Shown: in pieces, positions 1 to 64,000 of the stretch
Layout: each line of letters begins with the position of its first letter
How positions within the stretch are numbered: the first letter of the stretch is position 1
Assembly: GCF_018457175.1 (NCBI RefSeq)
Contig: NZ_JAGFNU010000004.1
Location: 186,001-250,000, forward strand
Length of the DNA stretch: 64,000 bases
Direction: 5' to 3'
Origin: Pseudohalocynthiibacter aestuariivivens
GTDB taxonomy: Bacteria > Pseudomonadota > Alphaproteobacteria > Rhodobacterales > Rhodobacteraceae
The notes under the pieces: generated by a model
Database searches by the model: none
The model's input: the letters and a program-made list of their open reading frames with translations, nothing else
What the model was told of the DNA's origin: nothing
Translations under genes and position numbers: made by a program

Positions 1-2
1 AA

Positions 3-78
3 TGGTGCCCCCACACGGACTCGAACCGCGGACCTACTGATTACAAATCAGTTGCTCTACCAGCTGAGCTATAGGGGC
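3..78 (-). tRNA. tRNA-Thr (anticodon TGT)
   Basis: Read on the minus strand this folds as a complete 76-nt cloverleaf. The 7-bp acceptor stem begins GCCCCTA and pairs with the GGGGGC-side strand. The D arm is GCTC/GAGC, the anticodon stem ACTGA/TCAGT encloses the loop TTTGTAA, and the T arm carries TTCGAGT. The 3' CCA is encoded in the DNA. Bases 34-36 are TGT, which reads ACA threonine codons. Confidence 0.96.
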
Positions 79-143
79 TCGCGGGTGGATTTACGCGGTT
101 GTTTGCTGTCTTGCAAGCCTCTCATTCGCAAAAGTTGCTCAAT

Positions 144-1802
144 TTATCGATTTGAACGGGCCATGAGCAAAACGGCACAAAGGCCAACCAGAATAACCAT
201 CATCGCTGCCGGGGCGGCGCCAGCCAGGTTTTCAAGCGACGCCTGCTCGTAAACCCTTGTCGAAAGCGTGTTGAAATTGAACGGTCTGAGCAAAAGGGTT
301 GCAGGCAGTTCTTTCACACAATCGACAAAAACCAACAGTAGGGCCGTCCCGACAGAGCTTCGGATTAACGGGATGTGCACCTCGCGAAGCACACCTCCCG
401 CGGTTCTGCCCAAAGACCTTGCCGCCATCGGCAAGCTTGGGGAGACACGGCCAAGGGCTGCATCCGCAGTCCCTTGCGCGATCGCGAAGAAACGGACCGC
501 ATACGCGTAGATTAGCGCAAAGGCTGATCCGGTGAGCAAAAGACCGGGATCAAAGCCAGTAGCGGCTTCAATCCCATCCGCAATCAGGTGATCCAGAGCC
601 GCCATCGGGATCAGGATACCAACAGCGAGAACCGCACCCGGTGCGGCGTAGCCTATCGTTGAGACGGGTAGTAAAATGCGTGGTAAGCGCCGTCCTGTTA
701 ATCGCACTCCGTACACCATGAACAAGGCAGCAGAAACAGTCACAAGCGCTGCAATGCCACCAACAACAACGGTGTTTGCCAGCGCACGGACAAGAGCCGG
801 ATCAGCCCAGGGATGCGCATTGCTCAGAGCATGACTGCCAATCACGAGGGCGGGAAGAAGGAACCCAACTGCGAAGGGAATAAAACACAAAATCGATGCG
901 ACCCCTGCCTGCACACCCTTCAGTTTAACGGGTGTAACCGGGCGCTGGTGACGCGCCGTACTGTAATAGCGATTCTTCTTGCGGCTGGTTTTTTCCAAAA
1001 CAACCAGAAGCAACACGAGTGTCAGAACCACGCCTGCTATCTGCGCAGCACCACCTGCATTGTTGCTTTCCAGCCAGGTACTGAAAATGCCAGTTGTCAG
1101 TGTCTGAACGGCAAAATACTCGACTGTGCCAAAATCACTGACCGTTTCCATCATTACGATAGCAGCCCCCGCAGCGACCGCCGGACGTGCCAGAGGCAGA
1201 CCAACCCGGAATAACCGAGCGACCGAACCCGCGCCTAAGGCGCGAGCGACTTCAAAGCTGGAAGCTGATTGTTCGCGAAAAGCAGCCCGGGCCAACATGT
1301 ATACGTATGGGAATAGCGCGCCCGTCAGAACGACAATCGCAGATCCGCGCGATCTGATTTCAGGGAACCAATAGTCGCGTGAATCAGCCCAGCCAAAGGC
1401 CTCTCGCAAAAACGTTTGCACAGGCCCTGCGTATTCCAGAAAATCAACCAGCGCATAGGCCCCTACATAGGCAGGGATCGAAAGTGGAAACAACAACAGC
1501 CATTCCAACCAACGTGCTCCGGGGAAGCGATACATCACCAAGAGCCAGGCCGCGCCCACGCCCACGCAGGCCGAGAGAGAACCGACAGACACCATCAAAA
1601 TAACGGTGTTTGAAAGATAACGCGGCAACGTCGTTGAAACCAAATGAGGCCAGATGTTTTCCGCCGGGTTAAACCCAATCCAAATCACAGCTGCGATCGG
1701 CAAAATCACAAGAATCGCAATAACTGCAGCGCCGAAAGACCACGGGTTCAGCGTGCTTCTCCGTTTCGGCACTGCCATAAGATGAGCGTTTTTCTCAGAC
1801 AT
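144..1802 (-). CDS. Iron(III)-type ABC transporter permease, two-domain (FbpB/SfuB-like)
   Basis: Inner-membrane permease of about 552 residues with roughly a dozen hydrophobic segments. It consists of two homologous halves, each with a binding-protein-dependent permease region; the first has an EAA-type loop near 'FEVARALGAGSVARLF' and the second near 'AARSLGRTAGGV'. This double-length arrangement is typical of ferric iron permeases of the FbpB/SfuB type. The frame stays open upstream to 1919, but that would overlap the divergent gene starting at 1890, so the ATG at 1802 (MSEKNAHL) is preferred; another ATG lies at 1778. No binding protein or ATPase gene is adjacent in the window, so the partners must lie beyond the tRNA or elsewhere. 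Substrate assignment is by family only. Confidence 0.85.
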   Translation of the reverse strand: MSEKNAHLMAVPKRRSTLNPWSFGAAVIAILVILPIAAVIWIGFNPAENIWPHLVSTTLPRYLSNTVILMVSVGSLSACVGVGAAWLLVMYRFPGARWLEWLLLFPLSIPAYVGAYALVDFLEYAGPVQTFLREAFGWADSRDYWFPEIRSRGSAIVVLTGALFPYVYMLARAAFREQSASSFEVARALGAGSVARLFRVGLPLARPAVAAGAAIVMMETVSDFGTVEYFAVQTLTTGIFSTWLESNNAGGAAQIAGVVLTLVLLLVVLEKTSRKKNRYYSTARHQRPVTPVKLKGVQAGVASILCFIPFAVGFLLPALVIGSHALSNAHPWADPALVRALANTVVVGGIAALVTVSAALFMVYGVRLTGRRLPRILLPVSTIGYAAPGAVLAVGILIPMAALDHLIADGIEAATGFDPGLLLTGSAFALIYAYAVRFFAIAQGTADAALGRVSPSLPMAARSLGRTAGGVLREVHIPLIRSSVGTALLLVFVDCVKELPATLLLRPFNFNTLSTRVYEQASLENLAGAAPAAMMVILVGLCAVLLMARSNR

Positions 1803-1889
1803 AAAAGGCGCAGTATCGGAAAGCGGTTTCACTGTCCAGAAAAGCCCGTATATTGACCCGGATGAATCTTTGAAAGTTGTCGTGATTTT

Positions 1890-2765
1890 ATGCAGGTTGT
1901 CTTTCACATCGGTGCCCATTCCACAGATGAAGACCGGCTTTTAAAGTGCTTATTGAAAAATAAGGATGTTCTCAGAAGTCAGGGGGTGGTTGTCCCCGGC
2001 CCGAGTCGTTTCAGAAAATTAATCCGTGAAACATTGGCCGCTCTTGGGGGGGAAACACCCAAGCGGGAAACGCAAGACGCGCTTGTCGATGCGATAATCG
2101 ATGAAGATGAAGCAACGCGTTTGATTCTGTCTGGTGAACACATGATCTGCGTTCCCACTCGCATTTTCCATGGCAGCGAATTTTATGCGTTGGCTGGCAA
2201 GAAAGCACAGGCACTTGCTGGCCTATTTCCCGCAACTGAGGTGGAGTTTCATATCGGACTTCGCAATCCGGCAACCTTTATCCCGAGTGTTTTTGACCGC
2301 ACCAGCAACATATCTTACGAAAATTTCATGAACGAGATTAACCCGCTCGATATTCGCTGGTCCGACGTATTGAAACGCATCAAAGCTGCGGTTCCAAATG
2401 CAACTCTCACGGTTTGGGCCAACGAAGATACACCGTTGATCTGGGCGGAACTCATGCGCGAGCTTGCGGGCGTTGATCCTATGGTTGAGCTTTCAGGAAC
2501 AGATGATCTGCTAGCAGAAATTATGACCCGCAGCGGCTTTAAAAGGTTCCAAAGCTATCTGGAAAGCCATCCACCGCGAAACGAAATTCAGAAACGCCGT
2601 GTGATCGCTGCGTTTCTGGGGAAATTTGCGATGGTGGAGAAGATGGAGCAAGAATTGGATATTGAGGGCTGGACGGACGACTATGTTGATCAACTCACTG
2701 ATCTTTATGAAGAGGATTTGGATGAGGTTCAGCGCATGCATGGCGTCAATTTCATCGCGCCCTGA
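1890..2765 (+). CDS. Conserved hypothetical protein (sulfotransferase-like N-terminus?)
   Basis: 291-residue soluble protein starting MQVVFHIGAH. I do not recognise a specific family. The opening 'VVFHIGAHSTDEDRLL' faintly resembles the 'HIGxHKTGTT' phosphosulfate-binding loop of sulfotransferase-like proteins, but the lysine and threonines of that loop are absent, so catalytic activity cannot be claimed. The middle contains 'EVEFHIGLRNPATFIPSVF', which resembles the second conserved block of such proteins ('RxPxxxxxS'). The C-terminus is acidic. It is divergent from the iron-type permease and has no clear Shine-Dalgarno sequence. Confidence 0.6.
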   Translation: MQVVFHIGAHSTDEDRLLKCLLKNKDVLRSQGVVVPGPSRFRKLIRETLAALGGETPKRETQDALVDAIIDEDEATRLILSGEHMICVPTRIFHGSEFYALAGKKAQALAGLFPATEVEFHIGLRNPATFIPSVFDRTSNISYENFMNEINPLDIRWSDVLKRIKAAVPNATLTVWANEDTPLIWAELMRELAGVDPMVELSGTDDLLAEIMTRSGFKRFQSYLESHPPRNEIQKRRVIAAFLGKFAMVEKMEQELDIEGWTDDYVDQLTDLYEEDLDEVQRMHGVNFIAP

Positions 2766-2797
2766 CACGGAGTCAGGGCTGCAAATAAGATACAATT

Positions 2798-3268
2798 TCA
2801 CACTTCGATGAACTCTGGCTCGTATGTAACAGGAAAATTAACTGACCTCGCGATAAAGCAATATTGGTGAATTTCCTTATGGATTTCATGGGCGCGCTGT
2901 AAGTCTGCACCTGCTTTCACCTGGATTCTCGGTCTCAATACCGCGCTTAGAAAACGCCCTGCCCCATTTGGTGCCGTTTCGCCTGTTCCAAGCGGATCGT
3001 CCGAGTAAGCTGTCACAACGATCCCTTCAACGCTGGCAAGGTGGAGATACCAGAGCATGTGACAGGCCGACAAAGTTGACAGCAACAGATCCTCGGGGTT
3101 GAGCAGGTTAGGGTCGCCCCCTAACAGTGGGTCGTTTGAACAATGGATAACCGGCTTACCCGGAGTCTCGATATTCCAGGTGCGTGCGTATGCGCGATAG
3201 TCACGCGTCCCAACCCCTTGATCCCCTGTCCAGACGACACGTGCGGTGTAGTCGTACTGTTTTGCCAT
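2798..3268 (-). CDS. OsmC family protein
   Basis: 156-residue OsmC/Ohr-fold protein, a family of thiol-dependent hydroperoxide reductases. The two redox cysteines expected in the family are present: Cys69 in 'STLSACHMLWYL' and Cys137 in 'HQYCFIARSV'. Length matches the family. The ATG at 3268 (MAKQYDY) is preceded by AAGGAAA; upstream in-frame codons lack a ribosome site and would run through the operator palindrome. It is divergent from a GntR-family gene, which suggests that regulator controls it. Whether the substrate is organic hydroperoxide or another electrophile cannot be read from sequence. Confidence 0.9.
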   Translation of the reverse strand: MAKQYDYTARVVWTGDQGVGTRDYRAYARTWNIETPGKPVIHCSNDPLLGGDPNLLNPEDLLLSTLSACHMLWYLHLASVEGIVVTAYSDDPLGTGETAPNGAGRFLSAVLRPRIQVKAGADLQRAHEIHKEIHQYCFIARSVNFPVTYEPEFIEV

Positions 3269-3290
3269 GATATTTCCTTTAATTCGATTT

Positions 3291-3306
3291 TGTATACGTG
3301 TATACA
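3291..3306. promoter_or_regulatory. Palindromic operator TGTATAC-GT-GTATACA
   Basis: Perfect inverted repeat with 7-bp arms and a 2-bp centre between the OsmC gene (start 3268, minus) and the GntR gene (start 3335, plus). TGTATAC-type half sites are usual for GntR/FCD regulators. Its place between both starts suggests autoregulation and control of the OsmC gene. Confidence 0.7.
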
Positions 3307-3334
3307 TTATGAAAAATCAAACGAAAGACCTGAA

Positions 3335-3958
3335 ATGACAGCCGAAGCTATTGCAGCGACTCTACAGCACGACATTCTTTCTGGAACGCTCTCTCCCGGT
3401 ACAGAGCTTGTACAATCTGAACTGGCGGCGCGGTTTCAGGTTAGCCGCATTCCAATTAGGGATGCGCTGATGTTGTTGTCCGTCGAAGGTGTTGTGACCG
3501 TTACGCCGAACCGGGGAGCGCGTGTCATACAGCTGTCGCCTTCAGAAGTGCAGGAAATATTTGATATGCGTGTCTTGCTGGAAGGTGATTGCCTGCGGCG
3601 CGCTATCCCATACATGCAGCAGGCAGATTTTGAAAGAATTGAACATGTACTCCGCCGTTCAAATCTGGAAGTGCAAACAGAAGGCTGGGCTGAAGGTGAC
3701 TGGAATTTTCACCTTGCGCTTTATTCGCCTTCGGGCCGCAAACATCAAATTGTGATGATAGAAAAGCTTAGGCGCCGATGCCAGTTACACATCGCAGCAT
3801 ATCGCACCCTGCCCGAAGAAACCCTGCAATGGATCAGGGATCATGAATTGATCATGAAGCATTGCAGAAATAAAGAAACAGAAGCAGCGGTTGACGCACT
3901 TAAGCGTCATTTGTCCGAAGCAGGCAAAACGCTGGTGCGTGCAATGCCCACATCATAA
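3335..3958 (+). CDS. GntR family transcriptional regulator (FadR subfamily, FCD domain)
   Basis: 207-residue regulator. Residues about 1-65 form a winged helix-turn-helix ('LAARFQVSRIPIRDALMLLSVEG', followed by the wing 'TPNRGARV'). Residues about 75-200 form the all-helical FCD ligand-binding domain, with the dimer-contact stretch 'VQEIFDMRVLLEGDCLR' and conserved 'WNFHLALY' and 'DHELIMKHC' histidines that usually bind a metal in this fold. The ATG at 3335 places the protein directly after the operator palindrome at 3291-3306. The ligand is unknown; divergence from an OsmC gene suggests a link with oxidative or electrophile stress. Confidence 0.88.
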   Translation: MTAEAIAATLQHDILSGTLSPGTELVQSELAARFQVSRIPIRDALMLLSVEGVVTVTPNRGARVIQLSPSEVQEIFDMRVLLEGDCLRRAIPYMQQADFERIEHVLRRSNLEVQTEGWAEGDWNFHLALYSPSGRKHQIVMIEKLRRRCQLHIAAYRTLPEETLQWIRDHELIMKHCRNKETEAAVDALKRHLSEAGKTLVRAMPTS

Positions 3959-3982
3959 AACGAAACCGCCCCAGGTTTGCAC

Positions 3983-4240
3983 CTACATTCCCAACGCTTC
4001 TTTATACATTTCAAGCACGGCTTCTTCTTCGGCAATGTCATTCGCATCTCTTTTGCGAAGCGCTATCACTTTGCGCATGACTTTGGTGTCATAACCCCGG
4101 CCTTTTGCCTCGGCCATCACCTCTTTTTGCTGTTCAGCAAGGTCTTTCTTTTCGGCATCAAGCCGTTCAATACGTTCAATAAACTGGCGCAGTTCATCCG
4201 CAGTTACGCGGTAGCTACTGTCAGAGGTAATGTCGTTCAT
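3983..4240 (-). CDS. gapR: GapR family DNA-binding protein (DUF2312)
   Basis: 85-residue protein that is entirely helical and charged, matching DUF2312/UPF0335. In Caulobacter the family member GapR is a nucleoid-associated protein that binds overtwisted AT-rich DNA ahead of replication and transcription. Diagnostic blocks are 'LRQFIERIERLDAEKKDL', 'VMAEAKGRGYDTKVMRKVI' and 'IAEEEAVLEMYKEALG'. The ATG at 4240 (MNDITSD) gives the usual family length; the upstream extension is not conserved-looking. It is convergent with the GntR gene. Confidence 0.93.
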   Translation of the reverse strand: MNDITSDSSYRVTADELRQFIERIERLDAEKKDLAEQQKEVMAEAKGRGYDTKVMRKVIALRKRDANDIAEEEAVLEMYKEALGM

Positions 4241-4361
4241 GCGATGGCCCCATATTTCGAATGAGCCCCTGAGTAGCCGGGCTGGCAACAGGCTGCAAGA
4301 CCCTTGCGCGCCTATCGCACATCCTTTACCCGAAGGTCAGGCAAACAAAGAGGTTAAGCCA

Positions 4362-4577
4362 ATGGCAAACATGATCTGGCTCGGTGCTGCTGTTTCGCTT
4401 GTCGGACTTGCGGGGCTTATTTGGTGCATCGTCATTGCGGCTTCTGCAAAACGGAACAGTCTTGATGACGACGAGATGCGCAGGCGACTTCAAAAAGTCG
4501 TTGTTCTGAATATGATCGCGCTCCTGCTCTCTCTGATTGGCCTGGCCATAGTCGTCGTTGGAATTATGCTTTCTTAA
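4362..4577 (+). CDS. Small two-helix membrane protein
   Basis: 71-residue protein with two hydrophobic segments (about residues 4-28 and 48-70) separated by a charged hinge rich in Arg, Asp and Lys. This predicts a helical hairpin in the inner membrane. The start is supported by AAAGAGG upstream of ATG at 4362. It is divergent from gapR with a 121-bp gap and convergent with the fadJ-like gene. I recognise no family beyond 'conserved roseobacter small membrane protein', and no function can be given. Confidence 0.7.
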   Translation: MANMIWLGAAVSLVGLAGLIWCIVIAASAKRNSLDDDEMRRRLQKVVVLNMIALLLSLIGLAIVVVGIMLS

Positions 4578-4630
4578 GTGTCAGCAGACCTGCTCTGAAA
4601 GCCCGAAATGCGAAAATGAGTTCGCAACAG

Positions 4631-6724
4631 CTACACCGCGTTGAGTGTGTCAAAGCCATGTCCAGCCTTTATGACCTCGTCAAACAAAGGAGAGGGTGTC
4701 CAAAACTTGTCTTCCTTGGCGAATTCCCGAAGTTGGTTGCGCAACGACAACAGGCCCGAAAGTTCTGCCGCTTTCATCGGACCACCCCGCCAGCGCGGAA
4801 AGCCGTAGCCATGTATCATCGCAACATCAATGTCCGAGGGCCGCTGCGCGATCTTGTTCAGCACTAGGTTTGCACCTTCATTCACCATTGCAGAGAGACA
4901 TCTGTATAGAATTTCTTCGGGCCCGAACGCGCGCGGGGTTATGCCCTTTCTCTCTCGCTCGGCGGCGATAAGCCCCAGAACTTCGGGATCTTCGACACCC
5001 AAACGGCTACCATCTGCATAGGTATAGTATCCACGCCCGGCCTTTTGGCCGAGCCAGCCCTTCTGACACATCTTGTCACCAATCGCGATGTATCGCATTT
5101 CAGGATCTCGCGTGGATTTTAATCTTTTGCGACGGGCCCACGATATATCAAGCCCCGCCAGATCAAGCACCTGATACGGGCCCATCGGAAAGCCAAAGGC
5201 GCGCATTGTGGCGTCAACCTGATAAGGGCTCGCCCCGTCTTCCAACATAAAGTCTGCGGCGGTTCTATACGCAGCCAAAATGGAATTGCCGATGAACCCA
5301 TCGGCAACCCCGGAACGCACCGGGATCTTTCCAAGTTTCTTGGCGAGCGTAAAACCCGTGGCGACAACGTCAGCCTCCGTTGCCTCTCCAACCACGACTT
5401 CGACAAGGCGCATAACATGAGCCGGCGAAAAGAAATGTAGCCCTAAAACGTTCTCTGGGTGTGCAACACCCGCAGCAAGCGTATTGATATCAAGATAGGA
5501 CGTGTTCGTCGCGAGTATCGCACCCGGTTTGATAACCGCGTCCAAAGTCGCGAAAACCTGTTCCTTTACAGACATATCTTCAATCACGCATTCGATAACG
5601 AGATCTGCCTCGCTCACAGCGAAATAGTGAATATCGCCAGTAAGACGCGCCATTCTTTCATCAAGCATCTGTGCGGTTATGCTCCCTTTTCGAACAGCTT
5701 TATCGAAAACAGATTCAATCCGGGCTAGTGCCGTATCCAACATGGGCTGATCCCGGTCAACAAGAACAACACCAAACCCCGCATCAAGAAAAGATGCAGC
5801 AATGCCTGACCCCATGGTGCCGCCGCCGACAATCCCTACGATCTCAACGGGCCTTGGTTTTGCACGCGCCACTTCGGGCGCTTTTGTAGCTTTGCGCTCC
5901 GCAAAGAAAACATGCCGTAAGGCTGCGGATTGATCTGAGCGCAAACAATCCTCAAACGCTGCCTGCTCAAAGGCCAGCCCACCCTCAAAGGGCAACAACA
6001 TCGCAGCCTCAACGCAATCAACAATCTTTGCCGGCGCAAAGAGCGGGTTGCCTGCCAATGCCTGCCGCTTTGCCGCAACCGCTCTGGCATACCCAACTGG
6101 ATCGCTTAATCCTTCGGTGCGTTCACGCGTGGGTCGCAGCGCGTTGGGTTTGCCAATAAGTTCGTGTGCAAAGTCGAGCGCCGCATCCCTGACATGTGCG
6201 CGTGAAACCCCGTCTATCAGCCCTAAGTCGACGGCTTTTGCAGCCGATATCGGTGCCTTGGCAATCATCAGATCAAGCGCCGCCTCTGCCCCGCATATTC
6301 GGGGAACGCGCTGCGTACCACCCGCACCCGGCAAAATGCCAAGCGTGACTTCGGGCAAACCAAATGTCGTCATTGGGTCTGCGATGCGATAGTGCGCAGC
6401 AAGAGCAAGCTCAAAGCCACCACCAAGAACCGTGCCGTGCACGGCAGCAACGACAGGTTTGCATGTCGCTTCAACGCGGTTGCACACATCCGGCAACCAC
6501 GGATCCACCGTTGGCTTGCCAAATTCGGTTATATCCGCGCCTGCCGGAAAGGTACGCCCCTCGGCAAACATCACGATGGCTTTGACATCATCATTTGCTT
6601 CGGCATCGTCAAATGCAGTGACGAGGCCCTGCCGAACCGCGGCATTTAGTGCATTAACCGGTGGATTATTGATTGTAATAACAGCAACGCCGTCATTGAC
6701 GTTAAATTTTACCTCTTGCCCCAT
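4631..6724 (-). CDS. Bifunctional enoyl-CoA hydratase / 3-hydroxyacyl-CoA dehydrogenase
   Basis: 697-residue fatty acid beta-oxidation enzyme of the FadB/FadJ type. Residues about 1-185 form a crotonase domain with the oxyanion loop 'FPAGADITEFG' and 'LGILPGAGGTQRVPRICG'. Residues from about 295 form an NAD-binding Rossmann domain ('VGGGTMGSGIAASFLDAGF'), followed by the catalytic histidine block 'LGLHFFSPAHVMRLVEVV' and two C-terminal dehydrogenase domains. The ATG at 6724 has GGGAG nine bases upstream; the frame also allows a TTG three codons earlier. No thiolase is adjacent, so the partner lies elsewhere. It hydrates enoyl-CoA and oxidises the product to 3-ketoacyl-CoA. Confidence 0.93.
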   Translation of the reverse strand: MGQEVKFNVNDGVAVITINNPPVNALNAAVRQGLVTAFDDAEANDDVKAIVMFAEGRTFPAGADITEFGKPTVDPWLPDVCNRVEATCKPVVAAVHGTVLGGGFELALAAHYRIADPMTTFGLPEVTLGILPGAGGTQRVPRICGAEAALDLMIAKAPISAAKAVDLGLIDGVSRAHVRDAALDFAHELIGKPNALRPTRERTEGLSDPVGYARAVAAKRQALAGNPLFAPAKIVDCVEAAMLLPFEGGLAFEQAAFEDCLRSDQSAALRHVFFAERKATKAPEVARAKPRPVEIVGIVGGGTMGSGIAASFLDAGFGVVLVDRDQPMLDTALARIESVFDKAVRKGSITAQMLDERMARLTGDIHYFAVSEADLVIECVIEDMSVKEQVFATLDAVIKPGAILATNTSYLDINTLAAGVAHPENVLGLHFFSPAHVMRLVEVVVGEATEADVVATGFTLAKKLGKIPVRSGVADGFIGNSILAAYRTAADFMLEDGASPYQVDATMRAFGFPMGPYQVLDLAGLDISWARRKRLKSTRDPEMRYIAIGDKMCQKGWLGQKAGRGYYTYADGSRLGVEDPEVLGLIAAERERKGITPRAFGPEEILYRCLSAMVNEGANLVLNKIAQRPSDIDVAMIHGYGFPRWRGGPMKAAELSGLLSLRNQLREFAKEDKFWTPSPLFDEVIKAGHGFDTLNAV

Positions 6725-6818
6725 AAGGTTCAACTCCCTGCGCGCATACCCGATCTTTGTCCGGATTTTAACGCACTATTGCACCACGGCGTGAAAACGC
6801 AAAGCCGACTTTAAAAAA

Positions 6819-6826
6819 TTTGCAAA
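6819..6826. promoter_or_regulatory. TTTGCAAA site upstream of the beta-oxidation gene
   Basis: A single perfect palindrome TTTGCAAA lies about 95 bp upstream of the hydratase/dehydrogenase start at 6724. The same octamer, in duplicate, is the recognition element described for the ScfR regulator PccR of Rhodobacter sphaeroides. Only one copy is visible here, so this is a weak candidate. Confidence 0.25.
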
Positions 6827-6859
6827 GCACGGCCTTAAAAAATGCAGCGCACCAAGAGC

Positions 6860-7072
6860 TTAGAGTGGCATGTTATCAAACAATTCCTCTGCTTCTTCTT
6901 CTTCAAGGGCCAGTTCAAAGGCAGCTAAGTCTTCAGGAACGGGTAGTCCCATCGCTTTAAACTCGGCGATTTTTTCGCGCAGTTGCTCTTGTAAAACATG
7001 CGCATCCTCTGGTCGCTTCTGAATTTCATCCATCAGCAACAGCGCCGCAGCTTTCAGGTTTTCAAATGACAT
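6860..7072 (-). CDS. Conserved small acidic protein of unknown function
   Basis: 70-residue protein, mostly amphipathic helix, with an acidic C-terminal run (about residues 55-66, rich in Glu). A strong ribosome site, AGGAGGA, precedes the ATG at 7072. It lies directly downstream of the DksA-like gene in the same direction with only a short gap, so both are probably cotranscribed. I do not recognise a named domain; this kind of small protein looks lineage-specific. No signal peptide or membrane segment is seen. Confidence 0.75.
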   Translation of the reverse strand: MSFENLKAAALLLMDEIQKRPEDAHVLQEQLREKIAEFKAMGLPVPEDLAAFELALEEEEAEELFDNMPL

Positions 7073-7107
7073 AATAGCTTCCTCCTAAAATTAATTCACT
7101 ACTCACA

Positions 7108-7425
7108 CTATACAGCGCAATTTTTACAGAACGGTGTATATGGCAACACATCCAAGCGTGCTGGCAAAATCTCGACGCCGCATTTAACGCAAAATCCATA
7201 CTCGTCAGCTTCTATTCGTTCCAAAGCAGCCTGTATCATGCGGATTTCCGCCTGACTTGTAACGCCCATAGTTTCAAGCACTTCGTCTTCTTCGCGCTCT
7301 ACTGAACGGTCTTCCCAATCCTTGGATACGGGCTCATCCAGCTCTTCTTCAATATGGTGGATTCGCTCATCTAACTCCTGCAGACGTTCCAAGAGAGCAG
7401 CTTTTCTTTCGGCGATTTTTGTCAT
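7108..7425 (-). CDS. DksA/TraR family zinc-finger protein
   Basis: 105-residue protein with an N-terminal coiled coil (about residues 1-72) and a C-terminal four-cysteine zinc finger: Cys79, Cys82, Cys100 and Cys103 ('FCVKCG' and 'FCKNCAV'). DksA/TraR proteins bind the secondary channel of RNA polymerase and modify initiation. At 105 residues it is shorter than full DksA, closer to short DksA-like proteins. The coiled-coil turn here reads 'EREEDEVLE', so whether the acidic DxxDxA tip needed for ppGpp co-action is present is doubtful. The start at 7425 has AAAGGAG upstream. Confidence 0.9.
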   Translation of the reverse strand: MTKIAERKAALLERLQELDERIHHIEEELDEPVSKDWEDRSVEREEDEVLETMGVTSQAEIRMIQAALERIEADEYGFCVKCGVEILPARLDVLPYTPFCKNCAV

Positions 7426-7543
7426 CTGTGTTCTCCTTTGATCAGAAGCACTATGGAGCGAGTACACCAGCCCTTCTTTGACGCAGGTCAATAATAACAT
7501 GACACACTGGTATGGCTACACCACTCATGGTATTGCGCGATTT

Positions 7544-7969
7544 ATGGATATTCGACAAATCACACCCGACTATGCGGTTTCGCCCCAAATCGAAATCAGC
7601 GATGTTGCGGAAATCGCAAACGCCGGTTTCACGACGTTGATCTGCAACAGACCAGATGCAGAGATACCACCAACCCTGCACGCCACAAAAATGCGCACCG
7701 CAGCCAAAGCTGCCGGGCTGAAATTTGTGGAACTACCCGTTACACACAGCACAATGACGCCAGACCTTATTGCCGCGCAGGCCGCCGCAATAGAAACGTC
7801 AGAAGGCCCCGTACTTGCCTATTGCGCCTCAGGCACACGTTCGACAATTGTTTGGGCCCTGTCCAAGGCAGATACGCAGCCTGTCGATGAAATTATCGCA
7901 ACCGCGGCCGAAGCAGGATATCAGATCGAAGGCGTTCGTCCCCATCTGGCCGCGATTGCAAAAGATTGA
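7544..7969 (+). CDS. TIGR01244/DUF442 family rhodanese- or phosphatase-like protein
   Basis: 141-residue protein starting MDIRQITPDYAVSPQI, the characteristic opening of the TIGR01244 (DUF442) family. The active-site-like loop 'YCASGTRS' has Cys94 and Arg99 in the C-X4-R arrangement seen in family members fused to beta-lactamase-like persulfide hydrolases (Blh). This points to sulfide or persulfide chemistry, or to a dual-specificity phosphatase fold. Here it stands alone, divergent from the DksA-like gene, with no sulfide:quinone reductase nearby. Upstream in-frame starts at 7478 (TTG) and 7499 (ATG) exist, but the family N-terminus favours 7544. Confidence 0.85.
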   Translation: MDIRQITPDYAVSPQIEISDVAEIANAGFTTLICNRPDAEIPPTLHATKMRTAAKAAGLKFVELPVTHSTMTPDLIAAQAAAIETSEGPVLAYCASGTRSTIVWALSKADTQPVDEIIATAAEAGYQIEGVRPHLAAIAKD

Positions 7970-8010
7970 GTTAAGAGTCAAACAACCTCTCTCGTCAGAT
8001 ATGACATCGA

Positions 8011-9030
8011 TCAAGGTTTCTCACTCATCACTTTCAATGGCAGTGCTGAACCATCTTCTTGCTGGTTTTCCTCTAAGCCATCGCTCGTTTCAGAGTCATC
8101 TTCATTCGCTTCACGGACCTGTGGGGCCGGTGATCCGCTGATGCTGGCCAGATGTGGCGCAACCGCGCCCTTACCCTCGACGCTTAACAGACGAACCGCA
8201 CGACACCCATGCAACTGACCCAGCTTGGCATTTGCCAGCTCGATTCCGGTATTGGTTTCGAGCGAAACGGAGGAAAGCGCGCTGGCCGGAAGTGTCAGAA
8301 TGTCCCCAACTTTTAGAGCTTGGACAGAGAACAGCGGTGCCATGTAGCGATGCAGGATCGCGTCAATCTGTGCTTCGCTCGTCATAACCGATGCAGAAAG
8401 CGTCTGATGCCAGTGGCGCACTTTGGTTTCACTGTCGTTCCCGACGGTTTTCTCAAACTGGGACGGAAGCGCTATTAAAATCTGACCCCGTTTCGCACCC
8501 AGCGCCATATCAATCTCTAGTTGGTAGAAGCGGTAGGATACATTTTTTAGAGCTAGGCCTAACTTACGGACTTCTTCGATACGGGTGCCGAACCGATACC
8601 CAAAGAACCATTCCCCCCTTTGCAACGGGTGTAAAAGTTCGTCTGCCGTTTCAAAAACCTTGTTTACGAAACTTTCACACATCAACGCGTCGGTGTGTGT
8701 TGCAAGCCGCGGCACCGCAGCCTGGGTGCTGACTTGACCCAGAGTTTGCACCTCGATCAATCCTGCAAGAACCTGCGGATCAATCGCCATGCAACCCTTT
8801 GCACAGTCTGGCGCGTCAAGCGTTACAAGCAACGCAGCTTCAGGCAGTTCGTTTAGCAGACGCGGGAGCATCAATTCAGTTTCGCTTTGCAACGTTGCCG
8901 CCAAGGCCATGTCAAAACCATTTTGCGCCGCCAGTGCAAAGGCGTGGCACAACTGTGAAGCAGCTATCACCGCTGGCTTTTGCTGGGTGTTTTGCGCAGA
9001 AATTGTAATTTTCTGCAAAACAGATTGCAT
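8011..9030 (-). CDS. FliM/FliN-type flagellar motor C-terminal (SpoA) domain protein
   Basis: 339-residue protein. The N-terminal half is FliM-like ('LTxALAAxNGFDMALAAT' type pattern, with 'FFGYRFGTRIEEVRKLGLAL' in the middle). The C-terminal part, about residues 235-300, resembles a SpoA domain ('LFSVQALKVGDILTLPASALSSVSL'), followed by an acidic, low-complexity tail. Roseobacters carry such a FliM-like protein outside the main flagellar cluster. No other flagellar gene is nearby. An upstream in-frame GTG at 9066 is possible, but the ATG at 9030 has AGAGG at good spacing. It probably takes part in the switch complex or in another SpoA-based assembly. Confidence 0.75.
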   Translation of the reverse strand: MQSVLQKITISAQNTQQKPAVIAASQLCHAFALAAQNGFDMALAATLQSETELMLPRLLNELPEAALLVTLDAPDCAKGCMAIDPQVLAGLIEVQTLGQVSTQAAVPRLATHTDALMCESFVNKVFETADELLHPLQRGEWFFGYRFGTRIEEVRKLGLALKNVSYRFYQLEIDMALGAKRGQILIALPSQFEKTVGNDSETKVRHWHQTLSASVMTSEAQIDAILHRYMAPLFSVQALKVGDILTLPASALSSVSLETNTGIELANAKLGQLHGCRAVRLLSVEGKGAVAPHLASISGSPAPQVREANEDDSETSDGLEENQQEDGSALPLKVMSEKP

Positions 9031-9132
9031 TGGCGCCTCTGAATTGGTCGAAACCCGGTTAACCACGCCTCGACCATGCTGCGCATTGATTTAGAAAGTG
9101 TTACTTCTGAAAGCCGAAATCACGATTGTGAT

Positions 9133-11829
9133 TTAGACCACTTGTTTTAAGTTCAAAGAAACACGGAAGGCCGCACCACCCTGCCCCGGAAGATAAGCGA
9201 TTGTACCACCCAGATTGGTCATGATTTCGCGACAAATTGCCAACCCCAGTCCAGCACCACCCGCCGCCGCATGATCTGAAAGGCGCGAGAATTTCTCAAA
9301 AATCAATGATTGGCTTTTGGTTGGAATACCCTGACCATTGTCCACAAAGTCCACTTCGACGCGAGATTCATACTTACGCACTTTTATGGTCAGCTGCGGA
9401 TCCGGCGCAGCGCAATATTTTCGCGCATTCGCAATCAGATTAATAAAGACCTGACTCAAACGGTCACTATCCGTAACAAGCGTCACCATCTCAGACGCTG
9501 TGTCGCGTCGAACCTTCAGAATTTGGGTCGTTTGCGCCTGCGAAGAGGCTGAAACAGCACGTTCTATCACGTCACGCAATCTAACCGGTGCCTCGTTCAA
9601 CACCACTTGACCGTTCTCCAGAACACTGAGGTCAAGAAGGTCGTCCAGCAGGCGCGTCAGGCGTATCGTTTCATCATGAATGATGGAAGAGTATCGGCGT
9701 TGATCGACAGGGGTCATTCCTTCCATGTCGCGTAAAATTTCAGAGAACGCGCGAATAGATGTCATAGGCGTTCGCAATTCATGGCTGATCTGGCTAAGGA
9801 AGGCGTCTTTTTGAACCGACAATTCCGTAAGCTTCTCATTTGCTTCCCTAAGCTGGCGCGCAGTGCGGCCAAGCTCTGCCGACTTCGCTTCAAGCTGACT
9901 GGAATATTCTAGTATCTGAGCAGTCTCATCGGCCACGGCAAGCAGATCCTCAACAGAGACACGCGCACTGCCCGTTATCTGGCCAATCATCGCATGGGCC
10001 GTCGCAGCCCCGACAGATCCGGCCAGTTCTCGTTCCAGCAACTCTAGAAAATCAGGGGATGTATCAGGCAAAAACCCGACCTTACCCTGTGCTTGCGCTT
10101 CATGCTGGAAAAGCCGTTGGGCCTGCTCTGGCCCAAGGATGCGCTGCGACATCACCAGCAGATCTTCGGATTCCACACCACTTTTTGTCCAACCACGTGG
10201 GCCGGTGCTGTGCTCAAAGATATTCACGAACTGAACACCCTGAAGCCGTTCAAGAGGTGTCGGAAAACTTAGCAACGACCCGAGGCAAAAGACCAGGGTG
10301 TTCAAAACCATGCTCCAGATCAATGCATGAACAACCGGATCCAGTCCAGCGATCCCGAACAAGGCCTGCGGTCGCAACCAGCCAAGCCCCCATGGTCCGG
10401 ATAGCATGACGGTTTCGGGCAAAATATTAGCCCCGCCAATCGACGGTAAGAAGAGTGTGTAACCCCAAACGATAAATCCAACGATAAGCCCGCCTGCGGC
10501 ACCGACACGTGTTGCCCTTCGCCAGAAAATACCACCAAGCATCGCAGGTAATACCTGAACAACGCCCGTGAATGAGATCAGGCCAATGGCCGCAAGCGCA
10601 GTGCCACCGCCAGAGTAGCGAAAATATGCGTAGCCCAGCGCCAGTACTGCCCCGATTGATATACGCCGCGCCATCAGGACGACCTGGCGCACGTCACCAG
10701 ATACAGTCGCCCCTGTCGTTGTTGCCGCCAGCCATATTGGCATCACTATGTGGTTTGACACCATTGTGGAAAGCGCGATCGCCGCCACGATGACCATAGA
10801 TGTTGCCGATGAAAATCCACCCAGAAAGCTAAGCAGCGCCAGCCCATCCTGCCCCTGTGACAAAGGAAGGGTCAAAACAAACAAGTCCGGGTTTGAACCT
10901 GCAGGCATCAGGTCGAGACCAACCACCGCGATCGGCACAACAAACAGGCTCATCAAAAGCAGATAGAGTGGAAAGGCCCAACTGGCTGTCAGAACATTTC
11001 TCTCGTCGGTATTTTCGACCACCATCACCTGAAACATTCGGGGCAAACATAAAAATGCGGCCGCCGAGAGAAAGATTAGCCCGGCCCAACGCCCGGGGCG
11101 AAGTTCCCAGTTTGCTATCGGGGATGCGTCGATACGCGCCAAAATATCTGATGGCCCACTCGCAACGCCCCAGACGACAAAGATGCCAACTGCTAGAAGT
11201 GCTACCAGTTTTACAATCGCTTCAAAGGCGATGGCAGTAACCACCCCATGATGCCGTTCGTTTGCGTCTAGGTTACGCGTGCCAAACAGAACAGTAAAAA
11301 GCGCCAAACCCGCCGCGACCCAGAGCGCCGTCGCATTAAGGTCTGGCAAATCCCAACCTGACGAAACTCTTTCCGGTGCACGATCAGCGAACACGGCGAA
11401 TGATAATGTCACAGACTGAAGCTGAAGCGCGATGTACGGTGTCGTGCCAACAACTGCGAGCAAGGTTACGAGCACACCCAGCAAATTCGATTTTCCATAG
11501 CGTGATGAAATCAGGTCAGCGATTGAGGTGATGCGCTGCGTTTTTCCGATGCGAACGAGTTTTCGTACAATCCACAACCAACCGACCATGACCAACGTGG
11601 GACCGAGATAGATCGTTACAAACTCAAGCCCGGATCGAGCTGCATTTCCGACAGCGCCATAGAACGTCCATGCTGTGCAGTAAATCGACAAGCTGAGCGT
11701 GTAGACGATTGGTGATTGTAGCCACCCAAGTTTGCCGAGGGCCGCGCGCCTGTCCGCGAAAAATGCAATTACAAACAAAAGCACCACGTAAGCGAGGCAA
11801 ACAACAATCAGCATATTGAAGCCGACCAT
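9133..11829 (-). CDS. SSS-STAC sensor histidine kinase (CbrA/CrbS-like)
   Basis: 898-residue membrane sensor. Residues about 1-500 form a sodium/solute symporter (SLC5) domain with about 13 hydrophobic segments. Residues about 520-600 match the STAC linker found between such transporters and kinases. A coiled coil leads to HisKA with the H-box 'SQISHELRTPMTSIRAF' near residue 681. A HATPase domain follows with N-box 'FINLIANARKY', G1 'DNGQGIP' and G2 'GGAGLGLAIC' near residue 856. In Vibrio and Pseudomonas, CrbS of this architecture controls acs; here acs lies about 7.5 kb away in the same cluster. The start ATG overlaps the stop of the small membrane protein by one base (TGATG), so translation is coupled. 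Confidence 0.92.
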   Translation of the reverse strand: MVGFNMLIVVCLAYVVLLFVIAFFADRRAALGKLGWLQSPIVYTLSLSIYCTAWTFYGAVGNAARSGLEFVTIYLGPTLVMVGWLWIVRKLVRIGKTQRITSIADLISSRYGKSNLLGVLVTLLAVVGTTPYIALQLQSVTLSFAVFADRAPERVSSGWDLPDLNATALWVAAGLALFTVLFGTRNLDANERHHGVVTAIAFEAIVKLVALLAVGIFVVWGVASGPSDILARIDASPIANWELRPGRWAGLIFLSAAAFLCLPRMFQVMVVENTDERNVLTASWAFPLYLLLMSLFVVPIAVVGLDLMPAGSNPDLFVLTLPLSQGQDGLALLSFLGGFSSATSMVIVAAIALSTMVSNHIVMPIWLAATTTGATVSGDVRQVVLMARRISIGAVLALGYAYFRYSGGGTALAAIGLISFTGVVQVLPAMLGGIFWRRATRVGAAGGLIVGFIVWGYTLFLPSIGGANILPETVMLSGPWGLGWLRPQALFGIAGLDPVVHALIWSMVLNTLVFCLGSLLSFPTPLERLQGVQFVNIFEHSTGPRGWTKSGVESEDLLVMSQRILGPEQAQRLFQHEAQAQGKVGFLPDTSPDFLELLERELAGSVGAATAHAMIGQITGSARVSVEDLLAVADETAQILEYSSQLEAKSAELGRTARQLREANEKLTELSVQKDAFLSQISHELRTPMTSIRAFSEILRDMEGMTPVDQRRYSSIIHDETIRLTRLLDDLLDLSVLENGQVVLNEAPVRLRDVIERAVSASSQAQTTQILKVRRDTASEMVTLVTDSDRLSQVFINLIANARKYCAAPDPQLTIKVRKYESRVEVDFVDNGQGIPTKSQSLIFEKFSRLSDHAAAGGAGLGLAICREIMTNLGGTIAYLPGQGGAAFRVSLNLKQVV

Positions 11830-12116
11830 CAGGGCGCGTCCCCTTGTTCCTGGTCCAGTTCCTTTTGTTCTTTTAAAAGATTCTGCTCCTTTAAAAGGCG
11901 CGAAAACATTGCTGAAAGCAGCACAAGCCCAAACCAGACCCCAAACAAATACAAAATGGCCGATGACGTCGATGCTGGCTCGGCTTCTGAGTTCCGGAGT
12001 AACGGCAGAATTACAAGCAAAACCCCCAGCAAAGGTAACAGATGCGCTGCATCCATTACGCGCCTGCGCCGATAGCTTTGGTTTGCCAAAAACAGCGGCT
12101 GTCGCCGATCACTCAT
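11829..12116 (-). CDS. Small membrane protein of the sensor-kinase operon
   Basis: 95-residue protein with a basic N-terminus (YRRRR), two hydrophobic segments (about residues 22-41 and 48-70) and a charged C-terminal helix with a repeated 'LLKEQ' pattern. Its ATG overlaps the receiver gene stop by four bases (ATGA) and its stop overlaps the kinase start (TGATG), so it is locked between the two signalling genes. This suggests a role with the sensor, such as an accessory subunit or a small helper like those beside acetate-type SSS transporters. I recognise no named family with confidence. Confidence 0.8.
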   Translation of the reverse strand: MSDRRQPLFLANQSYRRRRVMDAAHLLPLLGVLLVILPLLRNSEAEPASTSSAILYLFGVWFGLVLLSAMFSRLLKEQNLLKEQKELDQEQGDAP

Positions 12117-12481
12117 GGTCCTGCAAGCTCGCGAACACAATTAAGAACGTCGGAGTTCGCAAAGGGTTTTGTCATAAATCTGCTTGCGCCATAATGTTCT
12201 GCCAGTTCACGATCTTTGGTTTGACCTCGGGCTGTGAGCATCAGGACAGGCAAGGCCTCGGTTTCTTCTGCTGAACGCAACTCCTGCAATATGTCAAAGC
12301 CACTCCTGTTAGGAAGCATCACGTCAAGAATAACAACGTCTGGTTTTATCTTTTGAATCGCAGACATTGCCGTTGCACCGTCAGAATGGGTTTCAACACG
12401 CCAGCCGTCCCGCGACAGGATAAACCTTACGGCCTCAATAATATTTGGTTCATCCTCTATCAGAAGGACTGTCTTGCCCAT
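12113..12481 (-). CDS. Stand-alone response regulator receiver (CheY-like)
   Basis: 122-residue receiver domain with no output domain. The acidic pocket 'LLIEDEPN', phosphoacceptor Asp in 'VVILDVMLPNRSG', Thr in 'VLMLTARGQ' and Lys in 'FMTKPF' are all present, so it should be phosphorylatable. GGGAG upstream supports the ATG at 12481. It is first in the receiver / small membrane protein / SSS kinase operon. CrbR of the comparable acetate-switch system carries a LuxR helix-turn-helix; this one does not, so output must be by protein contact, possibly with the adjacent ScfR regulator. Confidence 0.92.
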   Translation of the reverse strand: MGKTVLLIEDEPNIIEAVRFILSRDGWRVETHSDGATAMSAIQKIKPDVVILDVMLPNRSGFDILQELRSAEETEALPVLMLTARGQTKDRELAEHYGASRFMTKPFANSDVLNCVRELAGP

Positions 12482-12550
12482 CTGCTCCCCCCTTTTGACC
12501 GCCTTCCCTAAACGGCTGCCCGCCAACTATCAGCAAGAAATTACCTTAAG

Positions 12551-13861
12551 TCAAAACCCATCCGATAAAATTGATGGTTCTCGTCGTGCGACACACTCTA
12601 TTTTTGGGCAAATCCGGCAGCTTGTTCCAACAGACCGAACTGTGTTGATGCCGGTCTCCGCCAACAAATCGATTGGCAGGACAAGCATTTGCACTTCGTA
12701 GACGGCGACCCCGTCAAACCCGTCCGGGTAGCGTGGTTGCGACAATGCGTAGGTCAAAAACTGACGCGGGTTGCGGCCAACTTGTTCAACAATCGTACGT
12801 ATTGGCGCCATCGGTTGCGCCAATGCCCCATAAAGAGGCCAAAGCGCGCATACAGCCCCAAACCGAGGCACATCAAACCCGGTAGTGGGTTTACGAAAGG
12901 TCAATGTTCCCGATGCGTCGCAGGCAACACGCCCAATCCTGAGGTGCTCCGCTTTGGACGGAAGGGTCGCCAATCTCCGAAAGACAATATCAAGCCCAAC
13001 ACCGAAATACGTTGCGAGCCGGGCCGGATCGTAATGCATCTCTGCAGCTGCGGCCTGAAACGACGCGAGAGGCAGGGCGTCCGCGTCTGCGCGATAGGTT
13101 TGCAAATATGCTAGTATCAACGCGCGTGCGGAGAGCGTTAGCTTAACGTCGTCTTCTATCAATTGCTCGGGTGACTGCGTCTTTGCGCCTTCTAGTTCTG
13201 CAACATGATAATCGCGACCTTCCAGCCAGACTTCCAGTTCCTCCTGTGGCGAGGTCAGTTCGCGTTCTGCATCGCCGGCTGCATCAAGGTAGGTTACCAA
13301 ACCTTCCACACTTTCTGCCAAACGCAATGCGTCTTCGTGAATATTCGTCTGAAAACGTCTTTGCCAGCTCGGTTCAATTTCACCCGGCTCTGCAAGAATA
13401 GAGGATGTAGACCGAATTGCCGTTACGGTGGAAAGCACCTCGTGCAAAGAAGCCGATAAGAATGGATCGTGTGTTAAACGGTCAGATAATGTTTCAACCG
13501 TTCTCTCTAGCTCTTCGACTCTGCGATGGCCTGCAACCAATAATGTGGCCCACCCGGGGAATCTGCCGGCAAACTCTTCAACCCGATCAAGTTCAACAGG
13601 TGGGGTAGATTGATCCGAGGCCGCGTCTCGTAGATCAACCATCATCGTAGCTTCAGCCCCCTCAGATAAGCTCGACACGTCGACTTTCAACACCCTCGCC
13701 AAATCCACCAGCAATTTACCTGCGATTCTGCGGCGGTTGTGTTCAATCAAATTAAGATAGGACGGCGAAATCCCAACTTCATTGGCCAATTCCGACTGCT
13801 TCAAACCCAAATCCAGACGCCTGCCCCTGATCCGGCTACCCGTCAATGTACGGTTCGACAT
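12551..13861 (-). CDS. ScfR family (short-chain fatty acyl-CoA) XRE transcriptional regulator
   Basis: 436-residue regulator. Residues about 8-62 are an XRE helix-turn-helix ('LKQSELANEVGISPSYLNLIEHNRR' region). A long middle sensing region follows. The C-terminal domain is the short-chain fatty acyl regulator type, ending in the cysteine cluster 'GTSCRICPKIEC'. Relatives include RamB and PccR, which respond to acetyl- or propionyl-CoA related states and control acetate or propionate assimilation. It is divergent from the ABC importer and acs genes across a 217-bp region holding two TTTACAAAAT repeats, and it reads in the same direction as the receiver/kinase operon 69 bp downstream. This strongly suggests that it regulates the importer-acs unit. 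Confidence 0.88.
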   Translation of the reverse strand: MSNRTLTGSRIRGRRLDLGLKQSELANEVGISPSYLNLIEHNRRRIAGKLLVDLARVLKVDVSSLSEGAEATMMVDLRDAASDQSTPPVELDRVEEFAGRFPGWATLLVAGHRRVEELERTVETLSDRLTHDPFLSASLHEVLSTVTAIRSTSSILAEPGEIEPSWQRRFQTNIHEDALRLAESVEGLVTYLDAAGDAERELTSPQEELEVWLEGRDYHVAELEGAKTQSPEQLIEDDVKLTLSARALILAYLQTYRADADALPLASFQAAAAEMHYDPARLATYFGVGLDIVFRRLATLPSKAEHLRIGRVACDASGTLTFRKPTTGFDVPRFGAVCALWPLYGALAQPMAPIRTIVEQVGRNPRQFLTYALSQPRYPDGFDGVAVYEVQMLVLPIDLLAETGINTVRSVGTSCRICPKIECVARREPSILSDGF

Positions 13862-13910
13862 GGAAATCTCCGTTTAAAACAATAGGTTTCTGCATCTGCG
13901 AGTTAAGAAA

Positions 13911-13952
13911 TTTACAAAATCTTCTATCACGCTGTCTATATCTTTACAAAAT
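13911..13952. promoter_or_regulatory. Two direct TTTACAAAAT repeats upstream of the ABC-acs operon
   Basis: TTTACAAAAT occurs at 13911-13920 and again at 13943-13952, 32 bp apart, which is close to three helical turns. The core TTTACAAA differs by one base from TTTGCAAA, the element described for the ScfR regulator PccR. The sites lie between the divergent ScfR gene (start 13861) and the binding-protein gene (start 14079). They are the best candidates for ScfR operators. Confidence 0.5.
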
Positions 13953-14078
13953 TATTGTTTCGATAAAAGCAGTTGTTGCGAAATTTTCATACCCTGAGCG
14001 ATACTGCACCCAGCCTGTAAAAGGCCCGCACCAGTGCAGAGGAGGCATTGGTGCACTGTATCAACGGGAGAAATTTAT

Positions 14079-15425
14079 ATGTCCTATTCGAAACCGACAC
14101 GTCGCGGCTTGTTGAAAACCGGGGCCATCGCTGGCGCTGGTCTTGCTATGCCAACAATCTTTACGGCGTCGTCAGCACATGCTTTCACTAACGAACCAAC
14201 TGGCGGCAGCGTCACGCTTGGTTTTAACGTTCCACAATCCGGCCCCTACGCAGACGAAGGTGCAGACGAATTGCGCGCTTACGAGCTTGCAGTTGAGCAC
14301 CTGAATGGTGGTGGTGACGGCGGCATGATGCCGACGTTCTCGTCTCAAGTGCTCGATGGCACCGGTATTTTGGGTAAAAAAGTCGAGTACGTAACTGGCG
14401 ACACCCAAACCAAATCAGACGCCGCGCGTGCATCTGCCCGCTCGATGATCGAAAAAGATGGCGCAATCATGATCACCGGTGGTTCATCCTCCGGCGTTGC
14501 GATTGCTGTCCAAGGTCTCTGCCAAGAGGCAGGCGTTATCTTTATGGCTGGCCTGACCCACTCTAACGACACAACGGGCAAAGATAAAAAAGCCAACGGT
14601 TTCCGACACTTCTTCAACGGCTATATGTCTGGTGCAGCGCTCGCACCAGTGCTTGCAGCTCGTTACGGCACCGACCGGACAGCATACCACCTGACTGCAG
14701 ATTACACTTGGGGTTGGACACAGGAAGAATCGATCGCTGCCGCGACCGAGGCACTCGGCTGGTCAACCGTAGACAAAGTGCGCACACCGCTTGCAGCAAC
14801 GGACTTCTCGTCCTACATCGCACCGGTTCTGAACTCCGGCGCTGACGTATTGGTGCTGAACCACTATGGCGGTAACATGGTGAACTCGCTGACCAACGCG
14901 GTTCAGTTTGGCCTGCGTGACAAGCAAGTGAACGGCAAGAACTTCGAAATCGTCGTTCCGCTCTATTCACGCCTGATGGCTCGTGGTGCTGGTGAAAACG
15001 TTAAGGGCATTCTTGGCTCGACGAACTGGCACTGGTCACTTCAGGATGAAGGCTCCAAAGCTTTCGTTCGCTCGTTTGGTCAGAAATATGGCTTCCCGCC
15101 ATCACAGGCCGCGCACACAGTATACTGTCAGACCCTGCTTTATGCAGACGCAGTTACGCGCGCCGGATCGTTCAACCCATGTGCGGTTGGCGAAGCTCTC
15201 GAAGGCTACGAGTTCGACGGTCTTGGCAACGGTCCAACTCTTTATCGTGCAGATGACCACCAGTGCTTCAAAGACGTGCTTGTGGTGCAGGGTAAAGAGA
15301 ACCCGGAAAACGAATTCGACCTTCTCGAAGTTGTTGAAGTTACTCCGGCAGCTCAGGTTACATATCCAGCAGATCACCCAATGTTTGCGGGTGGCAACCT
15401 GGGTGAATGTAACCCAGGCGCATAA
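14079..15425 (+). CDS. ABC transporter substrate-binding protein, branched-chain/amide class, Tat-exported
   Basis: 448-residue periplasmic binding protein. The N-terminus has a twin-arginine signal ('TRRGLLKTGAIAGAGLA') with likely cleavage after 'SSAHA'. The mature part opens 'VTLGFNVPQSGPYADEG', the usual start of the urea/amide and branched-chain amino acid class of type I receptors. AACGGGAG lies upstream of ATG 14079. It leads an operon with two LivH/LivM-type permeases and two ATPases. The ligand is unknown, but linkage to an ScfR regulator and acetyl-CoA synthetase argues for a short-chain carboxylate or an acyl-amide rather than an amino acid. Confidence 0.88.
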   Translation: MSYSKPTRRGLLKTGAIAGAGLAMPTIFTASSAHAFTNEPTGGSVTLGFNVPQSGPYADEGADELRAYELAVEHLNGGGDGGMMPTFSSQVLDGTGILGKKVEYVTGDTQTKSDAARASARSMIEKDGAIMITGGSSSGVAIAVQGLCQEAGVIFMAGLTHSNDTTGKDKKANGFRHFFNGYMSGAALAPVLAARYGTDRTAYHLTADYTWGWTQEESIAAATEALGWSTVDKVRTPLAATDFSSYIAPVLNSGADVLVLNHYGGNMVNSLTNAVQFGLRDKQVNGKNFEIVVPLYSRLMARGAGENVKGILGSTNWHWSLQDEGSKAFVRSFGQKYGFPPSQAAHTVYCQTLLYADAVTRAGSFNPCAVGEALEGYEFDGLGNGPTLYRADDHQCFKDVLVVQGKENPENEFDLLEVVEVTPAAQVTYPADHPMFAGGNLGECNPGA

Positions 15426-15438
15426 GCCTAAAAAATCG

Positions 15439-15494
15439 CCGGTCGCGCGTTTTGCGCGGCCGGATCTTGCTGACAGGCCCTTCCGCGGGCCTTT
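15439..15494 (+). terminator. Tandem hairpins between binding protein and permease (attenuator)
   Basis: Two stem-loops follow the binding-protein gene. The first pairs 15439-15448 with 15454-15463 (10 bp with one G-T wobble). The second pairs AGGCCC (15475-15480) with GGGCCT (15487-15492), followed by a short T run. Such hairpins after a binding-protein gene usually act as partial terminators or mRNA stabilisers that keep the binding protein in excess over the membrane subunits. Confidence 0.6.
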
Positions 15495-15548
15495 CATTGC
15501 AACGTTGATCCAAAGGATCAGGCAACCAAAAGAACTGGGTGGCATACG

Positions 15549-16580
15549 ATGGACGCGCTCCTTCTACAAATTCTCAATGGTCTGGACAAAGGCAGTGCAT
15601 ACGCGCTGATCGCGTTGGGCCTTACTCTCATCTTCGGCACGCTAGGTGTTGTGAACTTTGCCCACGGGGCCTTGTTTATGATTGGTGCGTTCTGTGCAGT
15701 GACACTGCAAAAGATCCTGAGCCTGAGCTCGACGACACTTGATCCGACAAAAACCGATTTCCTTGGCAACCCGGCCAAGATCGAAACACCCTATGTCGAA
15801 TCCTGGTTTGGGCCAGAGATCGGCGCCGCCCTGATCGACTGGTCGGTTCCTCTTGGCATTTTGTTTGCCATTCCGATCATGATCAGCATCGGCTTTATCA
15901 TGGAACGTGGCCTGATCAAGCATTTCTACAAGCGCCCACACGCTGATCAGATTCTTGTAACCTTTGGTCTTGCCATTGTGCTGCAGGAAGTCATCAAGCA
16001 TTTTTATGGCGCCAACCCGATCCCAACCCCCGCCCCCGACGCGTTTCGCGGATCATTCGACTTTGGGTCAATGCTTGGGTTTGACCCAAACGTGATCATT
16101 TACCCCTACTGGCGGTTGGTCTACTTCTTCTTCTCCGTCTTGATCATTGGTGGCGTCTTTGCCTTCCTGCAATTCACCACCTTCGGTATGGTCGTTCGCG
16201 CGGGCATGGCTGATCGCGAAACCGTTGGTCTGCTTGGTATCAACATCGACAAACGCTTCACAATCATGTTTGGTATCGCCGCTGCAGTGGCTGGACTAGC
16301 CGGTGTTATGTACACACCCATCAACTCGCCCAACTATCACATGGGCATGGACTTTCTGGTCCTGAGCTTCGTCGTCGTTGTTGTTGGCGGCATGGGTTCT
16401 CTTCCAGGCGCAGTGCTCGCGGGCTTTATGCTGGGTATTCTCGAAAGCTTTGCTTCGATGAACCAAATCAAAGCCATTTTCCCTGGTATCGACCAGATCA
16501 TCATTTATCTGGTTGCCATTCTCATCCTACTCACACGCCCACGCGGGCTAATGGGTCGTAAAGGCGTGATGGAGGATTAA
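15549..16580 (+). CDS. Branched-chain-type ABC transporter permease (LivH family)
   Basis: 343-residue inner-membrane permease with about eight hydrophobic segments. The opening 'LLLQILNGLDKGSAYALIALGLTLIFGTLGVVNFAHG' region is characteristic of LivH/UrtB-type permeases, as is 'VVVGGMGSLPGAVLAGFMLG' near residue 280. An insertion of about 45 residues between the second and third hydrophobic segments (around residues 57-90) is longer than in LivH itself. It is second in the importer operon and followed after three bases by the LivM-type gene, with which it should form a heterodimeric channel. Confidence 0.93.
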   Translation: MDALLLQILNGLDKGSAYALIALGLTLIFGTLGVVNFAHGALFMIGAFCAVTLQKILSLSSTTLDPTKTDFLGNPAKIETPYVESWFGPEIGAALIDWSVPLGILFAIPIMISIGFIMERGLIKHFYKRPHADQILVTFGLAIVLQEVIKHFYGANPIPTPAPDAFRGSFDFGSMLGFDPNVIIYPYWRLVYFFFSVLIIGGVFAFLQFTTFGMVVRAGMADRETVGLLGINIDKRFTIMFGIAAAVAGLAGVMYTPINSPNYHMGMDFLVLSFVVVVVGGMGSLPGAVLAGFMLGILESFASMNQIKAIFPGIDQIIIYLVAILILLTRPRGLMGRKGVMED

Positions 16581-16583
16581 TTC

Positions 16584-17792
16584 ATGCTAGGTCTAGAAAA
16601 TAAAGACACAAAGTTCCTGTTGGTCGTTGTGGCGCTGACTCTGTGCACGCCGATCATCCTTCAACCCTTTCCGGAAGGCTCATCGCTGGCGCAGTTCAAC
16701 GCTGGCTATCCAGACTTGATGCAACGTTTCGCTATCTTTGGTATCTTTGCCATTGGTTTTAACATCCTCTTCGGCCTGACTGGTTACCTTTCGTTTGGCC
16801 ACGCAGCCTTTCTGGGTGTCGGCTCTTACTCGACCGTCTGGATGTTCAAGTTGCTGTCCTACAATGTTCTGCCGGGGCTTGTCCTTGCGGTTATCACTTC
16901 GGGCATCTTTGCGCTGTTCATCGGGTATATCTCTCTGCGTCGCTCGGGTATTTATTTCTCGATCCTAACGCTGGCATTCGCGCAAATGAGCTTTAACCTT
17001 GCCTATTCAGTGTTGACACCAATCACCAATGGCGAAACTGGACTTCAGGTTTACACTGATGATCCACAGTACCTGATGGGTGAAGGCGCGCTGACGACAA
17101 CCCATGTTTTCGGTCTGGCAATGAACAAATCACTCATTGTGCCGATTGGGGGGTGGGAGTTTAACTTTAACGTTGGCTATTATTTCTGCGCGATCATCGC
17201 CATCCTTGCCTTTTACCTCAGCCTGCGCATTTTCCGGTCACCTTTTGGGCTGATGCTGCGTGCTGTGAAATCAAACCAACAGCGTATGAACTATACAGGG
17301 CTTAACTCGCGTCCCTATACACTGGCCGCGTTTGTGATCTCAGGTATGTATGCTGGTCTTGCTGGCGGCTTGCTCGCCTCAATGGATCCGCTTGCTGGAG
17401 CCGAGCGTATGCAGTGGACTGCGAGTGGAGAAGTCGTGATCATGACCATCCTTGGTGGTGCGGGTACATTGATGGGTCCGGTACTTGGTGCTGGTTTCAT
17501 TAAGTACTTTGAGAACATCTTTTCCAAGATCAATGACAACGTGCTGCATGGCTGGTTCAGTTTCTTGCCTGACGGTATTGAAGATTTCTTCATCAATATT
17601 GTTAACCCCTTCTTCGGCGAAGGCTGGCATCTGACACTTGGTCTGCTGTTCATGTGTGTCGTGATCTTCCTGCCAGGTGGTCTGATGGAAGGTGGACAAC
17701 GGATTTTGAACCTCCTTAAACGTAAATCCAAAGACACCGCTGATGACGACTCTGCACACCACCCGAAACAATCGCCTCACGTGGCCGAATAA
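16584..17792 (+). CDS. Branched-chain-type ABC transporter permease (LivM family)
   Basis: 402-residue inner-membrane permease with about ten hydrophobic segments. Family marks are '[19 protein letters not shown]' near residue 70 and '[19 protein letters not shown]' near residue 290. A strong ribosome site, GGAGGATTAA, overlaps the end of the upstream permease gene, which ends at 16580. The C-terminus extends into the cytoplasm with a charged, histidine-containing tail. It pairs with the LivH-type subunit to form the membrane pore of the importer. Confidence 0.93.
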
Positions 17793-17807
17793 GAAGGATA
17801 CGAAACA

Positions 17808-18566
17808 ATGGGTATTCTCGAAATCAAAGGTGTCGGCAAACGCTTTGGCGGTCTGCAAGCGCTCGGAGATGTTAACCTCAGCGTAGAGGAAAATTCTGTA
17901 CACGCGATCATCGGGCCTAATGGTGCCGGCAAATCAACCTTGCTCAATTGCCTGATCGGTAAGCTGATCCCGGATACCGGCAGCGTCATGTTCGACGGGC
18001 AGTCCGTTCTGGGCCGCGCACCACATGAGATCAACCAAATGGGCATTTCAAGGGTGTTCCAAACACCCGAGATCTTCGGTGACCTCACAGTTTTCGAAAA
18101 TATGTTGATCCCCTGTTTTGCAAAACGCGATGGTGCATATCGGCTTCATGCCTTTGAGACCATCCCGGCAGAAAAAGAAATCGTCGAAAAAGCAGAAGCA
18201 ATGCTCGAAGACGTAAACATGCAGGACAAGATCCACATGCATGCCGCATCGTTGTCACGCGGCGACAAAAGGCGCCTGGAAATGGCGATGTGTCTGGTAC
18301 AGGAACCAAAACTTCTTCTGCTTGACGAACCAACCGCAGGTATGGCGCGTGCTGATACCAACAACACCATCGATCTTTTGAAAGAGATCAATGCCAAGCG
18401 CGATATTACCATGGCGATCATCGAGCACGACATGCATGTGGTATTCTCACTTGCAGAACGGATCACAGTCCTTGCACAGGGAACACCGCTTGTCGAAGAC
18501 ACGCCGGAAAACATCAAAGGGCACCCCAAGGTTATGGAAGCATACCTTGGCCAAACCCAACAATAG
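17808..18566 (+). CDS. ABC transporter ATP-binding protein (LivG family)
   Basis: 252-residue ATPase. Walker A is 'GPNGAGKST' near residue 40. The signature is degenerate for the family, 'LSRGDKRRLEMAM' in place of LSGG, with Walker B 'PKLLLLDEPTAGMAR' and the H-loop histidine in 'AIIEHDMHVV'. The 'GLTVFEN'-type block reads 'DLTVFENM'. It energises the importer together with the LivF-type partner downstream. The LSRGD change at the signature position is found in some amide-class importers and need not abolish function. Confidence 0.92.
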   Translation: MGILEIKGVGKRFGGLQALGDVNLSVEENSVHAIIGPNGAGKSTLLNCLIGKLIPDTGSVMFDGQSVLGRAPHEINQMGISRVFQTPEIFGDLTVFENMLIPCFAKRDGAYRLHAFETIPAEKEIVEKAEAMLEDVNMQDKIHMHAASLSRGDKRRLEMAMCLVQEPKLLLLDEPTAGMARADTNNTIDLLKEINAKRDITMAIIEHDMHVVFSLAERITVLAQGTPLVEDTPENIKGHPKVMEAYLGQTQQ

Positions 18567-18575
18567 GAGGCGACA

Positions 18576-19322
18576 ATGAACGCACTTCCAAAAAACGCCA
18601 ATCATGCGTCAACCGCCCCCGCTTATTTTTCGGTCTGGGATCTGCACGCTTACTACGGCGAAAGCTATATCGTGCAAGGCGTCAGCTTTAACGTGCACGA
18701 AGGTGAAATCCTTGCCCTTCTGGGACGCAACGGTGCCGGCAAAACCTCAACGCTGCGCGCAATTGCACGGCTCGACAACCCTTCACTGACGCATGGTGAA
18801 ATCTGGCTGGACCACGAACGTCTGCATACCATGAAATCACATGAGGCGGCGGTTGCAGGTATGGCGCTTGTCCCTGAAGATCGTCGTATTATCGCCGGAC
18901 TTACGGTCGAGGAAAATCTGCAGCTTGCACAAATCGTTGAACCTGTCGGCTGGTCACTTGAGCGGATTTACGACCTCTTTCCCCGTATGGGTGAACGTCG
19001 CAAACAAGAAGGCGTAACCCTGTCAGGCGGGGAACAGCAAATGCTTGCAATCGCGCGAGCACTGGCCCGCGACATCAAAGTTCTGTTGCTTGATGAACCA
19101 TACGAGGGTCTGGCCCCGGTGATTGTCGACGAGATCGAGAAAACACTCAATGTCATCAAAGAGCAGGGAATTACGACCGTGATCGTTGAACAAAATGCGA
19201 TCCGTGCACTTAATCTGGCTGATCGCTCTGTTATCCTTGATACAGGCACCGTCGTATTTGACGGTACCGCAAAAGAGGTGCTTGATAACGCCGAATTGCG
19301 GGCCGAGTATCTGGCCATCTGA
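18576..19322 (+). CDS. ABC transporter ATP-binding protein (LivF family)
   Basis: 248-residue ATPase. It has Walker A 'GRNGAGKTSTLRAI', signature 'LSGGEQQMLAIARAL', Walker B 'IKVLLLDEPYEGLAPV' and switch histidine position 'TVIVEQNAIRAL', where the family usually has Gln rather than His, as seen here. AGGAGG lies upstream of ATG 18576, nine bases after the LivG-type stop. It completes the five-gene importer and is followed by acs after 60 bp. Confidence 0.92.
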   Translation: MNALPKNANHASTAPAYFSVWDLHAYYGESYIVQGVSFNVHEGEILALLGRNGAGKTSTLRAIARLDNPSLTHGEIWLDHERLHTMKSHEAAVAGMALVPEDRRIIAGLTVEENLQLAQIVEPVGWSLERIYDLFPRMGERRKQEGVTLSGGEQQMLAIARALARDIKVLLLDEPYEGLAPVIVDEIEKTLNVIKEQGITTVIVEQNAIRALNLADRSVILDTGTVVFDGTAKEVLDNAELRAEYLAI

Positions 19323-19331
19323 TTACAGACA

Positions 19332-19352
19332 CGGACAGATTTGTTCTGTCCG
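19332..19352 (+). other. Stem-loop between livF-type gene and acs
   Basis: CGGACAGA at 19332-19339 pairs perfectly with TCTGTCCG at 19345-19352 around a 5-nt loop. No T run follows, so it does not look like a terminator; it may stabilise or divide the transcript between the importer genes and acs. Confidence 0.45.
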
Positions 19353-19382
19353 CGTACCCTTGCAAGAGAGTTTTTCATAATC

Positions 19383-21332
19383 ATGACCGACAAAACCTAT
19401 CCACCCACCGCCGAATTCGCTGCCAACGCCCATGTTGATCAAGCTAAATACCAGGAAATGTATGCCGCCTCGATCTCTGATCCCGATGGTTTCTGGCGCC
19501 AGCATGGACAACGGATCGACTGGATCAAACCCTATACATCGGTCAAGGAGACCAACTACGCCTATGGCGAAGTTGACATCAAATGGTTCTCGGACGGTAC
19601 TCTGAATGTCTCGGCCAACTGTATCGACAGACATCTTGCAACCCGGGGCGACCAAACAGCAATCATCTGGGAACCCGATAACCCAGACGAGCAAGCGCTC
19701 CACATCACTTACAAAGAACTGTACTCCAACACATGTCGCATGGCCAATGTGCTGAAAGACCTGGGTGTTACCAGGGGCGATCGTGTCGTGCTCTACATGC
19801 CGATGATTCCAGAGGCGGCATATGCGATGCTGGCCTGTACGCGTATCGGTGCGATCCACTCGATCGTCTTCGCGGGTTTCAGCCCGGACGCGTTGGCAAA
19901 CAGAATCAATGATTCAGAGGCTAAAGTCGTTATCACCGCGGACGAGGCCCCGCGCGGCGGGCGCAATACAGCTCTGAAATCCAACACAGACGCAGCCTTG
20001 CTGCATTGCTCGGACAAAGTCAAAAACCTTGTTGTAAAACGTACCGGTGGACAAACGACATGGAAAGAAGGCCGCGACTACGACTATAACCTTCTCGCTG
20101 CGGCCGCCTCTCCAGATTGCGAACCTGAAGAGATGAATGCCGAAGATCCGCTGTTCATCCTCTATACCTCTGGCTCTACGGGCAAACCCAAAGGCGTTGT
20201 ACATACGTCCGGCGGCTACCTGGTTTACGCGTCGATGACACAAGAATACGTTTTTGATTACCACCAAGGCGATGTCTTCTGGTGCACAGCAGATGTCGGC
20301 TGGGTTACGGGTCACAGCTATATTGTCTACGGTCCCCTCGCGAACGGCGCGACAACAGTTATGTTCGAAGGGGTGCCAACCTATCCTGATGCATCCCGCT
20401 TTTGGCAGGTTTGCGAAAAGCATAAGGTTAACCAATTCTATACCGCACCCACGGCGATCCGTGCTTTGATGGCACATGGCAATGAGCCGGTTGAAAAATG
20501 CGATTTGTCAGATCTCAAAGTTCTTGGCACAGTCGGCGAGCCAATCAATCCCGAAGCCTGGAACTGGTACAATGACGTTGTCGGCAAAGGGAATTGCCCA
20601 ATTGTGGACACCTGGTGGCAAACCGAAACCGGGGGTCATTTACTTACCCCACTCCCCGGCGCAACCACCACAAAACCTGGCTCTGCCACCCTACCCTTCT
20701 TCGGGATAGAGCCTGTCATTCTTGAACCGACAAGTGGTGCTGAGATTAATGAAACCGAAGCTGAAGGCGTGCTTTGCATCAAAGACAGCTGGCCTGGACA
20801 GATGCGCACTGTCTATGGCGATCACGAGCGTTTCCAGCAAACCTATTTCTCTGACTACAAAGGTTACTACTTTACCGGTGACGGATGTCGCCGCGACGCA
20901 GATGGTTACTACTGGATCACGGGGCGCGTTGACGACGTAATAAATGTCTCAGGCCACCGAATGGGTACAGCAGAAGTCGAAAGCGCCCTCGTTGCACACG
21001 CAAACGTCGCGGAATCTGCGGTTGTGGGATATCCCCACGACATCAAAGGTCAGGGCATCTACGCCTATGTAACTCTGATGAATGGCGTTGAACCAACCGA
21101 GGAATTGCGTAAAGAACTGGAAAAATGGGTTCGCACTGAGATTGGGCCGATCGCCAAACCCGATCTCATTCAATGGGCACCCGGCCTTCCAAAAACCCGC
21201 TCCGGGAAAATAATGCGCCGGATTCTACGCAAAATTGCTGAAAACGATTTTGGTGCACTTGGAGATACATCGACACTCGCCGATCCTTCCGTCGTGGATG
21301 AGTTGATCGAAAACCGTATGAACAGAAGCTAA
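19383..21332 (+). CDS. acs: Acetate--CoA ligase (acetyl-CoA synthetase)
   Basis: 649-residue AMP-forming ligase, the usual length for Acs; it converts acetate, ATP and CoA to acetyl-CoA in the cytoplasm. It shows the adenylation P-loop '[19 protein letters not shown]', the 'WWQTETGG' active-site motif, the hinge '[18 protein letters not shown]' and the regulatory acetylation site '[15 protein letters not shown]' near residue 610. The ATG at 19383 is chosen because the family N-terminus starts about there. Position at the end of the ScfR-linked importer unit suggests that the imported compound is acetate or is converted to it. Propionate is a possible alternative substrate. Confidence 0.95.
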
Positions 21333-21339
21333 CATTACT

Positions 21340-21440
21340 CTTTCTTTATTCTCTAAATATCCCCGCCGGAGGCTTGAAAGTTGAAAAATCTTATCTAAGA
21401 TTTTTTGCCTCCGGCGGGGATATTTTAGGGAAAAAGAAAG
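21340..21440. repeat. Long inverted repeat downstream of acs, with nested terminator hairpin
   Basis: Two 34-base arms at 21340-21373 and 21407-21440 are inverted copies matching at 29 positions, with an uninterrupted 19-bp inner part (AAATATCCCCGCCGGAGGC). The 33-base loop contains a second palindrome, AAAAATCTTA/TAAGATTTTT, at 21384-21405, followed by one more T. The outer arm sequence recurs at 54987 and 59254. It probably works as the terminator and 3'-end stabiliser of the importer-acs transcript. Confidence 0.75.
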
Positions 21441-21541
21441 TTATTTGGTTAAATCTTGACCGGCGGTACAGGCGGGGACGCCGATGGCCGTGGATGAAGA
21501 AAGCACCTCGTCGCGTCTATGCCGGCGAGGTGCAAATTCAT

Positions 21542-21904
21542 CTAACTTCTGTGACTGGCCAGTATTAATTCCAACCGTTTCATTTCCCTCAAAACACGAT
21601 CCGCCTGCATCTTTGGCATCAAACTTAGTTTAAGTTGAGTTGCCATCAGGATAAGAACTGCACCTGATAACCCCCACTTTACTGCTGACAAAAGTTCGGT
21701 TGTGTTGAAGAAATATATGGCGCACCAGACTCCTGCTAAAAACAGGATGGCCTGCGTGATCATAATGACCCATGTAACCCAGCCGAGTTTGCCGCTGAAC
21801 TGGCTCAATCCCAGTTGAAACCAACCCTGCTCTGACGTGGCCTCAATGATCTCGCGATCTTCTTCGCGCAATGCCTCTTCGATCAGTTCATCAAGTCTAC
21901 TCAT
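21542..21904 (-). CDS. DUF6768 family membrane protein
   Basis: 120-residue protein. The N-terminal acidic helix 'SRLDELIEEALREEDREI' is followed by two membrane segments (about residues 43-65 and 72-95) and a basic C-terminal helix. This matches the DUF6768 pattern usually found just downstream of an ECF sigma gene. Its ATG at 21904 lies inside the sigma gene (8-nt overlap), showing translational coupling. By position it could act as an anti-sigma factor or membrane partner, which is inference. Confidence 0.8.
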   Translation of the reverse strand: MSRLDELIEEALREEDREIIEATSEQGWFQLGLSQFSGKLGWVTWVIMITQAILFLAGVWCAIYFFNTTELLSAVKWGLSGAVLILMATQLKLSLMPKMQADRVLREMKRLELILASHRS

Positions 21905-22448
21905 CACATGCTCCTTTCAAAGCGTCTTTCAGTTTTGCTCTCGCGTGCATCAGCCGTGTTTTCACGGTACCGCGAGGTATATCCAATGCGATGGCCACCT
22001 CGGCCACACTCATATCTTCCAAGTAAAACAGGGCAATGGTCGCTGCCTGATCAGGGGGTAAACTTGACATTGCTTTGCGCACTGCGCGTGCATCTGAAGC
22101 TGCTTCACCAACGTCCGGCATACTAGTTTCTGTTTCGACAGAAACTGCTGCCGATAATGCCCGCCGCGCAACATTCCCTTTAACAAATCGCGCAGCCCGC
22201 CGGGTTACAATTCTTGTCGCCCAGGCTGCGAAGGCGCGCGCTTCTCGCAGCCCGTGCAGACCACGCAGGATTTCAATCCAGGCTTCTTGTACGATATCAC
22301 GTGCGTCGTCAGCACGACCCGACAGGCGCATCGCGTGAGCCAGCAACCTTGGACCACGAAGCCTTACCAACTGATCCAGCGCGCGGGAGTCACCCGCCTG
22401 CGCGCGCAGCACAAGCAACTCTTCCAAACTCCGCTCGGCCTGTTTCAT
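21897..22448 (-). CDS. ECF-type RNA polymerase sigma factor
   Basis: 183-residue sigma-70 family protein with region 2 ('DIVQEAWIEILRGLHGLREARAFAAWATRI') and region 4 ('LPPDQAATIALFYLEDMSVAEVAIALDIPRGTVKTRLMHARAKLK'). It lacks regions 1 and 3, as expected for ECF factors. The ATG at 22448 was chosen over an upstream in-frame ATG because it gives the family N-terminus; the ribosome site is weak. It forms a two-gene unit with the DUF6768 protein. The signal it answers to is unknown. Confidence 0.88.
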   Translation of the reverse strand: MKQAERSLEELLVLRAQAGDSRALDQLVRLRGPRLLAHAMRLSGRADDARDIVQEAWIEILRGLHGLREARAFAAWATRIVTRRAARFVKGNVARRALSAAVSVETETSMPDVGEAASDARAVRKAMSSLPPDQAATIALFYLEDMSVAEVAIALDIPRGTVKTRLMHARAKLKDALKGACDE

Positions 22449-22507
22449 CTGCTTCAACCCACCATGCTTCTGTATATAAGGTGGCACGCCAGGCCCAATC
22501 GGTTCAA

Positions 22508-22534
22508 AAGAAAAGGCGCGACCGAAGCCGCGCC
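22508..22534 (-). terminator. Rho-independent terminator of the pyrimidine ABC operon
   Basis: On the minus strand GGCGCG (22534-22529) pairs with CGCGCC (22520-22515) around an 8-nt loop and is followed by TTTTCTTTT. It lies 27 bp after the stop of the binding-protein gene, the last gene of that operon. Confidence 0.8.
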
Positions 22535-22560
22535 TGCTTTGATTTTAAATTTGGCCAGGG

Positions 22561-23547
22561 CTATTTCAGTGCTGCATCCGTGATTGCGTGAGTCCATGCA
22601 CCTTCAGGTGCTGCAGAGATAACCGGGTCAGACCCGCCGGCCAACAGCGTTGCGACCGTGCGATCATAAGCTGCAATATCAAGCGCACCGTCAGAACCCG
22701 CTGTAAGCTTGGCGATTTCGCCCATCATACGGCGTTGGTGCTTTTCAGTTTGTGCACCGGTTTCATCGTTTTCGAGCACAATGTCTGCTGCTGCATCCGG
22801 GTTTTCCTCGGCCCATTTCCAACCGCGCATAGAGGCACGTACAAACCGCACAAGCTGATCTTGAAAAGCTTCGTCCGTCAACCTGTCTTCCAGAACATAA
22901 AGACCATCTTCCAGTGTCGCCACGCCCTGATCTTCGTATTTGAAGGTCACTAGGTCATCAGCGCCAAGGCCCGCATCAATGATCTGCCAGTATTCATTGT
23001 AGGTCATGGTTGAAACGCAGTCTGCCTGCCCTTGCAGGATCGGATCAACGTTAAAGCCTTGCTTCAGCACGGTCACGCCGTCACCGCCATCTGTCGACAG
23101 ACCAAGCGTTCCCATCCAGCTGAGGAACGGGTATTCGTTGCCATAGAACCAGACGCCCAATGTCCGACCGGCAAAATCTGCGGGCGTTTCAACACCCGAA
23201 TCTTTACGGCAGGTCAGCATCATCCCGGACGATGCAAAGGGTTGCGCAATGTTGACCAGCGGCAAGCCTTGTTCACGTGCGGCAAGTGCTGATGGCATCC
23301 AGTCGATCACCACGTCAGCGCCACCGCCCGCAATAACCTGAGCAGGTGCAACATCCGGGCCACCCGGCAGGATGGTTAAGTTCAGGTCTTCTTCTTCGTA
23401 AAAGCCGTTTTCAAGCGCTACGTAGTAGCCAGCGAATTGCGCTTGCGTTACCCATTTCAACTGCAGCGTCAGATCATCTGCCGCTTCAGCCATACCGGCC
23501 CCAAACGCCATCGCGCCCGCCAGTGCAGTTGTCAGCATTTTCTTCAT
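22561..23547 (-). CDS. ABC transporter substrate-binding protein (NMT1/ThiY/SsuA-like), probable pyrimidine or hydantoin importer
   Basis: 328-residue periplasmic protein with a Sec signal peptide (MKKMLTTALAGAMAFGAGMAEA, cut before ADD). The mature protein begins 'LTLQLKWVTQAQFAGYYVALENG', the classic opening of NMT1/THI5-like receptors. GGGAGA precedes ATG 23547. It is the last gene of a unit containing dihydropyrimidinase, N-carbamoyl amidohydrolase and the other ABC subunits, so a pyrimidine, dihydropyrimidine or hydantoin ligand is inferred. It is known of the family that ligands include thiamine precursors, sulfonates and riboflavin, so sequence alone does not decide. Confidence 0.88.
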   Translation of the reverse strand: MKKMLTTALAGAMAFGAGMAEAADDLTLQLKWVTQAQFAGYYVALENGFYEEEDLNLTILPGGPDVAPAQVIAGGGADVVIDWMPSALAAREQGLPLVNIAQPFASSGMMLTCRKDSGVETPADFAGRTLGVWFYGNEYPFLSWMGTLGLSTDGGDGVTVLKQGFNVDPILQGQADCVSTMTYNEYWQIIDAGLGADDLVTFKYEDQGVATLEDGLYVLEDRLTDEAFQDQLVRFVRASMRGWKWAEENPDAAADIVLENDETGAQTEKHQRRMMGEIAKLTAGSDGALDIAAYDRTVATLLAGGSDPVISAAPEGAWTHAITDAALK

Positions 23548-23578
23548 TTCAGTCTCCCATGTTGAATTTATTGTTGAT

Positions 23579-24424
23579 TCAGCTTCGTTGTGAGGGGTGC
23601 CAGAAGGTGACCCCTTTTTCTATCATTGCGACCACCCCATAAAACGCCGATCCGGCGAGCGCTGCAACGGTGATCTCTGCCCAGACCATATCAAGCGACA
23701 GGCGGCCGACCTCTGTTGAAATGCGAAATCCCATTCCGCGAATGGGCGAGCCAAAAAATTCCGCCACGATTGCACCGATAAGCGCTAATGTTGTCGAAAT
23801 CTTCAACCCATTGAAAATAAACGGCATTGCCGCAGGAAGGCGTAGTTTCAGCAAGGTCTGCGGATAACTAGCGCCATAAGTGCGCATCAGATCACGCTGC
23901 ATATGATCGCTTGCCGCGAGCCCCTGCACGGTATTCACCAGCATCGGGAAAAACACCATCACAACAACAACGGCAGCCTTCGAGTGCCAGTCAAACCCGA
24001 ACCACATCACAAGGATGGGTGCTGTCCCGATAATCGGCAGCGCCGCGATAAAGTTGCCAACCGGCAGTAACCCGCGCTGCAAAAATGGCGATCTGTCGAT
24101 CATGACAGCCGTCAGGAAGGCGGCACCGCAGCCGATAATGTACCCGCTCAATGCGCCTTTGACGAATGTCTGAACAAAATCGACCCAAAGAATATCAAGC
24201 GAACTCGCAAACCGAGCGGCGATTGCTGTTGGCGGAGGAAGGATTACATTTGGCACCTGAAGCCCACGCACCAACCCTTCCCAGACGACGAGCAAAGTGA
24301 TCCCAAAAACTGCGGGTACAAACAGTTTGACTAATCGCGTTCCTCGCAGAGGCGAATTTGCCAGCCAGAAATTTATCCAGGTCATGACGGCCCAAAAAGC
24401 CAAAGATCCGATCACCCAACTCAT
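23579..24424 (-). CDS. ABC transporter permease (SsuC/ThiX-like)
   Basis: 281-residue inner-membrane permease with about six to seven hydrophobic segments and the EAA loop 'MRTYGASYPQTLLKLRLPAAMPFIFNGLK', here read in two parts around residues 175-205. 'FNGLKISTTLALIGAIVAEFFGS' is typical of nitrate/sulfonate/taurine-class permeases. Its ATG overlaps the stop of the preceding permease gene by four bases. It pairs with that paralogue to form a heterodimeric channel. Confidence 0.9.
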   Translation of the reverse strand: MSWVIGSLAFWAVMTWINFWLANSPLRGTRLVKLFVPAVFGITLLVVWEGLVRGLQVPNVILPPPTAIAARFASSLDILWVDFVQTFVKGALSGYIIGCGAAFLTAVMIDRSPFLQRGLLPVGNFIAALPIIGTAPILVMWFGFDWHSKAAVVVVMVFFPMLVNTVQGLAASDHMQRDLMRTYGASYPQTLLKLRLPAAMPFIFNGLKISTTLALIGAIVAEFFGSPIRGMGFRISTEVGRLSLDMVWAEITVAALAGSAFYGVVAMIEKGVTFWHPSQRS

Positions 24425-25344
24425 GGCTTCATCCCCATACGGCGCAGGGTTCCCCGCTGCAGCGCCCCAATAAGGCCGACCAGCGCGGCAGCCAGAACCG
24501 CAGCCCCGATAAGCGCGGCCCAGATTTGCAGCGTTTGCCCATAGTAGCTACCGGTCAACATACGCCCGCCAAGACCCCGGATCGGGCTTGCAGAAAGCTC
24601 TGCCACGATGGCACCAACCAGAGAGGCGGCTATGCCGATTTTCAGCGATGTAAAGAAATAGGGCATCGAAGACGGAAGGCGCAATTTCCAGAAAGTCGCC
24701 GCGCCGCTGGCGCTATAAGTGCGCATAAGATCAAGCTGCATCGCGTCTGGGGCGCGCAGACCTTTGACCATACCGACAACCACGGGAAAGAAACTAAGGT
24801 AGGCCGCGATCACCGCTTTCGGCAGCAAGCCCTTCATGAATGCGGGTTGCGTTCCAAACAGGGCTTCAGCAGTATCTTTGCCCAGAAAATCGGTCGCACC
24901 AATTGTGTTCATCACAACAACCAGCATGGGTGCGATTGCCAAAATAGGGATCGTCTGACTTGCAATGGCCCAGGGCATCACGCTCATATCCATTGCGCGG
25001 GAATAAACGATCCCCACTGCAAGCAACACACCAAGGCCGGTGCCAAAGATGAAGCCAAGCAATGTCGCGCTGAGTGTTATCCAACCGTGAAAAACCAAAC
25101 TGCGTTTTGAAGTGATATTTTTCTCAACCGTCGTCTGCCAAAGCTCGGTGACCACCTGATGCGGTGCAGGCAGCACTGGCCGTTCTTGCGCCAATGTATC
25201 AGTAACAATTTCGGAAAGGCTAAGTTCAACACCTGCGCGTTCGGCCTGATCCAGCGCCCATTTGCTATTCATCCAGATGGCGCCTGCGTACCAGATTGCC
25301 ATCAATGCCGCGACAACGGTGAGGATAGGGATAATCGACCTCAT
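24421..25344 (-). CDS. ABC transporter permease (SsuC/ThiX-like), second subunit
   Basis: 307-residue permease paralogous to its downstream neighbour. After the first membrane segment it has a periplasmic insertion (about residues 35-70), then the transmembrane core with EAA loop 'MRTYSASGAATFWKLRLPSSM' region. The ATG at 25344 is used; the frame also contains a TTG at 25377 with no better ribosome site. A longer loop (about residues 155-175, 'LGKDTAEALFGTQPAF') is absent from the partner, so the two subunits are distinct. Confidence 0.88.
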   Translation of the reverse strand: MRSIIPILTVVAALMAIWYAGAIWMNSKWALDQAERAGVELSLSEIVTDTLAQERPVLPAPHQVVTELWQTTVEKNITSKRSLVFHGWITLSATLLGFIFGTGLGVLLAVGIVYSRAMDMSVMPWAIASQTIPILAIAPMLVVVMNTIGATDFLGKDTAEALFGTQPAFMKGLLPKAVIAAYLSFFPVVVGMVKGLRAPDAMQLDLMRTYSASGAATFWKLRLPSSMPYFFTSLKIGIAASLVGAIVAELSASPIRGLGGRMLTGSYYGQTLQIWAALIGAAVLAAALVGLIGALQRGTLRRMGMKP

Positions 25345-25398
25345 GCGCACATCTTTCGAATTAACAAAATCATGCAAGCATTAGTATTTATTTGTTTA

Positions 25399-26184
25399 TC
25401 AAGCATCGTCACCATGCCCCGCACGAAGCCCCTCACGTACCCGATGCGCGATATCAATGAATTCCTGCGTATCGCGAATATCCAGACTACGGTCTTTTGG
25501 TAGCGTGCTCTCTATAATATCAGTGATCCGCCCGGGACGCGGGCTCATGACAACAATCTTTGTTGAGAGGTAGACCGCTTCGGGGATTGAGTGGGTAACA
25601 AAACCAATGGTCTTTTCCGTACGTGCCCAAAGTTCCAGTAACTGTTCGTTAAGATGGTCCCGTACAATTTCATCCAATGCCCCAAAGGGCTCATCCATCA
25701 GAAGAATATCAGCGTCAAACGCCAGCGCCCGTGCAATGCTCGCGCGCTGCTGCATTCCGCCAGAAAGCTGCCAGGGGAATTTTTTACCAAATCCTTTTAG
25801 ATCAACAAGTTCAAGAACCTTATTAACGTGCTCTGCCATCTCAGCCTTGCTGAACCCCATGATCTCGAGCGGTAGTTTTATGTTGCCCGCAATCGTGCGC
25901 CACGGGTAAAGGCCTGCGGCCTGAAATACATAGCCATAGGCGCGGTTACGGCGTGCCTCGTCCGCGGACATGCCGTTTACGGTAATGGAGCCGTTGCTTG
26001 GCTCTTCAAGCGCCGCCATTGCCCGAAGGAACGTGGTTTTCCCACACCCGGACGGGCCGATGAAACTGACAAAATCACCCTTGTTGATGGTCAGGTTCAC
26101 ATCCTTCAGTGCGTGAACCGGCCCATCATTGGTCTGAAACGTCAAATCCAGATTGTTTGCTTCGATTACAACGTCTTGATCCAA
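25399..26184 (-). CDS. ABC transporter ATP-binding protein (SsuB/ThiZ-like)
   Basis: 261-residue ATPase with Walker A 'GPSGCGKTTFLRAMA', signature 'LSGGMQQRASIARALAFD', Walker B 'ADILLMDEPFGALD' and H-loop 'GFVTHSIPEAVYL'. It drives the importer formed with the two permeases and the NMT1-like receptor. The only well-placed in-frame start is TTG at 26184, five or so bases after AGGGGGA; the ATG at 26189 is out of frame. A TTG start would lower expression relative to the other genes. Confidence 0.9.
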   Translation of the reverse strand: MDQDVVIEANNLDLTFQTNDGPVHALKDVNLTINKGDFVSFIGPSGCGKTTFLRAMAALEEPSNGSITVNGMSADEARRNRAYGYVFQAAGLYPWRTIAGNIKLPLEIMGFSKAEMAEHVNKVLELVDLKGFGKKFPWQLSGGMQQRASIARALAFDADILLMDEPFGALDEIVRDHLNEQLLELWARTEKTIGFVTHSIPEAVYLSTKIVVMSPRPGRITDIIESTLPKDRSLDIRDTQEFIDIAHRVREGLRAGHGDDA

Positions 26185-26203
26185 GACATCCCCCTGTCAA
26201 TCG

Positions 26204-26250
26204 CCCCGTTCTGGGGTCCCTGTGTCGTTACGAGCCCACATAGTGGACTC
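26204..26250 (-). other. Structured spacer between dihydropyrimidinase and ABC genes
   Basis: This 73-bp gap inside the operon holds two small hairpins: GAGCCCAC/GTGGACTC (26232-26239 with 26243-26250, one mismatch) and CCCC/GGGG (26204-26207 with 26213-26216). No T run follows. They may set relative expression of enzyme and transporter genes. Confidence 0.35.
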
Positions 26251-26257
26251 GCTACTA

Positions 26258-27718
26258 TCAAATCCCTGCCGGTATGTTCAGCGGATCACGCTCAATCTTG
26301 CGTGGAGAGTTCAGTGCTTTCCACTGGCTAAGTGCGGTGTGCGCAGACGGGAACGCAGGGCGCGGCACGAACCGGCCTCTTCCCGGTTGCGGCTGGCTGT
26401 TTTGCCCCCAGGCCCAGATCACTTCACCCCGACTTAGGGTATAGCGGCTTTGGGCGCTCACGTTGAAACCCTCGAATACGTTGTAGTCGAGCACGGAATG
26501 GTGGTTCGCAGGCGAAATGGTTTTAGATATTTTTGGGTCCCATACCACGATATCGGCATCGGCGCCTTCGACAATCGCACCTTTTTTCGGATATATATTC
26601 AATATCTTGGCGACGTTTGTTGAAGTGGCTGCGACAAATTCATTTGGCGTAAGCCGCCCGGTTTCGACGCCTTCGGTCCAGAGCACGGCCAGCCGTTCCT
26701 CAAGCCCGTTCGAGCCATTCGGAATGATCCGGAAATCATCGCGGCCCGCGCGTTTCTGTTCGGTGTTAAACGCCGCGTGGTCCGTTGCAACAACCTGCAG
26801 GCTGCCCGCCTGAAGCCCGGCCCAAAGGCTGTCCTGATGGTCCTTGCTGCGGAACGGCGGTGACATGACACGCCGCGCGGCATGATCCCAGTCTTTGTTG
26901 AAATACTCAGACTCATCCAGAGTCAGGAACTGGATCAGTGGCTCACCATAAACCCGCATGCCTTTTTGCCGCGCACGGCGGATTGCCTCATGCGTCTGTT
27001 CGCAACTCACATGTACGATGTAAAGCGGCACACCTGCTGTATCGGCAATGGTGATCGCGCGGTTCGCGGCCTCGCCTTCCAGTTCGGGTGGGCGTGAATA
27101 GGCGTGGCCCTCTGGCCCCGTGATGCCCTGATCAAAATACTTCTGCTGAAGCTCTGCCACCAGGTCACCGTTTTCGGCGTGGACCATCGGCAGCGCACCA
27201 AGCTCGGCGCAGCGCTTGAAGCTCGCGAACATCTCGTCGTCTTCAATCATCAACGCGCCCTTGTAGGCCATGAAGTGTTTGAAGGAGTTGACACCCATCT
27301 TCACCGCGTCTTCCATCTCGGTGAACACATTCTCATCCCAGCCTGTGATCGCCATGTGATAGCCAATGTCAGAGCAGATTTGCGGCGCGGATTTGCGGTG
27401 CCATTCGTTGATTGCGTTCTTGATAGAGCCGTCAGCCCCCGGCAGGCAGAAATCAACCACCATCGTGGTGCCACCTGCTGCGGCGGCCCATGTGCCGGAT
27501 TCAAAGGTTTCCGCCGCCGTTGTGCCCATAAATGGCATTTCAAGGTGAGTGTGCGGATCAATCCCACCGGGGATGACATAGGCGCCTTCGGCGTCGATGT
27601 ATTCATCACCCTTCAAATCCTCGCCAATCTGCTTGATCACCTCGCCCTCGATCAGGACATCGGCCTTCCATGTACGGTCTGCAGTGCAGACGGTGCCGTT
27701 TTTGATGACTTTGGTCAT
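26258..27718 (-). CDS. hydA: Dihydropyrimidinase (D-hydantoinase)
   Basis: 486-residue cyclic amidohydrolase that opens 5,6-dihydrouracil or dihydrothymine to the N-carbamoyl beta-amino acid. Metal-site residues are visible: 'GGIDPHTHLEMP' (HxH), the carbamylated lysine in 'HFMAYKGAL', histidines in 'MVHAENGD' and 'YIVHVSCEQTHEA', and the aspartate of 'VATDHAAF'. The substrate-contacting 'PNGSNGLEERL' is also present. The ATG at 27718 (MTKVIKNG) matches the family start; the open frame above it overlaps the amidohydrolase gene. It acts between the PreTA reductase and the amidohydrolase. Confidence 0.95.
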   Translation of the reverse strand: MTKVIKNGTVCTADRTWKADVLIEGEVIKQIGEDLKGDEYIDAEGAYVIPGGIDPHTHLEMPFMGTTAAETFESGTWAAAAGGTTMVVDFCLPGADGSIKNAINEWHRKSAPQICSDIGYHMAITGWDENVFTEMEDAVKMGVNSFKHFMAYKGALMIEDDEMFASFKRCAELGALPMVHAENGDLVAELQQKYFDQGITGPEGHAYSRPPELEGEAANRAITIADTAGVPLYIVHVSCEQTHEAIRRARQKGMRVYGEPLIQFLTLDESEYFNKDWDHAARRVMSPPFRSKDHQDSLWAGLQAGSLQVVATDHAAFNTEQKRAGRDDFRIIPNGSNGLEERLAVLWTEGVETGRLTPNEFVAATSTNVAKILNIYPKKGAIVEGADADIVVWDPKISKTISPANHHSVLDYNVFEGFNVSAQSRYTLSRGEVIWAWGQNSQPQPGRGRFVPRPAFPSAHTALSQWKALNSPRKIERDPLNIPAGI

Positions 27719-27729
27719 TGATCTTCTCC

Positions 27730-28980
27730 CTATTCCACAATTCCCGCCGTTTCGACCACCGCGTGCATCAGCACATCTGCCCCGGCTGTGGCCCATTCCC
27801 TGGAGATCTCCTCGGCCTCGTTATGGCTTAGCCCGTCAACACAGGGGCACATGACCATTGCGGTTGGGGCGACGCGGTTGATCCAACAGGCGTCGTGCCC
27901 GGCACCTGAAATGATGTTGCGGTGGGAATAGCCCAGCCGTTCAGCGGCATTCCGCACGGCAGTTACACAAGTTTCGTCAAAGGTGACCGGATCAAACCCG
28001 CCAACCTTTTCAAACTCAACCCCCAGACCCATTTCATCGCAAATCGCCTGCGCGCCAGTTTTTAGCCGGGCTTCCATATCTTCGATCACTGCCAGATCGG
28101 GCGAGCGGAAATCAACAGTGAACACCACCTTGCCCGGAATCACGTTGCGCGAGTTCGGATAAACATCAATATGGCCCGCCGCACCCACAGCATCGGGTGC
28201 GTGGCTAAGCGCGATCTGATTGACCAGTTCCAGCACATGGGCAAGGCCAAGCCCCGCATCCTTGCGCATCGGCATGGGGGTAGAGCCTGTGTGGCTGTCC
28301 TTGCCGGTGATTGTCACTTGCGTCCAGCTCAGGCCCTGACCGTGGGTCACAACGCCAATGTCTTTGCCTTCTATCTCAAGAATCGGGCCCTGTTCGATGT
28401 GAAGTTCAAAGAAGGCATGCATTTTGCGCGCGCCAACCTCTTCATCACCCCGCCAGCCGATGCGTTTCAGCTCGTCCCCAAATTTCTTACCTTCGGCGTC
28501 TTCACGGTCATAAGCCCAGTCCTGCGTGTGCATCCCAGCAAATACGCCTGACGCTAACATTGCGGGGGCATAACGTGTGCCTTCTTCGTTCGTCCAGTTG
28601 GTCACAACGATGGGATGTTTGGTCTTTATCCCAAGGTCGTTCAGCGTGCGCAGGATTTCGAGCCCGCCAAGAACCCCAAGCACACCATCATATTTACCAC
28701 CCGTCGGTTGGGTGTCGAGGTGCGAGCCGACATAGACCGGCAGCGCCTCAGGGTCTGTTCCTTCACGCCGGGCGAACATGTTGCCCATGGTGTCGAGCCC
28801 CATCGTGCAACCCGCCGCTTCGCACCAGGTTTGGAACAGTGCACGGCCTTCGCCGTCTTCATCCGTCAGGGTCTGGCGGTTATTGCCACCCGCAATGCCG
28901 GGGCCGATTTTGGCCATTTCCATCAAAGAGTCCCAAAGGCGTTCGCCATTGATTTTCAGGTTCTCACCGGGTGCAGCCAT
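27730..28980 (-). CDS. hydC: Zn-dependent N-carbamoyl-beta-alanine / N-carbamoyl-amino acid amidohydrolase
   Basis: 416-residue M20-family hydrolase that releases CO2 and ammonia from N-carbamoyl-beta-alanine, the last step of reductive pyrimidine degradation. Metal-binding motifs are 'VGSHLDTQPTGGKYDGVLGV' (His and Asp), 'NEEGTRYAP' (Glu), 'ELHIEQGPILE' (His) and 'GLSHNEAEEIS' (His). GGGAGAGAG precedes ATG 28980. It is the first gene of the catabolic and transport unit and sits directly beside two RutR-like boxes. Allantoate amidohydrolase belongs to the same family, but the neighbours favour pyrimidines. Confidence 0.92.
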   Translation of the reverse strand: MAAPGENLKINGERLWDSLMEMAKIGPGIAGGNNRQTLTDEDGEGRALFQTWCEAAGCTMGLDTMGNMFARREGTDPEALPVYVGSHLDTQPTGGKYDGVLGVLGGLEILRTLNDLGIKTKHPIVVTNWTNEEGTRYAPAMLASGVFAGMHTQDWAYDREDAEGKKFGDELKRIGWRGDEEVGARKMHAFFELHIEQGPILEIEGKDIGVVTHGQGLSWTQVTITGKDSHTGSTPMPMRKDAGLGLAHVLELVNQIALSHAPDAVGAAGHIDVYPNSRNVIPGKVVFTVDFRSPDLAVIEDMEARLKTGAQAICDEMGLGVEFEKVGGFDPVTFDETCVTAVRNAAERLGYSHRNIISGAGHDACWINRVAPTAMVMCPCVDGLSHNEAEEISREWATAGADVLMHAVVETAGIVE

Positions 28981-29041
28981 TCTCTCTCTCCCTAGGTCGT
29001 GTCAGGTGCCGGGCCTTCTGCCTCTTGCATTTTTTTACATC

Positions 29042-29057
29042 CTGACCGTATGGTCAA
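29042..29057. promoter_or_regulatory. RutR-like box 1 (CTGACCGTATGGTCAA)
   Basis: Inverted repeat TGACC-GTAT-GGTCA that matches the E. coli RutR consensus TTGACCA-NN-TGGTCAA at 12 of 14 defined positions. It lies between the divergent amidohydrolase gene (start 28980) and the first TetR gene (start 29102). Confidence 0.75.
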
Positions 29058-29074
29058 GATAACACGACCACAAC

Positions 29075-29090
29075 CTGACCAACCGGTCAA
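29075..29090. promoter_or_regulatory. RutR-like box 2 (CTGACCAACCGGTCAA)
   Basis: Second inverted repeat, TGACC-AACC-GGTCA, again 12 of 14 positions of the RutR consensus. Its centre is 33 bp from that of box 1, about three helical turns, so two dimers could bind the same face of the DNA. It ends 11 bp before the first TetR gene. Confidence 0.75.
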
Positions 29091-29101
29091 GAAAATTCTG
29101 G

Positions 29102-29767
29102 ATGGTTTTTGCAATGCCTATAGCCCAGCGCCCCGCCCGCAAAAAAGATATTCGGCAGGAGAATGAAAAGCTTATTTTAGAAGCAGCCGAAAAAGTCTTT
29201 GCAGAAGCGGGGTTTGGCGGGGCAACCATGCAGTTGATTGCGGATGTTGCCGGTCTGCCCAAGGCCAATTTGCACTATTATTTTCCAACAAAAGAATCCC
29301 TGTACCGACAAGTTGTGCAGAACATTTTTCAGGTCTGGTTGCAGGCCGCAGACATCTTTGATGCCGCCCCCGGCCCTGCCGAGGGAATCGGGGCATACAT
29401 TGACGCAAAAATGGAAATCAGCCGCAGGCACCCCGCTGGGTCTAAAGTCTGGGCGTCAGAAGTGATGCATCGTGCGCCTGTTATTCAGGATTATCTGGAG
29501 AACACTTTGAAAGATTGGACGGATGGGCGAATGGCTGTCATTCAACGCTGGATTGACGCAGGTTTGATGGACCCGATCAACCCACGCCATCTGCTTTATA
29601 TGCTTTGGGCCACAACCCAGCACTATGCCGACTTTGGTCATCAGATTGAAACGCTGAACAACGGCAAACCCTTGTCTGACAAAGACTGGGCAGAGGCGAA
29701 GGTATCTGTAAAAGAGATCATTCTCAAAGGTATCGGGGTGGTGCCTGTTGGCAAAAATACCGGTTAA
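29102..29767 (+). CDS. TetR family regulator, RutR-like paralogue 1
   Basis: 221-residue regulator. The N-terminal TetR helix-turn-helix reads 'IADVAGLPKANLHYYFPTKESLY' (about residues 44-66). The C-terminal ligand domain has the RutR-like 'DAKMEISRRHPAGSKVWASEVMHRAP' and 'LLYMLWATTQHYADFG' segments. E. coli RutR senses uracil and thymine. The gene starts just after two RutR-like boxes, divergent from the hydC-hydA-ABC operon, so it probably represses both itself and that operon. A second ATG at 29114 (MPIAQRP), preceded by GGATGG, is an equally good start. Confidence 0.88.
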   Translation: MVFAMPIAQRPARKKDIRQENEKLILEAAEKVFAEAGFGGATMQLIADVAGLPKANLHYYFPTKESLYRQVVQNIFQVWLQAADIFDAAPGPAEGIGAYIDAKMEISRRHPAGSKVWASEVMHRAPVIQDYLENTLKDWTDGRMAVIQRWIDAGLMDPINPRHLLYMLWATTQHYADFGHQIETLNNGKPLSDKDWAEAKVSVKEIILKGIGVVPVGKNTG

Positions 29768-29897
29768 TCCTGCTACATTGGGTAAACTCATTAGATTAGG
29801 GCGCAGTGTCCATCTGATTTTATTGTTCAAATTGCGCTGAACGTTTATAGAAAAGAACCCGCCCGGGCCTTTGACAAAGCTATTTTTGGGAAGACGC

Positions 29898-30506
29898 ATG
29901 ACTCAACCGCGCACACGCATTCAGCAGAAGAATATCACCACAATTCTGGATGCCGCATTAGAGGTGTTTTCGCAGTATGGGTATCGCGGTTCCACGCTGG
30001 ATCAAATTGCTTTGGCATCCGGGTTGTCAAAGCCAAACTTGCTTTATTATTTTCCGTCGAAAGATGCGATCCATATCGCGCTTTTATCGAGCCTTATGGA
30101 CACATGGCTTGATCCGCTACGCGCAATGGACGCCAAGGGGGATCCGAAACAGGAAATCCTGTCTTACATGCACCGCAAACTTGAGATGAGCCGCGATTAC
30201 CCCCGTGAAAGCCGCTTGTTTGCGAACGAGATCATACAAGGCGCACCGCGGATCAAAGAAACGATCAACGGAGAATTGAAAGAACTGGTGGATGCGAAGG
30301 CAAAAGTCATTAAGAACTGGATTTCTGAAGGAAAGATAGCCAACGTAAACCCGCACCATCTGATCTTTTCAATCTGGTCCCTGACCCAGCACTACGCCGA
30401 CTTTGACGTTCAAGTCCGAAGTGTTCTGGCAGGCAAGGAAGATGACCCATACCCGGAGGCAAAAGCGTATCTGGACCTTTTGTTCACCAAGCTGCTGACA
30501 CCTTAG
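29898..30506 (+). CDS. rutR: TetR family regulator, RutR-like paralogue 2
   Basis: 202-residue regulator closely resembling E. coli RutR by eye. The helix-turn-helix is 'IALASGLSKPNLLYYFPSKDAI', followed by 'YMHRKLEMSRDYPRESRLFANEIIQGAP' and 'HHLIFSIWSLTQHYADF'. GGGAAG precedes ATG 29898. It follows the first RutR-like gene by 130 bp in the same direction but has no RutR-like box of its own in that gap. Of the pair it looks the closer RutR homologue; the two may bind different pyrimidines or form a two-regulator control. Confidence 0.88.
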   Translation: MTQPRTRIQQKNITTILDAALEVFSQYGYRGSTLDQIALASGLSKPNLLYYFPSKDAIHIALLSSLMDTWLDPLRAMDAKGDPKQEILSYMHRKLEMSRDYPRESRLFANEIIQGAPRIKETINGELKELVDAKAKVIKNWISEGKIANVNPHHLIFSIWSLTQHYADFDVQVRSVLAGKEDDPYPEAKAYLDLLFTKLLTP

Positions 30507-30530
30507 AAAAGAGAAGACCGCAAGGAGATT

Positions 30531-30588
30531 AGGTGGGCTTTGCAGGCAATTCAGACATTGCCCGGATCAAAGCCCCCACCTGATCCGG
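30531..30588. other. Mutually exclusive hairpins after the RutR-like genes
   Basis: One fold pairs AGGTGGGCTTTG (30531-30542) with 30568-30581 (two extra bases on one side) and encloses a second stem, GGCAAT/ATTGCC (30545-30550 with 30557-30562). A competing fold pairs CCGGATCA (30562-30569) with TGATCCGG (30581-30588). The region lies between convergent genes and may be a bidirectional terminator. A 16-codon frame starting GTG at 30533 behind AAGGAG runs through it but ends nowhere useful. Confidence 0.4.
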
Positions 30589-30659
30589 TTTAAGCGCGGC
30601 ACTCGTGTTAAATCAGGAACCGGCGCAGGCTTCTTAAGAACAATTTTGTGGTGGGTGGA

Positions 30660-31073
30660 TCACTTCGGTGAGGGTCCGAATGAGGCGGCAACCTCTGCAC
30701 CCGTCATCATCTTGGTCTCGTTCGAGAACTCATAGAACTTCGGTTTGCTGTCAGTGAAGACCTGCAACGACATGCGTAATTTCGACTGATCGTCGAACAG
30801 GCCAGCGGCTATCTGATAATCTTTGCTGTCTATGATGTGATAAAAAAGGTTTGATCCGCATTTCGTACAAAAACCCCGTTCCGCCCAGTCAGATGAACGT
30901 GTTCGACCAATGCTCTCTTCGCCTTCGAATGCCGCATTTTGGCAATTCACTCCCATGAATGGCCCTGACGACCATTGTCGGCACATGTTACAATGACAAG
31001 CTGCGACAGTTGGCTTGCGGGCTGTCGCAACAATCTTCACGGCACCACACATGCATCTCCCGGTCAATTCCAT
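30660..31073 (-). CDS. GFA family (CENP-V/GFA domain) zinc protein
   Basis: 137-residue protein of the glutathione-dependent formaldehyde-activating enzyme fold. Zinc ligands are visible as 'GRCMCGAV', 'CHCNMCRQW' and 'FCTKCGSN'. The ATG at 31073 (MELTGRC) starts the domain; the open frame upstream is tryptophan-rich and unlikely to be translated. The fold is widespread and most members have no proven link to formaldehyde, so the role is open. It is convergent with the RutR-like gene and downstream of the pre operon in the same direction. Confidence 0.87.
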   Translation of the reverse strand: MELTGRCMCGAVKIVATARKPTVAACHCNMCRQWSSGPFMGVNCQNAAFEGEESIGRTRSSDWAERGFCTKCGSNLFYHIIDSKDYQIAAGLFDDQSKLRMSLQVFTDSKPKFYEFSNETKMMTGAEVAASFGPSPK

Positions 31074-31239
31074 CTCATTTGCCACGAATGAGCTCCATAT
31101 CCACCAAATCCAGTTCACCGAAATCACTATCGAAGGACAGGGTTCGCGGCAACAATCTTAGTTAGCTCGAACTCGCCGCTCATTACTCGTCAACAATGAC
31201 ATTAACGCAAACCATCACTACTTTCCGACCTCCCCCCAA

Positions 31240-31268
31240 ACGAAAACACCCCGACACAAGGCCGGGGT
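31240..31268 (-). terminator. Terminator of the preT-preA operon
   Basis: On the minus strand ACCCCG (31268-31263) pairs with CGGGGT (31253-31248) around a 9-nt loop and is followed by GTTTTCGTTT. It begins about 30 bp after the preA stop. Confidence 0.75.
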
Positions 31269-31299
31269 GAAGGTGGGGTTAAAAACCCTGGGAGATTGT

Positions 31300-32616
31300 T
31301 CATCCGCCGAAGGTTGGCTCCGAGACTGCGGATGGGTTGTTTGGATGCGTTGTCCAGTTCGCGTATTCGGACGGAACCTTTTCGCCTGTGCGCGGGTCTA
31401 TCTGACCCGGCTGCATAGGTTCCATCGTGATACAGTCTTCAATCGGACAAACATCAACGCACAGGTTGCAGGCGACACATTCGTCATCCATCACCTCAAA
31501 CACGCGATCTTCGGACATTGAAATCGCCTGATGGCTGGTATCTTCGCAAGCGGCATAACACCGACCGCAGCTGATACAGGCATCCTGATCAATCTTGGCT
31601 TTGGCAATGTAGTTGAGGTTCAAATACTGCCAGTCGGTAACGTTTGGCACGGCTTTGCCAACAAAATCGTCGACAGAGCTATGCCCTTTTTCATCCATCC
31701 AAGCAGAGAGACCCGAACACATTTCCTGAACGATTTTAAAACCATAGGTCATAACGGCGGTACATACCTGAACATTACCGCACCCAAGCGCCATGAACTC
31801 CGCAGCATCACGCCATGTGGTAACACCGCCGATGCCAGATATCGGCAAACCCGCTGTTTCCGGATTGCGTGCGATTTCCGCGACCATATTCATTGCGATC
31901 GGTTTGACTGCCGGACCACAGTAGCCGCCGTGCGTTCCTTTGCCATCAATCATTGGCTCTGGTGACATTGCATCCAGGTTCACCGAGGTGATCGAATTGA
32001 TCGTGTTGATCAGGCTGACGGCATCTGCTCCACCGCGCTTGGCTGCCTCTGCCGGACGACGAATATCGGTGATATTTGGCGTCAGCTTTACGATCACAGG
32101 CATCCGGGTATTTTGCTTGCACCAGCGTGCCACCATTTCGATGTATTCTGGCACCTGCCCCACAGCAGAACCCATACCACGTTCCGCCATGCCATGAGGG
32201 CACCCGAAGTTAAGCTCGATGCCATCCGCGCCGGTTTCTTCGACGACAGGCAAAATCGCTTTCCATGCCGCTTCTTCGCAAGGCACCATAAGTGATACAA
32301 TCATCGCCCGATCCGGGTAATCACGCTTTACAGCCTTGATTTCTCGCAGATTTGTCTGAAGCGGACGATCCGTGATCAGCTCGATATTATTGAGCCCCAA
32401 AAGCCGCCTGTCAGCCCCGTAAATCGCGCCATATCGTGGGCCGTTTACATTAACCACGGGCGGGCCCTCCGACCCAAGTGTTTTCCAGACAACGCCACCC
32501 CATCCGGCCTCAAACGCGCGGCGGACGTTGTACTCCTTGTCCGTTGGCGGTGCCGAAGCGAGCCAGAACGGGTTCGGGGATTTGATCCCCAGAAAATTTG
32601 CAGAAATATCAGCCAT
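31300..32616 (-). CDS. preA: NAD-dependent dihydropyrimidine dehydrogenase subunit PreA
   Basis: 438-residue catalytic subunit that reduces uracil or thymine to the dihydropyrimidine. Residues about 1-310 form the FMN-binding barrel, with 'GIELNFGCPHGMAERGMG', 'VKLTPNITDI', 'AVSLINTINS' and 'ISGIGGVTTW'. The C-terminal part (about 335-405) has two 4Fe-4S motifs, 'CISCGRCYAACED' and 'CVACNLCVDVCPIEDC'. GAGGAGG lies upstream of ATG 32616, 14 bp after preT. With PreT it carries out step one of the reductive route whose later steps are encoded at 26-29 kb. Confidence 0.96.
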   Translation of the reverse strand: MADISANFLGIKSPNPFWLASAPPTDKEYNVRRAFEAGWGGVVWKTLGSEGPPVVNVNGPRYGAIYGADRRLLGLNNIELITDRPLQTNLREIKAVKRDYPDRAMIVSLMVPCEEAAWKAILPVVEETGADGIELNFGCPHGMAERGMGSAVGQVPEYIEMVARWCKQNTRMPVIVKLTPNITDIRRPAEAAKRGGADAVSLINTINSITSVNLDAMSPEPMIDGKGTHGGYCGPAVKPIAMNMVAEIARNPETAGLPISGIGGVTTWRDAAEFMALGCGNVQVCTAVMTYGFKIVQEMCSGLSAWMDEKGHSSVDDFVGKAVPNVTDWQYLNLNYIAKAKIDQDACISCGRCYAACEDTSHQAISMSEDRVFEVMDDECVACNLCVDVCPIEDCITMEPMQPGQIDPRTGEKVPSEYANWTTHPNNPSAVSEPTFGG

Positions 32617-32630
32617 ATTTATTCCTCCTC

Positions 32631-33965
32631 TCAGCCCATCAGGCTTTGGTGGATGTCTTCGGCAGCATCGCGGCCTTCGGCCACGGCTGTCACTGTAAGG
32701 TCGTCCCCGCCAGTGGCGCAGTCCCCGCCAGCCCAGACGTTGTTAACCGACGTACGCCCCGCGTCGCTAACGGCGATTTTACCACCCTCCAGAATGATCC
32801 CTTCAGGTGTTTCACCAAGCGTCTGGCCGATTGCCTTTAACAATTGATCCGCAGGTAAACGAAATGTCTCGCCAGTGCCGCGCAGGCCGTCGCTGGTGGT
32901 TTCGGTATATTCGAACTCCACTTCCTGAACGGCCCCATTGCCATGCACCTTCACGGGTTGCGCATTTTCAAGAATGCGCACCCCAGCCGATGCTGCGAGA
33001 TCCTGCTCAAATCCTGAGGCCCCCATCTGATCACGGCCACGGCGATAGGCGATAGTCACGTTTTCAGAACCAAGCAGTTTTGATTGTACTGCCGCATCAA
33101 CAGCCGTCATCCCGCCCCCGATGACAACAACATTTCGTCCAACAGGAATGGTTGACATATCCTCGGCCTGCCGAAGTGTGCTGATGAAATCAACCGCATC
33201 AGACACTCCGTCTTTATCAACGCCCTCTGCCCGAAGTGCATTTACGCCCGCAAGGCCGATTCCAAGGAACACAGCGTCATATGCCGTCGTCAATTGGTCA
33301 ATGCTTAGCCCGTTTCCGAGCGATTTTCCGGTCTTGAGGGAAATTCCGCCAATCTGCAAAAGCCAGTCAACTTCGCGTGCAGCAAACCCATCTACGGATT
33401 TGTAGGTAGCGATTCCAAATTCGTTCAGACCGCCAGCCTTTGATCGTGCATCAAAGAGGTCGACATCATGACCATACATCGACAAACGGTGCGCACAAGA
33501 AAGGCCCGCAGGCCCTGCGCCGATGACGGCAACCTTTTTACCAGTCACGTCGGCGCGACTGAACGGATGCTTGCCGCTATTCATCAGTTTGTCTGTCGCA
33601 TATCGCTGCAAACGTCCGATTTCGACGGGCTTACCCTCAGCAACCTCACGCACACAAACCTCTTCGCACAACGTTTCTGTCGGGCAGACCCGCGCGCACA
33701 TCCCGCCCAGAATGTTCTGAGAAAAAATCGTTTTTGCGGCTTCTTCAGGTGTTCCAGTCTGAATCTGACGAATGAACATCGGAATATCGATGTCGGTAGG
33801 ACAGGCGGTTGTGCATGGCGCATCATAGCAAAAATAGCATCGGTCTGCGGCAACGGCAGCTTCATGCGGCTCATAAGGCGGATGCAAATCTGAAAAATTT
33901 TCCTGGTATGCCTCTGCACTCAGTCTGCCTGACTGAATCCCCGGCGTCATTTGGCTGTTTGGCAT
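32631..33965 (-). CDS. preT: NAD-dependent dihydropyrimidine dehydrogenase subunit PreT
   Basis: 444-residue flavoprotein that passes electrons from NAD(P)H to PreA. The N-terminal domain has iron-sulfur cysteines ('CYFCYDAPCTTACPTDIDIP' and 'CARVCPTETLCEEVCVR'). The FAD motif is 'VAVIGAGPAGLSCAHRLSMYG' region near residue 145, and the NAD(P) motif is 'VVVIGGGMTAVDAA' near residue 280. The domain plan matches the small subunit of glutamate synthase, but operon linkage with preA settles the assignment. GGGAGG precedes ATG 33965. A degenerate RutR-like box lies 54 bp upstream of the start. Confidence 0.95.
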   Translation of the reverse strand: MPNSQMTPGIQSGRLSAEAYQENFSDLHPPYEPHEAAVAADRCYFCYDAPCTTACPTDIDIPMFIRQIQTGTPEEAAKTIFSQNILGGMCARVCPTETLCEEVCVREVAEGKPVEIGRLQRYATDKLMNSGKHPFSRADVTGKKVAVIGAGPAGLSCAHRLSMYGHDVDLFDARSKAGGLNEFGIATYKSVDGFAAREVDWLLQIGGISLKTGKSLGNGLSIDQLTTAYDAVFLGIGLAGVNALRAEGVDKDGVSDAVDFISTLRQAEDMSTIPVGRNVVVIGGGMTAVDAAVQSKLLGSENVTIAYRRGRDQMGASGFEQDLAASAGVRILENAQPVKVHGNGAVQEVEFEYTETTSDGLRGTGETFRLPADQLLKAIGQTLGETPEGIILEGGKIAVSDAGRTSVNNVWAGGDCATGGDDLTVTAVAEGRDAAEDIHQSLMG

Positions 33966-34018
33966 TACCGGCCTCCCTGCTGGTTTATGTCACGCGAATC
34001 TTGCCACAAGTTCATTTT

Positions 34019-34034
34019 TTTATCAAATGGTAAA
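34019..34034. promoter_or_regulatory. Degenerate RutR-like box (TTTATCAAATGGTAAA)
   Basis: Imperfect inverted repeat TTTATCA-AA-TGGTAAA that agrees with the RutR consensus TTGACCA-NN-TGGTCAA at 11 of 14 defined positions. It lies upstream of preT (start 33965, minus) in the region shared with accB. Confidence 0.45.
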
Positions 34035-34201
34035 TTTTTAGTCTCTCTTTTTTCGTTAACGCATTGTTTTTTCTCACTGGCACATGGCAGTCTTCCATTT
34101 AATGGCAACAATCGCTTTTCACCCTACATTGGCTGACGTATAAGCAAACGAGCTCAGGGCAAGCTCGCTACAGACGAGCAGCAAGACCAATCGAGGATGG
34201 C

Positions 34202-34693
34202 ATGACAAAAAAATCTCAAGATTCAGACGTTGCATTTATTCAGGCGCTGGCAGAATTGCTGCACGAGAATGATCTGACCGAACTTCAAGTCAAACGTTGT
34301 TACGGCGAGGACGACAGTTTGAACGTCCGGGTCAGCCGCGCAAAAACGGTTCTCGCTTCTGCGGCTGTTCAAGCCGCAGCACCTGTTGCAGCACCCGCTG
34401 CACCCGCACAAGGGGCCCCTTCAGCTCCTGCTGCCAACTCAGAAGACCCAGCGAACCACCCTGGTGCTGTTTCTTCACCAATGGTCGGCACAGCCTATTT
34501 GGCTGCTGAACCGGGTGCCGCCGCCTTCGTCACAGTTGGCTCGCAGGTCAACGAAGGCGACACCCTGATGATAATTGAAGCCATGAAAACCATGAACCAA
34601 ATCCCCGCGCCCAGATCTGGCACGGTTAAACGCATTCTGGTGACAGACGGGGACGCAGTCGAATATGGCGCTCCCCTGATGATCATCGAATAA
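34202..34693 (+). CDS. accB: Biotin carboxyl carrier protein of acetyl-CoA carboxylase
   Basis: 163-residue carrier. An N-terminal domain of about 50 residues is joined by an Ala/Pro-rich linker (about 55-80) to the C-terminal biotinyl domain, whose '[13 protein letters not shown]' places the biotin on Lys129. Its 'thumb' region '[19 protein letters not shown]' marks the acetyl-CoA carboxylase type. Biotin carries CO2 from AccC to the carboxyltransferase for malonyl-CoA synthesis. It is eleven bases upstream of accC and forms an operon with it. Confidence 0.96.
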
Positions 34694-34704
34694 AGGCAGG
34701 CGCC

Positions 34705-36054
34705 ATGTTCGAAAAGATCCTGATCGCCAACCGAGGCGAAATCGCTTTGCGCGTCATTCGTGCAGCCCGGGAAATGGGAATCAAATCGGTCGCCGTACAT
34801 TCGACAGCTGATTCAGACGCAATGCATGTGCGTATGGCTGACGAGGCAATCTGCATCGGGCCTCCGCCCGGCGTGGACAGTTACCTTTCGATTTCATCGA
34901 TCATTTCTGCTTGCGAAGTCACAGGAGCACAAGCCATTCACCCCGGCTATGGCTTCTTGTCCGAGAACGCGAATTTCGTACAGATCGTTCAGGATCATGA
35001 CATCACGTTTATCGGACCGACGGCGGAACATATCCGCATCATGGGCGACAAGATTACCGCCAAGGAAACTATGAAGGCGCTGGGTGTGCCATGTGTTCCC
35101 GGATCCGAAGGTGGTGTCCCTGACTATGAAACGGCACAAAAAGTAGCTGAAGAAGTGGGTTACCCTGTCATCATCAAGGCAACTGCCGGTGGTGGTGGAC
35201 GCGGCATGAAGCTCGCCAAATCCGCTGATGAACTTGAAACGGCGTTCCGCACGGCGCGTTCCGAAGGCAAATCAGTCTTTGGTAACGATGAAGTTTATAT
35301 TGAAAAATACCTGGGTGCGCCACGGCATATCGAAGTTCAGGTTTTTGGGGACGGCAAGGGTAAAGCCGTTCATCTGGGAGAGCGTGACTGTTCACTTCAA
35401 CGCCGCCATCAAAAGGTTTTCGAAGAAGCCCCCGGCCCAAGCATTACACCAGAATTGCGGGACAAGATTGGCAAGACCTGCGCCGACGCAGTCGCGCGTA
35501 TCAACTACATTGGCGCTGGCACAATTGAATTTCTCTATGAAAACGGTGAATTCTTTTTCATTGAAATGAACACGCGACTCCAAGTCGAACATCCCGTTAC
35601 AGAAGCCATCTTTGGTGTAGACCTTGTTCGTGAACAGATCCGCGTGGCAGGTGGGCTTTCAATGTCATTTGGGCAGGATGATCTGGACCTGCATGGCCAC
35701 GCAATCGAGGTGCGGATCAACGCGGAAAAACTCCCGAACTTCAGCCCCTGTCCCGGCAAGATCACCGCGTTTCATGCACCGGGTGGTTTGGGTGTGCGTA
35801 TGGATTCCGCACTCTATAACGGTTATTCAATACCCCCCTATTACGACAGTCTGATTGGGAAGCTGATTGTGCATGGCCGCGACCGACCAGAAGCACTGGC
35901 TCGGTTAAAGCGAGCCCTGGGAGAGTTGATTGTAGATGGCATTGATACCACCCTGCCACTTTTCCATGCGTTGCTTGATGAACCGGATATCCAGACTGGT
36001 GACTACGACATCCACTGGTTGGAACATTGGCTGGAAACCAACCTGGGCGGGTAG
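34705..36054 (+). CDS. accC: Acetyl-CoA carboxylase, biotin carboxylase subunit
   Basis: 449-residue ATP-grasp enzyme that carboxylates biotin on AccB. Standard marks are 'FEKILIANRGEIALRVIRA' at the start, the glycine-rich ATP lid 'IKATAGGGGRGMKLA', 'RDCSLQRRHQKVFEEAPGP', 'FFIEMNTRLQVEHPVTE' with the catalytic Glu and Arg, and the C-terminal 'YDSLIGKLIVHG'. Length is usual for bacterial AccC. The last codons are followed after 23 bp by aat, a common roseobacter order. Confidence 0.97.
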   Translation: MFEKILIANRGEIALRVIRAAREMGIKSVAVHSTADSDAMHVRMADEAICIGPPPGVDSYLSISSIISACEVTGAQAIHPGYGFLSENANFVQIVQDHDITFIGPTAEHIRIMGDKITAKETMKALGVPCVPGSEGGVPDYETAQKVAEEVGYPVIIKATAGGGGRGMKLAKSADELETAFRTARSEGKSVFGNDEVYIEKYLGAPRHIEVQVFGDGKGKAVHLGERDCSLQRRHQKVFEEAPGPSITPELRDKIGKTCADAVARINYIGAGTIEFLYENGEFFFIEMNTRLQVEHPVTEAIFGVDLVREQIRVAGGLSMSFGQDDLDLHGHAIEVRINAEKLPNFSPCPGKITAFHAPGGLGVRMDSALYNGYSIPPYYDSLIGKLIVHGRDRPEALARLKRALGELIVDGIDTTLPLFHALLDEPDIQTGDYDIHWLEHWLETNLGG

Positions 36055-36077
36055 CCAGTGCTTGGGGGGTCTTCCCC

Positions 36078-36719
36078 GTGACTGAAAAAATCACACCTGA
36101 AATGTTGCTTCGCGCTTATGCTGCGGGCGTTTTTCCTATGGCAGATTCACAGGAAAACCCCGAGATTTTCTGGGTGGACCCGTTAGATCGGGGAATTTTG
36201 CCATTGGACAAATTCCACATTTCAAGAACCTTGAAGCGAAATATACGCCATGAAACTTTTCAAATTAGAACAAATTTTGACTTTTTTTCTGTTTTAAAAG
36301 GATGTGCAGACAGAAATGAGACCTGGATCAATGACTCAATCTTTCAGCTTTACCTGTCACTGCATGAAATGGGCTTTGCGCATTCAATGGAGGTTTGGCA
36401 AGAAGATACATTGGTGGGGGGGGTATACGGCGTAGCGCTTGGCGGTGCTTTTTTTGGTGAAAGCATGTTTTCACGACGCAAGGATGCGTCAAAGATCGCG
36501 CTGGCTTATCTTGTAGACAGGTTGCGGGTCGGGGGGTTTACGCTATTCGATACACAATTCATCACCCCACATCTTGCATCCTTGGGCGCTGTTGAAATTT
36601 CTCGCGCGCACTATCGTGAATTGCTGGAACAGGCCTTGCTTGTAAACGCAGATTTCAACAGACAGGTTGGCACGCCAAGCGGTCAGGACGTGATACAGCG
36701 CAATACCCAAACATCATAG
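36078..36719 (+). CDS. aat: Leucyl/phenylalanyl-tRNA--protein transferase
   Basis: 213-residue N-end rule enzyme that adds Leu or Phe to proteins with N-terminal Lys or Arg, marking them for ClpAP. Family marks are 'AYAAGVFPMADS', 'IFWVDPLDRGILPL', 'GVYGVALGGAFFGESMFS' and 'DTQFITPHLASLGAVEI'. The start is GTG at 36078 behind a G-rich stretch; the longer frame begins with TTG inside accC and is unlikely. Its 3' end overlaps the convergent DUF2155 gene by 37 bp. Confidence 0.94.
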   Translation: MTEKITPEMLLRAYAAGVFPMADSQENPEIFWVDPLDRGILPLDKFHISRTLKRNIRHETFQIRTNFDFFSVLKGCADRNETWINDSIFQLYLSLHEMGFAHSMEVWQEDTLVGGVYGVALGGAFFGESMFSRRKDASKIALAYLVDRLRVGGFTLFDTQFITPHLASLGAVEISRAHYRELLEQALLVNADFNRQVGTPSGQDVIQRNTQTS

Positions 36720-37039
36720 CGCGGGTGGTCCAGAGCATTGAGCGCGGGTGATGATGCAATCATCCATCCTTCGAACAAAGGTGAAACCGAGCCTTCGCCA
36801 CGAATTTCCAGCGAAGCAAAAGCGTCGCCCGCGGGATTTCCCGTTGGGTAGCGACAGCTGTTAAGTTTGATCTCCAACCTTCCGAGCTTTACGACCTCGC
36901 CCGATGACATCTGATAGTCAGCTAGGTTACCGTTTACCTTATCAAGACTGCGCAGCACAGCGCCGCTCGCTTCCGTGGCATCTTGTGCGTTTCCCTGACT
37001 TGCGGCCAGAGCAGCAACAATTGCCAAAGCTCGGATCAT
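36683..37039 (-). CDS. DUF2155 periplasmic protein
   Basis: 118-residue exported protein with a short signal peptide cut after 'SQGNA'. The mature domain has the DUF2155 blocks 'VLRSLDKVNGNLADYQMSSG', 'LGRLEIKLNSCRYP' and 'FEGWMIASSPALNALDHPRYDVWVLRC', read in parts, with two cysteines that could form a disulfide. Its ATG overlaps the MlaD stop by four bases. Function is unknown; cotranscription with an MlaD protein suggests an envelope role. It overlaps aat at the 3' end. Confidence 0.9.
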   Translation of the reverse strand: MIRALAIVAALAASQGNAQDATEASGAVLRSLDKVNGNLADYQMSSGEVVKLGRLEIKLNSCRYPTGNPAGDAFASLEIRGEGSVSPLFEGWMIASSPALNALDHPRYDVWVLRCITS

Positions 37040-37482
37040 TCTTCACTGCCTGATACGAATTTCAGCAACAAGGACACGAGGCTTACTGCGCCTTGCGTAT
37101 CCTCTATCTCCGATCCTGGTTCGTAATTCAGGGGCGAACCACCGGGTAATATTTCAACAAAAGTTCCACCCAAAAGCCCTTCAGAGGAAATTTGGATAGA
37201 GCTGTCGTCCGGAACTACGACACCTTCAAAAACCGAAATCTCACTATCTGCTCTGAAATTTTGTGTGTTCAGGTTCAGCCCGATCACCGTTCCGACTTTG
37301 ACACCGGCCATCCGAACGTCAGTCCCGATCGAAACGCCTTCGACGGATCTGAAACTCGCTTTCAAGGAATAGTCGCCACTTTCAGTGGAGAACCCCGTTG
37401 CTTGCCCGGCAAAAACAAGAAACCCTATCGCGACAGCCAGAACGGCCCCGCCGACCAATACCTCTGTTGTATTCTCAGACAT
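37036..37482 (-). CDS. mlaD: MlaD-family outer membrane lipid asymmetry protein (MCE domain)
   Basis: 148-residue protein with a single N-terminal membrane anchor (about residues 8-26) and one periplasmic MCE domain ('FRSVEGVSIGTDVRMAGVKVG' to 'GLLGGTFVEILPGG'). MlaD hexamers bind phospholipid between the two membranes as part of the MlaFEDB transporter. The other mla genes are not in the window, which is common in roseobacters where mlaD stands with NDUFA12 and DUF2155 genes. Confidence 0.9.
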   Translation of the reverse strand: MSENTTEVLVGGAVLAVAIGFLVFAGQATGFSTESGDYSLKASFRSVEGVSIGTDVRMAGVKVGTVIGLNLNTQNFRADSEISVFEGVVVPDDSSIQISSEGLLGGTFVEILPGGSPLNYEPGSEIEDTQGAVSLVSLLLKFVSGSEE

Positions 37483-37504
37483 TTAAGTATCCCAAGTCTG
37501 TGGA

Positions 37505-37879
37505 TTACTCAGGCTTCCAGGCTTCATAGTCTTTACCAGACTTAGTGGCCGTGTGCCTGATTGAACCTGCAGGCGCATAGGCAAGCTCTGTACCTGTCAG
37601 GTTTTCCTGATGTTGCTTTTCCCAAGGCTTATGCGCCAATGGTGTCTTTGTCGGTGGCTCGTCCCAGGTGAAATGCAACCAGCCGTGCCAGTCAGGGGAA
37701 ATGCGGCTCGCTTCAATATCGTTAGCGTAATTCACCCAGCGGCGTTTTCCGTCGCGGGTTTGGTAAAAGATATTGCCCTGTTCATCCTCGCCAACTTTGA
37801 CACCTTTGCGCCAGGTAAATAGCCGTGTACCAAGCGTTTGGCCGTGCCACCAAGTGATAAGAGACAAAATAAAGCGCAT
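37505..37879 (-). CDS. NADH:ubiquinone oxidoreductase subunit NDUFA12-like
   Basis: 124-residue accessory complex I protein homologous to mitochondrial NDUFA12, found in alphaproteobacteria. Family marks are 'WWHGQTLGTRLFTWRKGVKVGEDEQGN' and 'RRWVNYANDIEASRISPDWHGWLHF', here given in part, and the C-terminal 'YEAWKPE'. The ATG at 37879 (MRFILSLI) has GGAGGGTTT upstream; the frame above it is not family-like. It binds the matrix/cytoplasmic arm of complex I. The gene heads the mlaD-DUF2155 unit. Confidence 0.93.
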   Translation of the reverse strand: MRFILSLITWWHGQTLGTRLFTWRKGVKVGEDEQGNIFYQTRDGKRRWVNYANDIEASRISPDWHGWLHFTWDEPPTKTPLAHKPWEKQHQENLTGTELAYAPAGSIRHTATKSGKDYEAWKPE

Positions 37880-38059
37880 GAAACCCTCCGGGAGCAATTT
37901 CTCATGATATGAACCATGTTTGCGCCAAGGTCCAGTGGAAGAGAGCGCATCGTGATAATGGAGCGTCATTTCATTTCAGAATTTGGCTTTGCTGCGCCGA
38001 GTTTCAGGACGCGTAAGGGAGTAGTTCTATTCGAGAGCTGAAAACTCCATCAGTCTCAG

Positions 38060-38093
38060 AATGGAAAAGGGCCGCCGCACACACGATGGCCCT
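38060..38093 (-). terminator. Terminator downstream of clpX
   Basis: On the minus strand AGGGCC (38093-38088) pairs with GGCCCT (38073-38068) around a 14-nt loop, followed by TTTCC. It lies about 40 bp after the clpX stop. Confidence 0.65.
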
Positions 38094-38130
38094 ATCCTAA
38101 TAATTTAGCAGGTCTCAGTCGCCAGCGTAT

Positions 38131-39396
38131 CTAACCAACGGAAACCGGATTTTCTTTCGCATCACTGTGTACGAAAAGCGGTGCTGCATCAGAATTTACA
38201 GCCTCTTCATTCACAACAACCTCATCAACGCTGTCCATTCCGGGCAATTCAAACATCGTATCCAGCAAGATATCTTCCATGATAGACCGCAAACCTCGAG
38301 CACCCGTTTTCCGGTTTATCGCACGTTTTGCAATTGCAGCCAGCGCATCTTCGGTAAAGGTCAAGGTCGTGTCTTCTAACTCAAAAAGCCGTTGATATTG
38401 TTTGACCAATGCATTTTTGGGCTGCGTCAGAATCGTGATAAGCGCGTCTTCGTCCAGATCAGTCAGTGTTGCGATGACTGGTAGGCGGCCAACAAATTCC
38501 GGGATCAACCCAAATTTAAGAAGATCTTCAGGCTCAAGTTCAGTGAACATCTCACCGACACCGCGGGTGTCGTTGTCTTTCACATCTGCGCCGAATCCCA
38601 TGGATGAACCCTTGCCACGCGTCGCGATAATCTTTTCGAGACCTGCGAATGCACCGCCGCAAATGAACAGGATATTCGTGGTATCAACCTGAAGAAATTC
38701 CTGCTGCGGATGCTTGCGCCCGCCTTGTGGCGGAACAGAAGCGACTGTGCCTTCCATAATTTTCAGCAACGCTTGCTGAACGCCTTCACCCGACACATCA
38801 CGGGTTATCGAAGGATTGTCAGATTTACGCGTGATCTTATCAACTTCGTCAATATAAACGATACCACGCTGCGCGCGTTCAACATTGTATTCAGACGCTT
38901 GCAACAGCTTTAGAATAATGTTTTCAACGTCTTCCCCAACGTACCCTGCTTCGGTCAGCGTTGTGGCGTCAGCCATTGTGAAGGGGACATCCAGAATACG
39001 CGCCAGCGTTTGCGCAAGAAGCGTTTTACCGCACCCCGTAGGGCCAATAAGCATGATGTTCGATTTCGCGAGTTCAATCTCACCAGATTTAGAGCCGTGA
39101 TTCAGGCGCTTATAGTGATTGTGAACCGCGACTGACAGCACCCGTTTCGCATGTGTTTGTCCGATGACATAGTCATCCAGCACAGTACAAATCTCGCGAG
39201 GAGATGGCACGCCCTCGGATGATTTCAGCCCGGCTGTCTTGGTCTCTTCGCGTATGATATCCATGCACAGCTCGACGCACTCGTCGCAGATGAACACTGT
39301 TGGGCCAGCGATAAGTTTACGCACCTCATGCTGACTCTTTCCGCAAAAAGAGCAGTACAGGGTGTTTTTACCGTCGTTGCCAGAATTATTCGCCAT
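38131..39396 (-). CDS. clpX: ATP-dependent Clp protease ATP-binding subunit ClpX
   Basis: 421-residue AAA+ unfoldase. The N-terminal zinc finger has '[17 protein letters not shown]' and 'CDECVELC'. The AAA+ core has Walker A '[17 protein letters not shown]', Walker B '[10 protein letters not shown]' and the pore loop GYVG in '[12 protein letters not shown]'. The '[10 protein letters not shown]' block holds the sensor region, and the IGF-type ClpP-binding loop is represented near 'FGLIPEF' and 'IGQT' areas only by position. The ATG at 39396 is preceded by GAGGAAAG. It unfolds substrates for ClpP encoded immediately upstream. Confidence 0.97.
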
Positions 39397-39399
39397 CAC

Positions 39400-39535
39400 T
39401 TTCCTCTAAGGCCATCGCCTCACTCTGATACCCGCCAAATTATGGCAGGAGTTGGTGCCCTCGACCCAGCTTAGGCCAGCCAAATTTGATCTACAACGCC
39501 AAAATCACGACTTTGGCTCCTGCCTCGTAAATGGA
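39400..39535 (-). other. clpP-clpX intergenic region with long-range inverted repeat
   Basis: This 136-bp gap contains CTCCTGCC (39517-39524) and its complement GGCAGGAG (39444-39451), which could close a large structured loop on the clpPX transcript. I see no clear terminator or separate small gene in it. Confidence 0.35.
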
Positions 39536-40159
39536 TTAGGTGTCAGATTTAGGGCGATTTTCGACAATTTCGTCGATCAGGCCCCATTCTTTTGCGTCCT
39601 CTGCGGACATAAAGTTGTCTCTCTCCAGCGCGTCGACAACGGCTTTTATCTTCTGACCGGTGTGTTTCACATAGATCTGATTAAGACGATCTTTGAGCTT
39701 TTGTGTCTCTTGCGCGTGAATCATAATATCTGTCGCCTGCCCCTGATACCCACCAGACGGCTGGTGCACCATTACACGGCTGTTCGGCAGCGAATAGCGC
39801 ATCCCAGGCTCGCCTGCCGTTAACAAAAGCGAGCCCATAGAAGCGGCCTGACCGATTACGACAGTAGAAACTTTGGGCTTGATGTACTGCATCGTGTCGT
39901 AGATCGAGAGACCAGAGGTCACTACGCCACCCGGCGAATTGATGTACATCGAGATTTCTTTTGAAGGGTTTTCAGATTCCAGAAACAGAAGCTGCGCAAC
40001 AATAACGGTTGCCATCTCATCGTGAACCGGACCTGCAACAAAGATGATACGTTCTTTCAGGAGTCGCGAAAAGATATCATAGCGGATCGAACCACGTGAT
40101 GTTGTCTCTTCGACGGTTGGAATTATGAAGTTAGTGAGTGTTGAAATTGGATCGTACAT
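39536..40159 (-). CDS. clpP: ATP-dependent Clp protease proteolytic subunit ClpP
   Basis: 207-residue serine peptidase. Catalytic Ser107 lies in '[11 protein letters not shown]' and His132 in 'VMVHQPSGG', and the family block '[20 protein letters not shown]' is intact. It forms the 14-subunit chamber that degrades polypeptides fed by ClpX. The short propeptide '[10 protein letters not shown]' is roseobacter-like. It lies upstream of clpX in the usual order with a 139-bp gap. Confidence 0.97.
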
Positions 40160-40321
40160 TTTGCCTGCCTGCTACTGTCGCCTGATCTTTAGCGCGGGAT
40201 ACCTACGAGAGTCTTAGTTGTGCGCCCGGGCCCCTGCAAGGGGCGACGACGGTATTTGCGACCTTTTTAACAATGTCCGAAGCGTCCAGTCAGCATGGCG
40301 CCATACAAAAACGCCTGATTT

Positions 40322-41353
40322 TCAATGATGCGGTCGCAATCCCTTCTGTTTCATTTGCTCAGCCGACCGATCCTCCCCCATCAGGGTTTCAGAAAAGAAT
40401 GTGACCTGAGCACGCCCTTTGCTTTTCGACGCATAGAGCGCAAAATCTGCATCTGCGAGCATTTTTTCAGCATTCAGGCTCTCGTAATTTTCAGAGGTCG
40501 TCGCACCAATACTTGCGGAAATTCTGCAGAGCGCTCCGTTGAACGCAATCGGCCGTTCCAACTTCGCGATTATCCTTTGTGCAAAAATTTTTAGTTTCGC
40601 GGCGTCCGTCATATCCGGAAAGAGAACGACAAACTCATCACCACCAACCCTTGCGACAGTGTCATCCAAGCGTGTTTCTGCGACAAGCACATTGGCAACT
40701 TCCTGCAGTACATAGTCCCCCGCTGCGTGCCCATAGGTGTCATTCACATCCTTGAAAAAATCCAGGTCAAGGTGCATCAGGCCGAACCGTCTGTTTGCCT
40801 CAATCTTGCGCGCGAGAATATGGTCCATAGCGCGGCGGTTCTTCAGGCCCGTCAATGTATCTGAAAGCGCTTGTTCTTCCGCTACTGTTTTTGCGCTTTG
40901 CAATCTGTTGTTCAGTTTACGCAGCTCGTTCATCACAGCTGTCTTAGCCTCGACAAGGTAAAGCATTTCCACAGTAAGATCCGTCGGCGCGAAATCGGCT
41001 ATCGTTAGCCCGTACTCACGCACGCAATCCAAAACCGAGATCCCAAAGGACAGGTTGAGCAGGACACGCTCATCACATGTTTTGACGATTTGACCTTTAA
41101 ACGATGTTGCGGGTTCGGAACGAAACCGCAAATACAGTTTATGGCCCACAAGATTAAAGAGTTCTGAAACGTGCTTTACACCTGCCGGACGACGCAGTCT
41201 GAAGACGTCCAGAAATGGATTTCCGATCAGTTCGCCCTTCGGTCTCAGCTTCATCAGGGTCGGGCCTGCATGGGTAATATCACCAGATACATTCAGACAA
41301 AGGTGCATCGGAATAAGCTGGTCGAGCACTTGCCCCAACTGAAACTCTGTCAT
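40322..41353 (-). CDS. Diguanylate cyclase (GGDEF) with H-NOX-associated-like N-terminal domain
   Basis: 343-residue cytoplasmic protein. Residues about 1-130 resemble the HNOBA domain of guanylate cyclases: a PAS-like start ('GPTLMKLRPKGELIGNPFLD') followed by 'FKGQIVKTCDERVLLNLSFGISV' type strands. A coiled coil lies at about 132-165. The GGDEF domain has 'TLTGLKNRRAMD', 'HLDLDFFKDVNDTYGH' and the intact active site 'RVGGDEFVV', with an RxxD inhibitory site (RLDD) five residues upstream, so cyclic-di-GMP synthesis with product inhibition is expected. Its ATG overlaps the stop of the H-NOX-like frame by four bases, showing that the two were built as one signalling unit. Confidence 0.85.
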   Translation of the reverse strand: MTEFQLGQVLDQLIPMHLCLNVSGDITHAGPTLMKLRPKGELIGNPFLDVFRLRRPAGVKHVSELFNLVGHKLYLRFRSEPATSFKGQIVKTCDERVLLNLSFGISVLDCVREYGLTIADFAPTDLTVEMLYLVEAKTAVMNELRKLNNRLQSAKTVAEEQALSDTLTGLKNRRAMDHILARKIEANRRFGLMHLDLDFFKDVNDTYGHAAGDYVLQEVANVLVAETRLDDTVARVGGDEFVVLFPDMTDAAKLKIFAQRIIAKLERPIAFNGALCRISASIGATTSENYESLNAEKMLADADFALYASKSKGRAQVTFFSETLMGEDRSAEQMKQKGLRPHH

Positions 41354-41947
41354 GCCACCTCACCTGCGATCTGTGTCAGGTCGAATGCACGCCCCTCCGA
41401 AAAGTCGGACTCAAACACTGAAATCGATATTTTTTCAAAACCCAGTTCAGCGCCCTCATACTCCAGAAACACCAATGCACCGTAATCATCCGCCATTCCG
41501 CGTAATAGCCCGAGCGCAACATGCCCAAAACCGGTATGGACCCAATGACTGAACAGGGTAAAATTTCCCTTTCCGTTGTCTTTCAATTCCAATCTGGGAA
41601 TATCGAGATCAGGCACAGCAAGTTTCGCCCGATCCTGAAGATCATCCAGAGAATGAAGAAACTCAACGAAGTTGACTCCGCCAAAGCGCAGCAAACGGCG
41701 AACGGCCACAACATTCCTATGAGAAACAAGATACGTACCCGAATCTTCCATCACGTCGTCACGGGGATTAGAAAGCCGAACGGCTAATTGCATCCAGAAC
41801 AGCATAAGTCAGGCTGTCATCGTAGCTGAGCATCGCCTCAAAGCCTGGTAACCCGATGTTTGCCGAAACAGCCACGTCAGCCCAGATCTGCGCACCATAG
41901 GTATCTTGAACGAAACATTGGATAGACCGGTTAATCAGACCATGCAT
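41350..41947 (-). pseudogene. H-NOX (heme-NO-binding)-like sensor gene, split by a one-base frameshift
   Basis: The intact-looking ATG at 41947, behind GAGGGGAAG, opens MHGLINRSIQCFVQDTYG, the standard H-NOX start, but stops at 41762 after 61 codons. The rest of the domain continues in the next frame to 41350. Dropping one base near 41778 restores LDAISR-RLSNPRDD and a protein of about 198 residues. Two features of a heme site are missing: the proximal histidine, found in the LDxLH motif of the family, is Gln in 'SLDDLQDRA', and the YxSxR heme-propionate motif is replaced around 'FSHWVHTGF'. The fold is otherwise recognisable ('LAVPDLDIPRLEL', 'GLLRGMADDYG'). It may be a decaying gene, a sequencing error, or two coupled polypeptides. 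Confidence 0.8.
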
Positions 41948-42010
41948 TTTCTTCCCCTCAAAATTTTGAAGGAAAGCTAGAGTGCAGGCATTAACATCAC
42001 ACTTACGGTG

Positions 42011-43783
42011 TCAGGGTTGAATAAAGATTGAACTATCTAGCAAGCGCAGAACCTGTATTTCAGCAGGCCCCGTCGCAAATCTACCCGCGAGAATCGCGTC
42101 AACCGTATCCGCGCCTCGATAATTACTGCTCGAATCACTGAGATCAGAGAGATATTGTTTAAATTCATAGCCACCGTTCTCGGTCGGCACGAAAGCGACC
42201 AACCGGGCGCTCTGGCTGCCTGTCATATATGCGACGATCACTTCCGGATCGGTTGTCGCAGGCAACAGGTCAACAAACAAGGCAACACATCCCGAATGCC
42301 CCTCTGGCGTCGTTCGCCCGCAACCATCCATGATCGCGTTTAAGGTATTGCTGGGAAGACGTGCAAACATTTCTTCTTTTAGAACCGCGCTCTCGGGACG
42401 CACAGCAAGGATTTGGAGCAGCTCTCGTGTTGACAAATTAATCTCGGTTGTGGTTCTTGTATTCTCTAATTCGTATCGGTTGGATGCTTCCGTGACGCGC
42501 GTAATCTTAGCTTGCAATTGCTCTGATTGTGGGTGATCTGTCATTGCTTCAAGACGCCTTAGCCCTGCAGCACCGGCATGCCCCCATTCCCGGCCAATCG
42601 CCCACACATCAAGCGTTTCAACATCGGTACGACCCGCTTCAAAACGCGCGATCTGGTTGTTTGTTGAAATACGTTCCGGGTTTAATACAGGCGTCAGCCA
42701 TAAAGCAGCCAAGGCAATCAGAAGCAAAGCAATATAGGTATTTGCCCGTCTTATGTGGATCATCCAGTTATGACGCAATATCACGGAAACCGCATAAGCC
42801 ACTGCGTAGGTTTGCATAAGAACAACAACTGTTGCCAGTGCAAGCCGGTCCGGGGTCCAGCCATATTGATCAACCCGAAGCCAGACAGCATAGCCGGCAA
42901 GCGCAACTATAATCGGCGTCATCAGAGACAAGAGCCGCACCGAACCAAGCATAACAAAGCCTTCAACAGCATCAGCGTCTTCTTTTTCCAGTGCTGTTGA
43001 GACAAGGGTTACAGCAGCGACAGCTATCGCGAGTAAAGTTGCGGCAGCGGATAGGCCCGCGAACAATCCTGATAAGCCCTGCAATGGTAACGCCAGAACA
43101 AAGACGGCAACGACCACAACAAACGCGGGCAACAGCAATCGCAACAGCCGTAAAATCAAGAAGGGTGATACATAGTCTGAAAGTTCGTTCACGACGGCAA
43201 TTGCCAGACCTAATATGCCACCTGTCAGCGCAAATGGCACCCAGTCAATATCAAGCAAGTCCTCAATGGTCGTAAGGCCAACGATATTAAACAGAGCGTT
43301 GCACAGCATTACGACGGCCCAAAAAATGCCGACGAACAACCAGGCTGCGGCGTAACGGACAACAATGTTCCAGGCGTGATCGAACAATGCCGGATAGTAA
43401 CGCCAGCCCTCTTTTGCGCTTTGAGCGGTAATCAGAAAGGGCAGTGGAATGGTAATGAGCACACTGTATGCGATCAGGGGTAAACCCGTTTCCAGAAACT
43501 CTTCCATCTCGACAAATCGAAAACTTGCCCAAAACAATAGCAAGGCTGACGGAACAGCAACCACCACCGCTGAAAGAGCAGCGCGCCCAAGCTTGAGCGG
43601 GCCAAACAGGGCCATCAACGATCCAAAAAACCCAAACGTCGCCGCAGCAATCAGCAAAAACACATGCGAATTGCTGAAAAAGTCTTCGAGCACTTCGAAC
43701 AAAAACCAGAAACTGTACCCGGCGAACCCGCCGATCAGTGCTAAAAGCAACCGGTTCCGATTGGTGATTGTATCTGTGCTCAT
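42011..43783 (-). CDS. DUF4153 family membrane protein
   Basis: 590-residue inner-membrane protein. The first 360 residues hold about ten to twelve hydrophobic segments, with conserved-looking 'GWRYYPALFDHAWNIVVRYAAAWLF' region. The last 220 residues are soluble and probably periplasmic, with 'VWAIGREWGHAGAAGLRRLE' type sequence and two cysteines near 'DGCGRTTPEGHSGC'. The pattern matches DUF4153, whose function is unknown. It is upstream of the H-NOX-like gene by 63 bp in the same direction and may share a transcript. Confidence 0.88.
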   Translation of the reverse strand: MSTDTITNRNRLLLALIGGFAGYSFWFLFEVLEDFFSNSHVFLLIAAATFGFFGSLMALFGPLKLGRAALSAVVVAVPSALLLFWASFRFVEMEEFLETGLPLIAYSVLITIPLPFLITAQSAKEGWRYYPALFDHAWNIVVRYAAAWLFVGIFWAVVMLCNALFNIVGLTTIEDLLDIDWVPFALTGGILGLAIAVVNELSDYVSPFLILRLLRLLLPAFVVVVAVFVLALPLQGLSGLFAGLSAAATLLAIAVAAVTLVSTALEKEDADAVEGFVMLGSVRLLSLMTPIIVALAGYAVWLRVDQYGWTPDRLALATVVVLMQTYAVAYAVSVILRHNWMIHIRRANTYIALLLIALAALWLTPVLNPERISTNNQIARFEAGRTDVETLDVWAIGREWGHAGAAGLRRLEAMTDHPQSEQLQAKITRVTEASNRYELENTRTTTEINLSTRELLQILAVRPESAVLKEEMFARLPSNTLNAIMDGCGRTTPEGHSGCVALFVDLLPATTDPEVIVAYMTGSQSARLVAFVPTENGGYEFKQYLSDLSDSSSNYRGADTVDAILAGRFATGPAEIQVLRLLDSSIFIQP

Positions 43784-43866
43784 CGCCTTCTCCCCCTTAT
43801 TGGATCGCGGGTTTGAGCACAGATTAGCGAGGTGATAGGAATCTGACCAGCCAAACAGGTCAGTTT

Positions 43867-45417
43867 TTAGAAATCAGTTGGCGCGCCACCTTCTGCTTTT
43901 CTGCGCGTTACAAATTCTGCGAGTTCTTCTCTGATCGACACATCCATCGCCGGAGTTTCGAATTCATTGATGATGTTCTTGAACATTTTATTGGCGCGTT
44001 CCGCTGTCCAGTAACCTCCAGCCAGATCCCAGCCCTCATAGTTTCGCCAGTCAGAAAGGAAAGGCTGATAAAACGCGTGCTCATAACGATCCTGCGTATG
44101 CTGAATGCCAAAGAAGTGCCCGTCATTTCCGACGTCCTTGATCGCATCAAGCGCAATATCATCAGGTGTTGTAGCCGTAATCATCGGTTCAAAATAACGC
44201 TGGATTTGCTGTAAGACCTCGCAATCCATGATGAATTTTTCCGGGCTTGCAATTAGCCCACCCTCAAGCCAGCCAGCCGCGTGATAAACCATGTGCGATT
44301 GCGACTGCACCGCCGCCCAAAGCGAATTTGAGGTTTCCCACATTGCCTGACCATCCGGCACATTCGCAGCGCACACGCCGGACGACCGCATCGGCAAACC
44401 GTAAAACCGCGCCATCTGGCCAGTCATCTGGGTTGCCCGCATATATTCCGGTGTTCCAAACGCCGGCGCACCTGTTTTCATGTCAACGTTTGAGGTAAAG
44501 GTACCTATCCCACAGGGCGCGCCTGGGCGAATATATTGCGCCAGAACGATCGCGATTAACCCTTCAGCCAACGACTGCGCAACAGCACCAGCCATTGTGA
44601 CAGGCGCCATCGCCCCGGCCAACGTGAAGGGTGTTACCACCGTAACCTGCCCGCGCCGCACGCAGCGCATGTATCCGTCAAGCATAAGATGATCGTGCTT
44701 CAGTGGCGAAGTTGAGTTGATGTTTGTGTACATCCTTGGTGTCGCTTCGAATTCTTCGTGACTGAGGCCGCCTGCGATACGCACCATCTCCATCACATCT
44801 TCGACACGCTCTTTGCCCAGGCTATAGGCATGCGGCACCTTGTCCGTCAGGGTCAGCTTGTCGAAAAGCACATCCAGATGCCTGACAGACGCATGCACAT
44901 CGACGGGTTCTACCGGATAACCGCCCGCGACGTGAATACAGTTGAAATACTGCGTCAGTTTCAGCAGATTTGCACAATGTTCGCGCGTTCCCGGGACTTT
45001 TCCGGTCTCCATATCCCAATAGTTTGGCGGACTAGAGACATTCACAAACACCATATGTTTGCCGCCAATGGCAATCTTGCGATCCGGGTTGCGCGGTGTG
45101 ATCGTAAACTCTGACGGGGCCTTGGCGACCAGTTCCATCACCGTATCCCGGTCGATGCGAACGTTGGTTCCGTCAATCCGGCACCCCATTTCCTTGAATA
45201 TCGCGAGCGCATCATCGAACAGGATTTCAATGCCGATATCTTCAAGAATACGCATGGCACCGCCATGAATGGCCTGAACGCCTTCTTCAGTCAGCGGTTC
45301 TGTCGGGCGATCAGTGTTCACTGGAATGCGCCAGGGCATTTGATCTATCGTGCTACCTGAACCGCGGGTATTTCCCGCTCTGCCGCCAGACCGTTGCCTA
45401 CGTGTGGTTTTCGCCAT
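43867..45417 (-). CDS. Trimethylamine methyltransferase (MttB) family protein, non-pyrrolysine
   Basis: 516-residue barrel protein of the MttB superfamily. These enzymes move a methyl group from a quaternary or tertiary amine to a corrinoid protein. The N-terminus is basic and Gly/Arg-rich (about residues 1-22); the core runs from 'LTEEGVQAIHGGAMRILEDIGIEI' to 'YEHAFYQPFLSDWRNYEGW', given in part. There is no in-frame TAG, so the pyrrolysine of archaeal MttB is missing. Bacterial members of this kind include glycine betaine and carnitine demethylases, so a quaternary amine substrate is plausible. No corrinoid protein or activating gene is adjacent. Confidence 0.88.
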   Translation of the reverse strand: MAKTTRRQRSGGRAGNTRGSGSTIDQMPWRIPVNTDRPTEPLTEEGVQAIHGGAMRILEDIGIEILFDDALAIFKEMGCRIDGTNVRIDRDTVMELVAKAPSEFTITPRNPDRKIAIGGKHMVFVNVSSPPNYWDMETGKVPGTREHCANLLKLTQYFNCIHVAGGYPVEPVDVHASVRHLDVLFDKLTLTDKVPHAYSLGKERVEDVMEMVRIAGGLSHEEFEATPRMYTNINSTSPLKHDHLMLDGYMRCVRRGQVTVVTPFTLAGAMAPVTMAGAVAQSLAEGLIAIVLAQYIRPGAPCGIGTFTSNVDMKTGAPAFGTPEYMRATQMTGQMARFYGLPMRSSGVCAANVPDGQAMWETSNSLWAAVQSQSHMVYHAAGWLEGGLIASPEKFIMDCEVLQQIQRYFEPMITATTPDDIALDAIKDVGNDGHFFGIQHTQDRYEHAFYQPFLSDWRNYEGWDLAGGYWTAERANKMFKNIINEFETPAMDVSIREELAEFVTRRKAEGGAPTDF

Positions 45418-45538
45418 CGTTCATCTCCATTGCTTCATTCTAGCAAGCCGCAACAGAACGGCTATTTACCGGATGAAACCGACATTAAATGTCGTAAAAA
45501 ATGCGTCGAGAAAATTTGAAGATAAAAAACCGGGCGCT

Positions 45539-46228
45539 TTAGCGATCCAGCCAAACTGGCAAACGACCTATATCCGCCAAAACAACATCTGCATGTGGTG
45601 CAAGTTCTGGCTCCTTTGCGATTCCTGTCAAAACCGCCACAGTTGCCATCCCGGCCGCACGTCCTGCCACCAGATCGTGCGCACTATCCCCTACCATGAC
45701 CACGTCTTTGGCCCGAAGACCCATAGAATTGGAAAACTCCAGCAACATTCCCGGTTCCGGTTTGGAACCAAACCCAGAATCAAACCCGGCTATAAAGTCA
45801 AAATGTTCTGTGACCCCAGCCTTTTTCAGATTCGCGCGTGCCGGCGCTTCGGCATCATTTGTAGCGATTCCCAATTTCATCCCGCGTTCGCGAAGCCCTG
45901 TTAACAAAGGGTCCAACGGTGCAGCTTCGACAACGGGAACTTCTTCCGCAATCGCGTTGATTATCACAAGAAGCTGGTCCGCTGTCTGGTTAGGAACCGA
46001 CGGGGCGAGAGCTTCTGCAATCATGTCTGGTGTGCACGCTATTAAGATGCTTTCAGGGTGAAATTCTTTGGTGTGATAGTCAAATCCAACTGACTTCGCC
46101 ATCTCGATGGCCCTTATAAGGTCTCCATTGGCAAGGTCGTCAAACAAGCGTTTAGCCCATAGGCTCCACGTGTGTTCAAAATGAAAGAGTGTACCATCTT
46201 TATCGAAAAGAACCCCAGTATATTGCAT
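45539..46228 (-). CDS. HAD family hydrolase (phosphoglycolate phosphatase-like)
   Basis: 229-residue phosphatase with the HAD motifs in order: motif I 'VLFDKDGTLF' (nucleophile Asp9, acid Asp11), motif II 'GIATNDAEAPA', the motif III lysine in 'GFGSKPEPGM' and motif IV 'VVMVGDSAHDLVAG'. A helical cap domain lies at about residues 18-85. GGAGT precedes ATG 46228. It resembles phosphoglycolate phosphatases of the Gph type, but the substrate cannot be decided from sequence. It is divergent from the MarR gene. Confidence 0.9.
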   Translation of the reverse strand: MQYTGVLFDKDGTLFHFEHTWSLWAKRLFDDLANGDLIRAIEMAKSVGFDYHTKEFHPESILIACTPDMIAEALAPSVPNQTADQLLVIINAIAEEVPVVEAAPLDPLLTGLRERGMKLGIATNDAEAPARANLKKAGVTEHFDFIAGFDSGFGSKPEPGMLLEFSNSMGLRAKDVVMVGDSAHDLVAGRAAGMATVAVLTGIAKEPELAPHADVVLADIGRLPVWLDR

Positions 46229-46347
46229 CCAACTGACTCCGGATGTTGCGCGTTTCCAAGATGCTTCTAGGCTGTTTTGCAACCTTCCGCCAGAACGGTT
46301 TTTAAAGCGTCTTGACCAGCCTACCCTAAAAATTGACAGTGTTAATC

Positions 46348-46803
46348 ATGACAGACCAAACCCCTTACCGGCTTCATCAATCGCTCGGGTATCAATTGTC
46401 CCTGACATCACGCATTCAGGAACGCCGTTTTGAAGAAAAGCTTAAAACGCTGGGACTGACGCGAATTACCTGGTGCATTTTGCTTGCTGTGCAAAACGAA
46501 AACCTGTTCCAACCGTCTGATATTGCATCATTTGTCGGAATTGATCGCACCGCTACTTCGCGCGCTTTACGTCAAATGGAGCAAAACAAAACGCTTTTTC
46601 GCGCAACCGGTAAGGGTGACAAGCGGACAACCTCTGTCGCGCTTACAGATAAAGGCAAAAATCTGGTTACGCTCGGTACAAATTTTGCCCGTGAAAACGC
46701 CGCCAAACTTGAAAGCAAACTTTCAAAAGCCGAGGCAGAAAATTTACGTCTTCTGTTGATCAGACTGCGAACAGGTGAAGATGCCGCTCTGAAAAACCTT
46801 TAG
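46348..46803 (+). CDS. MarR family transcriptional regulator
   Basis: 151-residue winged-helix regulator. The DNA-binding part is 'FQPSDIASFVGIDRTATSRALRQMEQNKTLFR' (about residues 52-83), followed by the wing with 'GDKRTTSVALTDKGKNL', a classical MarR signature. The ATG at 46348 (MTDQTPY) is chosen as the family length is about 150 residues. Divergent from the HAD phosphatase gene and convergent with DUF3572. Ligand and targets are unknown. Confidence 0.9.
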   Translation: MTDQTPYRLHQSLGYQLSLTSRIQERRFEEKLKTLGLTRITWCILLAVQNENLFQPSDIASFVGIDRTATSRALRQMEQNKTLFRATGKGDKRTTSVALTDKGKNLVTLGTNFARENAAKLESKLSKAEAENLRLLLIRLRTGEDAALKNL

Positions 46804-46813
46804 CATTCCCTTC

Positions 46814-47092
46814 TCAGGTCCAATGCATATGGCTTCCGCCCGGTAACGCCATGCGTGCCTGCGCGGGAATATCATAGCGTATTCCAGCAGAATCACAGAA
46901 CGAAACAACCCAAGCGTCGTCCATCATCAGAAAATCCAGCACAGACCCTAAAAATTCAGGTTCTGCTGCGTAATTTTTCAAATCTTCTTCCGAAGCCCCG
47001 CTAGAGCCCAGAAAAACCGGCAACAAGTCATCATTGGCTACCAGCCAACCAAGACATTGCAGTGAAATTATTTCAGCCTGTTCGCTGGTCAT
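46814..47092 (-). CDS. DUF3572 family protein
   Basis: 92-residue soluble helical protein with the DUF3572 marks 'LQCLGWLVANDDLLPVFLGSSG', 'FLGSVLDFLMMDDAWVVSFCD', each in part, and the C-terminal 'PALPGG'-like 'RMALPGGSHMHW'. The ATG at 47092 (MTSEQAEI) matches the family start. In roseobacters this gene sits divergently beside pleD, as here. Function is unknown. Confidence 0.88.
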   Translation of the reverse strand: MTSEQAEIISLQCLGWLVANDDLLPVFLGSSGASEEDLKNYAAEPEFLGSVLDFLMMDDAWVVSFCDSAGIRYDIPAQARMALPGGSHMHWT

Positions 47093-47187
47093 CGCACCTA
47101 AATTAACCTCCGAGCAATACATTCTTAACTTTTCTAGCCCACAAGAACTCAGGAACGAGCAACTAACCTTAACTTTGCGGGGAAACA

Positions 47188-48573
47188 ATGCCAGGTCGCA
47201 TCCTTATCGTCGATGATGTCGCGACCAACCGCATCGTTTTGAAAGTTACGCTCGCTTCAGCGTGCTACGATGTACTGCAGGCAGGGTGTGGTGCAGAAGC
47301 TTTGTCGCTCGCCCAAACAGAACACCCCGACCTAATTCTTCTTGACGTTTTAATGCCGGACATAAGCGGCATTTCTGTCTGCAAGCAACTTAAAGCCGAT
47401 CCTCTGACCGCTAATATTCCGATTATTATGGTGACGTCTTTGAAAGATTCAAAAGCCAGAATCAGAGCGTTGGAAGCGGGTGCTGACGACTTTCTTTCAA
47501 AACCAATCGACGAGATGACACTTTTGGCGCGGGTACGCAGCCTGCTTCGTGCACGCGATACCGAAGAAGAGCTGCAATCGCGCGAAGCGACTTGCCGCGA
47601 ATTTGGTTTTGCTGAAAAAGGTCAGGATTTCACCTCACCAGCTAAAATTGCCCTTGTTGCTTCAAACGAAGCGATTGCAGTGGATTGGAAGTCTGAATTA
47701 TCACCATTTCTGGATGACGATATTGAAGTGGTGTCCAAGGAAGATGCCCTCGCATTGAAAGGAACTCAGACACCTCCCGACATATTTGTGATTTCGGGGG
47801 ACCTAAAGCGCCCTGACGAAGGGTTGCGTTTGCTGTCTGAATTGCGAAGCCGCGCCCTGACCCGGCACGCTGCAATCATAATGGTTCTGCGTGCTAAAGC
47901 ACGGCAACAAGCTGTGATTGCGCTTGACCTTGGCGCAAATGATTTGATGTCCGGTACGTTTGAACCCCTGGAGCTTGCTTTGCGCATCAGGACTCAGGCG
48001 CGGCGCAAACGGAAAGCTGACCGCCTTCGAAGCACTGTGCGTGACGGGCTGCGCATGGCTGTTGTTGACCCGCTTACAGGGCTTTACAATCGGCGTTACG
48101 CGTTCTCGCACCTTGAACGCATTGCGGAGCGTGCGCAAACTTCTGGAAAACCTTACGCAGTCATGATGCTCGATATTGATCGCTTCAAGGGCGTGAATGA
48201 CAATTTTGGACACGCCACTGGTGACGCAGTTCTGATCGCTGTTGCCCAGCGCCTGCGTGACAACCTGCGGCATGTTGATTTGCTCGCCAGAATCGGGGGC
48301 GAAGAGTTTCTGATCGCTATGCCCGACACCAATCTGGCCGATGCAAGATTTGCGGCAGAACGTCTACGGCGGGTAGTGCGCGACGCGAGTGTTGATATCC
48401 CGATGAGTCAAAACAAGGTTTCCGTCACGCTTAGTATCGGTGTCGCATTAAGCAGTGCTTTGTCAACGGAACAAGAAACTGCAGAGCAGCTCATTAAACG
48501 CGCAGACCGGGCTTTGTTTGCGTCAAAGTCTGAAGGGCGTAATCAGGTTACTTTGAGCCGCTCAGCCGCCTGA
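47188..48573 (+). CDS. pleD: PleD-type response regulator diguanylate cyclase
   Basis: 461-residue protein with receiver, second receiver and GGDEF domains. Receiver 1 (about 3-120) has the phosphoacceptor Asp53 in 'LILLDVLMPDISG' and Lys in 'FLSKPID'. Receiver 2 (about 150-270) lacks the acidic pocket ('IFVISGDLKRP'), as in Caulobacter PleD. The GGDEF domain carries the variant 'RIGGEEFLIAM' near residue 370, with the inhibitory RxxD site as RHVD just upstream. It makes cyclic-di-GMP after phosphorylation and dimerisation. Its 3' end overlaps the convergent Spy-like gene by 12 bp. Confidence 0.95.
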   Translation: MPGRILIVDDVATNRIVLKVTLASACYDVLQAGCGAEALSLAQTEHPDLILLDVLMPDISGISVCKQLKADPLTANIPIIMVTSLKDSKARIRALEAGADDFLSKPIDEMTLLARVRSLLRARDTEEELQSREATCREFGFAEKGQDFTSPAKIALVASNEAIAVDWKSELSPFLDDDIEVVSKEDALALKGTQTPPDIFVISGDLKRPDEGLRLLSELRSRALTRHAAIIMVLRAKARQQAVIALDLGANDLMSGTFEPLELALRIRTQARRKRKADRLRSTVRDGLRMAVVDPLTGLYNRRYAFSHLERIAERAQTSGKPYAVMMLDIDRFKGVNDNFGHATGDAVLIAVAQRLRDNLRHVDLLARIGGEEFLIAMPDTNLADARFAAERLRRVVRDASVDIPMSQNKVSVTLSIGVALSSALSTEQETAEQLIKRADRALFASKSEGRNQVTLSRSAA

Positions 48574-49068
48574 ATGATACCGACGAAACCGGGGCCGCCG
48601 ACTAAATTCTTCTTCCAATCGGTCCGCGTAAGTTGCCCGTTCACGTTCTGACATAGCCGATATCTGATCAAACAATATTTGCTGCCCGGCTTTGTGTCGC
48701 TCGGCCAATTGCTGCTTTTGTGCATCGAGCACGGTCTGCAGTGCCGCCTGATCAAACGGCTCCGTCCGCAGTGCTTGCAAGATTGACTCTGCACGAGATG
48801 GTAGGTCTGCACGCGCCTCTCGTACGGTTGTCATTTCACGGGCAAAAGACCTGCGCAACGCTGCTCTGTCACTACGGCTTAGTGCCTGAATCATTGGTTG
48901 AACATCCAGATCCAATCCCCTGTGTCGATGGTGCCCACCGGGCCCGAATTTCAAAACCGTTCCGGCAATGATACCAATAACCAAAAGGTTCAATGACAGC
49001 GATACCGCCAGAAGGACTTTTGGCCAAATCTTGCTGCGTGGTTTTTCCATTTGTTGTTCCATTGTCAT
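48562..49068 (-). CDS. Periplasmic heavy-metal sensor / Spy-CpxP-like protein
   Basis: 168-residue protein with an N-terminal membrane anchor (about residues 15-37) and a periplasmic helical domain. A His-rich patch follows the anchor ('GGHHRHRG'). The helical part ('LSRSDRAALRRSF', 'LDAQKQQLAERHKAGQQILFDQI', in part) resembles the LTxxQ/CpxP-Spy type 'periplasmic heavy-metal sensor' family. It ends the EF-hand / sigma / anti-sigma set, with a 3-bp gap after the anti-sigma gene. Metal binding at the His patch is inferred. An internal ATG at 49062 is possible. Confidence 0.85.
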   Translation of the reverse strand: MTMEQQMEKPRSKIWPKVLLAVSLSLNLLVIGIIAGTVLKFGPGGHHRHRGLDLDVQPMIQALSRSDRAALRRSFAREMTTVREARADLPSRAESILQALRTEPFDQAALQTVLDAQKQQLAERHKAGQQILFDQISAMSERERATYADRLEEEFSRRPRFRRYHSGG

Positions 49069-49071
49069 CGG

Positions 49072-49443
49072 TCAGCCTTCTGCCACAAAATCATCAAACC
49101 CCGGCAATAGCTCGGAGAGGTAAGCGTCTGTCTCACCGGTAAGAATACTGCTACTTATATCTTCCAGTGTTGCGGGTGGGCTTAGCCCAATCCAGATTCC
49201 AGCAACAGTTGCCGTCGCCATACCAGCGATAGCGGGCCATCCGCCTATTGCACGAAAGACCACCGCCAATCTGGATTCGCGCGCTTCTGAAGGTTTAGAA
49301 CTGGTGACTCTGCAGACAGCCTGTTCAGTATCCGCATCCGCAAGAACGCGAACAATAAGATCAGATGACGGAACGTGTTTCTCGGTGCGAGCCAGATCAA
49401 ACAAGCCCTCCAAAGCGCCACTATCAAACTTTTCTTCAGTCAT
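49072..49443 (-). CDS. Probable membrane anti-sigma factor
   Basis: 123-residue protein with a cytoplasmic N-terminus of about 70 residues, one membrane segment ('AIAGMATATVAGIWIGLS', about residues 72-90) and a short periplasmic tail ending acidic. Its ATG overlaps the sigma gene stop by eight bases. Position and topology fit an anti-sigma factor holding the ECF sigma at the membrane. No zinc-binding HxxxCxxC motif is seen, so it is not a ZAS-type anti-sigma. Confidence 0.75.
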   Translation of the reverse strand: MTEEKFDSGALEGLFDLARTEKHVPSSDLIVRVLADADTEQAVCRVTSSKPSEARESRLAVVFRAIGGWPAIAGMATATVAGIWIGLSPPATLEDISSSILTGETDAYLSELLPGFDDFVAEG

Positions 49444-50020
49444 CCGTATACCCCAATTCTGCACGTTTTCCGGCCAGCAAGACCTCGAGCGAGCGTTTTC
49501 CTCGTGCGGTCAGGCTTTCAACCGCTTCAACGCTGATTTCCAGCACCTGCGCTATTTCAGGGTTCTTAAACCCCTCTATATGGCGCAGGACAACCGCCTG
49601 ACGTTGCCTGTCGGGCAAGGCGGCCAGAGCATCCTTCAATGCCGCGAGGCGTTCTTGTTCCTGAAGGCCCGCCACCGCCCCCGGTGTTTCGTCTTCTGGT
49701 TCAGAAATCTGATCAAGTCCGATCCCCTTGCGTTTGCGCTGCCTGTCTGTGCACAGGTTTAAAACAACGCGGTAAAGCCATGTGCTGACTTTTGCTTCAC
49801 CCTGTCGCCAATCGCCTGCAATTTTCCAAAGACGCAGCATTGCTTCTTGTGCAACATCTTCGGCTTCGGTCGCATCGTTCAGCATACGCGTGGCGAAACC
49901 CAGAACCCTTGGCAACAACCGTTGTGTTAAGGCGCGTGCAGCATCCGTATCGCCATTGCCATAGAGAACCAGCAACGCGTCATCGGAAACATCAGCTAAG
50001 GCATCAAACGCCATTTTCAT
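49436..50020 (-). CDS. ECF-type RNA polymerase sigma factor
   Basis: 194-residue sigma factor with region 2 ('FATRMLNDATEAEDVAQEAMLRLWKIAGDW', 'STWLYRVVLNLCTDRQRK') and region 4 ('LPDRQRQAVVLRHIEGFKNPEIAQVLEISVEAVESLTARGKRSL', in part). It lacks region 3. It lies between the EF-hand gene (81 bp upstream) and the overlapping anti-sigma gene. The first ATG at 50020 and another at 50014 are both possible. The neighbours point to a metal or envelope stress signal. Confidence 0.9.
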   Translation of the reverse strand: MKMAFDALADVSDDALLVLYGNGDTDAARALTQRLLPRVLGFATRMLNDATEAEDVAQEAMLRLWKIAGDWRQGEAKVSTWLYRVVLNLCTDRQRKRKGIGLDQISEPEDETPGAVAGLQEQERLAALKDALAALPDRQRQAVVLRHIEGFKNPEIAQVLEISVEAVESLTARGKRSLEVLLAGKRAELGYTDD

Positions 50021-50101
50021 TGCCTTTTATGCCTAGCCCAAACAGTCTCTTCAGGCAATCACGGGGCCTGCCAACTGCAGACTCCGTGACCAAGTTACAC
50101 T

Positions 50102-50581
50102 TTACTCAGATGCACTGCCTTCGCCGTGCCGATGTCGGCGACCAGCGTGCCGGGCCTTACCTTCCTCGAATTCTTCTTCTGAAATGGCGCCGTCACCATC
50201 ACTGTCCATACGCTCAAACATGTGGGCGCGCCGGTCTTCGTGCCCGTTCATTTCGTCTTTTCCGATCTGACCATCGCCGTTTTCATCGTGGCGCTCAATC
50301 ATGCGTGCGACACGGCGCGCAACACGCTCCTGAGCCTGGGCTGTCATCTCTTCTGCGGACAAAAAGCCATCGCTGTTTGTGTCTGCAGAGTCAAAACGAG
50401 CCTCACGGTGCGCAACCATTTCTTCCATGGTCACCAAACCATCGCCGTCTGCGTCAAGTTCTGAAAAATCATGCTCTGGACCATAACGGCCATGGCCTTC
50501 GCGGGCTTCAACAGCACCAGTGACTCCAATCGCTCCAACCATGAGCGCGACCAATGCTGCGATACGATAGTTATCTTTCAT
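50102..50581 (-). CDS. Exported EF-hand calcium-binding protein, four loops
   Basis: 159-residue periplasmic protein with a signal peptide cut near 'AVEA'. Four canonical EF-hand loops are visible: DADGDGLVTMEE, DTNSDGFLSAEE, DENGDGQIGKDE and DSDGDGAISEEE. Each has Asp at positions 1, 3 and 5, or Asn at 3 or 5, and Glu at 12, so four calcium ions could bind. The C-terminus is His/Arg-rich ('RHAGRRHRHGEG'). GGAGAA precedes ATG 50581. It heads the sigma / anti-sigma / Spy-like set, suggesting that calcium or metal status feeds into that sigma factor. Confidence 0.93.
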   Translation of the reverse strand: MKDNYRIAALVALMVGAIGVTGAVEAREGHGRYGPEHDFSELDADGDGLVTMEEMVAHREARFDSADTNSDGFLSAEEMTAQAQERVARRVARMIERHDENGDGQIGKDEMNGHEDRRAHMFERMDSDGDGAISEEEFEEGKARHAGRRHRHGEGSASE

Positions 50582-50782
50582 GCCAGTATTCTCCGAATTG
50601 TAAGTTTCTTTCGATGCGAGTTTTTCTTCGCAATCAGAATATCAAACGGCTGAGCGCGCTTTTTCCGTCGAAAAAAATTTAATGCTTTTGCGACATCCCG
50701 ACGCGGAACGTGTTCTAGAGCTTACTAATTTGAAGTTTAGGACTAAATGGTAAGGCTAACACGACAGTACCGAGAGACTCAG

Positions 50783-51175
50783 ATGCCCGATTCCCAAGCT
50801 ACTTTCAATCGTCCGGTTCGCCCCGCGATGTTGCGCGGCTGGCGCCGCCGCTGCCCTAAATGTGGCTCAGGCCCATTACTTAGCGGCTATCTCAAGGTGC
50901 GAGCAACCTGTCCGGTATGCGATGAAGAATTACATCATCACCGCGCGGATGACGGACCGGCATACCTTACTATTTTGATCGTGGGTCACATCCTGGCCCC
51001 CCTTATCCTCATAATCTATACACAATACCGACCCGAACCTATGGTCTTAGCCAGCAGTTTCTCAGTAGGGTGTGTCGCGCTGTCGCTTTATCTTTTACCC
51101 CGCTTAAAAGGTGCAATCGTTGGGTTGCAGTGGGCAAAGCGGATGCACGGCTTCGGGAAAACGGTAAACGTCTAG
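50783..51175 (+). CDS. DUF983 family zinc-ribbon membrane protein
   Basis: 130-residue protein. The N-terminal zinc ribbon has 'RRCPKCGSGPLLSGYLKV' and 'CPVCDEELHHHRADDGPAY', and is followed by two membrane segments (about residues 60-80 and 85-105). This is the DUF983 pattern; members often sit near cytochrome oxidase or nucleotide genes, but the function is not established. The ATG at 50783 (MPDSQATF) is the family-like start. It is followed after 25 bp by the Nudix gene and probably cotranscribed. Confidence 0.9.
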   Translation: MPDSQATFNRPVRPAMLRGWRRRCPKCGSGPLLSGYLKVRATCPVCDEELHHHRADDGPAYLTILIVGHILAPLILIIYTQYRPEPMVLASSFSVGCVALSLYLLPRLKGAIVGLQWAKRMHGFGKTVNV

Positions 51176-51200
51176 TCAGATCTGAATATCGGAGGAATGA

Positions 51201-51893
51201 ATGGACAAAACCGCGATCCGAAACGCCGCTACCGTAATTCTGCTGCGTGACAAAACAACGAACCCACGCGTGCTCATGGGGCAACGTGGGGCCAAAGCTG
51301 CATTCATGCCTAACAAATTCGTTTTCCCCGGTGGTGCGGTTGACCCGGACGATGCACAGATACCTTTGGCAAGCACCATGTCAAACACCTGCCTGACACG
51401 TCTGGCAGAAGATGCCGACCCAGCACTTGTTCCGGCCTTGCAGACTGCGGCAATACGCGAAGTCTGGGAAGAAACAGGCCTTATTCTCGGAGCACAAAGC
51501 AGATGGCATACAGCACCCCCCGAAGATTGGGTTGATTTCGCGGCAACCGGCCATGTGCCTTCCGCTGCAGGGTTCACGTTTGTGTTTCGGGCCATCACCC
51601 CTCCGGGTCGGCCACGCCGGTTTGACGCCCGTTTCTTTTTAGCCGACGCCGCCCATATTCAGGGTGACCCGGATGATTTCTCTCGCGCCTCAGAAGAATT
51701 GTCTCAATTGCAGTGGATACCGTTGGAAGAAGTGCGCAGTTTCAACTTGCCGTTTATCACCGAAGTTGTACTGGCAGAGATTGCCGCTCTGGCGAATGAA
51801 GAGACACAGCCAGAAAGTGTTCCGTTCTTTAAGAATGACGACGAAGAGAGCCTGTTTCTAAGACTAGGGCGAAAGAGCCCGCTAAGCCAGTAA
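51201..51893 (+). CDS. Nudix hydrolase with an interrupted Nudix box (NUDT19-like)
   Basis: 230-residue hydrolase of nucleoside-diphosphate-linked compounds. The Nudix box is split: 'KFVFPGGAVDPDDAQ' gives the first half and 'AAIREVWEETGLIL' the second, with an insertion of about 40 residues between. The catalytic REVWEETG helix is intact. The same kind of insertion is known in NUDT19-type coenzyme A diphosphatases, so an acyl-CoA or CoA substrate is possible. GGAGGAATGA precedes ATG 51201. Its 3' end overlaps the convergent transporter gene by 12 bp. Confidence 0.88.
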   Translation: MDKTAIRNAATVILLRDKTTNPRVLMGQRGAKAAFMPNKFVFPGGAVDPDDAQIPLASTMSNTCLTRLAEDADPALVPALQTAAIREVWEETGLILGAQSRWHTAPPEDWVDFAATGHVPSAAGFTFVFRAITPPGRPRRFDARFFLADAAHIQGDPDDFSRASEELSQLQWIPLEEVRSFNLPFITEVVLAEIAALANEETQPESVPFFKNDDEESLFLRLGRKSPLSQ

Positions 51894-52802
51894 ATCGCTT
51901 GTTGCGAGGATCAGAAGCAGAATACTTACAGTTATGAACCCCATCGCAAGAAGCTCGCGGCGGCTGGTTTTTTCGTGAAATACGAAGACACCTGCAATAA
52001 AGCTGAACAATAATTCGATCTGGCCCAATGCCTTTACGTAGGCAGCGTTTTGTAGTGAAAACGCCGCGAACCAGCAAAAGCTGCCAATCATGCTTGTCAA
52101 ACCAACAAGCCCCGCAACGCGCCAGTGACGCAGCACACGGCTGATTTCACCCTGTTCGCGCAACCGCAGCCACACAGCCATAACAAGTGTTTGAAAGGTA
52201 GCGACAATTGCTAGCGTAAAGCCCGCGCGCAGAATAAAGTCATCAAGACCAAGTGACAGGGTCGCCCCACGATAGCCGGTTGCAGATACGGCAAACAGGA
52301 TGCCCGAAAGCAGTCCCAAACCTGCCGCACGATTGAACATTCTTTTGTACCAGCGTCCAGTTGCCCCTTTGGGCGGATCAGACAAAAGTACGACCCCGAT
52401 GAACCCTACAGCGATCGCCATAAGACCCCAAAAAGAAACTCCTTCGCCAAGAACAATTAAGCCGAGAAGGGCAGTTTGAACCACCTCGGTTTTCTTAAAT
52501 GTAATCCCGACAGCAAAGTTTCTTTCAGCAAATAACGCGACAACACACATTGTCGCCAAAATCTGCGCCAGCCCGCCGCTAAGCGCGAAGGCCCAGAACC
52601 GCAACGGCAGCGCCGTTACGGCTTGCCCCGTTACATTCATATAAACGAAAATCAGTATCGCTACCAGCGGAGCGGAGTAGATAAATCGCGCAAATGTCGC
52701 GCCCGCCGTCGAAAGTTGTGTCGCTTTGAGGTGCTTTTGCAGCATGAATCGCAAATTTTGCGAAAACGCCGCGGCAATCGATATGGGTATCCAAAGCTCC
52801 AT
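51882..52802 (-). CDS. EamA/DMT family transporter
   Basis: 306-residue membrane protein with about ten hydrophobic segments in two EamA repeats. The second repeat starts near 'LGLLSGILFAVSATGYRGAT', and 'LLGLIVLGEGVSFWGLMAIAVGFIGVVLL' is a typical end of the first repeat, in part. Drug/metabolite transporters export or import small organic compounds; the substrate here is unknown. The ATG at 52802 is the first codon of the first membrane helix region 'MELWIPISIAAAFSQNLRF'. Confidence 0.88.
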   Translation of the reverse strand: MELWIPISIAAAFSQNLRFMLQKHLKATQLSTAGATFARFIYSAPLVAILIFVYMNVTGQAVTALPLRFWAFALSGGLAQILATMCVVALFAERNFAVGITFKKTEVVQTALLGLIVLGEGVSFWGLMAIAVGFIGVVLLSDPPKGATGRWYKRMFNRAAGLGLLSGILFAVSATGYRGATLSLGLDDFILRAGFTLAIVATFQTLVMAVWLRLREQGEISRVLRHWRVAGLVGLTSMIGSFCWFAAFSLQNAAYVKALGQIELLFSFIAGVFVFHEKTSRRELLAMGFITVSILLLILATSDLLA

Positions 52803-52840
52803 ACCGCCTCGTTACAGAAGGCGTTCGAATTGTCGAGACC

Positions 52841-53746
52841 TTAACGCCGCCAAAACGGATGCGGAACATCATCTTTTCTACGAAAGAAATGTTTGCGAAA
52901 CACTTCGCCGTAAGACCGGTACAAATAGTTTTCATTACGTTTCAGGTACCGATCTTTGTTCTGCGCATAAAGTTGCGGCAGCTTGTACCAAGGGACGGCC
53001 GGATGCATGTGATGCACGACGTGAAGGTTATTGTTCAGGAAAATCAGGGCCAGTGGGCCTTTGTCTTCGATAATCACTGTACGGCCACCGACATGTTCAT
53101 GCGCGCGGTGTTCCAGAAAGGTCCGGATCTTAAGGATCGCCAGACCTGAGTAAGCCGCAAGCACATAAAGCCAGAACGGAACCTCTGCGACATAGAAAAG
53201 CCAAAATAACACGGGCACCAAACCAACAAAATGCCAGACCCAGCCCATAAGGGCAGTTCTGTCACCCGCGCGGATCAACCGCCAATCACCCTTTACAAAA
53301 TATATTTGCGCGATGATCGGCCCGATAAGCATTCGGCCCAGCAAGGTGTTGTTCAGGTTCAGGACAACCTGCTGCCATCTTGGCAAATAGTTCCACACCT
53401 TGGGGTCCATGTAGTTCGATTCAGGATCATCATAAGGGTCTGTCAGGATCGAATCCTGATGGTGCGCCAGATGCAAATCCCTGAACCGCATATAGGGGAT
53501 GAACAACCCGATTGCCGGAAAAACGAGCGCCTCGCTTAGCGCCCTGCTGCGCAAGGGGTGGCCATGCAAAACTTCGTGCTGTAACGAAGAATGGAGTGCA
53601 AGAGCAAAGGTGAGCGTTGCGTAAGACAACCACAGAGACAGCGATGCGACAACCGTGCAGCCAAGCAACCAAAGACCGTAACACAGGATGATCAGCAGTA
53701 ATGTTTGCCATTCCACCAAAATCCGGCGCGGTGCGTGTTCAGCCAT
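52841..53746 (-). CDS. Fatty acid desaturase family protein
   Basis: 301-residue membrane di-iron enzyme. The three histidine boxes are visible: 'HEVLHGHP' (HxxxHxH), 'HLAHHQDS' (HxxHH) and 'NLHVVHHMHP' (HxxHH). Four or so membrane segments lie between them. It inserts a double bond or hydroxyl into an acyl or isoprenoid chain; the exact substrate is undecided. The ATG at 53746 (MAEHAPRR) has AAAGGGAA upstream and overlaps the end of the DUF2061 gene by eight bases, so the two are coupled. Confidence 0.9.
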   Translation of the reverse strand: MAEHAPRRILVEWQTLLLIILCYGLWLLGCTVVASLSLWLSYATLTFALALHSSLQHEVLHGHPLRSRALSEALVFPAIGLFIPYMRFRDLHLAHHQDSILTDPYDDPESNYMDPKVWNYLPRWQQVVLNLNNTLLGRMLIGPIIAQIYFVKGDWRLIRAGDRTALMGWVWHFVGLVPVLFWLFYVAEVPFWLYVLAAYSGLAILKIRTFLEHRAHEHVGGRTVIIEDKGPLALIFLNNNLHVVHHMHPAVPWYKLPQLYAQNKDRYLKRNENYLYRSYGEVFRKHFFRRKDDVPHPFWRR

Positions 53747-53966
53747 TGCGTTCCCTTTGTACAAGTGTCGCCCGTCCCCAACTGATGCGGTTCCACAAAC
53801 GTTCATATGCAAGATAAGACAAAAACCCGACCGTCGCATTGATCAGGGCCAACAAACTACCAATGCTGAAAGATCCAGTGATCAGAAATCCAATCAGCGC
53901 CATCGTCGCAAGACCCATCCCCTGCCATCCGATCGCCTTGACCCATGTTCGCCTTTTCGTGTCCAT
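53739..53966 (-). CDS. DUF2061 small membrane protein
   Basis: 75-residue protein with two membrane segments (about residues 10-30 and 33-52) and the DUF2061 pattern 'KAIGWQGMGLATMALIGFLITGS' and 'YLAYERLWNRISWGR', in part. Family members are small integral proteins without a proven role. The end of this gene overlaps the desaturase start, which suggests a helper of the desaturase, for example in membrane placement. It is divergent from an XRE regulator. Confidence 0.88.
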   Translation of the reverse strand: MDTKRRTWVKAIGWQGMGLATMALIGFLITGSFSIGSLLALINATVGFLSYLAYERLWNRISWGRATLVQRERNG

Positions 53967-54074
53967 TTTTTCTCGGTTTTTCGTTGGTTACACATTTCTC
54001 TATCCCCTAATCACGGATGCGTGTATTACGGGAATACAAAACAAAAACTAAACATTGTTGGATTTATTAACCAA

Positions 54075-54935
54075 ATGCCAGAAAAAACAGACAAGAGGGA
54101 CCGTGCATTGTTGTTTCGCCAACGTTTGAGCGAAGCCTTCTCTGTTTCAAGCCTCAATCAAAGCTCTCTGGCACGGCGTGTCGGTGTAGACAGGTCGACT
54201 ATTTCGCAACTACTGGCGGGTGGCGGAACAAGGCTGCCAAACGCGCAAGTCGTTGGTGAATGCGCCGCAGCCCTGGGTGTCTCTGCTGATTGGTTATTGG
54301 GTCTGACGGACCATCCTGACCAAGCCGCTGACCTCATCGCAGCCTCTGTTTCGATGACGGCAGCGCCGCGCGCATTGGTCGACGAACAGATATTTGCCTG
54401 GCATCAGGAAGCCATCGGTTACAAAATTCGCCATGTCCCCGCAACTTTGCCGGACATGATAAAAACCAGGTCGATGCTAAGTTGGGAATATCAGCCGCAA
54501 CTGGGCCGCACCACGGATCAGGCAATTGGTGCCTCTGAGGACCGCCTGAACCTTATGCGTTCCGCACAATCGGACTACGAAATCGCGCTACCATTGCACG
54601 AGCTTGAGTCTTTCACGCATGCCGAAGGATACTACCGGGATTTGCCGCTAGAATTACGTCTTGAGCAAATCGACTGGATGCTGGCCCTGCATGACCAGTT
54701 TTACCCTCGTCTGCGAATATATCTCTTTGATGCGCGTCGGCTTTATTCATCGCCGGTTACCATTTTTGGCCCGCTTCTGGCGGTGCTCTACCTTGGGCGA
54801 AGTTATTTGGCGTTCCGCGAAAAAGAACGGGTCGCAGCAATCAGTCAGCATTTTGACGGGCTGGTCCGGGAGGCTGTCGTAAGTTCAAATGACCTTCCCG
54901 ATAAGCTTTTGGAATTGCGTGCAGACATCGTTTGA
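54075..54935 (+). CDS. XRE family transcriptional regulator
   Basis: 286-residue regulator with an N-terminal helix-turn-helix, 'NQSSLARRVGVDRSTISQLLAG' (about residues 26-47), followed by 'AQVVGECAAALGVSADWLLGLTD'. The rest (about 90-286) is a globular domain I do not recognise; it includes 'HAEGYYRDLPLELRLEQIDWML'. It may bind a ligand. The gene is divergent from the DUF2061-desaturase pair across 108 bp and is the obvious candidate regulator for them, possibly in response to temperature or lipid state. Confidence 0.85.
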   Translation: MPEKTDKRDRALLFRQRLSEAFSVSSLNQSSLARRVGVDRSTISQLLAGGGTRLPNAQVVGECAAALGVSADWLLGLTDHPDQAADLIAASVSMTAAPRALVDEQIFAWHQEAIGYKIRHVPATLPDMIKTRSMLSWEYQPQLGRTTDQAIGASEDRLNLMRSAQSDYEIALPLHELESFTHAEGYYRDLPLELRLEQIDWMLALHDQFYPRLRIYLFDARRLYSSPVTIFGPLLAVLYLGRSYLAFREKERVAAISQHFDGLVREAVVSSNDLPDKLLELRADIV

Positions 54936-54942
54936 ATAGTGA

Positions 54943-54957
54943 AGCGCGTTCCGCGCT
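54943..54957. terminator. Hairpin AGCGCG-TTC-CGCGCT after the XRE gene
   Basis: Perfect 6-bp stem with a 3-nt loop starting 8 bp after the stop codon, followed by GTTCTTTCT. A second small hairpin, GCACTTCGTGC, follows at 54970-54980. Both lie between convergent genes and probably terminate transcription. Confidence 0.55.
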
Positions 54958-54986
54958 GTTCTTTCTGGCACTTCGTGCGGTTTTGC

Positions 54987-55021
54987 GCTCCGCGCGGGGA
55001 TATTTAAGGGATAAAGAAATT
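54987..55021. repeat. Copy of the CTCCGGCGGGGATATTT element
   Basis: GCGCTCCGCGCGGGGATATTTAAGGGATAAAGAAAT matches the right arm of the inverted repeat at 21407-21440 in its core GGGGATATTT-A-GG-AAAGAAA and in the preceding CTCCG. It lies between the convergent XRE and SDR genes. Confidence 0.6.
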
Positions 55022-55044
55022 GGTTTCTGGTTCAAGTTCTGGGA

Positions 55045-55806
55045 TCAGACTTTTGGGTCTGGGTTTTCGGTATGTCCGTCTACTGCGATGACCTGACCCG
55101 AAACCAACCGCGCGGCAGGGCTGGCCAGAAACACCGCCATATTGGCAATATCCGCTGCCTCAACAAAACTGCGCATAGATGTACCGCTTGCGTAGCCTGC
55201 ATAGACCTGATCACGTGTCATGCCCTTTGCGGTGGCCTCACGTTCAAGTACCCCTTCCATGCGTGGGCCTTCGACCGCACCTGGGCAAATCGCGTTTGCG
55301 CGAATTCCGAAGGGTCCAAGTTCCATCGCCAGCGTTTTCATCAGGCCGATCACAGCCCATTTTGCAGCCGCATAGGGCGCACGGTTTGGATAGCCGTAGA
55401 TCCCCGCCGTCGAAGAGGTGAACACCATCGAACCGGAACCCGCCGCTTTCATGATGGGCGCTGCATATTTCGCCGCCAAAAAGGCCCCTTCCAAGTTGAC
55501 GCTGACGCAAGCACGCCAGTCGTCTAAAGTGACGTCTTCGACAAGGGCTGTTGGCCCCGCGATCCCCGCATTCGCGCATAGAGCATCAAGGCCACCCCAT
55601 GTTTCGCGGATTTCAGCGAAAAGGGCTGATACGCCAGCATCGTCGCTGGCATTAACGCAGGTGCCACGCCACCCCGCCGGCAAGGTTGCCAAAGCTACGG
55701 TATCAACATCGGTGACCCAGATCTGGTGCCCAGCCGAAGCGAAGGCTTCGGCCATAGCCCGGCCTATGCCGGATGCCCCTGCCGTGATCAGAACACGGTC
55801 GTTCAT
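55045..55806 (-). CDS. SDR family oxidoreductase (3-hydroxybutyrate dehydrogenase-like)
   Basis: 253-residue NAD(P)-dependent dehydrogenase. It has the cofactor loop 'ITAGASGIGRAMAEAFASAG', 'CANAGIAGPT' (NAG motif), the catalytic Ser in 'MVFTSSTAGIYGYP', Tyr and Lys in 'APYAAAKWAVIGL', and 'NAICPGAVEGPRM'. It starts with an ATGA overlap with the carnitine dehydrogenase gene, so it belongs to the carnitine operon. There it may act on a short hydroxy acid produced from the acetoacetyl part, such as 3-hydroxybutyrate, which is inference. Confidence 0.88.
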   Translation of the reverse strand: MNDRVLITAGASGIGRAMAEAFASAGHQIWVTDVDTVALATLPAGWRGTCVNASDDAGVSALFAEIRETWGGLDALCANAGIAGPTALVEDVTLDDWRACVSVNLEGAFLAAKYAAPIMKAAGSGSMVFTSSTAGIYGYPNRAPYAAAKWAVIGLMKTLAMELGPFGIRANAICPGAVEGPRMEGVLEREATAKGMTRDQVYAGYASGTSMRSFVEAADIANMAVFLASPAARLVSGQVIAVDGHTENPDPKV

Positions 55807-57260
55807 GCCTTCACCCCGATCACCCCTATCGCGCGGCCTATCCCTTCAGGACGTGGAAGTGCGGCATGCGCCGCGGCAACTTTGGCGAGTTTTTCTTCGA
55901 TATGCGGAGCAGGGTTTGACGCACGACGGGTTTTTAGGCTGACATGTATCAACATCATCTCACCCGTGGCGACAAGACGGTCCCCCTCAAACATCTGATG
56001 GAACAGATGCATTTTTTTCCCTTCGCCCAAGACACATATCGTTTCGACGCGAATGCGCGCGCCTGCGTTTAACTCGTCGATGTAACGGATATGGGTTTCT
56101 GCGGTGAAATAGCTGCCGCCGTTTGCAATGTAGTCTTCATCACAGCCGACAAATTCCATGAATTTATCAGTTCCATCTCCGAAAGCCTGCACATAACGGG
56201 CTTCGTTCATGTGACCATTGTAGTCTGTCCAGTCGAGCGGCACTGCACGTGAAACAGTAACAATGGGCTTTAACAGGTCAGGCTCCGCAGGCATCATCCG
56301 CTTGTCCTGCACCCTGAGCAAGGCCCCTGCCCCCCAGTCCTGCGTCTTGAGCGCCCGCATCATCGCAACAAGGTTATTGTCGCGAATGCGTTCGAGTTCA
56401 CGGATAGTATAGGCACCTGATTGCGCGTCGGACTGATCGGCTATCATATCGACAAGTTCGTCTGTCAGTTCCGGCACATCCATCAGTTTGGTCCAGGGCC
56501 ATTCAAGACAGGGGCCAAACTGGGCGATGAAATGCTTCATCCCAGCTTCGCCCCCCGCCACGCGGTAGGTTTCAAACAGCCCCATCTGTCCCCAGCGCAA
56601 GCCAAAACCGTAGCGGATTGCGTTGTCGATTTCTTCGGTCGTGGCAATGCCATCCTTGATCAGCCAAAGTGCTTCGCGCCAGACTGCCTCAAGAAAACGA
56701 TCTGCGATATGTGCATCGATCTCCTTCTTCAGGTGCAGTGGAAACATACCCAGTGACGTTATAATGTCTTTTGCCCGCTCAATCAGGGCCGCGTCATTTT
56801 TTTCGGTTGTAACCAGTTCAATCAGCGGCAACAGATAGACCGGGTTAAACGGGTGCGTCACCACGATTTGTGCAGGGCGCGTTGCGCAGCCCTGCAACTC
56901 CGACGGTTTAAAGCCTGAGGTGGATGAGCCGATCACGGCATCCGGCGAACAATGTTCCTGAAGGGTCTGATAGACCTTACGCTTAAGGTCCAATCTTTCC
57001 GGAACACTTTCCTGTATCCAGTCAGATCCGGCGACTGCTTCGGAAATTGTCTCGTGAAAGCTGAGTTTACCTTCGGCAGGCATCGCAACATCCGACAAAC
57101 CGGGCAAGGAGCGGCGGGCGTTGTCAAGAACTTCGCCGATCTTACGCTCTGCTTCCGGGTCAGGGTCAAAAACCCGTACGTCCCACCCCATGAGCAGGAA
57201 CCGTGCCGCCCAGCCGCCACCAATTACACCACCGCCGACGATTGTCGCTCTCTTTGTCAT
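55803..57260 (-). CDS. L-carnitine dehydrogenase fused to a betainyl-CoA thioesterase (hotdog) domain
   Basis: 485-residue fusion. The N-terminal part (about 1-320) is a 3-hydroxyacyl-CoA dehydrogenase-type carnitine dehydrogenase with NAD motif 'IVGGGVIGGGWAARFLLMG', 'STSGFKPSEL', catalytic 'THPFNPVYLLPLIELV' and 'RWGQMGLFETYRVAGGEAG'. The C-terminal part (about 335-465) is a 4-hydroxybenzoyl-CoA-thioesterase-type hotdog domain with 'DWTDYNGHMNEARYVQAFGD'. It oxidises L-carnitine to 3-dehydrocarnitine, and the second domain would hydrolyse betainyl-CoA to glycine betaine. The fusion is known in rhizobia and relatives. GGAGAA precedes ATG 57260, 35 bp after BKACE. Confidence 0.93.
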   Translation of the reverse strand: MTKRATIVGGGVIGGGWAARFLLMGWDVRVFDPDPEAERKIGEVLDNARRSLPGLSDVAMPAEGKLSFHETISEAVAGSDWIQESVPERLDLKRKVYQTLQEHCSPDAVIGSSTSGFKPSELQGCATRPAQIVVTHPFNPVYLLPLIELVTTEKNDAALIERAKDIITSLGMFPLHLKKEIDAHIADRFLEAVWREALWLIKDGIATTEEIDNAIRYGFGLRWGQMGLFETYRVAGGEAGMKHFIAQFGPCLEWPWTKLMDVPELTDELVDMIADQSDAQSGAYTIRELERIRDNNLVAMMRALKTQDWGAGALLRVQDKRMMPAEPDLLKPIVTVSRAVPLDWTDYNGHMNEARYVQAFGDGTDKFMEFVGCDEDYIANGGSYFTAETHIRYIDELNAGARIRVETICVLGEGKKMHLFHQMFEGDRLVATGEMMLIHVSLKTRRASNPAPHIEEKLAKVAAAHAALPRPEGIGRAIGVIGVKA

Positions 57261-57295
57261 TTTATTTCTCCGGTTTTCCTGTGTGGTGCCTTGCG

Positions 57296-58204
57296 TCAGA
57301 CGGGTGCCCGCTTTTCAAGCCCGAGGTTCTTGCGAACGTCGTCCGGACCGATCACCTTTGCGCCCAGACCTTCGACAATATTGACCGCATTTTCGACCAG
57401 ATCGGCATTGGTTACCAGATTGCCGCGCCCAAGCATCAGGTTGTCTTCAAGGCCAACCCGCACGTTACCCCCGGCAAGCACAGAAGCCGCAACATAGGGC
57501 ATCTGACTGCGCCCCAGCCCAAAGGCCGAAAAGGTCCAACCGTCCGGCACATTGTTTACCATTGCCATGAAAGTATTGAGGTCATCCGGTGCGCCCCAGG
57601 GAACACCCATGCAAAGCTGCACCAGCGCAGGGCTGTCCAGAACGCCATCTTTGACAAGCTGCTTGGCATACCAAAGATGACCAGTGTCAAATGCCTCAAT
57701 CTCTGGCTTAACACCAAGATCGGTCATCATCCGCCCCATGGCTTGCAACATGCCGGGGGTGTTGGTCATCACATAGTCGGCTTCTGCAAAGTTCATTGTG
57801 CCGCAATCAAGTGTGCAAATCTCTGGCAGGCATTCCGCAACATGGGCAACACGTTCCTCCGCGCTAACCATATCGGTTCCGCCTGCCAAAGGTAGCGGGC
57901 TGTTTGGCCCACCAAAAATGATATCGCCGCCCATGCCAGCCGTCAGGTTCAGAACCATATCGACCTCAGCGTCGCGGATACGGTCTGTCAGTTCCCGGTA
58001 ATACTCAAGCTTGCGTGATGGCACCCCGGTTTCCGGGTCACGCACGTGGCAATGCACAACTGCTGCACCTGCCTTGGCCGCTGCAATCGCACTATCGGCA
58101 ATATCCTTAGGCGAACGGGGCACATGCGGGCTACGGTCTTGCGTACTGCCCGAACCGGTGATGGCGCAGGTGATAAAAACATCTTTGTTCATGGCGAGTG
58201 GCAT
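57296..58204 (-). CDS. BKACE family 3-dehydrocarnitine cleavage enzyme
   Basis: 302-residue beta-keto acid cleavage enzyme (formerly DUF849). It condenses the beta-keto acid with acetyl-CoA and splits it into acetoacetate and a new CoA ester. Zinc ligands are His51 and His53 in 'VVHCHVRDPETG', with the conserved 'CAITGSGS' strand and 'EAFDTGHLWYAKQLVKDG'. The position upstream of the carnitine dehydrogenase fusion makes 3-dehydrocarnitine the substrate, giving betainyl-CoA. GAGGAGATT precedes ATG 58204; an internal ATG lies at 58192. Confidence 0.93.
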   Translation of the reverse strand: MPLAMNKDVFITCAITGSGSTQDRSPHVPRSPKDIADSAIAAAKAGAAVVHCHVRDPETGVPSRKLEYYRELTDRIRDAEVDMVLNLTAGMGGDIIFGGPNSPLPLAGGTDMVSAEERVAHVAECLPEICTLDCGTMNFAEADYVMTNTPGMLQAMGRMMTDLGVKPEIEAFDTGHLWYAKQLVKDGVLDSPALVQLCMGVPWGAPDDLNTFMAMVNNVPDGWTFSAFGLGRSQMPYVAASVLAGGNVRVGLEDNLMLGRGNLVTNADLVENAVNIVEGLGAKVIGPDDVRKNLGLEKRAPV

Positions 58205-58250
58205 GACGAATCTCCTCTTTCGTTCCGCTGATCATGTGGGACTTGCGCAA

Positions 58251-59267
58251 ATGAGCTTTACAATTTACGAAACATATTTGATGAAAACCGAAAATCAGAT
58301 ATTTTTGCGAACACCCGAGACACTCTCGGTTGCAATCCTGATATTACCAGATAGCAATACTCTGTCGCTTGCCGCCACGGTTGACCCGCTCCGCGCCGCA
58401 AACCGCCGCGCTGCAAACCCGCTTTACCATTGGCAGTTCGTTTCTTTTGATGGCGGCGCCACGCACTTAACCAGCGGTATCTCTGTTGAGACATCTGTGC
58501 TGGAACAAGCTGCAACGGCTGACGCGCTCATCGTCGTTGCCGGGTTTAACCTTGAAAAACACGCTTCCCAATCCCGTATGCGGCGATTACGGCATGAACG
58601 CCGTAAATATCAAGCTGTAGGTGGTGTCGATGGCGGCAGTTGGATACTGGCGCGTGCCGGGCTGTTAGATGGGGTTACGGCCACAACCCATTGGGAAGAC
58701 ATCGAAACCTTTATGACTCGCTTTCCCGAAATCGATACAGTCCGCGACCGCTACGTTATAGATGGCCGCTATTTCACAACGGGCGGGGCGTCGCCTTGTC
58801 TTGACATGATGTTGCATCTCATTCGCTGCCGACAAGGGCCTGAGCTCGCACTTCGTGTCGCGAGCGCGTTCATCTACGACCCGCTTCATCCGGCAAGTGC
58901 GCCGCAAAGCCTTGTTTCTTCTGCGCGTCTTGAAATCACCGCCCCGGCTGTTGCGGCAGCTGTACGCAGAATGGAAACCGATATCGAAGATCCACCAACG
59001 ATCACCGCGATAGCGCTGGGTATTGGCCTTTCCGCCCGTTCGCTTGAAACCGCGTTTCGCCAAACACTTGGCACCACACCCGGGCAGTTTTTCCTTGATC
59101 TGCGTCTGCAAGAGGCTCACCGCCTAGTGCAGGACAGCGATCTTACCTTGCAGGAAATCGCAATCCGCACCGGATTTGCCGCTCAGGCCACGTTTGCCCG
59201 CGCATTTCGCCGAAAATTCGGGAAAACGGCAAGTGTGCTCAGACAACGCCCGCCTTCTTTATCCTGA
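58251..59267 (+). CDS. GlxA/GbdR-type AraC family regulator of carnitine genes
   Basis: 338-residue regulator. The N-terminal DJ-1/PfpI-like domain runs from 'LSVAILILPDSNTLSLAATVDPLRAANR' with 'VGGVDGGSWILARAGLLDG' where class members carry a degenerate nucleophile region. The C-terminal AraC domain has two helix-turn-helices ('TITAIALGIGLSARSLETAFRQ', 'LTLQEIAIRTGFAAQATFARAFRRKFG', in part). This matches CdhR/GbdR of Pseudomonas, which activate carnitine and betaine genes. It is divergent from BKACE across 46 bp. An alternative start is the ATG at 58281 (MKTENQ). Confidence 0.88.
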   Translation: MSFTIYETYLMKTENQIFLRTPETLSVAILILPDSNTLSLAATVDPLRAANRRAANPLYHWQFVSFDGGATHLTSGISVETSVLEQAATADALIVVAGFNLEKHASQSRMRRLRHERRKYQAVGGVDGGSWILARAGLLDGVTATTHWEDIETFMTRFPEIDTVRDRYVIDGRYFTTGGASPCLDMMLHLIRCRQGPELALRVASAFIYDPLHPASAPQSLVSSARLEITAPAVAAAVRRMETDIEDPPTITAIALGIGLSARSLETAFRQTLGTTPGQFFLDLRLQEAHRLVQDSDLTLQEIAIRTGFAAQATFARAFRRKFGKTASVLRQRPPSLS

Positions 59268-59286
59268 AAATATCCCCGCCGGAGGC
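59254..59286. repeat. Copy of the GCCTCCGGCGGGGATATTT element (inverse orientation)
   Basis: TATCCCCGCCGGAGGC preceded by TTCTTTATCC matches the left arm at 21340-21373. It covers the last codons and stop of the GlxA-type gene and sits between it and the convergent aldo/keto reductase. Confidence 0.65.
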
Positions 59287-59293
59287 ATAAAAT

Positions 59294-60340
59294 CTAATAA
59301 GGCATCGGATGCGCCTTATGCGCGATATCAATGTCGGCCATAACCTCACCTGACAATTCAACTTCGACCGAACCCAGTGCGGTTTTCAGTTGCTCCAGGC
59401 TGGTTGACCCAAAAATCGCACTTGCCATAAACGGCCTTGTCCGACACCACGCCAGCGCCATTTGCGCAACATTCAGACCATGCCGCTTGGCGACATCCTC
59501 GTAGGCTGCTGCCGCATCCCAAACGCGCCCCGTTTTCAGACGGCCGCCAAGTTCTGGCGCCAACGTGCGGCGCGATCCTTCGGGTGTCACATCACGCCTG
59601 TATTTCCCGGTCAGCAGCCCTGCCGCAAGCGGTGAGAACGCCAGCAAACCGACATCTTCGTTCGCGGACAATTCCGCCATATCAGTATCATAGAAGCGGC
59701 AAAGCAAAGAGTATTCGTTTTGTGCGCTTACCACACGTGGCCAGCCACGGTCCTCAGACATACGCAACCACTGGGCTGTCCCCCAGGCGCTTTCATTCGA
59801 CAAGCCAATATGGCGGATTTTTCCTGCATCAACCTGTTTTTGCAGTGCTTCAAGCGTGTCTTCCATATGCGCCAGAGTTTCAGCCTTATTCTGACTGCTC
59901 GGGTCATAAGACCAGTTTTGGCGAAACATGTACGAGCCACGATTGGGCCAGTGAAGCTGATAAATATCAATAACATCTGTCTTCAGGCGCTTCAGTGACC
60001 CCTCAAGCGCAATTGGGATCGTTGTACTGTCAATCCCGCGACCCTCGCGCATGAACCCGCCATTCGCACCCGTAATCTTTGTCGCAAGAATAACCTCCTT
60101 GCGGCGTCCGGTTTTAGCAAACCATTCGCCAATCACCTCTTCGGTGCGCCCACAGGTTTCGGCGCTTACCGGGTTCACCGGGTACATCTCTGCCGTATCG
60201 ATGCAGTTCACTCCGTGATCCAGCGCCAGGTCTATCTGCGCATGGCCCTCTTCCATCGTGTTCTGTGTGCCCCATGTCATTGACCCCAGACACAGTTCGG
60301 ACAGTTTCAGATCAGTCTGACCAAGGGTTTTGTAGCGCAT
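59294..60340 (-). CDS. Aldo/keto reductase (Tas-like)
   Basis: 348-residue NADPH-dependent reductase. Catalytic residues are visible as Asp and Tyr in 'CIDTAEMYPVNP', Lys in 'VILATKITG' and His in 'YQLHWPN'. The cofactor-binding end reads 'ASAIFGSTSLEQLKTAL'. An insertion after 'LHWPNRGSYMFRQNWSYDP' is typical of the Tas subfamily. AGGAGATGTAAG precedes ATG 60340. Substrate is undecided. It is convergent with the GlxA-type gene and divergent from YceI. Confidence 0.92.
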   Translation of the reverse strand: MRYKTLGQTDLKLSELCLGSMTWGTQNTMEEGHAQIDLALDHGVNCIDTAEMYPVNPVSAETCGRTEEVIGEWFAKTGRRKEVILATKITGANGGFMREGRGIDSTTIPIALEGSLKRLKTDVIDIYQLHWPNRGSYMFRQNWSYDPSSQNKAETLAHMEDTLEALQKQVDAGKIRHIGLSNESAWGTAQWLRMSEDRGWPRVVSAQNEYSLLCRFYDTDMAELSANEDVGLLAFSPLAAGLLTGKYRRDVTPEGSRRTLAPELGGRLKTGRVWDAAAAYEDVAKRHGLNVAQMALAWCRTRPFMASAIFGSTSLEQLKTALGSVEVELSGEVMADIDIAHKAHPMPY

Positions 60341-60478
60341 CTTACATCTCCTGTTCGCCGACCGAGCCTACCGAACCAAACGCCAAGGGCAAGGCGAAAT
60401 TGCAGACCTGCCACCCTTAGAACGCCCTGACAGAAAAGAATGAAGCGACAGTTTGAAATTTGGCGTTACACTGGCCTT

Positions 60479-61048
60479 ATGAAAGCCTTCCTGTTTATCT
60501 GTCTCAATCTGATCTGGATATCTAACAGCGCTTTTGCTTCGCCGGTCTCCTACGAACTTGATCAAGACAGATCGCGCGTCAGTTTTATCTATTACCTGAA
60601 TTCAGAACCGCGGCGTGGCACGATGCCTGTCGCAACTTCGGAAATAACGATTGATCTTGCAAATCTCGCACGGTCAAGCGTGCGCGTTTCTTTACAGGCA
60701 AATGGTGCACGCACCGGATTTTTCCTTGCAACGCAAGCCATGCAGGGCCCAAACGTGCTCGATACCCGGAACCACCCACTCATTCGGTTTGAAAGCCTGC
60801 GCGTACGCCCGAATGCACAAGGCGCTGAAATCACGGGCAACCTAACAGTACGCGGCATAACGCGGCCCGTCACACTATCAGCTCGATTGTTTCGGCAAAA
60901 TGCCGAAACCGGCGGCGATCCGTCTGGTCTATCCATCGTGCTGACCGGATCGCTGCGCCGATCTGATTTTGGCGCCACCGGTTATCCTAACCTTGTCTCG
61001 GATAAAATTAATCTGAGAATACTGGTGAGGATATCTCCTGAGAATTAG
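60479..61048 (+). CDS. YceI family periplasmic lipocalin-like protein
   Basis: 189-residue exported protein with a signal peptide cut after 'SNSAFA'. The mature part has the YceI pattern: 'YELDQDRSRVSFIY' at the start, 'NHPLIRFESLRVRPN', 'ITGNLTVRGITRPVTL' and 'LRRSDFGATGYPNLVSDKINL'. The fold binds long isoprenoid or lipid molecules. The ATG at 60479 is chosen because the signal peptide starts there. It is divergent from the aldo/keto reductase. Confidence 0.92.
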   Translation: MKAFLFICLNLIWISNSAFASPVSYELDQDRSRVSFIYYLNSEPRRGTMPVATSEITIDLANLARSSVRVSLQANGARTGFFLATQAMQGPNVLDTRNHPLIRFESLRVRPNAQGAEITGNLTVRGITRPVTLSARLFRQNAETGGDPSGLSIVLTGSLRRSDFGATGYPNLVSDKINLRILVRISPEN

Positions 61049-61134
61049 TATGAAAACGACATCCTTTGTCGAATAAACCCAAGCTTGCACTACAACCTGT
61101 GCGACTTTGTACCCGTAACAACTCTGGCTGACCC

Positions 61135-62358
61135 ATGCGTCTTCTGATTTCTTTTGCTGCTCTTTTTCTTTCCATTATCCTGCTACAGCTTTCTTCAGGG
61201 GGCGTTGGCCCGCTCGACGCGCTATCGGGCATTGCCAAGGGGTTCACCACTGCGCAGATCGGTCTGCTGGGGTCATCTCACTTCTTGGGTTTCTTTCTAG
61301 GCTGCTGGTGGGCGCCGCGCCTGATGGGCACCATTGGCCATTCGCGCGCCTTTGCGGCTTTTACGGCGACGGGTGCAATTGGGCTCATTTCGCACACGCT
61401 GAGCGATGATCCTTATCTCTGGGCGATGATGCGGGTTGGATCAGGCCTTTGCATCTCTGGCTGCTACACAGTGATCGAAGCCTGGTTAAACGCCAAAGTC
61501 ACAAATGAAACTCGCGGTCGCGCAATGGGAACTTACCGGATCGTGGATATGGGATCTTCGTTGTGCGCACAGCTTTTGATCGCGGTTTTGGAACCTGCAC
61601 ATTACATCTCTTACAATCTTCTGGTGCTGCTCTGTTGTCTGTCGCTCTTGCCGATCACGATCACCAAAATCCAACAACCGGAAACTCCAGCTGCCGCGCG
61701 GCTACGCCCAATGCTGGCTTGGAATATTTCTCCGCTCGCGTCCTTCGGGGTGGTGATTGCGGCGTTGTCGTCTTCTGCATTTCGAATGGTTGGCCCGATC
61801 TACGGGCAAGAGGTTGGCCTGCAGATCAATCAGATCGCCTATTTCCTTGCTGCCTTCGTGCTCGGCGGTGCGCTTGCGCAATATCCGATTGGCTGGCTTG
61901 CGGATAAATTTGACCGTCGCTGGGTTCTGATCTGGCTGTCTGCCGCCGCTGTTGTCAGTTGTTTCAATACCGTGCTCGTCGCCGATGGCGGAACGCTCAT
62001 GGTTATGATTGGTGCCGGAGTGTTCGGGTTTACCACCTTTCCTATATTCTCGGTTTCTACCGCCCACGCCAACGATTTTGCCACTTCCGAGCAACGCGTG
62101 GAATTGTCAGCCGCACTTATGTTCTTTTACGCTCTTGGTGCGATTGCGAGCCCTTACATCGCCTCAACACTGATTCACGAGTTCGGACCATCAGCATTGT
62201 TTGGTTTTGTTGCGGTAGGTCATGTTGCACTGATCGTGTTTGGAGTCACACGGATGCGTGCCCGTGAAACAGTTAGGGAACGCACGCCCTACGTCTACAC
62301 CCCCCGGTCATCCTTCACGATTGGCCGACTTCTTCGCAAGCAACGCGACAGGCGCTAG
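61135..62358 (+). CDS. MFS transporter (YcaD-like)
   Basis: 407-residue permease with twelve hydrophobic segments. The loop between segments two and three reads 'GCWWAPRLMGTIGHSRAF', the N-domain has 'GCYTVIEAWLNAKVTNETRGRAMGTYRIVD', and the symmetric position in the C-domain reads 'GWLADKFDRRWVLI'. This pattern is shared by the YcaD subgroup. It starts at ATG 61135. No substrate is known. It is 57 bp upstream of metG in the same direction. Confidence 0.9.
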   Translation: MRLLISFAALFLSIILLQLSSGGVGPLDALSGIAKGFTTAQIGLLGSSHFLGFFLGCWWAPRLMGTIGHSRAFAAFTATGAIGLISHTLSDDPYLWAMMRVGSGLCISGCYTVIEAWLNAKVTNETRGRAMGTYRIVDMGSSLCAQLLIAVLEPAHYISYNLLVLLCCLSLLPITITKIQQPETPAAARLRPMLAWNISPLASFGVVIAALSSSAFRMVGPIYGQEVGLQINQIAYFLAAFVLGGALAQYPIGWLADKFDRRWVLIWLSAAAVVSCFNTVLVADGGTLMVMIGAGVFGFTTFPIFSVSTAHANDFATSEQRVELSAALMFFYALGAIASPYIASTLIHEFGPSALFGFVAVGHVALIVFGVTRMRARETVRERTPYVYTPRSSFTIGRLLRKQRDRR

Positions 62359-62415
62359 CACCCGAGCAAAGGTTACGTTAAAGGAAAGGCCGACACTGCA
62401 AAGAAGGCATTTTTC

Positions 62416-64000
62416 ATGGAACGTATCCTGATCACCTCGGCGATCCCGTATATCAACGGAATCAAGCATCTGGGCAATCTGATCGGCTCTCAGCTGCCAG
62501 CTGACCTTTATGCCCGCTACATGCGCGGCCGGGGTAACGAGGTGATGTTCATCTGTGCAACGGACGAGCACGGGACACCTGCTGAACTTGCAGCGGCTAA
62601 AGTCGGACAGCCGGTCGCAGAATTCTGCGCTGAAATGCATAAGGTGCAGTCCGAAATCGCCGAAGGATTCCGTCTGTCGTTTGACCATTTCGGTCGCTCT
62701 TCGAGCCCACAAAACCACAAGTTGACGCAGCATTTTGCTGGGAAACTTGCGGAAAACGGGCTGATTGAAGAAGTGAGCGAAAAGCAGGTTTATTCCCACG
62801 CCGATGGTCGTTTTCTACCAGATCGCTACATCGAAGGCACATGCCCAAACTGCGGCTATGACAAGGCGCGCGGGGACCAATGCGAAAACTGCACCAAGCA
62901 ACTAGAGCCGACAGACCTGATTGATCCGCGCAGCGCTGTTTCCGGGTCAACCGATCTAGAGGTGCGCGAGACCAAGCATCTCTATCTGCGCCAATCTACG
63001 CTTCGTGACAAGTTGGACGAATGGATCAACAGCAAGAAAGACTGGCCCATCCTGACCACCTCGATTGCAAAGAAGTGGCTGCATGATGGTGACGGGTTGC
63101 GCGACCGTGGTATCACCCGCGACCTGCACTGGGGCGTGCCCGTAAAAAAAGGCGACGAGGATTGGCCTGGCATGGAGGGTAAGGTCTTTTACGTCTGGTT
63201 TGACGCCCCAATCGAATACATAGCAGCAACATCAGAATGGGCCGAAGCGAATGGTAAGCCAGACGCCTGCTGGCAACGTTGGTGGCGCACCGATATGGGC
63301 GCTGATGACGTCAAATATGTGCAGTTCATGGGCAAGGACAATGTGCCGTTTCACACCCTGTCTTTTCCAGCAACGATCATGGGGTCGGGCGAGCCGTGGA
63401 AGCTGGTCGATTATATCAAAAGCTTCAATTACCTCAACTACGACGGTGGTCAATTCAGCACCTCACAAGGGCGTGGCGTGTTCATGGATCAGGCACTCTC
63501 GATCCTGCCGGCTGACTACTGGCGCTGGTGGCTTTTGTCCCACGCGCCCGAAAGTTCAGACAGCGAATTCACCTGGGAGAATTTCCAGGCGAGCGTAAAC
63601 AAGGACCTTGCTGATGTGCTGGGCAATTTTGTTTCGCGCGTCACGAAATTCTGCCGCTCAAAGTTTGGCGAAGCTGTCCCCGAAGGTGGCACCAATGGCC
63701 CTGACGAAGAAAAACTGATTGCAGAAATCACAATCCGCATACGTGCCTACGAAACGCATATGGGCGCGATGGAGGTTCGCAAATCCGCAAGCGAGCTTCG
63801 CGCGATCTGGGTTGCGGGCAACGAATACCTGCAAACGGCGGCACCCTGGGCAAAGTTCAAAACAGATCCGGACGCAGCCGCTGCATCGATCCGTCTGTCG
63901 CTCAACCTGATCCGAATTTATGCGGTCTTGTCTGCACCCTTCATTCCCGATGCCTCAGCCACTATCATGGCAGCGTTGAAAACAGACGATATGGACTGGC
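62416..64000 (+). CDS. metG: Methionine--tRNA ligase (5' part, runs off the window)
   Basis: The first 528 codons of a class I synthetase that charges tRNA-Met, open to the end of the window. Signature features are '[17 protein letters not shown]' (HIGH-type as HLGN), the zinc-finger '[19 protein letters not shown]', '[15 protein letters not shown]' and the second signature in the variant form '[15 protein letters not shown]' in place of KMSKS, as usual for this MetG class. The frame starts at ATG 62416, with AAGAAGG upstream. The anticodon-binding domain begins near '[15 protein letters not shown]'. Confidence 0.96.

Follow-up and report, generated by a model that had tools for sequence, protein, structure and literature searches.

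A frame-broken group-5 H-NOX gene without the proximal heme histidine, next to an HNOBA-GGDEF cyclase gene in Pseudohalocynthiibacter aestuariivivens

What does an H-NOX protein do beside a diguanylate cyclase when the histidine that should hold its heme is absent, and does this loss belong to a single damaged gene copy or to a whole family? The question is posed by a locus in a 64,000-nucleotide stretch of Pseudohalocynthiibacter aestuariivivens DNA (contig NZ_JAGFNU010000004.1), which we refer to as the window. The missing histidine, the neighbouring diguanylate cyclase and the puzzle of sensing in the so-called group 5 of H-NOX proteins have already been published (PMC5588039, PMC8738867). 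Kumar and Spiro (2017, PMC5588039) report that the axial His is missing from the H-NOX proteins of P. denitrificans and R. sphaeroides and that the P. denitrificans gene, hnoX, overlaps a GGDEF gene; the phenotype of the hnoX mutant was read as H-NOX inhibiting DgcA. In a 2022 review (PMC8738867), group 5 is described as a very large cluster, with the proximal His in less than 10% of its members and Pro in most, and the question is raised how these proteins sense anything.

The locus and its missing heme residues

The features of the locus on which the argument depends are the following.

41768..41947, minus strand: N-terminal fragment of the H-NOX gene, 59 codons plus stop (MHGLINRSIQ...LDAISRSAF), covering HNOB profile positions 1-56
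41350..41805, minus strand: C-terminal fragment of the H-NOX gene, an open reading frame of 151 amino acids with a PF07700 match, profile positions 51-156 (53-156 in a second search)
41777..41793, minus strand: stretch in which the reading homologous to H-NOX changes frame and the two HNOB matches overlap
41942..41944, minus strand: codon of His2, a possible alternative contact for heme or ligand
41635..41637, minus strand: Gln57 (CAG) at the place of the proximal heme His, by alignment to Nostoc Alr2278
41536..41550, minus strand: SHWVH (Ser86, Trp88, His90) in place of YxSxR, by alignment to Nostoc Alr2278
41596..41598, minus strand: Pro70, conserved in group-5 relatives
41377..41403, minus strand: C-terminal tail FSEGRAFDL, in which G-R-x-F-x-L is nearly fixed in group 5
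40322..41353, minus strand: partner diguanylate cyclase, 343 amino acids, with the GGDEF motif
40880..41353, minus strand: HNOBA (PAS) domain (PF07701) and coiled coil of the cyclase, the predicted fold of which resembles sGC beta1 residues 205-385
40409..40867, minus strand: GGDEF domain of the cyclase, residues 163-315 (PF00990, 142.5 bits)

One frame break, at about 41777-41793, divides the H-NOX gene, which consists of two overlapping frames and has no single open reading frame; a preliminary description of the window, prepared from its letters alone, hinted at this by speaking of a repaired protein. In a Pfam profile search both parts exceeded the PF07700 (HNOB) cut-off of 25.5 bits, the C-terminal part with 41.6 bits (42.1 in a second search) and the N-terminal part with 27.4, and a search of the whole genome with the HNOB profile (E 0.001) matched only these two fragments and no second H-NOX. 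The gene lies directly upstream of the cyclase gene, the ATG of which overlaps the H-NOX stop codon as ATGA, and the cyclase combines in one chain an HNOBA domain (PF07701, 37.9 bits against a cut-off of 23.4) and a GGDEF domain (PF00990, 142.5 bits against a cut-off of 23.8).

The surroundings were inspected by eye. Upstream of H-NOX, 42011-43783 (minus strand) encodes a large multi-helix membrane protein, a look-alike of which is found at the equivalent place in D. shibae (L163, 2067-3449). The product of 43867-45417 (minus strand) resembles the trimethylamine methyltransferase (MttB) family; an MttB-annotated gene precedes H-NOX in Phaeobacter sp. G2 (L273), as does a similar open reading frame in L274. 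Downstream of the cyclase, clpX- and clpP-like genes occupy 38131-40159 (minus strand), in an order that is identical in L166 (genome G194).

A phmmer alignment (E 4.5e-6) pairs residues 11-110 of the window's protein with residues 59-158 of Nostoc Alr2278 (4iae) without a gap. Gln57, within SLDDLQDRA, falls on residue 105 of Alr2278, the proximal heme His of the Nostoc protein. The role of proximal heme ligand is named for His105 of sGC beta in PMC8196705. The alignment is gapless in this region, which rules out that another His slides into the proximal place. The YQSTR motif of Alr2278 falls on Ser86-His-Trp88-Val-His90, so that Ser86, Trp88 and His90, within FSHWVHTGF, take the motif positions. 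The preliminary description had reported by eye both the replacement of the ligand His by Gln and the loss of YxSxR, and both observations are confirmed. Of 30 canonical H-NOX proteins of the Rhodobacteraceae, all carry His in the proximal column as well as the Tyr and Ser of YxSxR, and 29 carry the Arg of the motif; these 30 proteins are the best PF07700 matches of the family, a choice biased to the canonical type. The window's protein has neither of the two marks of a canonical heme-binding H-NOX, that is, the proximal His and YxSxR.

Group-5 relatives across the Rhodobacteraceae

In a survey of 394 Rhodobacteraceae genomes, one per genus, PF07700 matched 295 genomes, and the window's own protein matched 283 of the 394 genera, a few of them through canonical H-NOX. 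Judged by sequence identity, the window's protein is a group-5 member, an assignment made by likeness rather than by rebuilding the published cluster: it is nearer to the H-NOX of P. denitrificans (40%) than to canonical H-NOX (27% to L164), with 47% identity to D. shibae and up to 63% to other relatives. We compiled 129 group-5 relatives (L034-L162) from the higher-scoring part of the 283 matching genomes, with some of the listed ones left out, and added D. shibae (L163) and 80 further relatives (L167-L246) obtained by scanning GTDB genomes, the best 80 of 526. After 16 duplicates were dropped, the 210 rows gave 194 distinct ones. The most divergent group-5 members are under-represented in this collection, and the proportions given below are valid for the sampled set.

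At the proximal site, the 194 distinct rows have Pro in 156, His in 17, Gln and Arg in four each, Asp and Ala in three each, Thr in two, and Ser, Glu, Asn, Lys and Tyr in one each; the share of His agrees with the figure of less than 10% in PMC8738867. In the first 129 relatives, the counts are Pro 105, His 10, Gln 4, Arg 3, Thr 2, and Ser, Asp, Glu, Asn and Ala 1 each, and in the best 80 of 526 they are Pro 67, His 6, Asp 2, Ala 2, and Arg, Tyr and Lys 1 each. Among 15 helix-F columns, which range from 0.05 to 1.26 bits and several of which are nearly fixed, only one varies more than the proximal site with its 1.24 bits. On a FastTree tree of 197 rows, built with the window and two canonical outgroup rows included and with rows L005-L032, the duplicates and the proximal column itself removed, the site has changed between His and non-His at least 13 times, many forks of this tree being weak.

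The preliminary description had raised the prospect of a Rhodobacterales subclade that shares Gln at this place. No such subclade emerged: Gln is found in four of the 194 distinct relatives, at three separate places of the tree (L065; L126; L106 with L130), all away from the window's row, and its use as a subclade marker is thereby ruled out. The window's row sits in a weakly supported group with His rows (L034, L040, L049, L170) and Pro rows. Because several His rows belong to this weakly supported neighbourhood, the Gln may stem from a local loss of recent date and not from the Pro-type lineage.

The YxSxR motif is complete in none of the 194 distinct group-5 rows, and none has Tyr at the first position of the motif, which is occupied by Cys in 136 of the 194, by Val in 37, and by Ser in the window (41548-41550). 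According to PMC8738867, group 5 is without a conserved Cys; in contrast, we find Cys to be common at this place, albeit not universal. All 194 distinct relatives have the equivalent of Pro70, and the GxLRxM helix characterizes the family, which agrees with the retention of the proline block (DIPRLEL) and the GLLRGM helix that had been noticed in the window. His2 is present in 188 of the 194, whereas the canonical His-type proteins instead have Lys in 26 of 30. The C-terminal G-R-x-F-x-L tail is seen in nearly all group-5 rows, and a counterpart is absent from the 30 aligned canonical H-NOX proteins.

We looked in the 210 rows for histidines that could compensate for the missing ligand. H2, H29, H51 and H95 are not commoner where the proximal His is missing, whereas H116 is present in 20 of the 21 rows that have neither His nor Pro at the proximal site, compared with 12 of 17 His rows and 124 of 172 Pro rows; the window has Tyr at this position. 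As far as the aligned sequences go, no single column takes over from the lost proximal His cleanly. A separate observation concerns Cys11, which occurs in 14 of 17 proximal-His rows compared with 58 of 172 Pro rows and is present in the window (41915-41917); this distribution may merely reflect kinship. Two canonical H-NOX proteins with His and YxSxR (L164, 3602-5997; L165, 3329-5176) score well with the group-5 profile and could be stepping stones to group 5.

Two characterized relatives are among the nearest known counterparts of the window's protein. The HnoX of P. denitrificans (Pden_3719, with DgcA) belongs to the same family, lacks the proximal His and YxSxR, and is encoded by a gene that is reported to overlap a GGDEF gene; it differs from the window's protein, with its Gln and frame break, in being unbroken and in having Pro at the proximal site, as read from RELPGR in strain HAMBI 2443. 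The H-NOX of D. shibae shares with the window's protein the MHGL start, the GRxFxL tail, the RRLLRF and MADDYG motifs, an HNOBA-GGDEF partner and the lack of YxSxR, but it has kept the proximal His (DDLHDRA) where the window has Gln. The gene carrying DDLHDRA was found in genome G035, as the sole HNOB match of that genome, on a contig that matches D. shibae plasmid NC_009955 at 100% with the same coordinates, and we take it to be Dshi_2815, the name used for D. shibae H-NOX in PMC7232146. This protein is listed with heme and with inhibition of Dgc1 in its NO-bound state (PMC8846402 Table 4; PMC7232146) and is the only Rhodobacterales entry in the NO-sensor table of PMC8846402. Because it is listed with heme although it is devoid of YxSxR, the loss of YxSxR alone does not exclude heme. 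Thus the heme data come from a member of the His minority and the mutant data from a Pro species, a contrast that we did not find stated in the passages of the literature cited here.

The partner cyclase and the frame break

The coupling to a diguanylate cyclase, which the preliminary description had noted for the window, extends to the relatives. A GGDEF open reading frame lies directly downstream of H-NOX in 127 of the 129 group-5 loci, with an ATGA overlap in 74 of the 127, and in 81 of 81 further group-5 loci; in the remaining two of the 129, the contig ends 718 and 111 bases beyond. The group-5 profile found 25 of the 30 canonical H-NOX, and 2 of these 25 have a GGDEF open reading frame next to them. 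The two canonical Rhodobacteraceae H-NOX mentioned above adjoin HNOBA proteins, one a GGDEF-EAL protein (23.2 bits, just below the cut-off of 23.4) and the other a histidine kinase (24.7 bits).

Co-occurrence was also assessed at the genome level, in 120 of the 394 genera, with the front 158 residues of the cyclase as the query, a count of joint presence that is separate from adjacency and from the GGDEF part. H-NOX and the cyclase front were found together in 83 genera, the cyclase alone in 2, H-NOX alone in none, and neither in 35, and in both cyclase-only genomes a contig begins where the cyclase match does. Among the 83 with both are G004, which has a canonical H-NOX beside an HNOBA kinase without GGDEF, and the window's own genome with its broken copy.

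The retention of the H-NOX shape, for which the preliminary description had proposed structure prediction, is borne out in an intact relative. The AlphaFold2 model of the Shimia aestuarii protein (L167, 33 rows) has a pLDDT of 87.5 and a pTM of 0.83 and superposes on sGC beta1 (8hbh_B) with Z 21.0 and rmsd 2.2 over 178 residues and on Nostoc H-NOX (2o09) with Z 20.6; the match to sGC alpha (Z 8.3, 115 residues) is weaker, the model being nearer to sGC beta. The H-NOX fold is thus predicted to be intact without the heme ligand, on a model of the intact relative and not of the broken copy. Residues 1-158 of the window's cyclase were predicted with a pLDDT of 90.7, and this model resembles residues 205-385 of sGC beta1, which form its PAS domain and coiled coil (Z 14.8 and rmsd 5.5 over 157 residues). 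It also matches the inactive sGC form 8hbe (Z 14.6 and rmsd 3.2 over 136 residues) and a histidine kinase PAS domain from Nostoc punctiforme (2p08, Z 14.2).

Whether the organism itself carries the frame break is a separate question. Adjacent protein matches of relatives that lie in different frames number 210 pairs at about 41800 and 4, 1 and 1 pairs elsewhere, in a survey that covers 22,112 window bases, mostly near the H-NOX locus, and that draws on the 400 kb of relative G054 only where they match the window. The window's fragments keep 45 of 45 positions that are conserved at 95% or more among the relatives and 56 of 57 positions conserved at 90% or more, the relatives themselves having a median of one miss at the latter. 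Therefore the break is either recent or an error in the sequence, and pseudogene decay is ruled out as the cause of the odd residues in the family motifs. The genus is represented by one genome only; the surveyed relatives include intact copies of the gene.

The chance that the break is a sequencing or assembly error, and that the organism has an intact Gln-type group-5 H-NOX, appears to us to be a little short of even. Such an error is consistent with the undecayed look of both flanks of the break and with the survey of 120 genera, in which no cyclase-only genome was found away from contig starts. Against it, no more than four differing-frame pairs were seen at any other place in the covered bases compared with 210 at the break, and the assembly is therefore not error-rich there; moreover, an interrupted H-NOX was found once more, in genome G270. 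Given that the H-NOX of G270 is interrupted and its cyclase open reading frame is full-length, real losses of H-NOX seem to occur. In the window's genome, where no second copy of the interrupted H-NOX was found, the loss of the cyclase's partner must be very recent, or else the sequence is in error at the break. As assembled, the window's H-NOX is broken, and its annotation as a working NO sensor is unwarranted.

The G270 locus (L274, 1336-2007) merits a description of its own. It contains a group-5 H-NOX with His at the proximal site and an in-frame stop, followed by a full-length HNOBA-GGDEF-like open reading frame, and several residues that are fixed in the family have changed as well, so that this copy looks like a case of true decay.

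Proposed function of the H-NOX and cyclase pair

We favour, with moderate confidence, the reading that the window's feature is a broken group-5 H-NOX and that proteins of this kind are partner modules of a split, sGC-like HNOBA-GGDEF complex that mostly operates without His-ligated heme. Under this model, group 5 would be the sensor half of a divided sGC-like machine, with the H-NOX free and the PAS domain, the coiled coil and the cyclase combined in the partner. By analogy with the H-NOX domain inside sGC, the H-NOX-shaped protein of intact relatives would dock on the PAS (HNOBA) domain and coiled coil of the cyclase and, once docked, tune the synthesis of c-di-GMP; we infer the docking geometry, the lack of heme and the direction of control. 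The conserved run of charged residues and the tail would fit a docking role. The input to such a pseudo-H-NOX could be another ligand, a heme that is weakly or differently held, or the partner's own state. The switch of canonical systems is the breaking of the Fe-His bond by NO, upon which helix F moves (PMC8196705). Where Pro, Gln, Arg or Asp replaces the His, such a switch is therefore impossible. The interpretation in the preliminary description is partly supported, namely in the loss of the two heme motifs, the retention of the proline and of the predicted fold, and the coupling to a cyclase; the domain may, as was also suggested there, bind something other than heme or serve as a protein-interaction module for the cyclase.

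A more specific version of this model, which we put forward tentatively and regard as possible rather than probable, is that most group-5 H-NOX proteins are heme-free pseudo-sensors, a bacterial two-protein counterpart of the pseudo-H-NOX of sGC, that control the HNOBA-GGDEF partner by docking and accommodate a non-heme ligand in the emptied cleft. Such a ligand might be held by the cleft itself, by the nearly invariant His2 and by the Cys that is often present at the old propionate site. The nearest precedent is the sGC alpha 'pseudo-H-NOX', which as described in PMC8196705 has no heme, the human protein lacking the ligand His and the moth protein lacking YxSxR. It likewise is an H-NOX fold without heme that works together with a PAS domain, a coiled coil and a cyclase in one complex. 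It differs in being fused to a guanylate cyclase and in having an N-terminal extension that fills the pocket, whereas the group-5 H-NOX is a separate protein that starts from MHGL. The H-NOX of Vibrio cholerae is, in the account of PMC8738867, another H-NOX able to act heme-free, in redox sensing, but it uses zinc-site cysteines; at the first position of the YxSxR motif the window's protein has Ser. Nostoc sp. H-NOX (Alr2278), which is the nearest solved structure in sequence and one of the nearest in fold, differs in having both His105 and YQSTR.

The opposite possibility is that group 5 still binds heme and senses NO through a different axial ligand, most likely the distal His2, such that the cofactor is kept and the side of its attachment is swapped. 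This scenario gains some credence from the conservation of His2 described above (188 of 194 distinct relatives, compared with Lys in 26 of 30 His-type proteins), from the location of residue 2 three residues before position 5, which lines a long gas tunnel in Ka H-NOX (PMC7356049), and from the listing of D. shibae H-NOX with heme and a response to NO (PMC8846402). However, the D. shibae protein has the proximal His, and rows with the proximal His retain His2 to the same degree (16 of 17), so that His2 does not compensate for the loss of the proximal His; we consider the swap unlikely. Less probable still is that the Gln arose by chance in a dead gene, in which case the window's H-NOX would be a pseudogene under no selection and uninformative on the family: the split gene without a second copy found in the genome and the case of G270, where H-NOX is lost and the cyclase kept, would accord with this view, but the single change at the 57 positions conserved at 90% or more, no more than the median of the relatives, largely refutes it, and non-His at the proximal site is the rule among relatives.

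The model of a split, sGC-like complex mostly without His-ligated heme bears on the family at large. A protein that is named for heme and NO, and that is frequent among marine bacteria and widespread in the Rhodobacteraceae, is without the heme ligand in about nine of ten sampled cases. If the heme-free version of the model is true, the heme data from D. shibae would cover only about one in eleven members, namely those with the proximal His. The juxtaposition of D. shibae (His) and P. denitrificans (Pro) sharpens the question whether NO sensing may be assumed for other group-5 members, and it is in this sharpened question of a heme-free function, rather than in the single gene of the window, that the interest of the locus lies.
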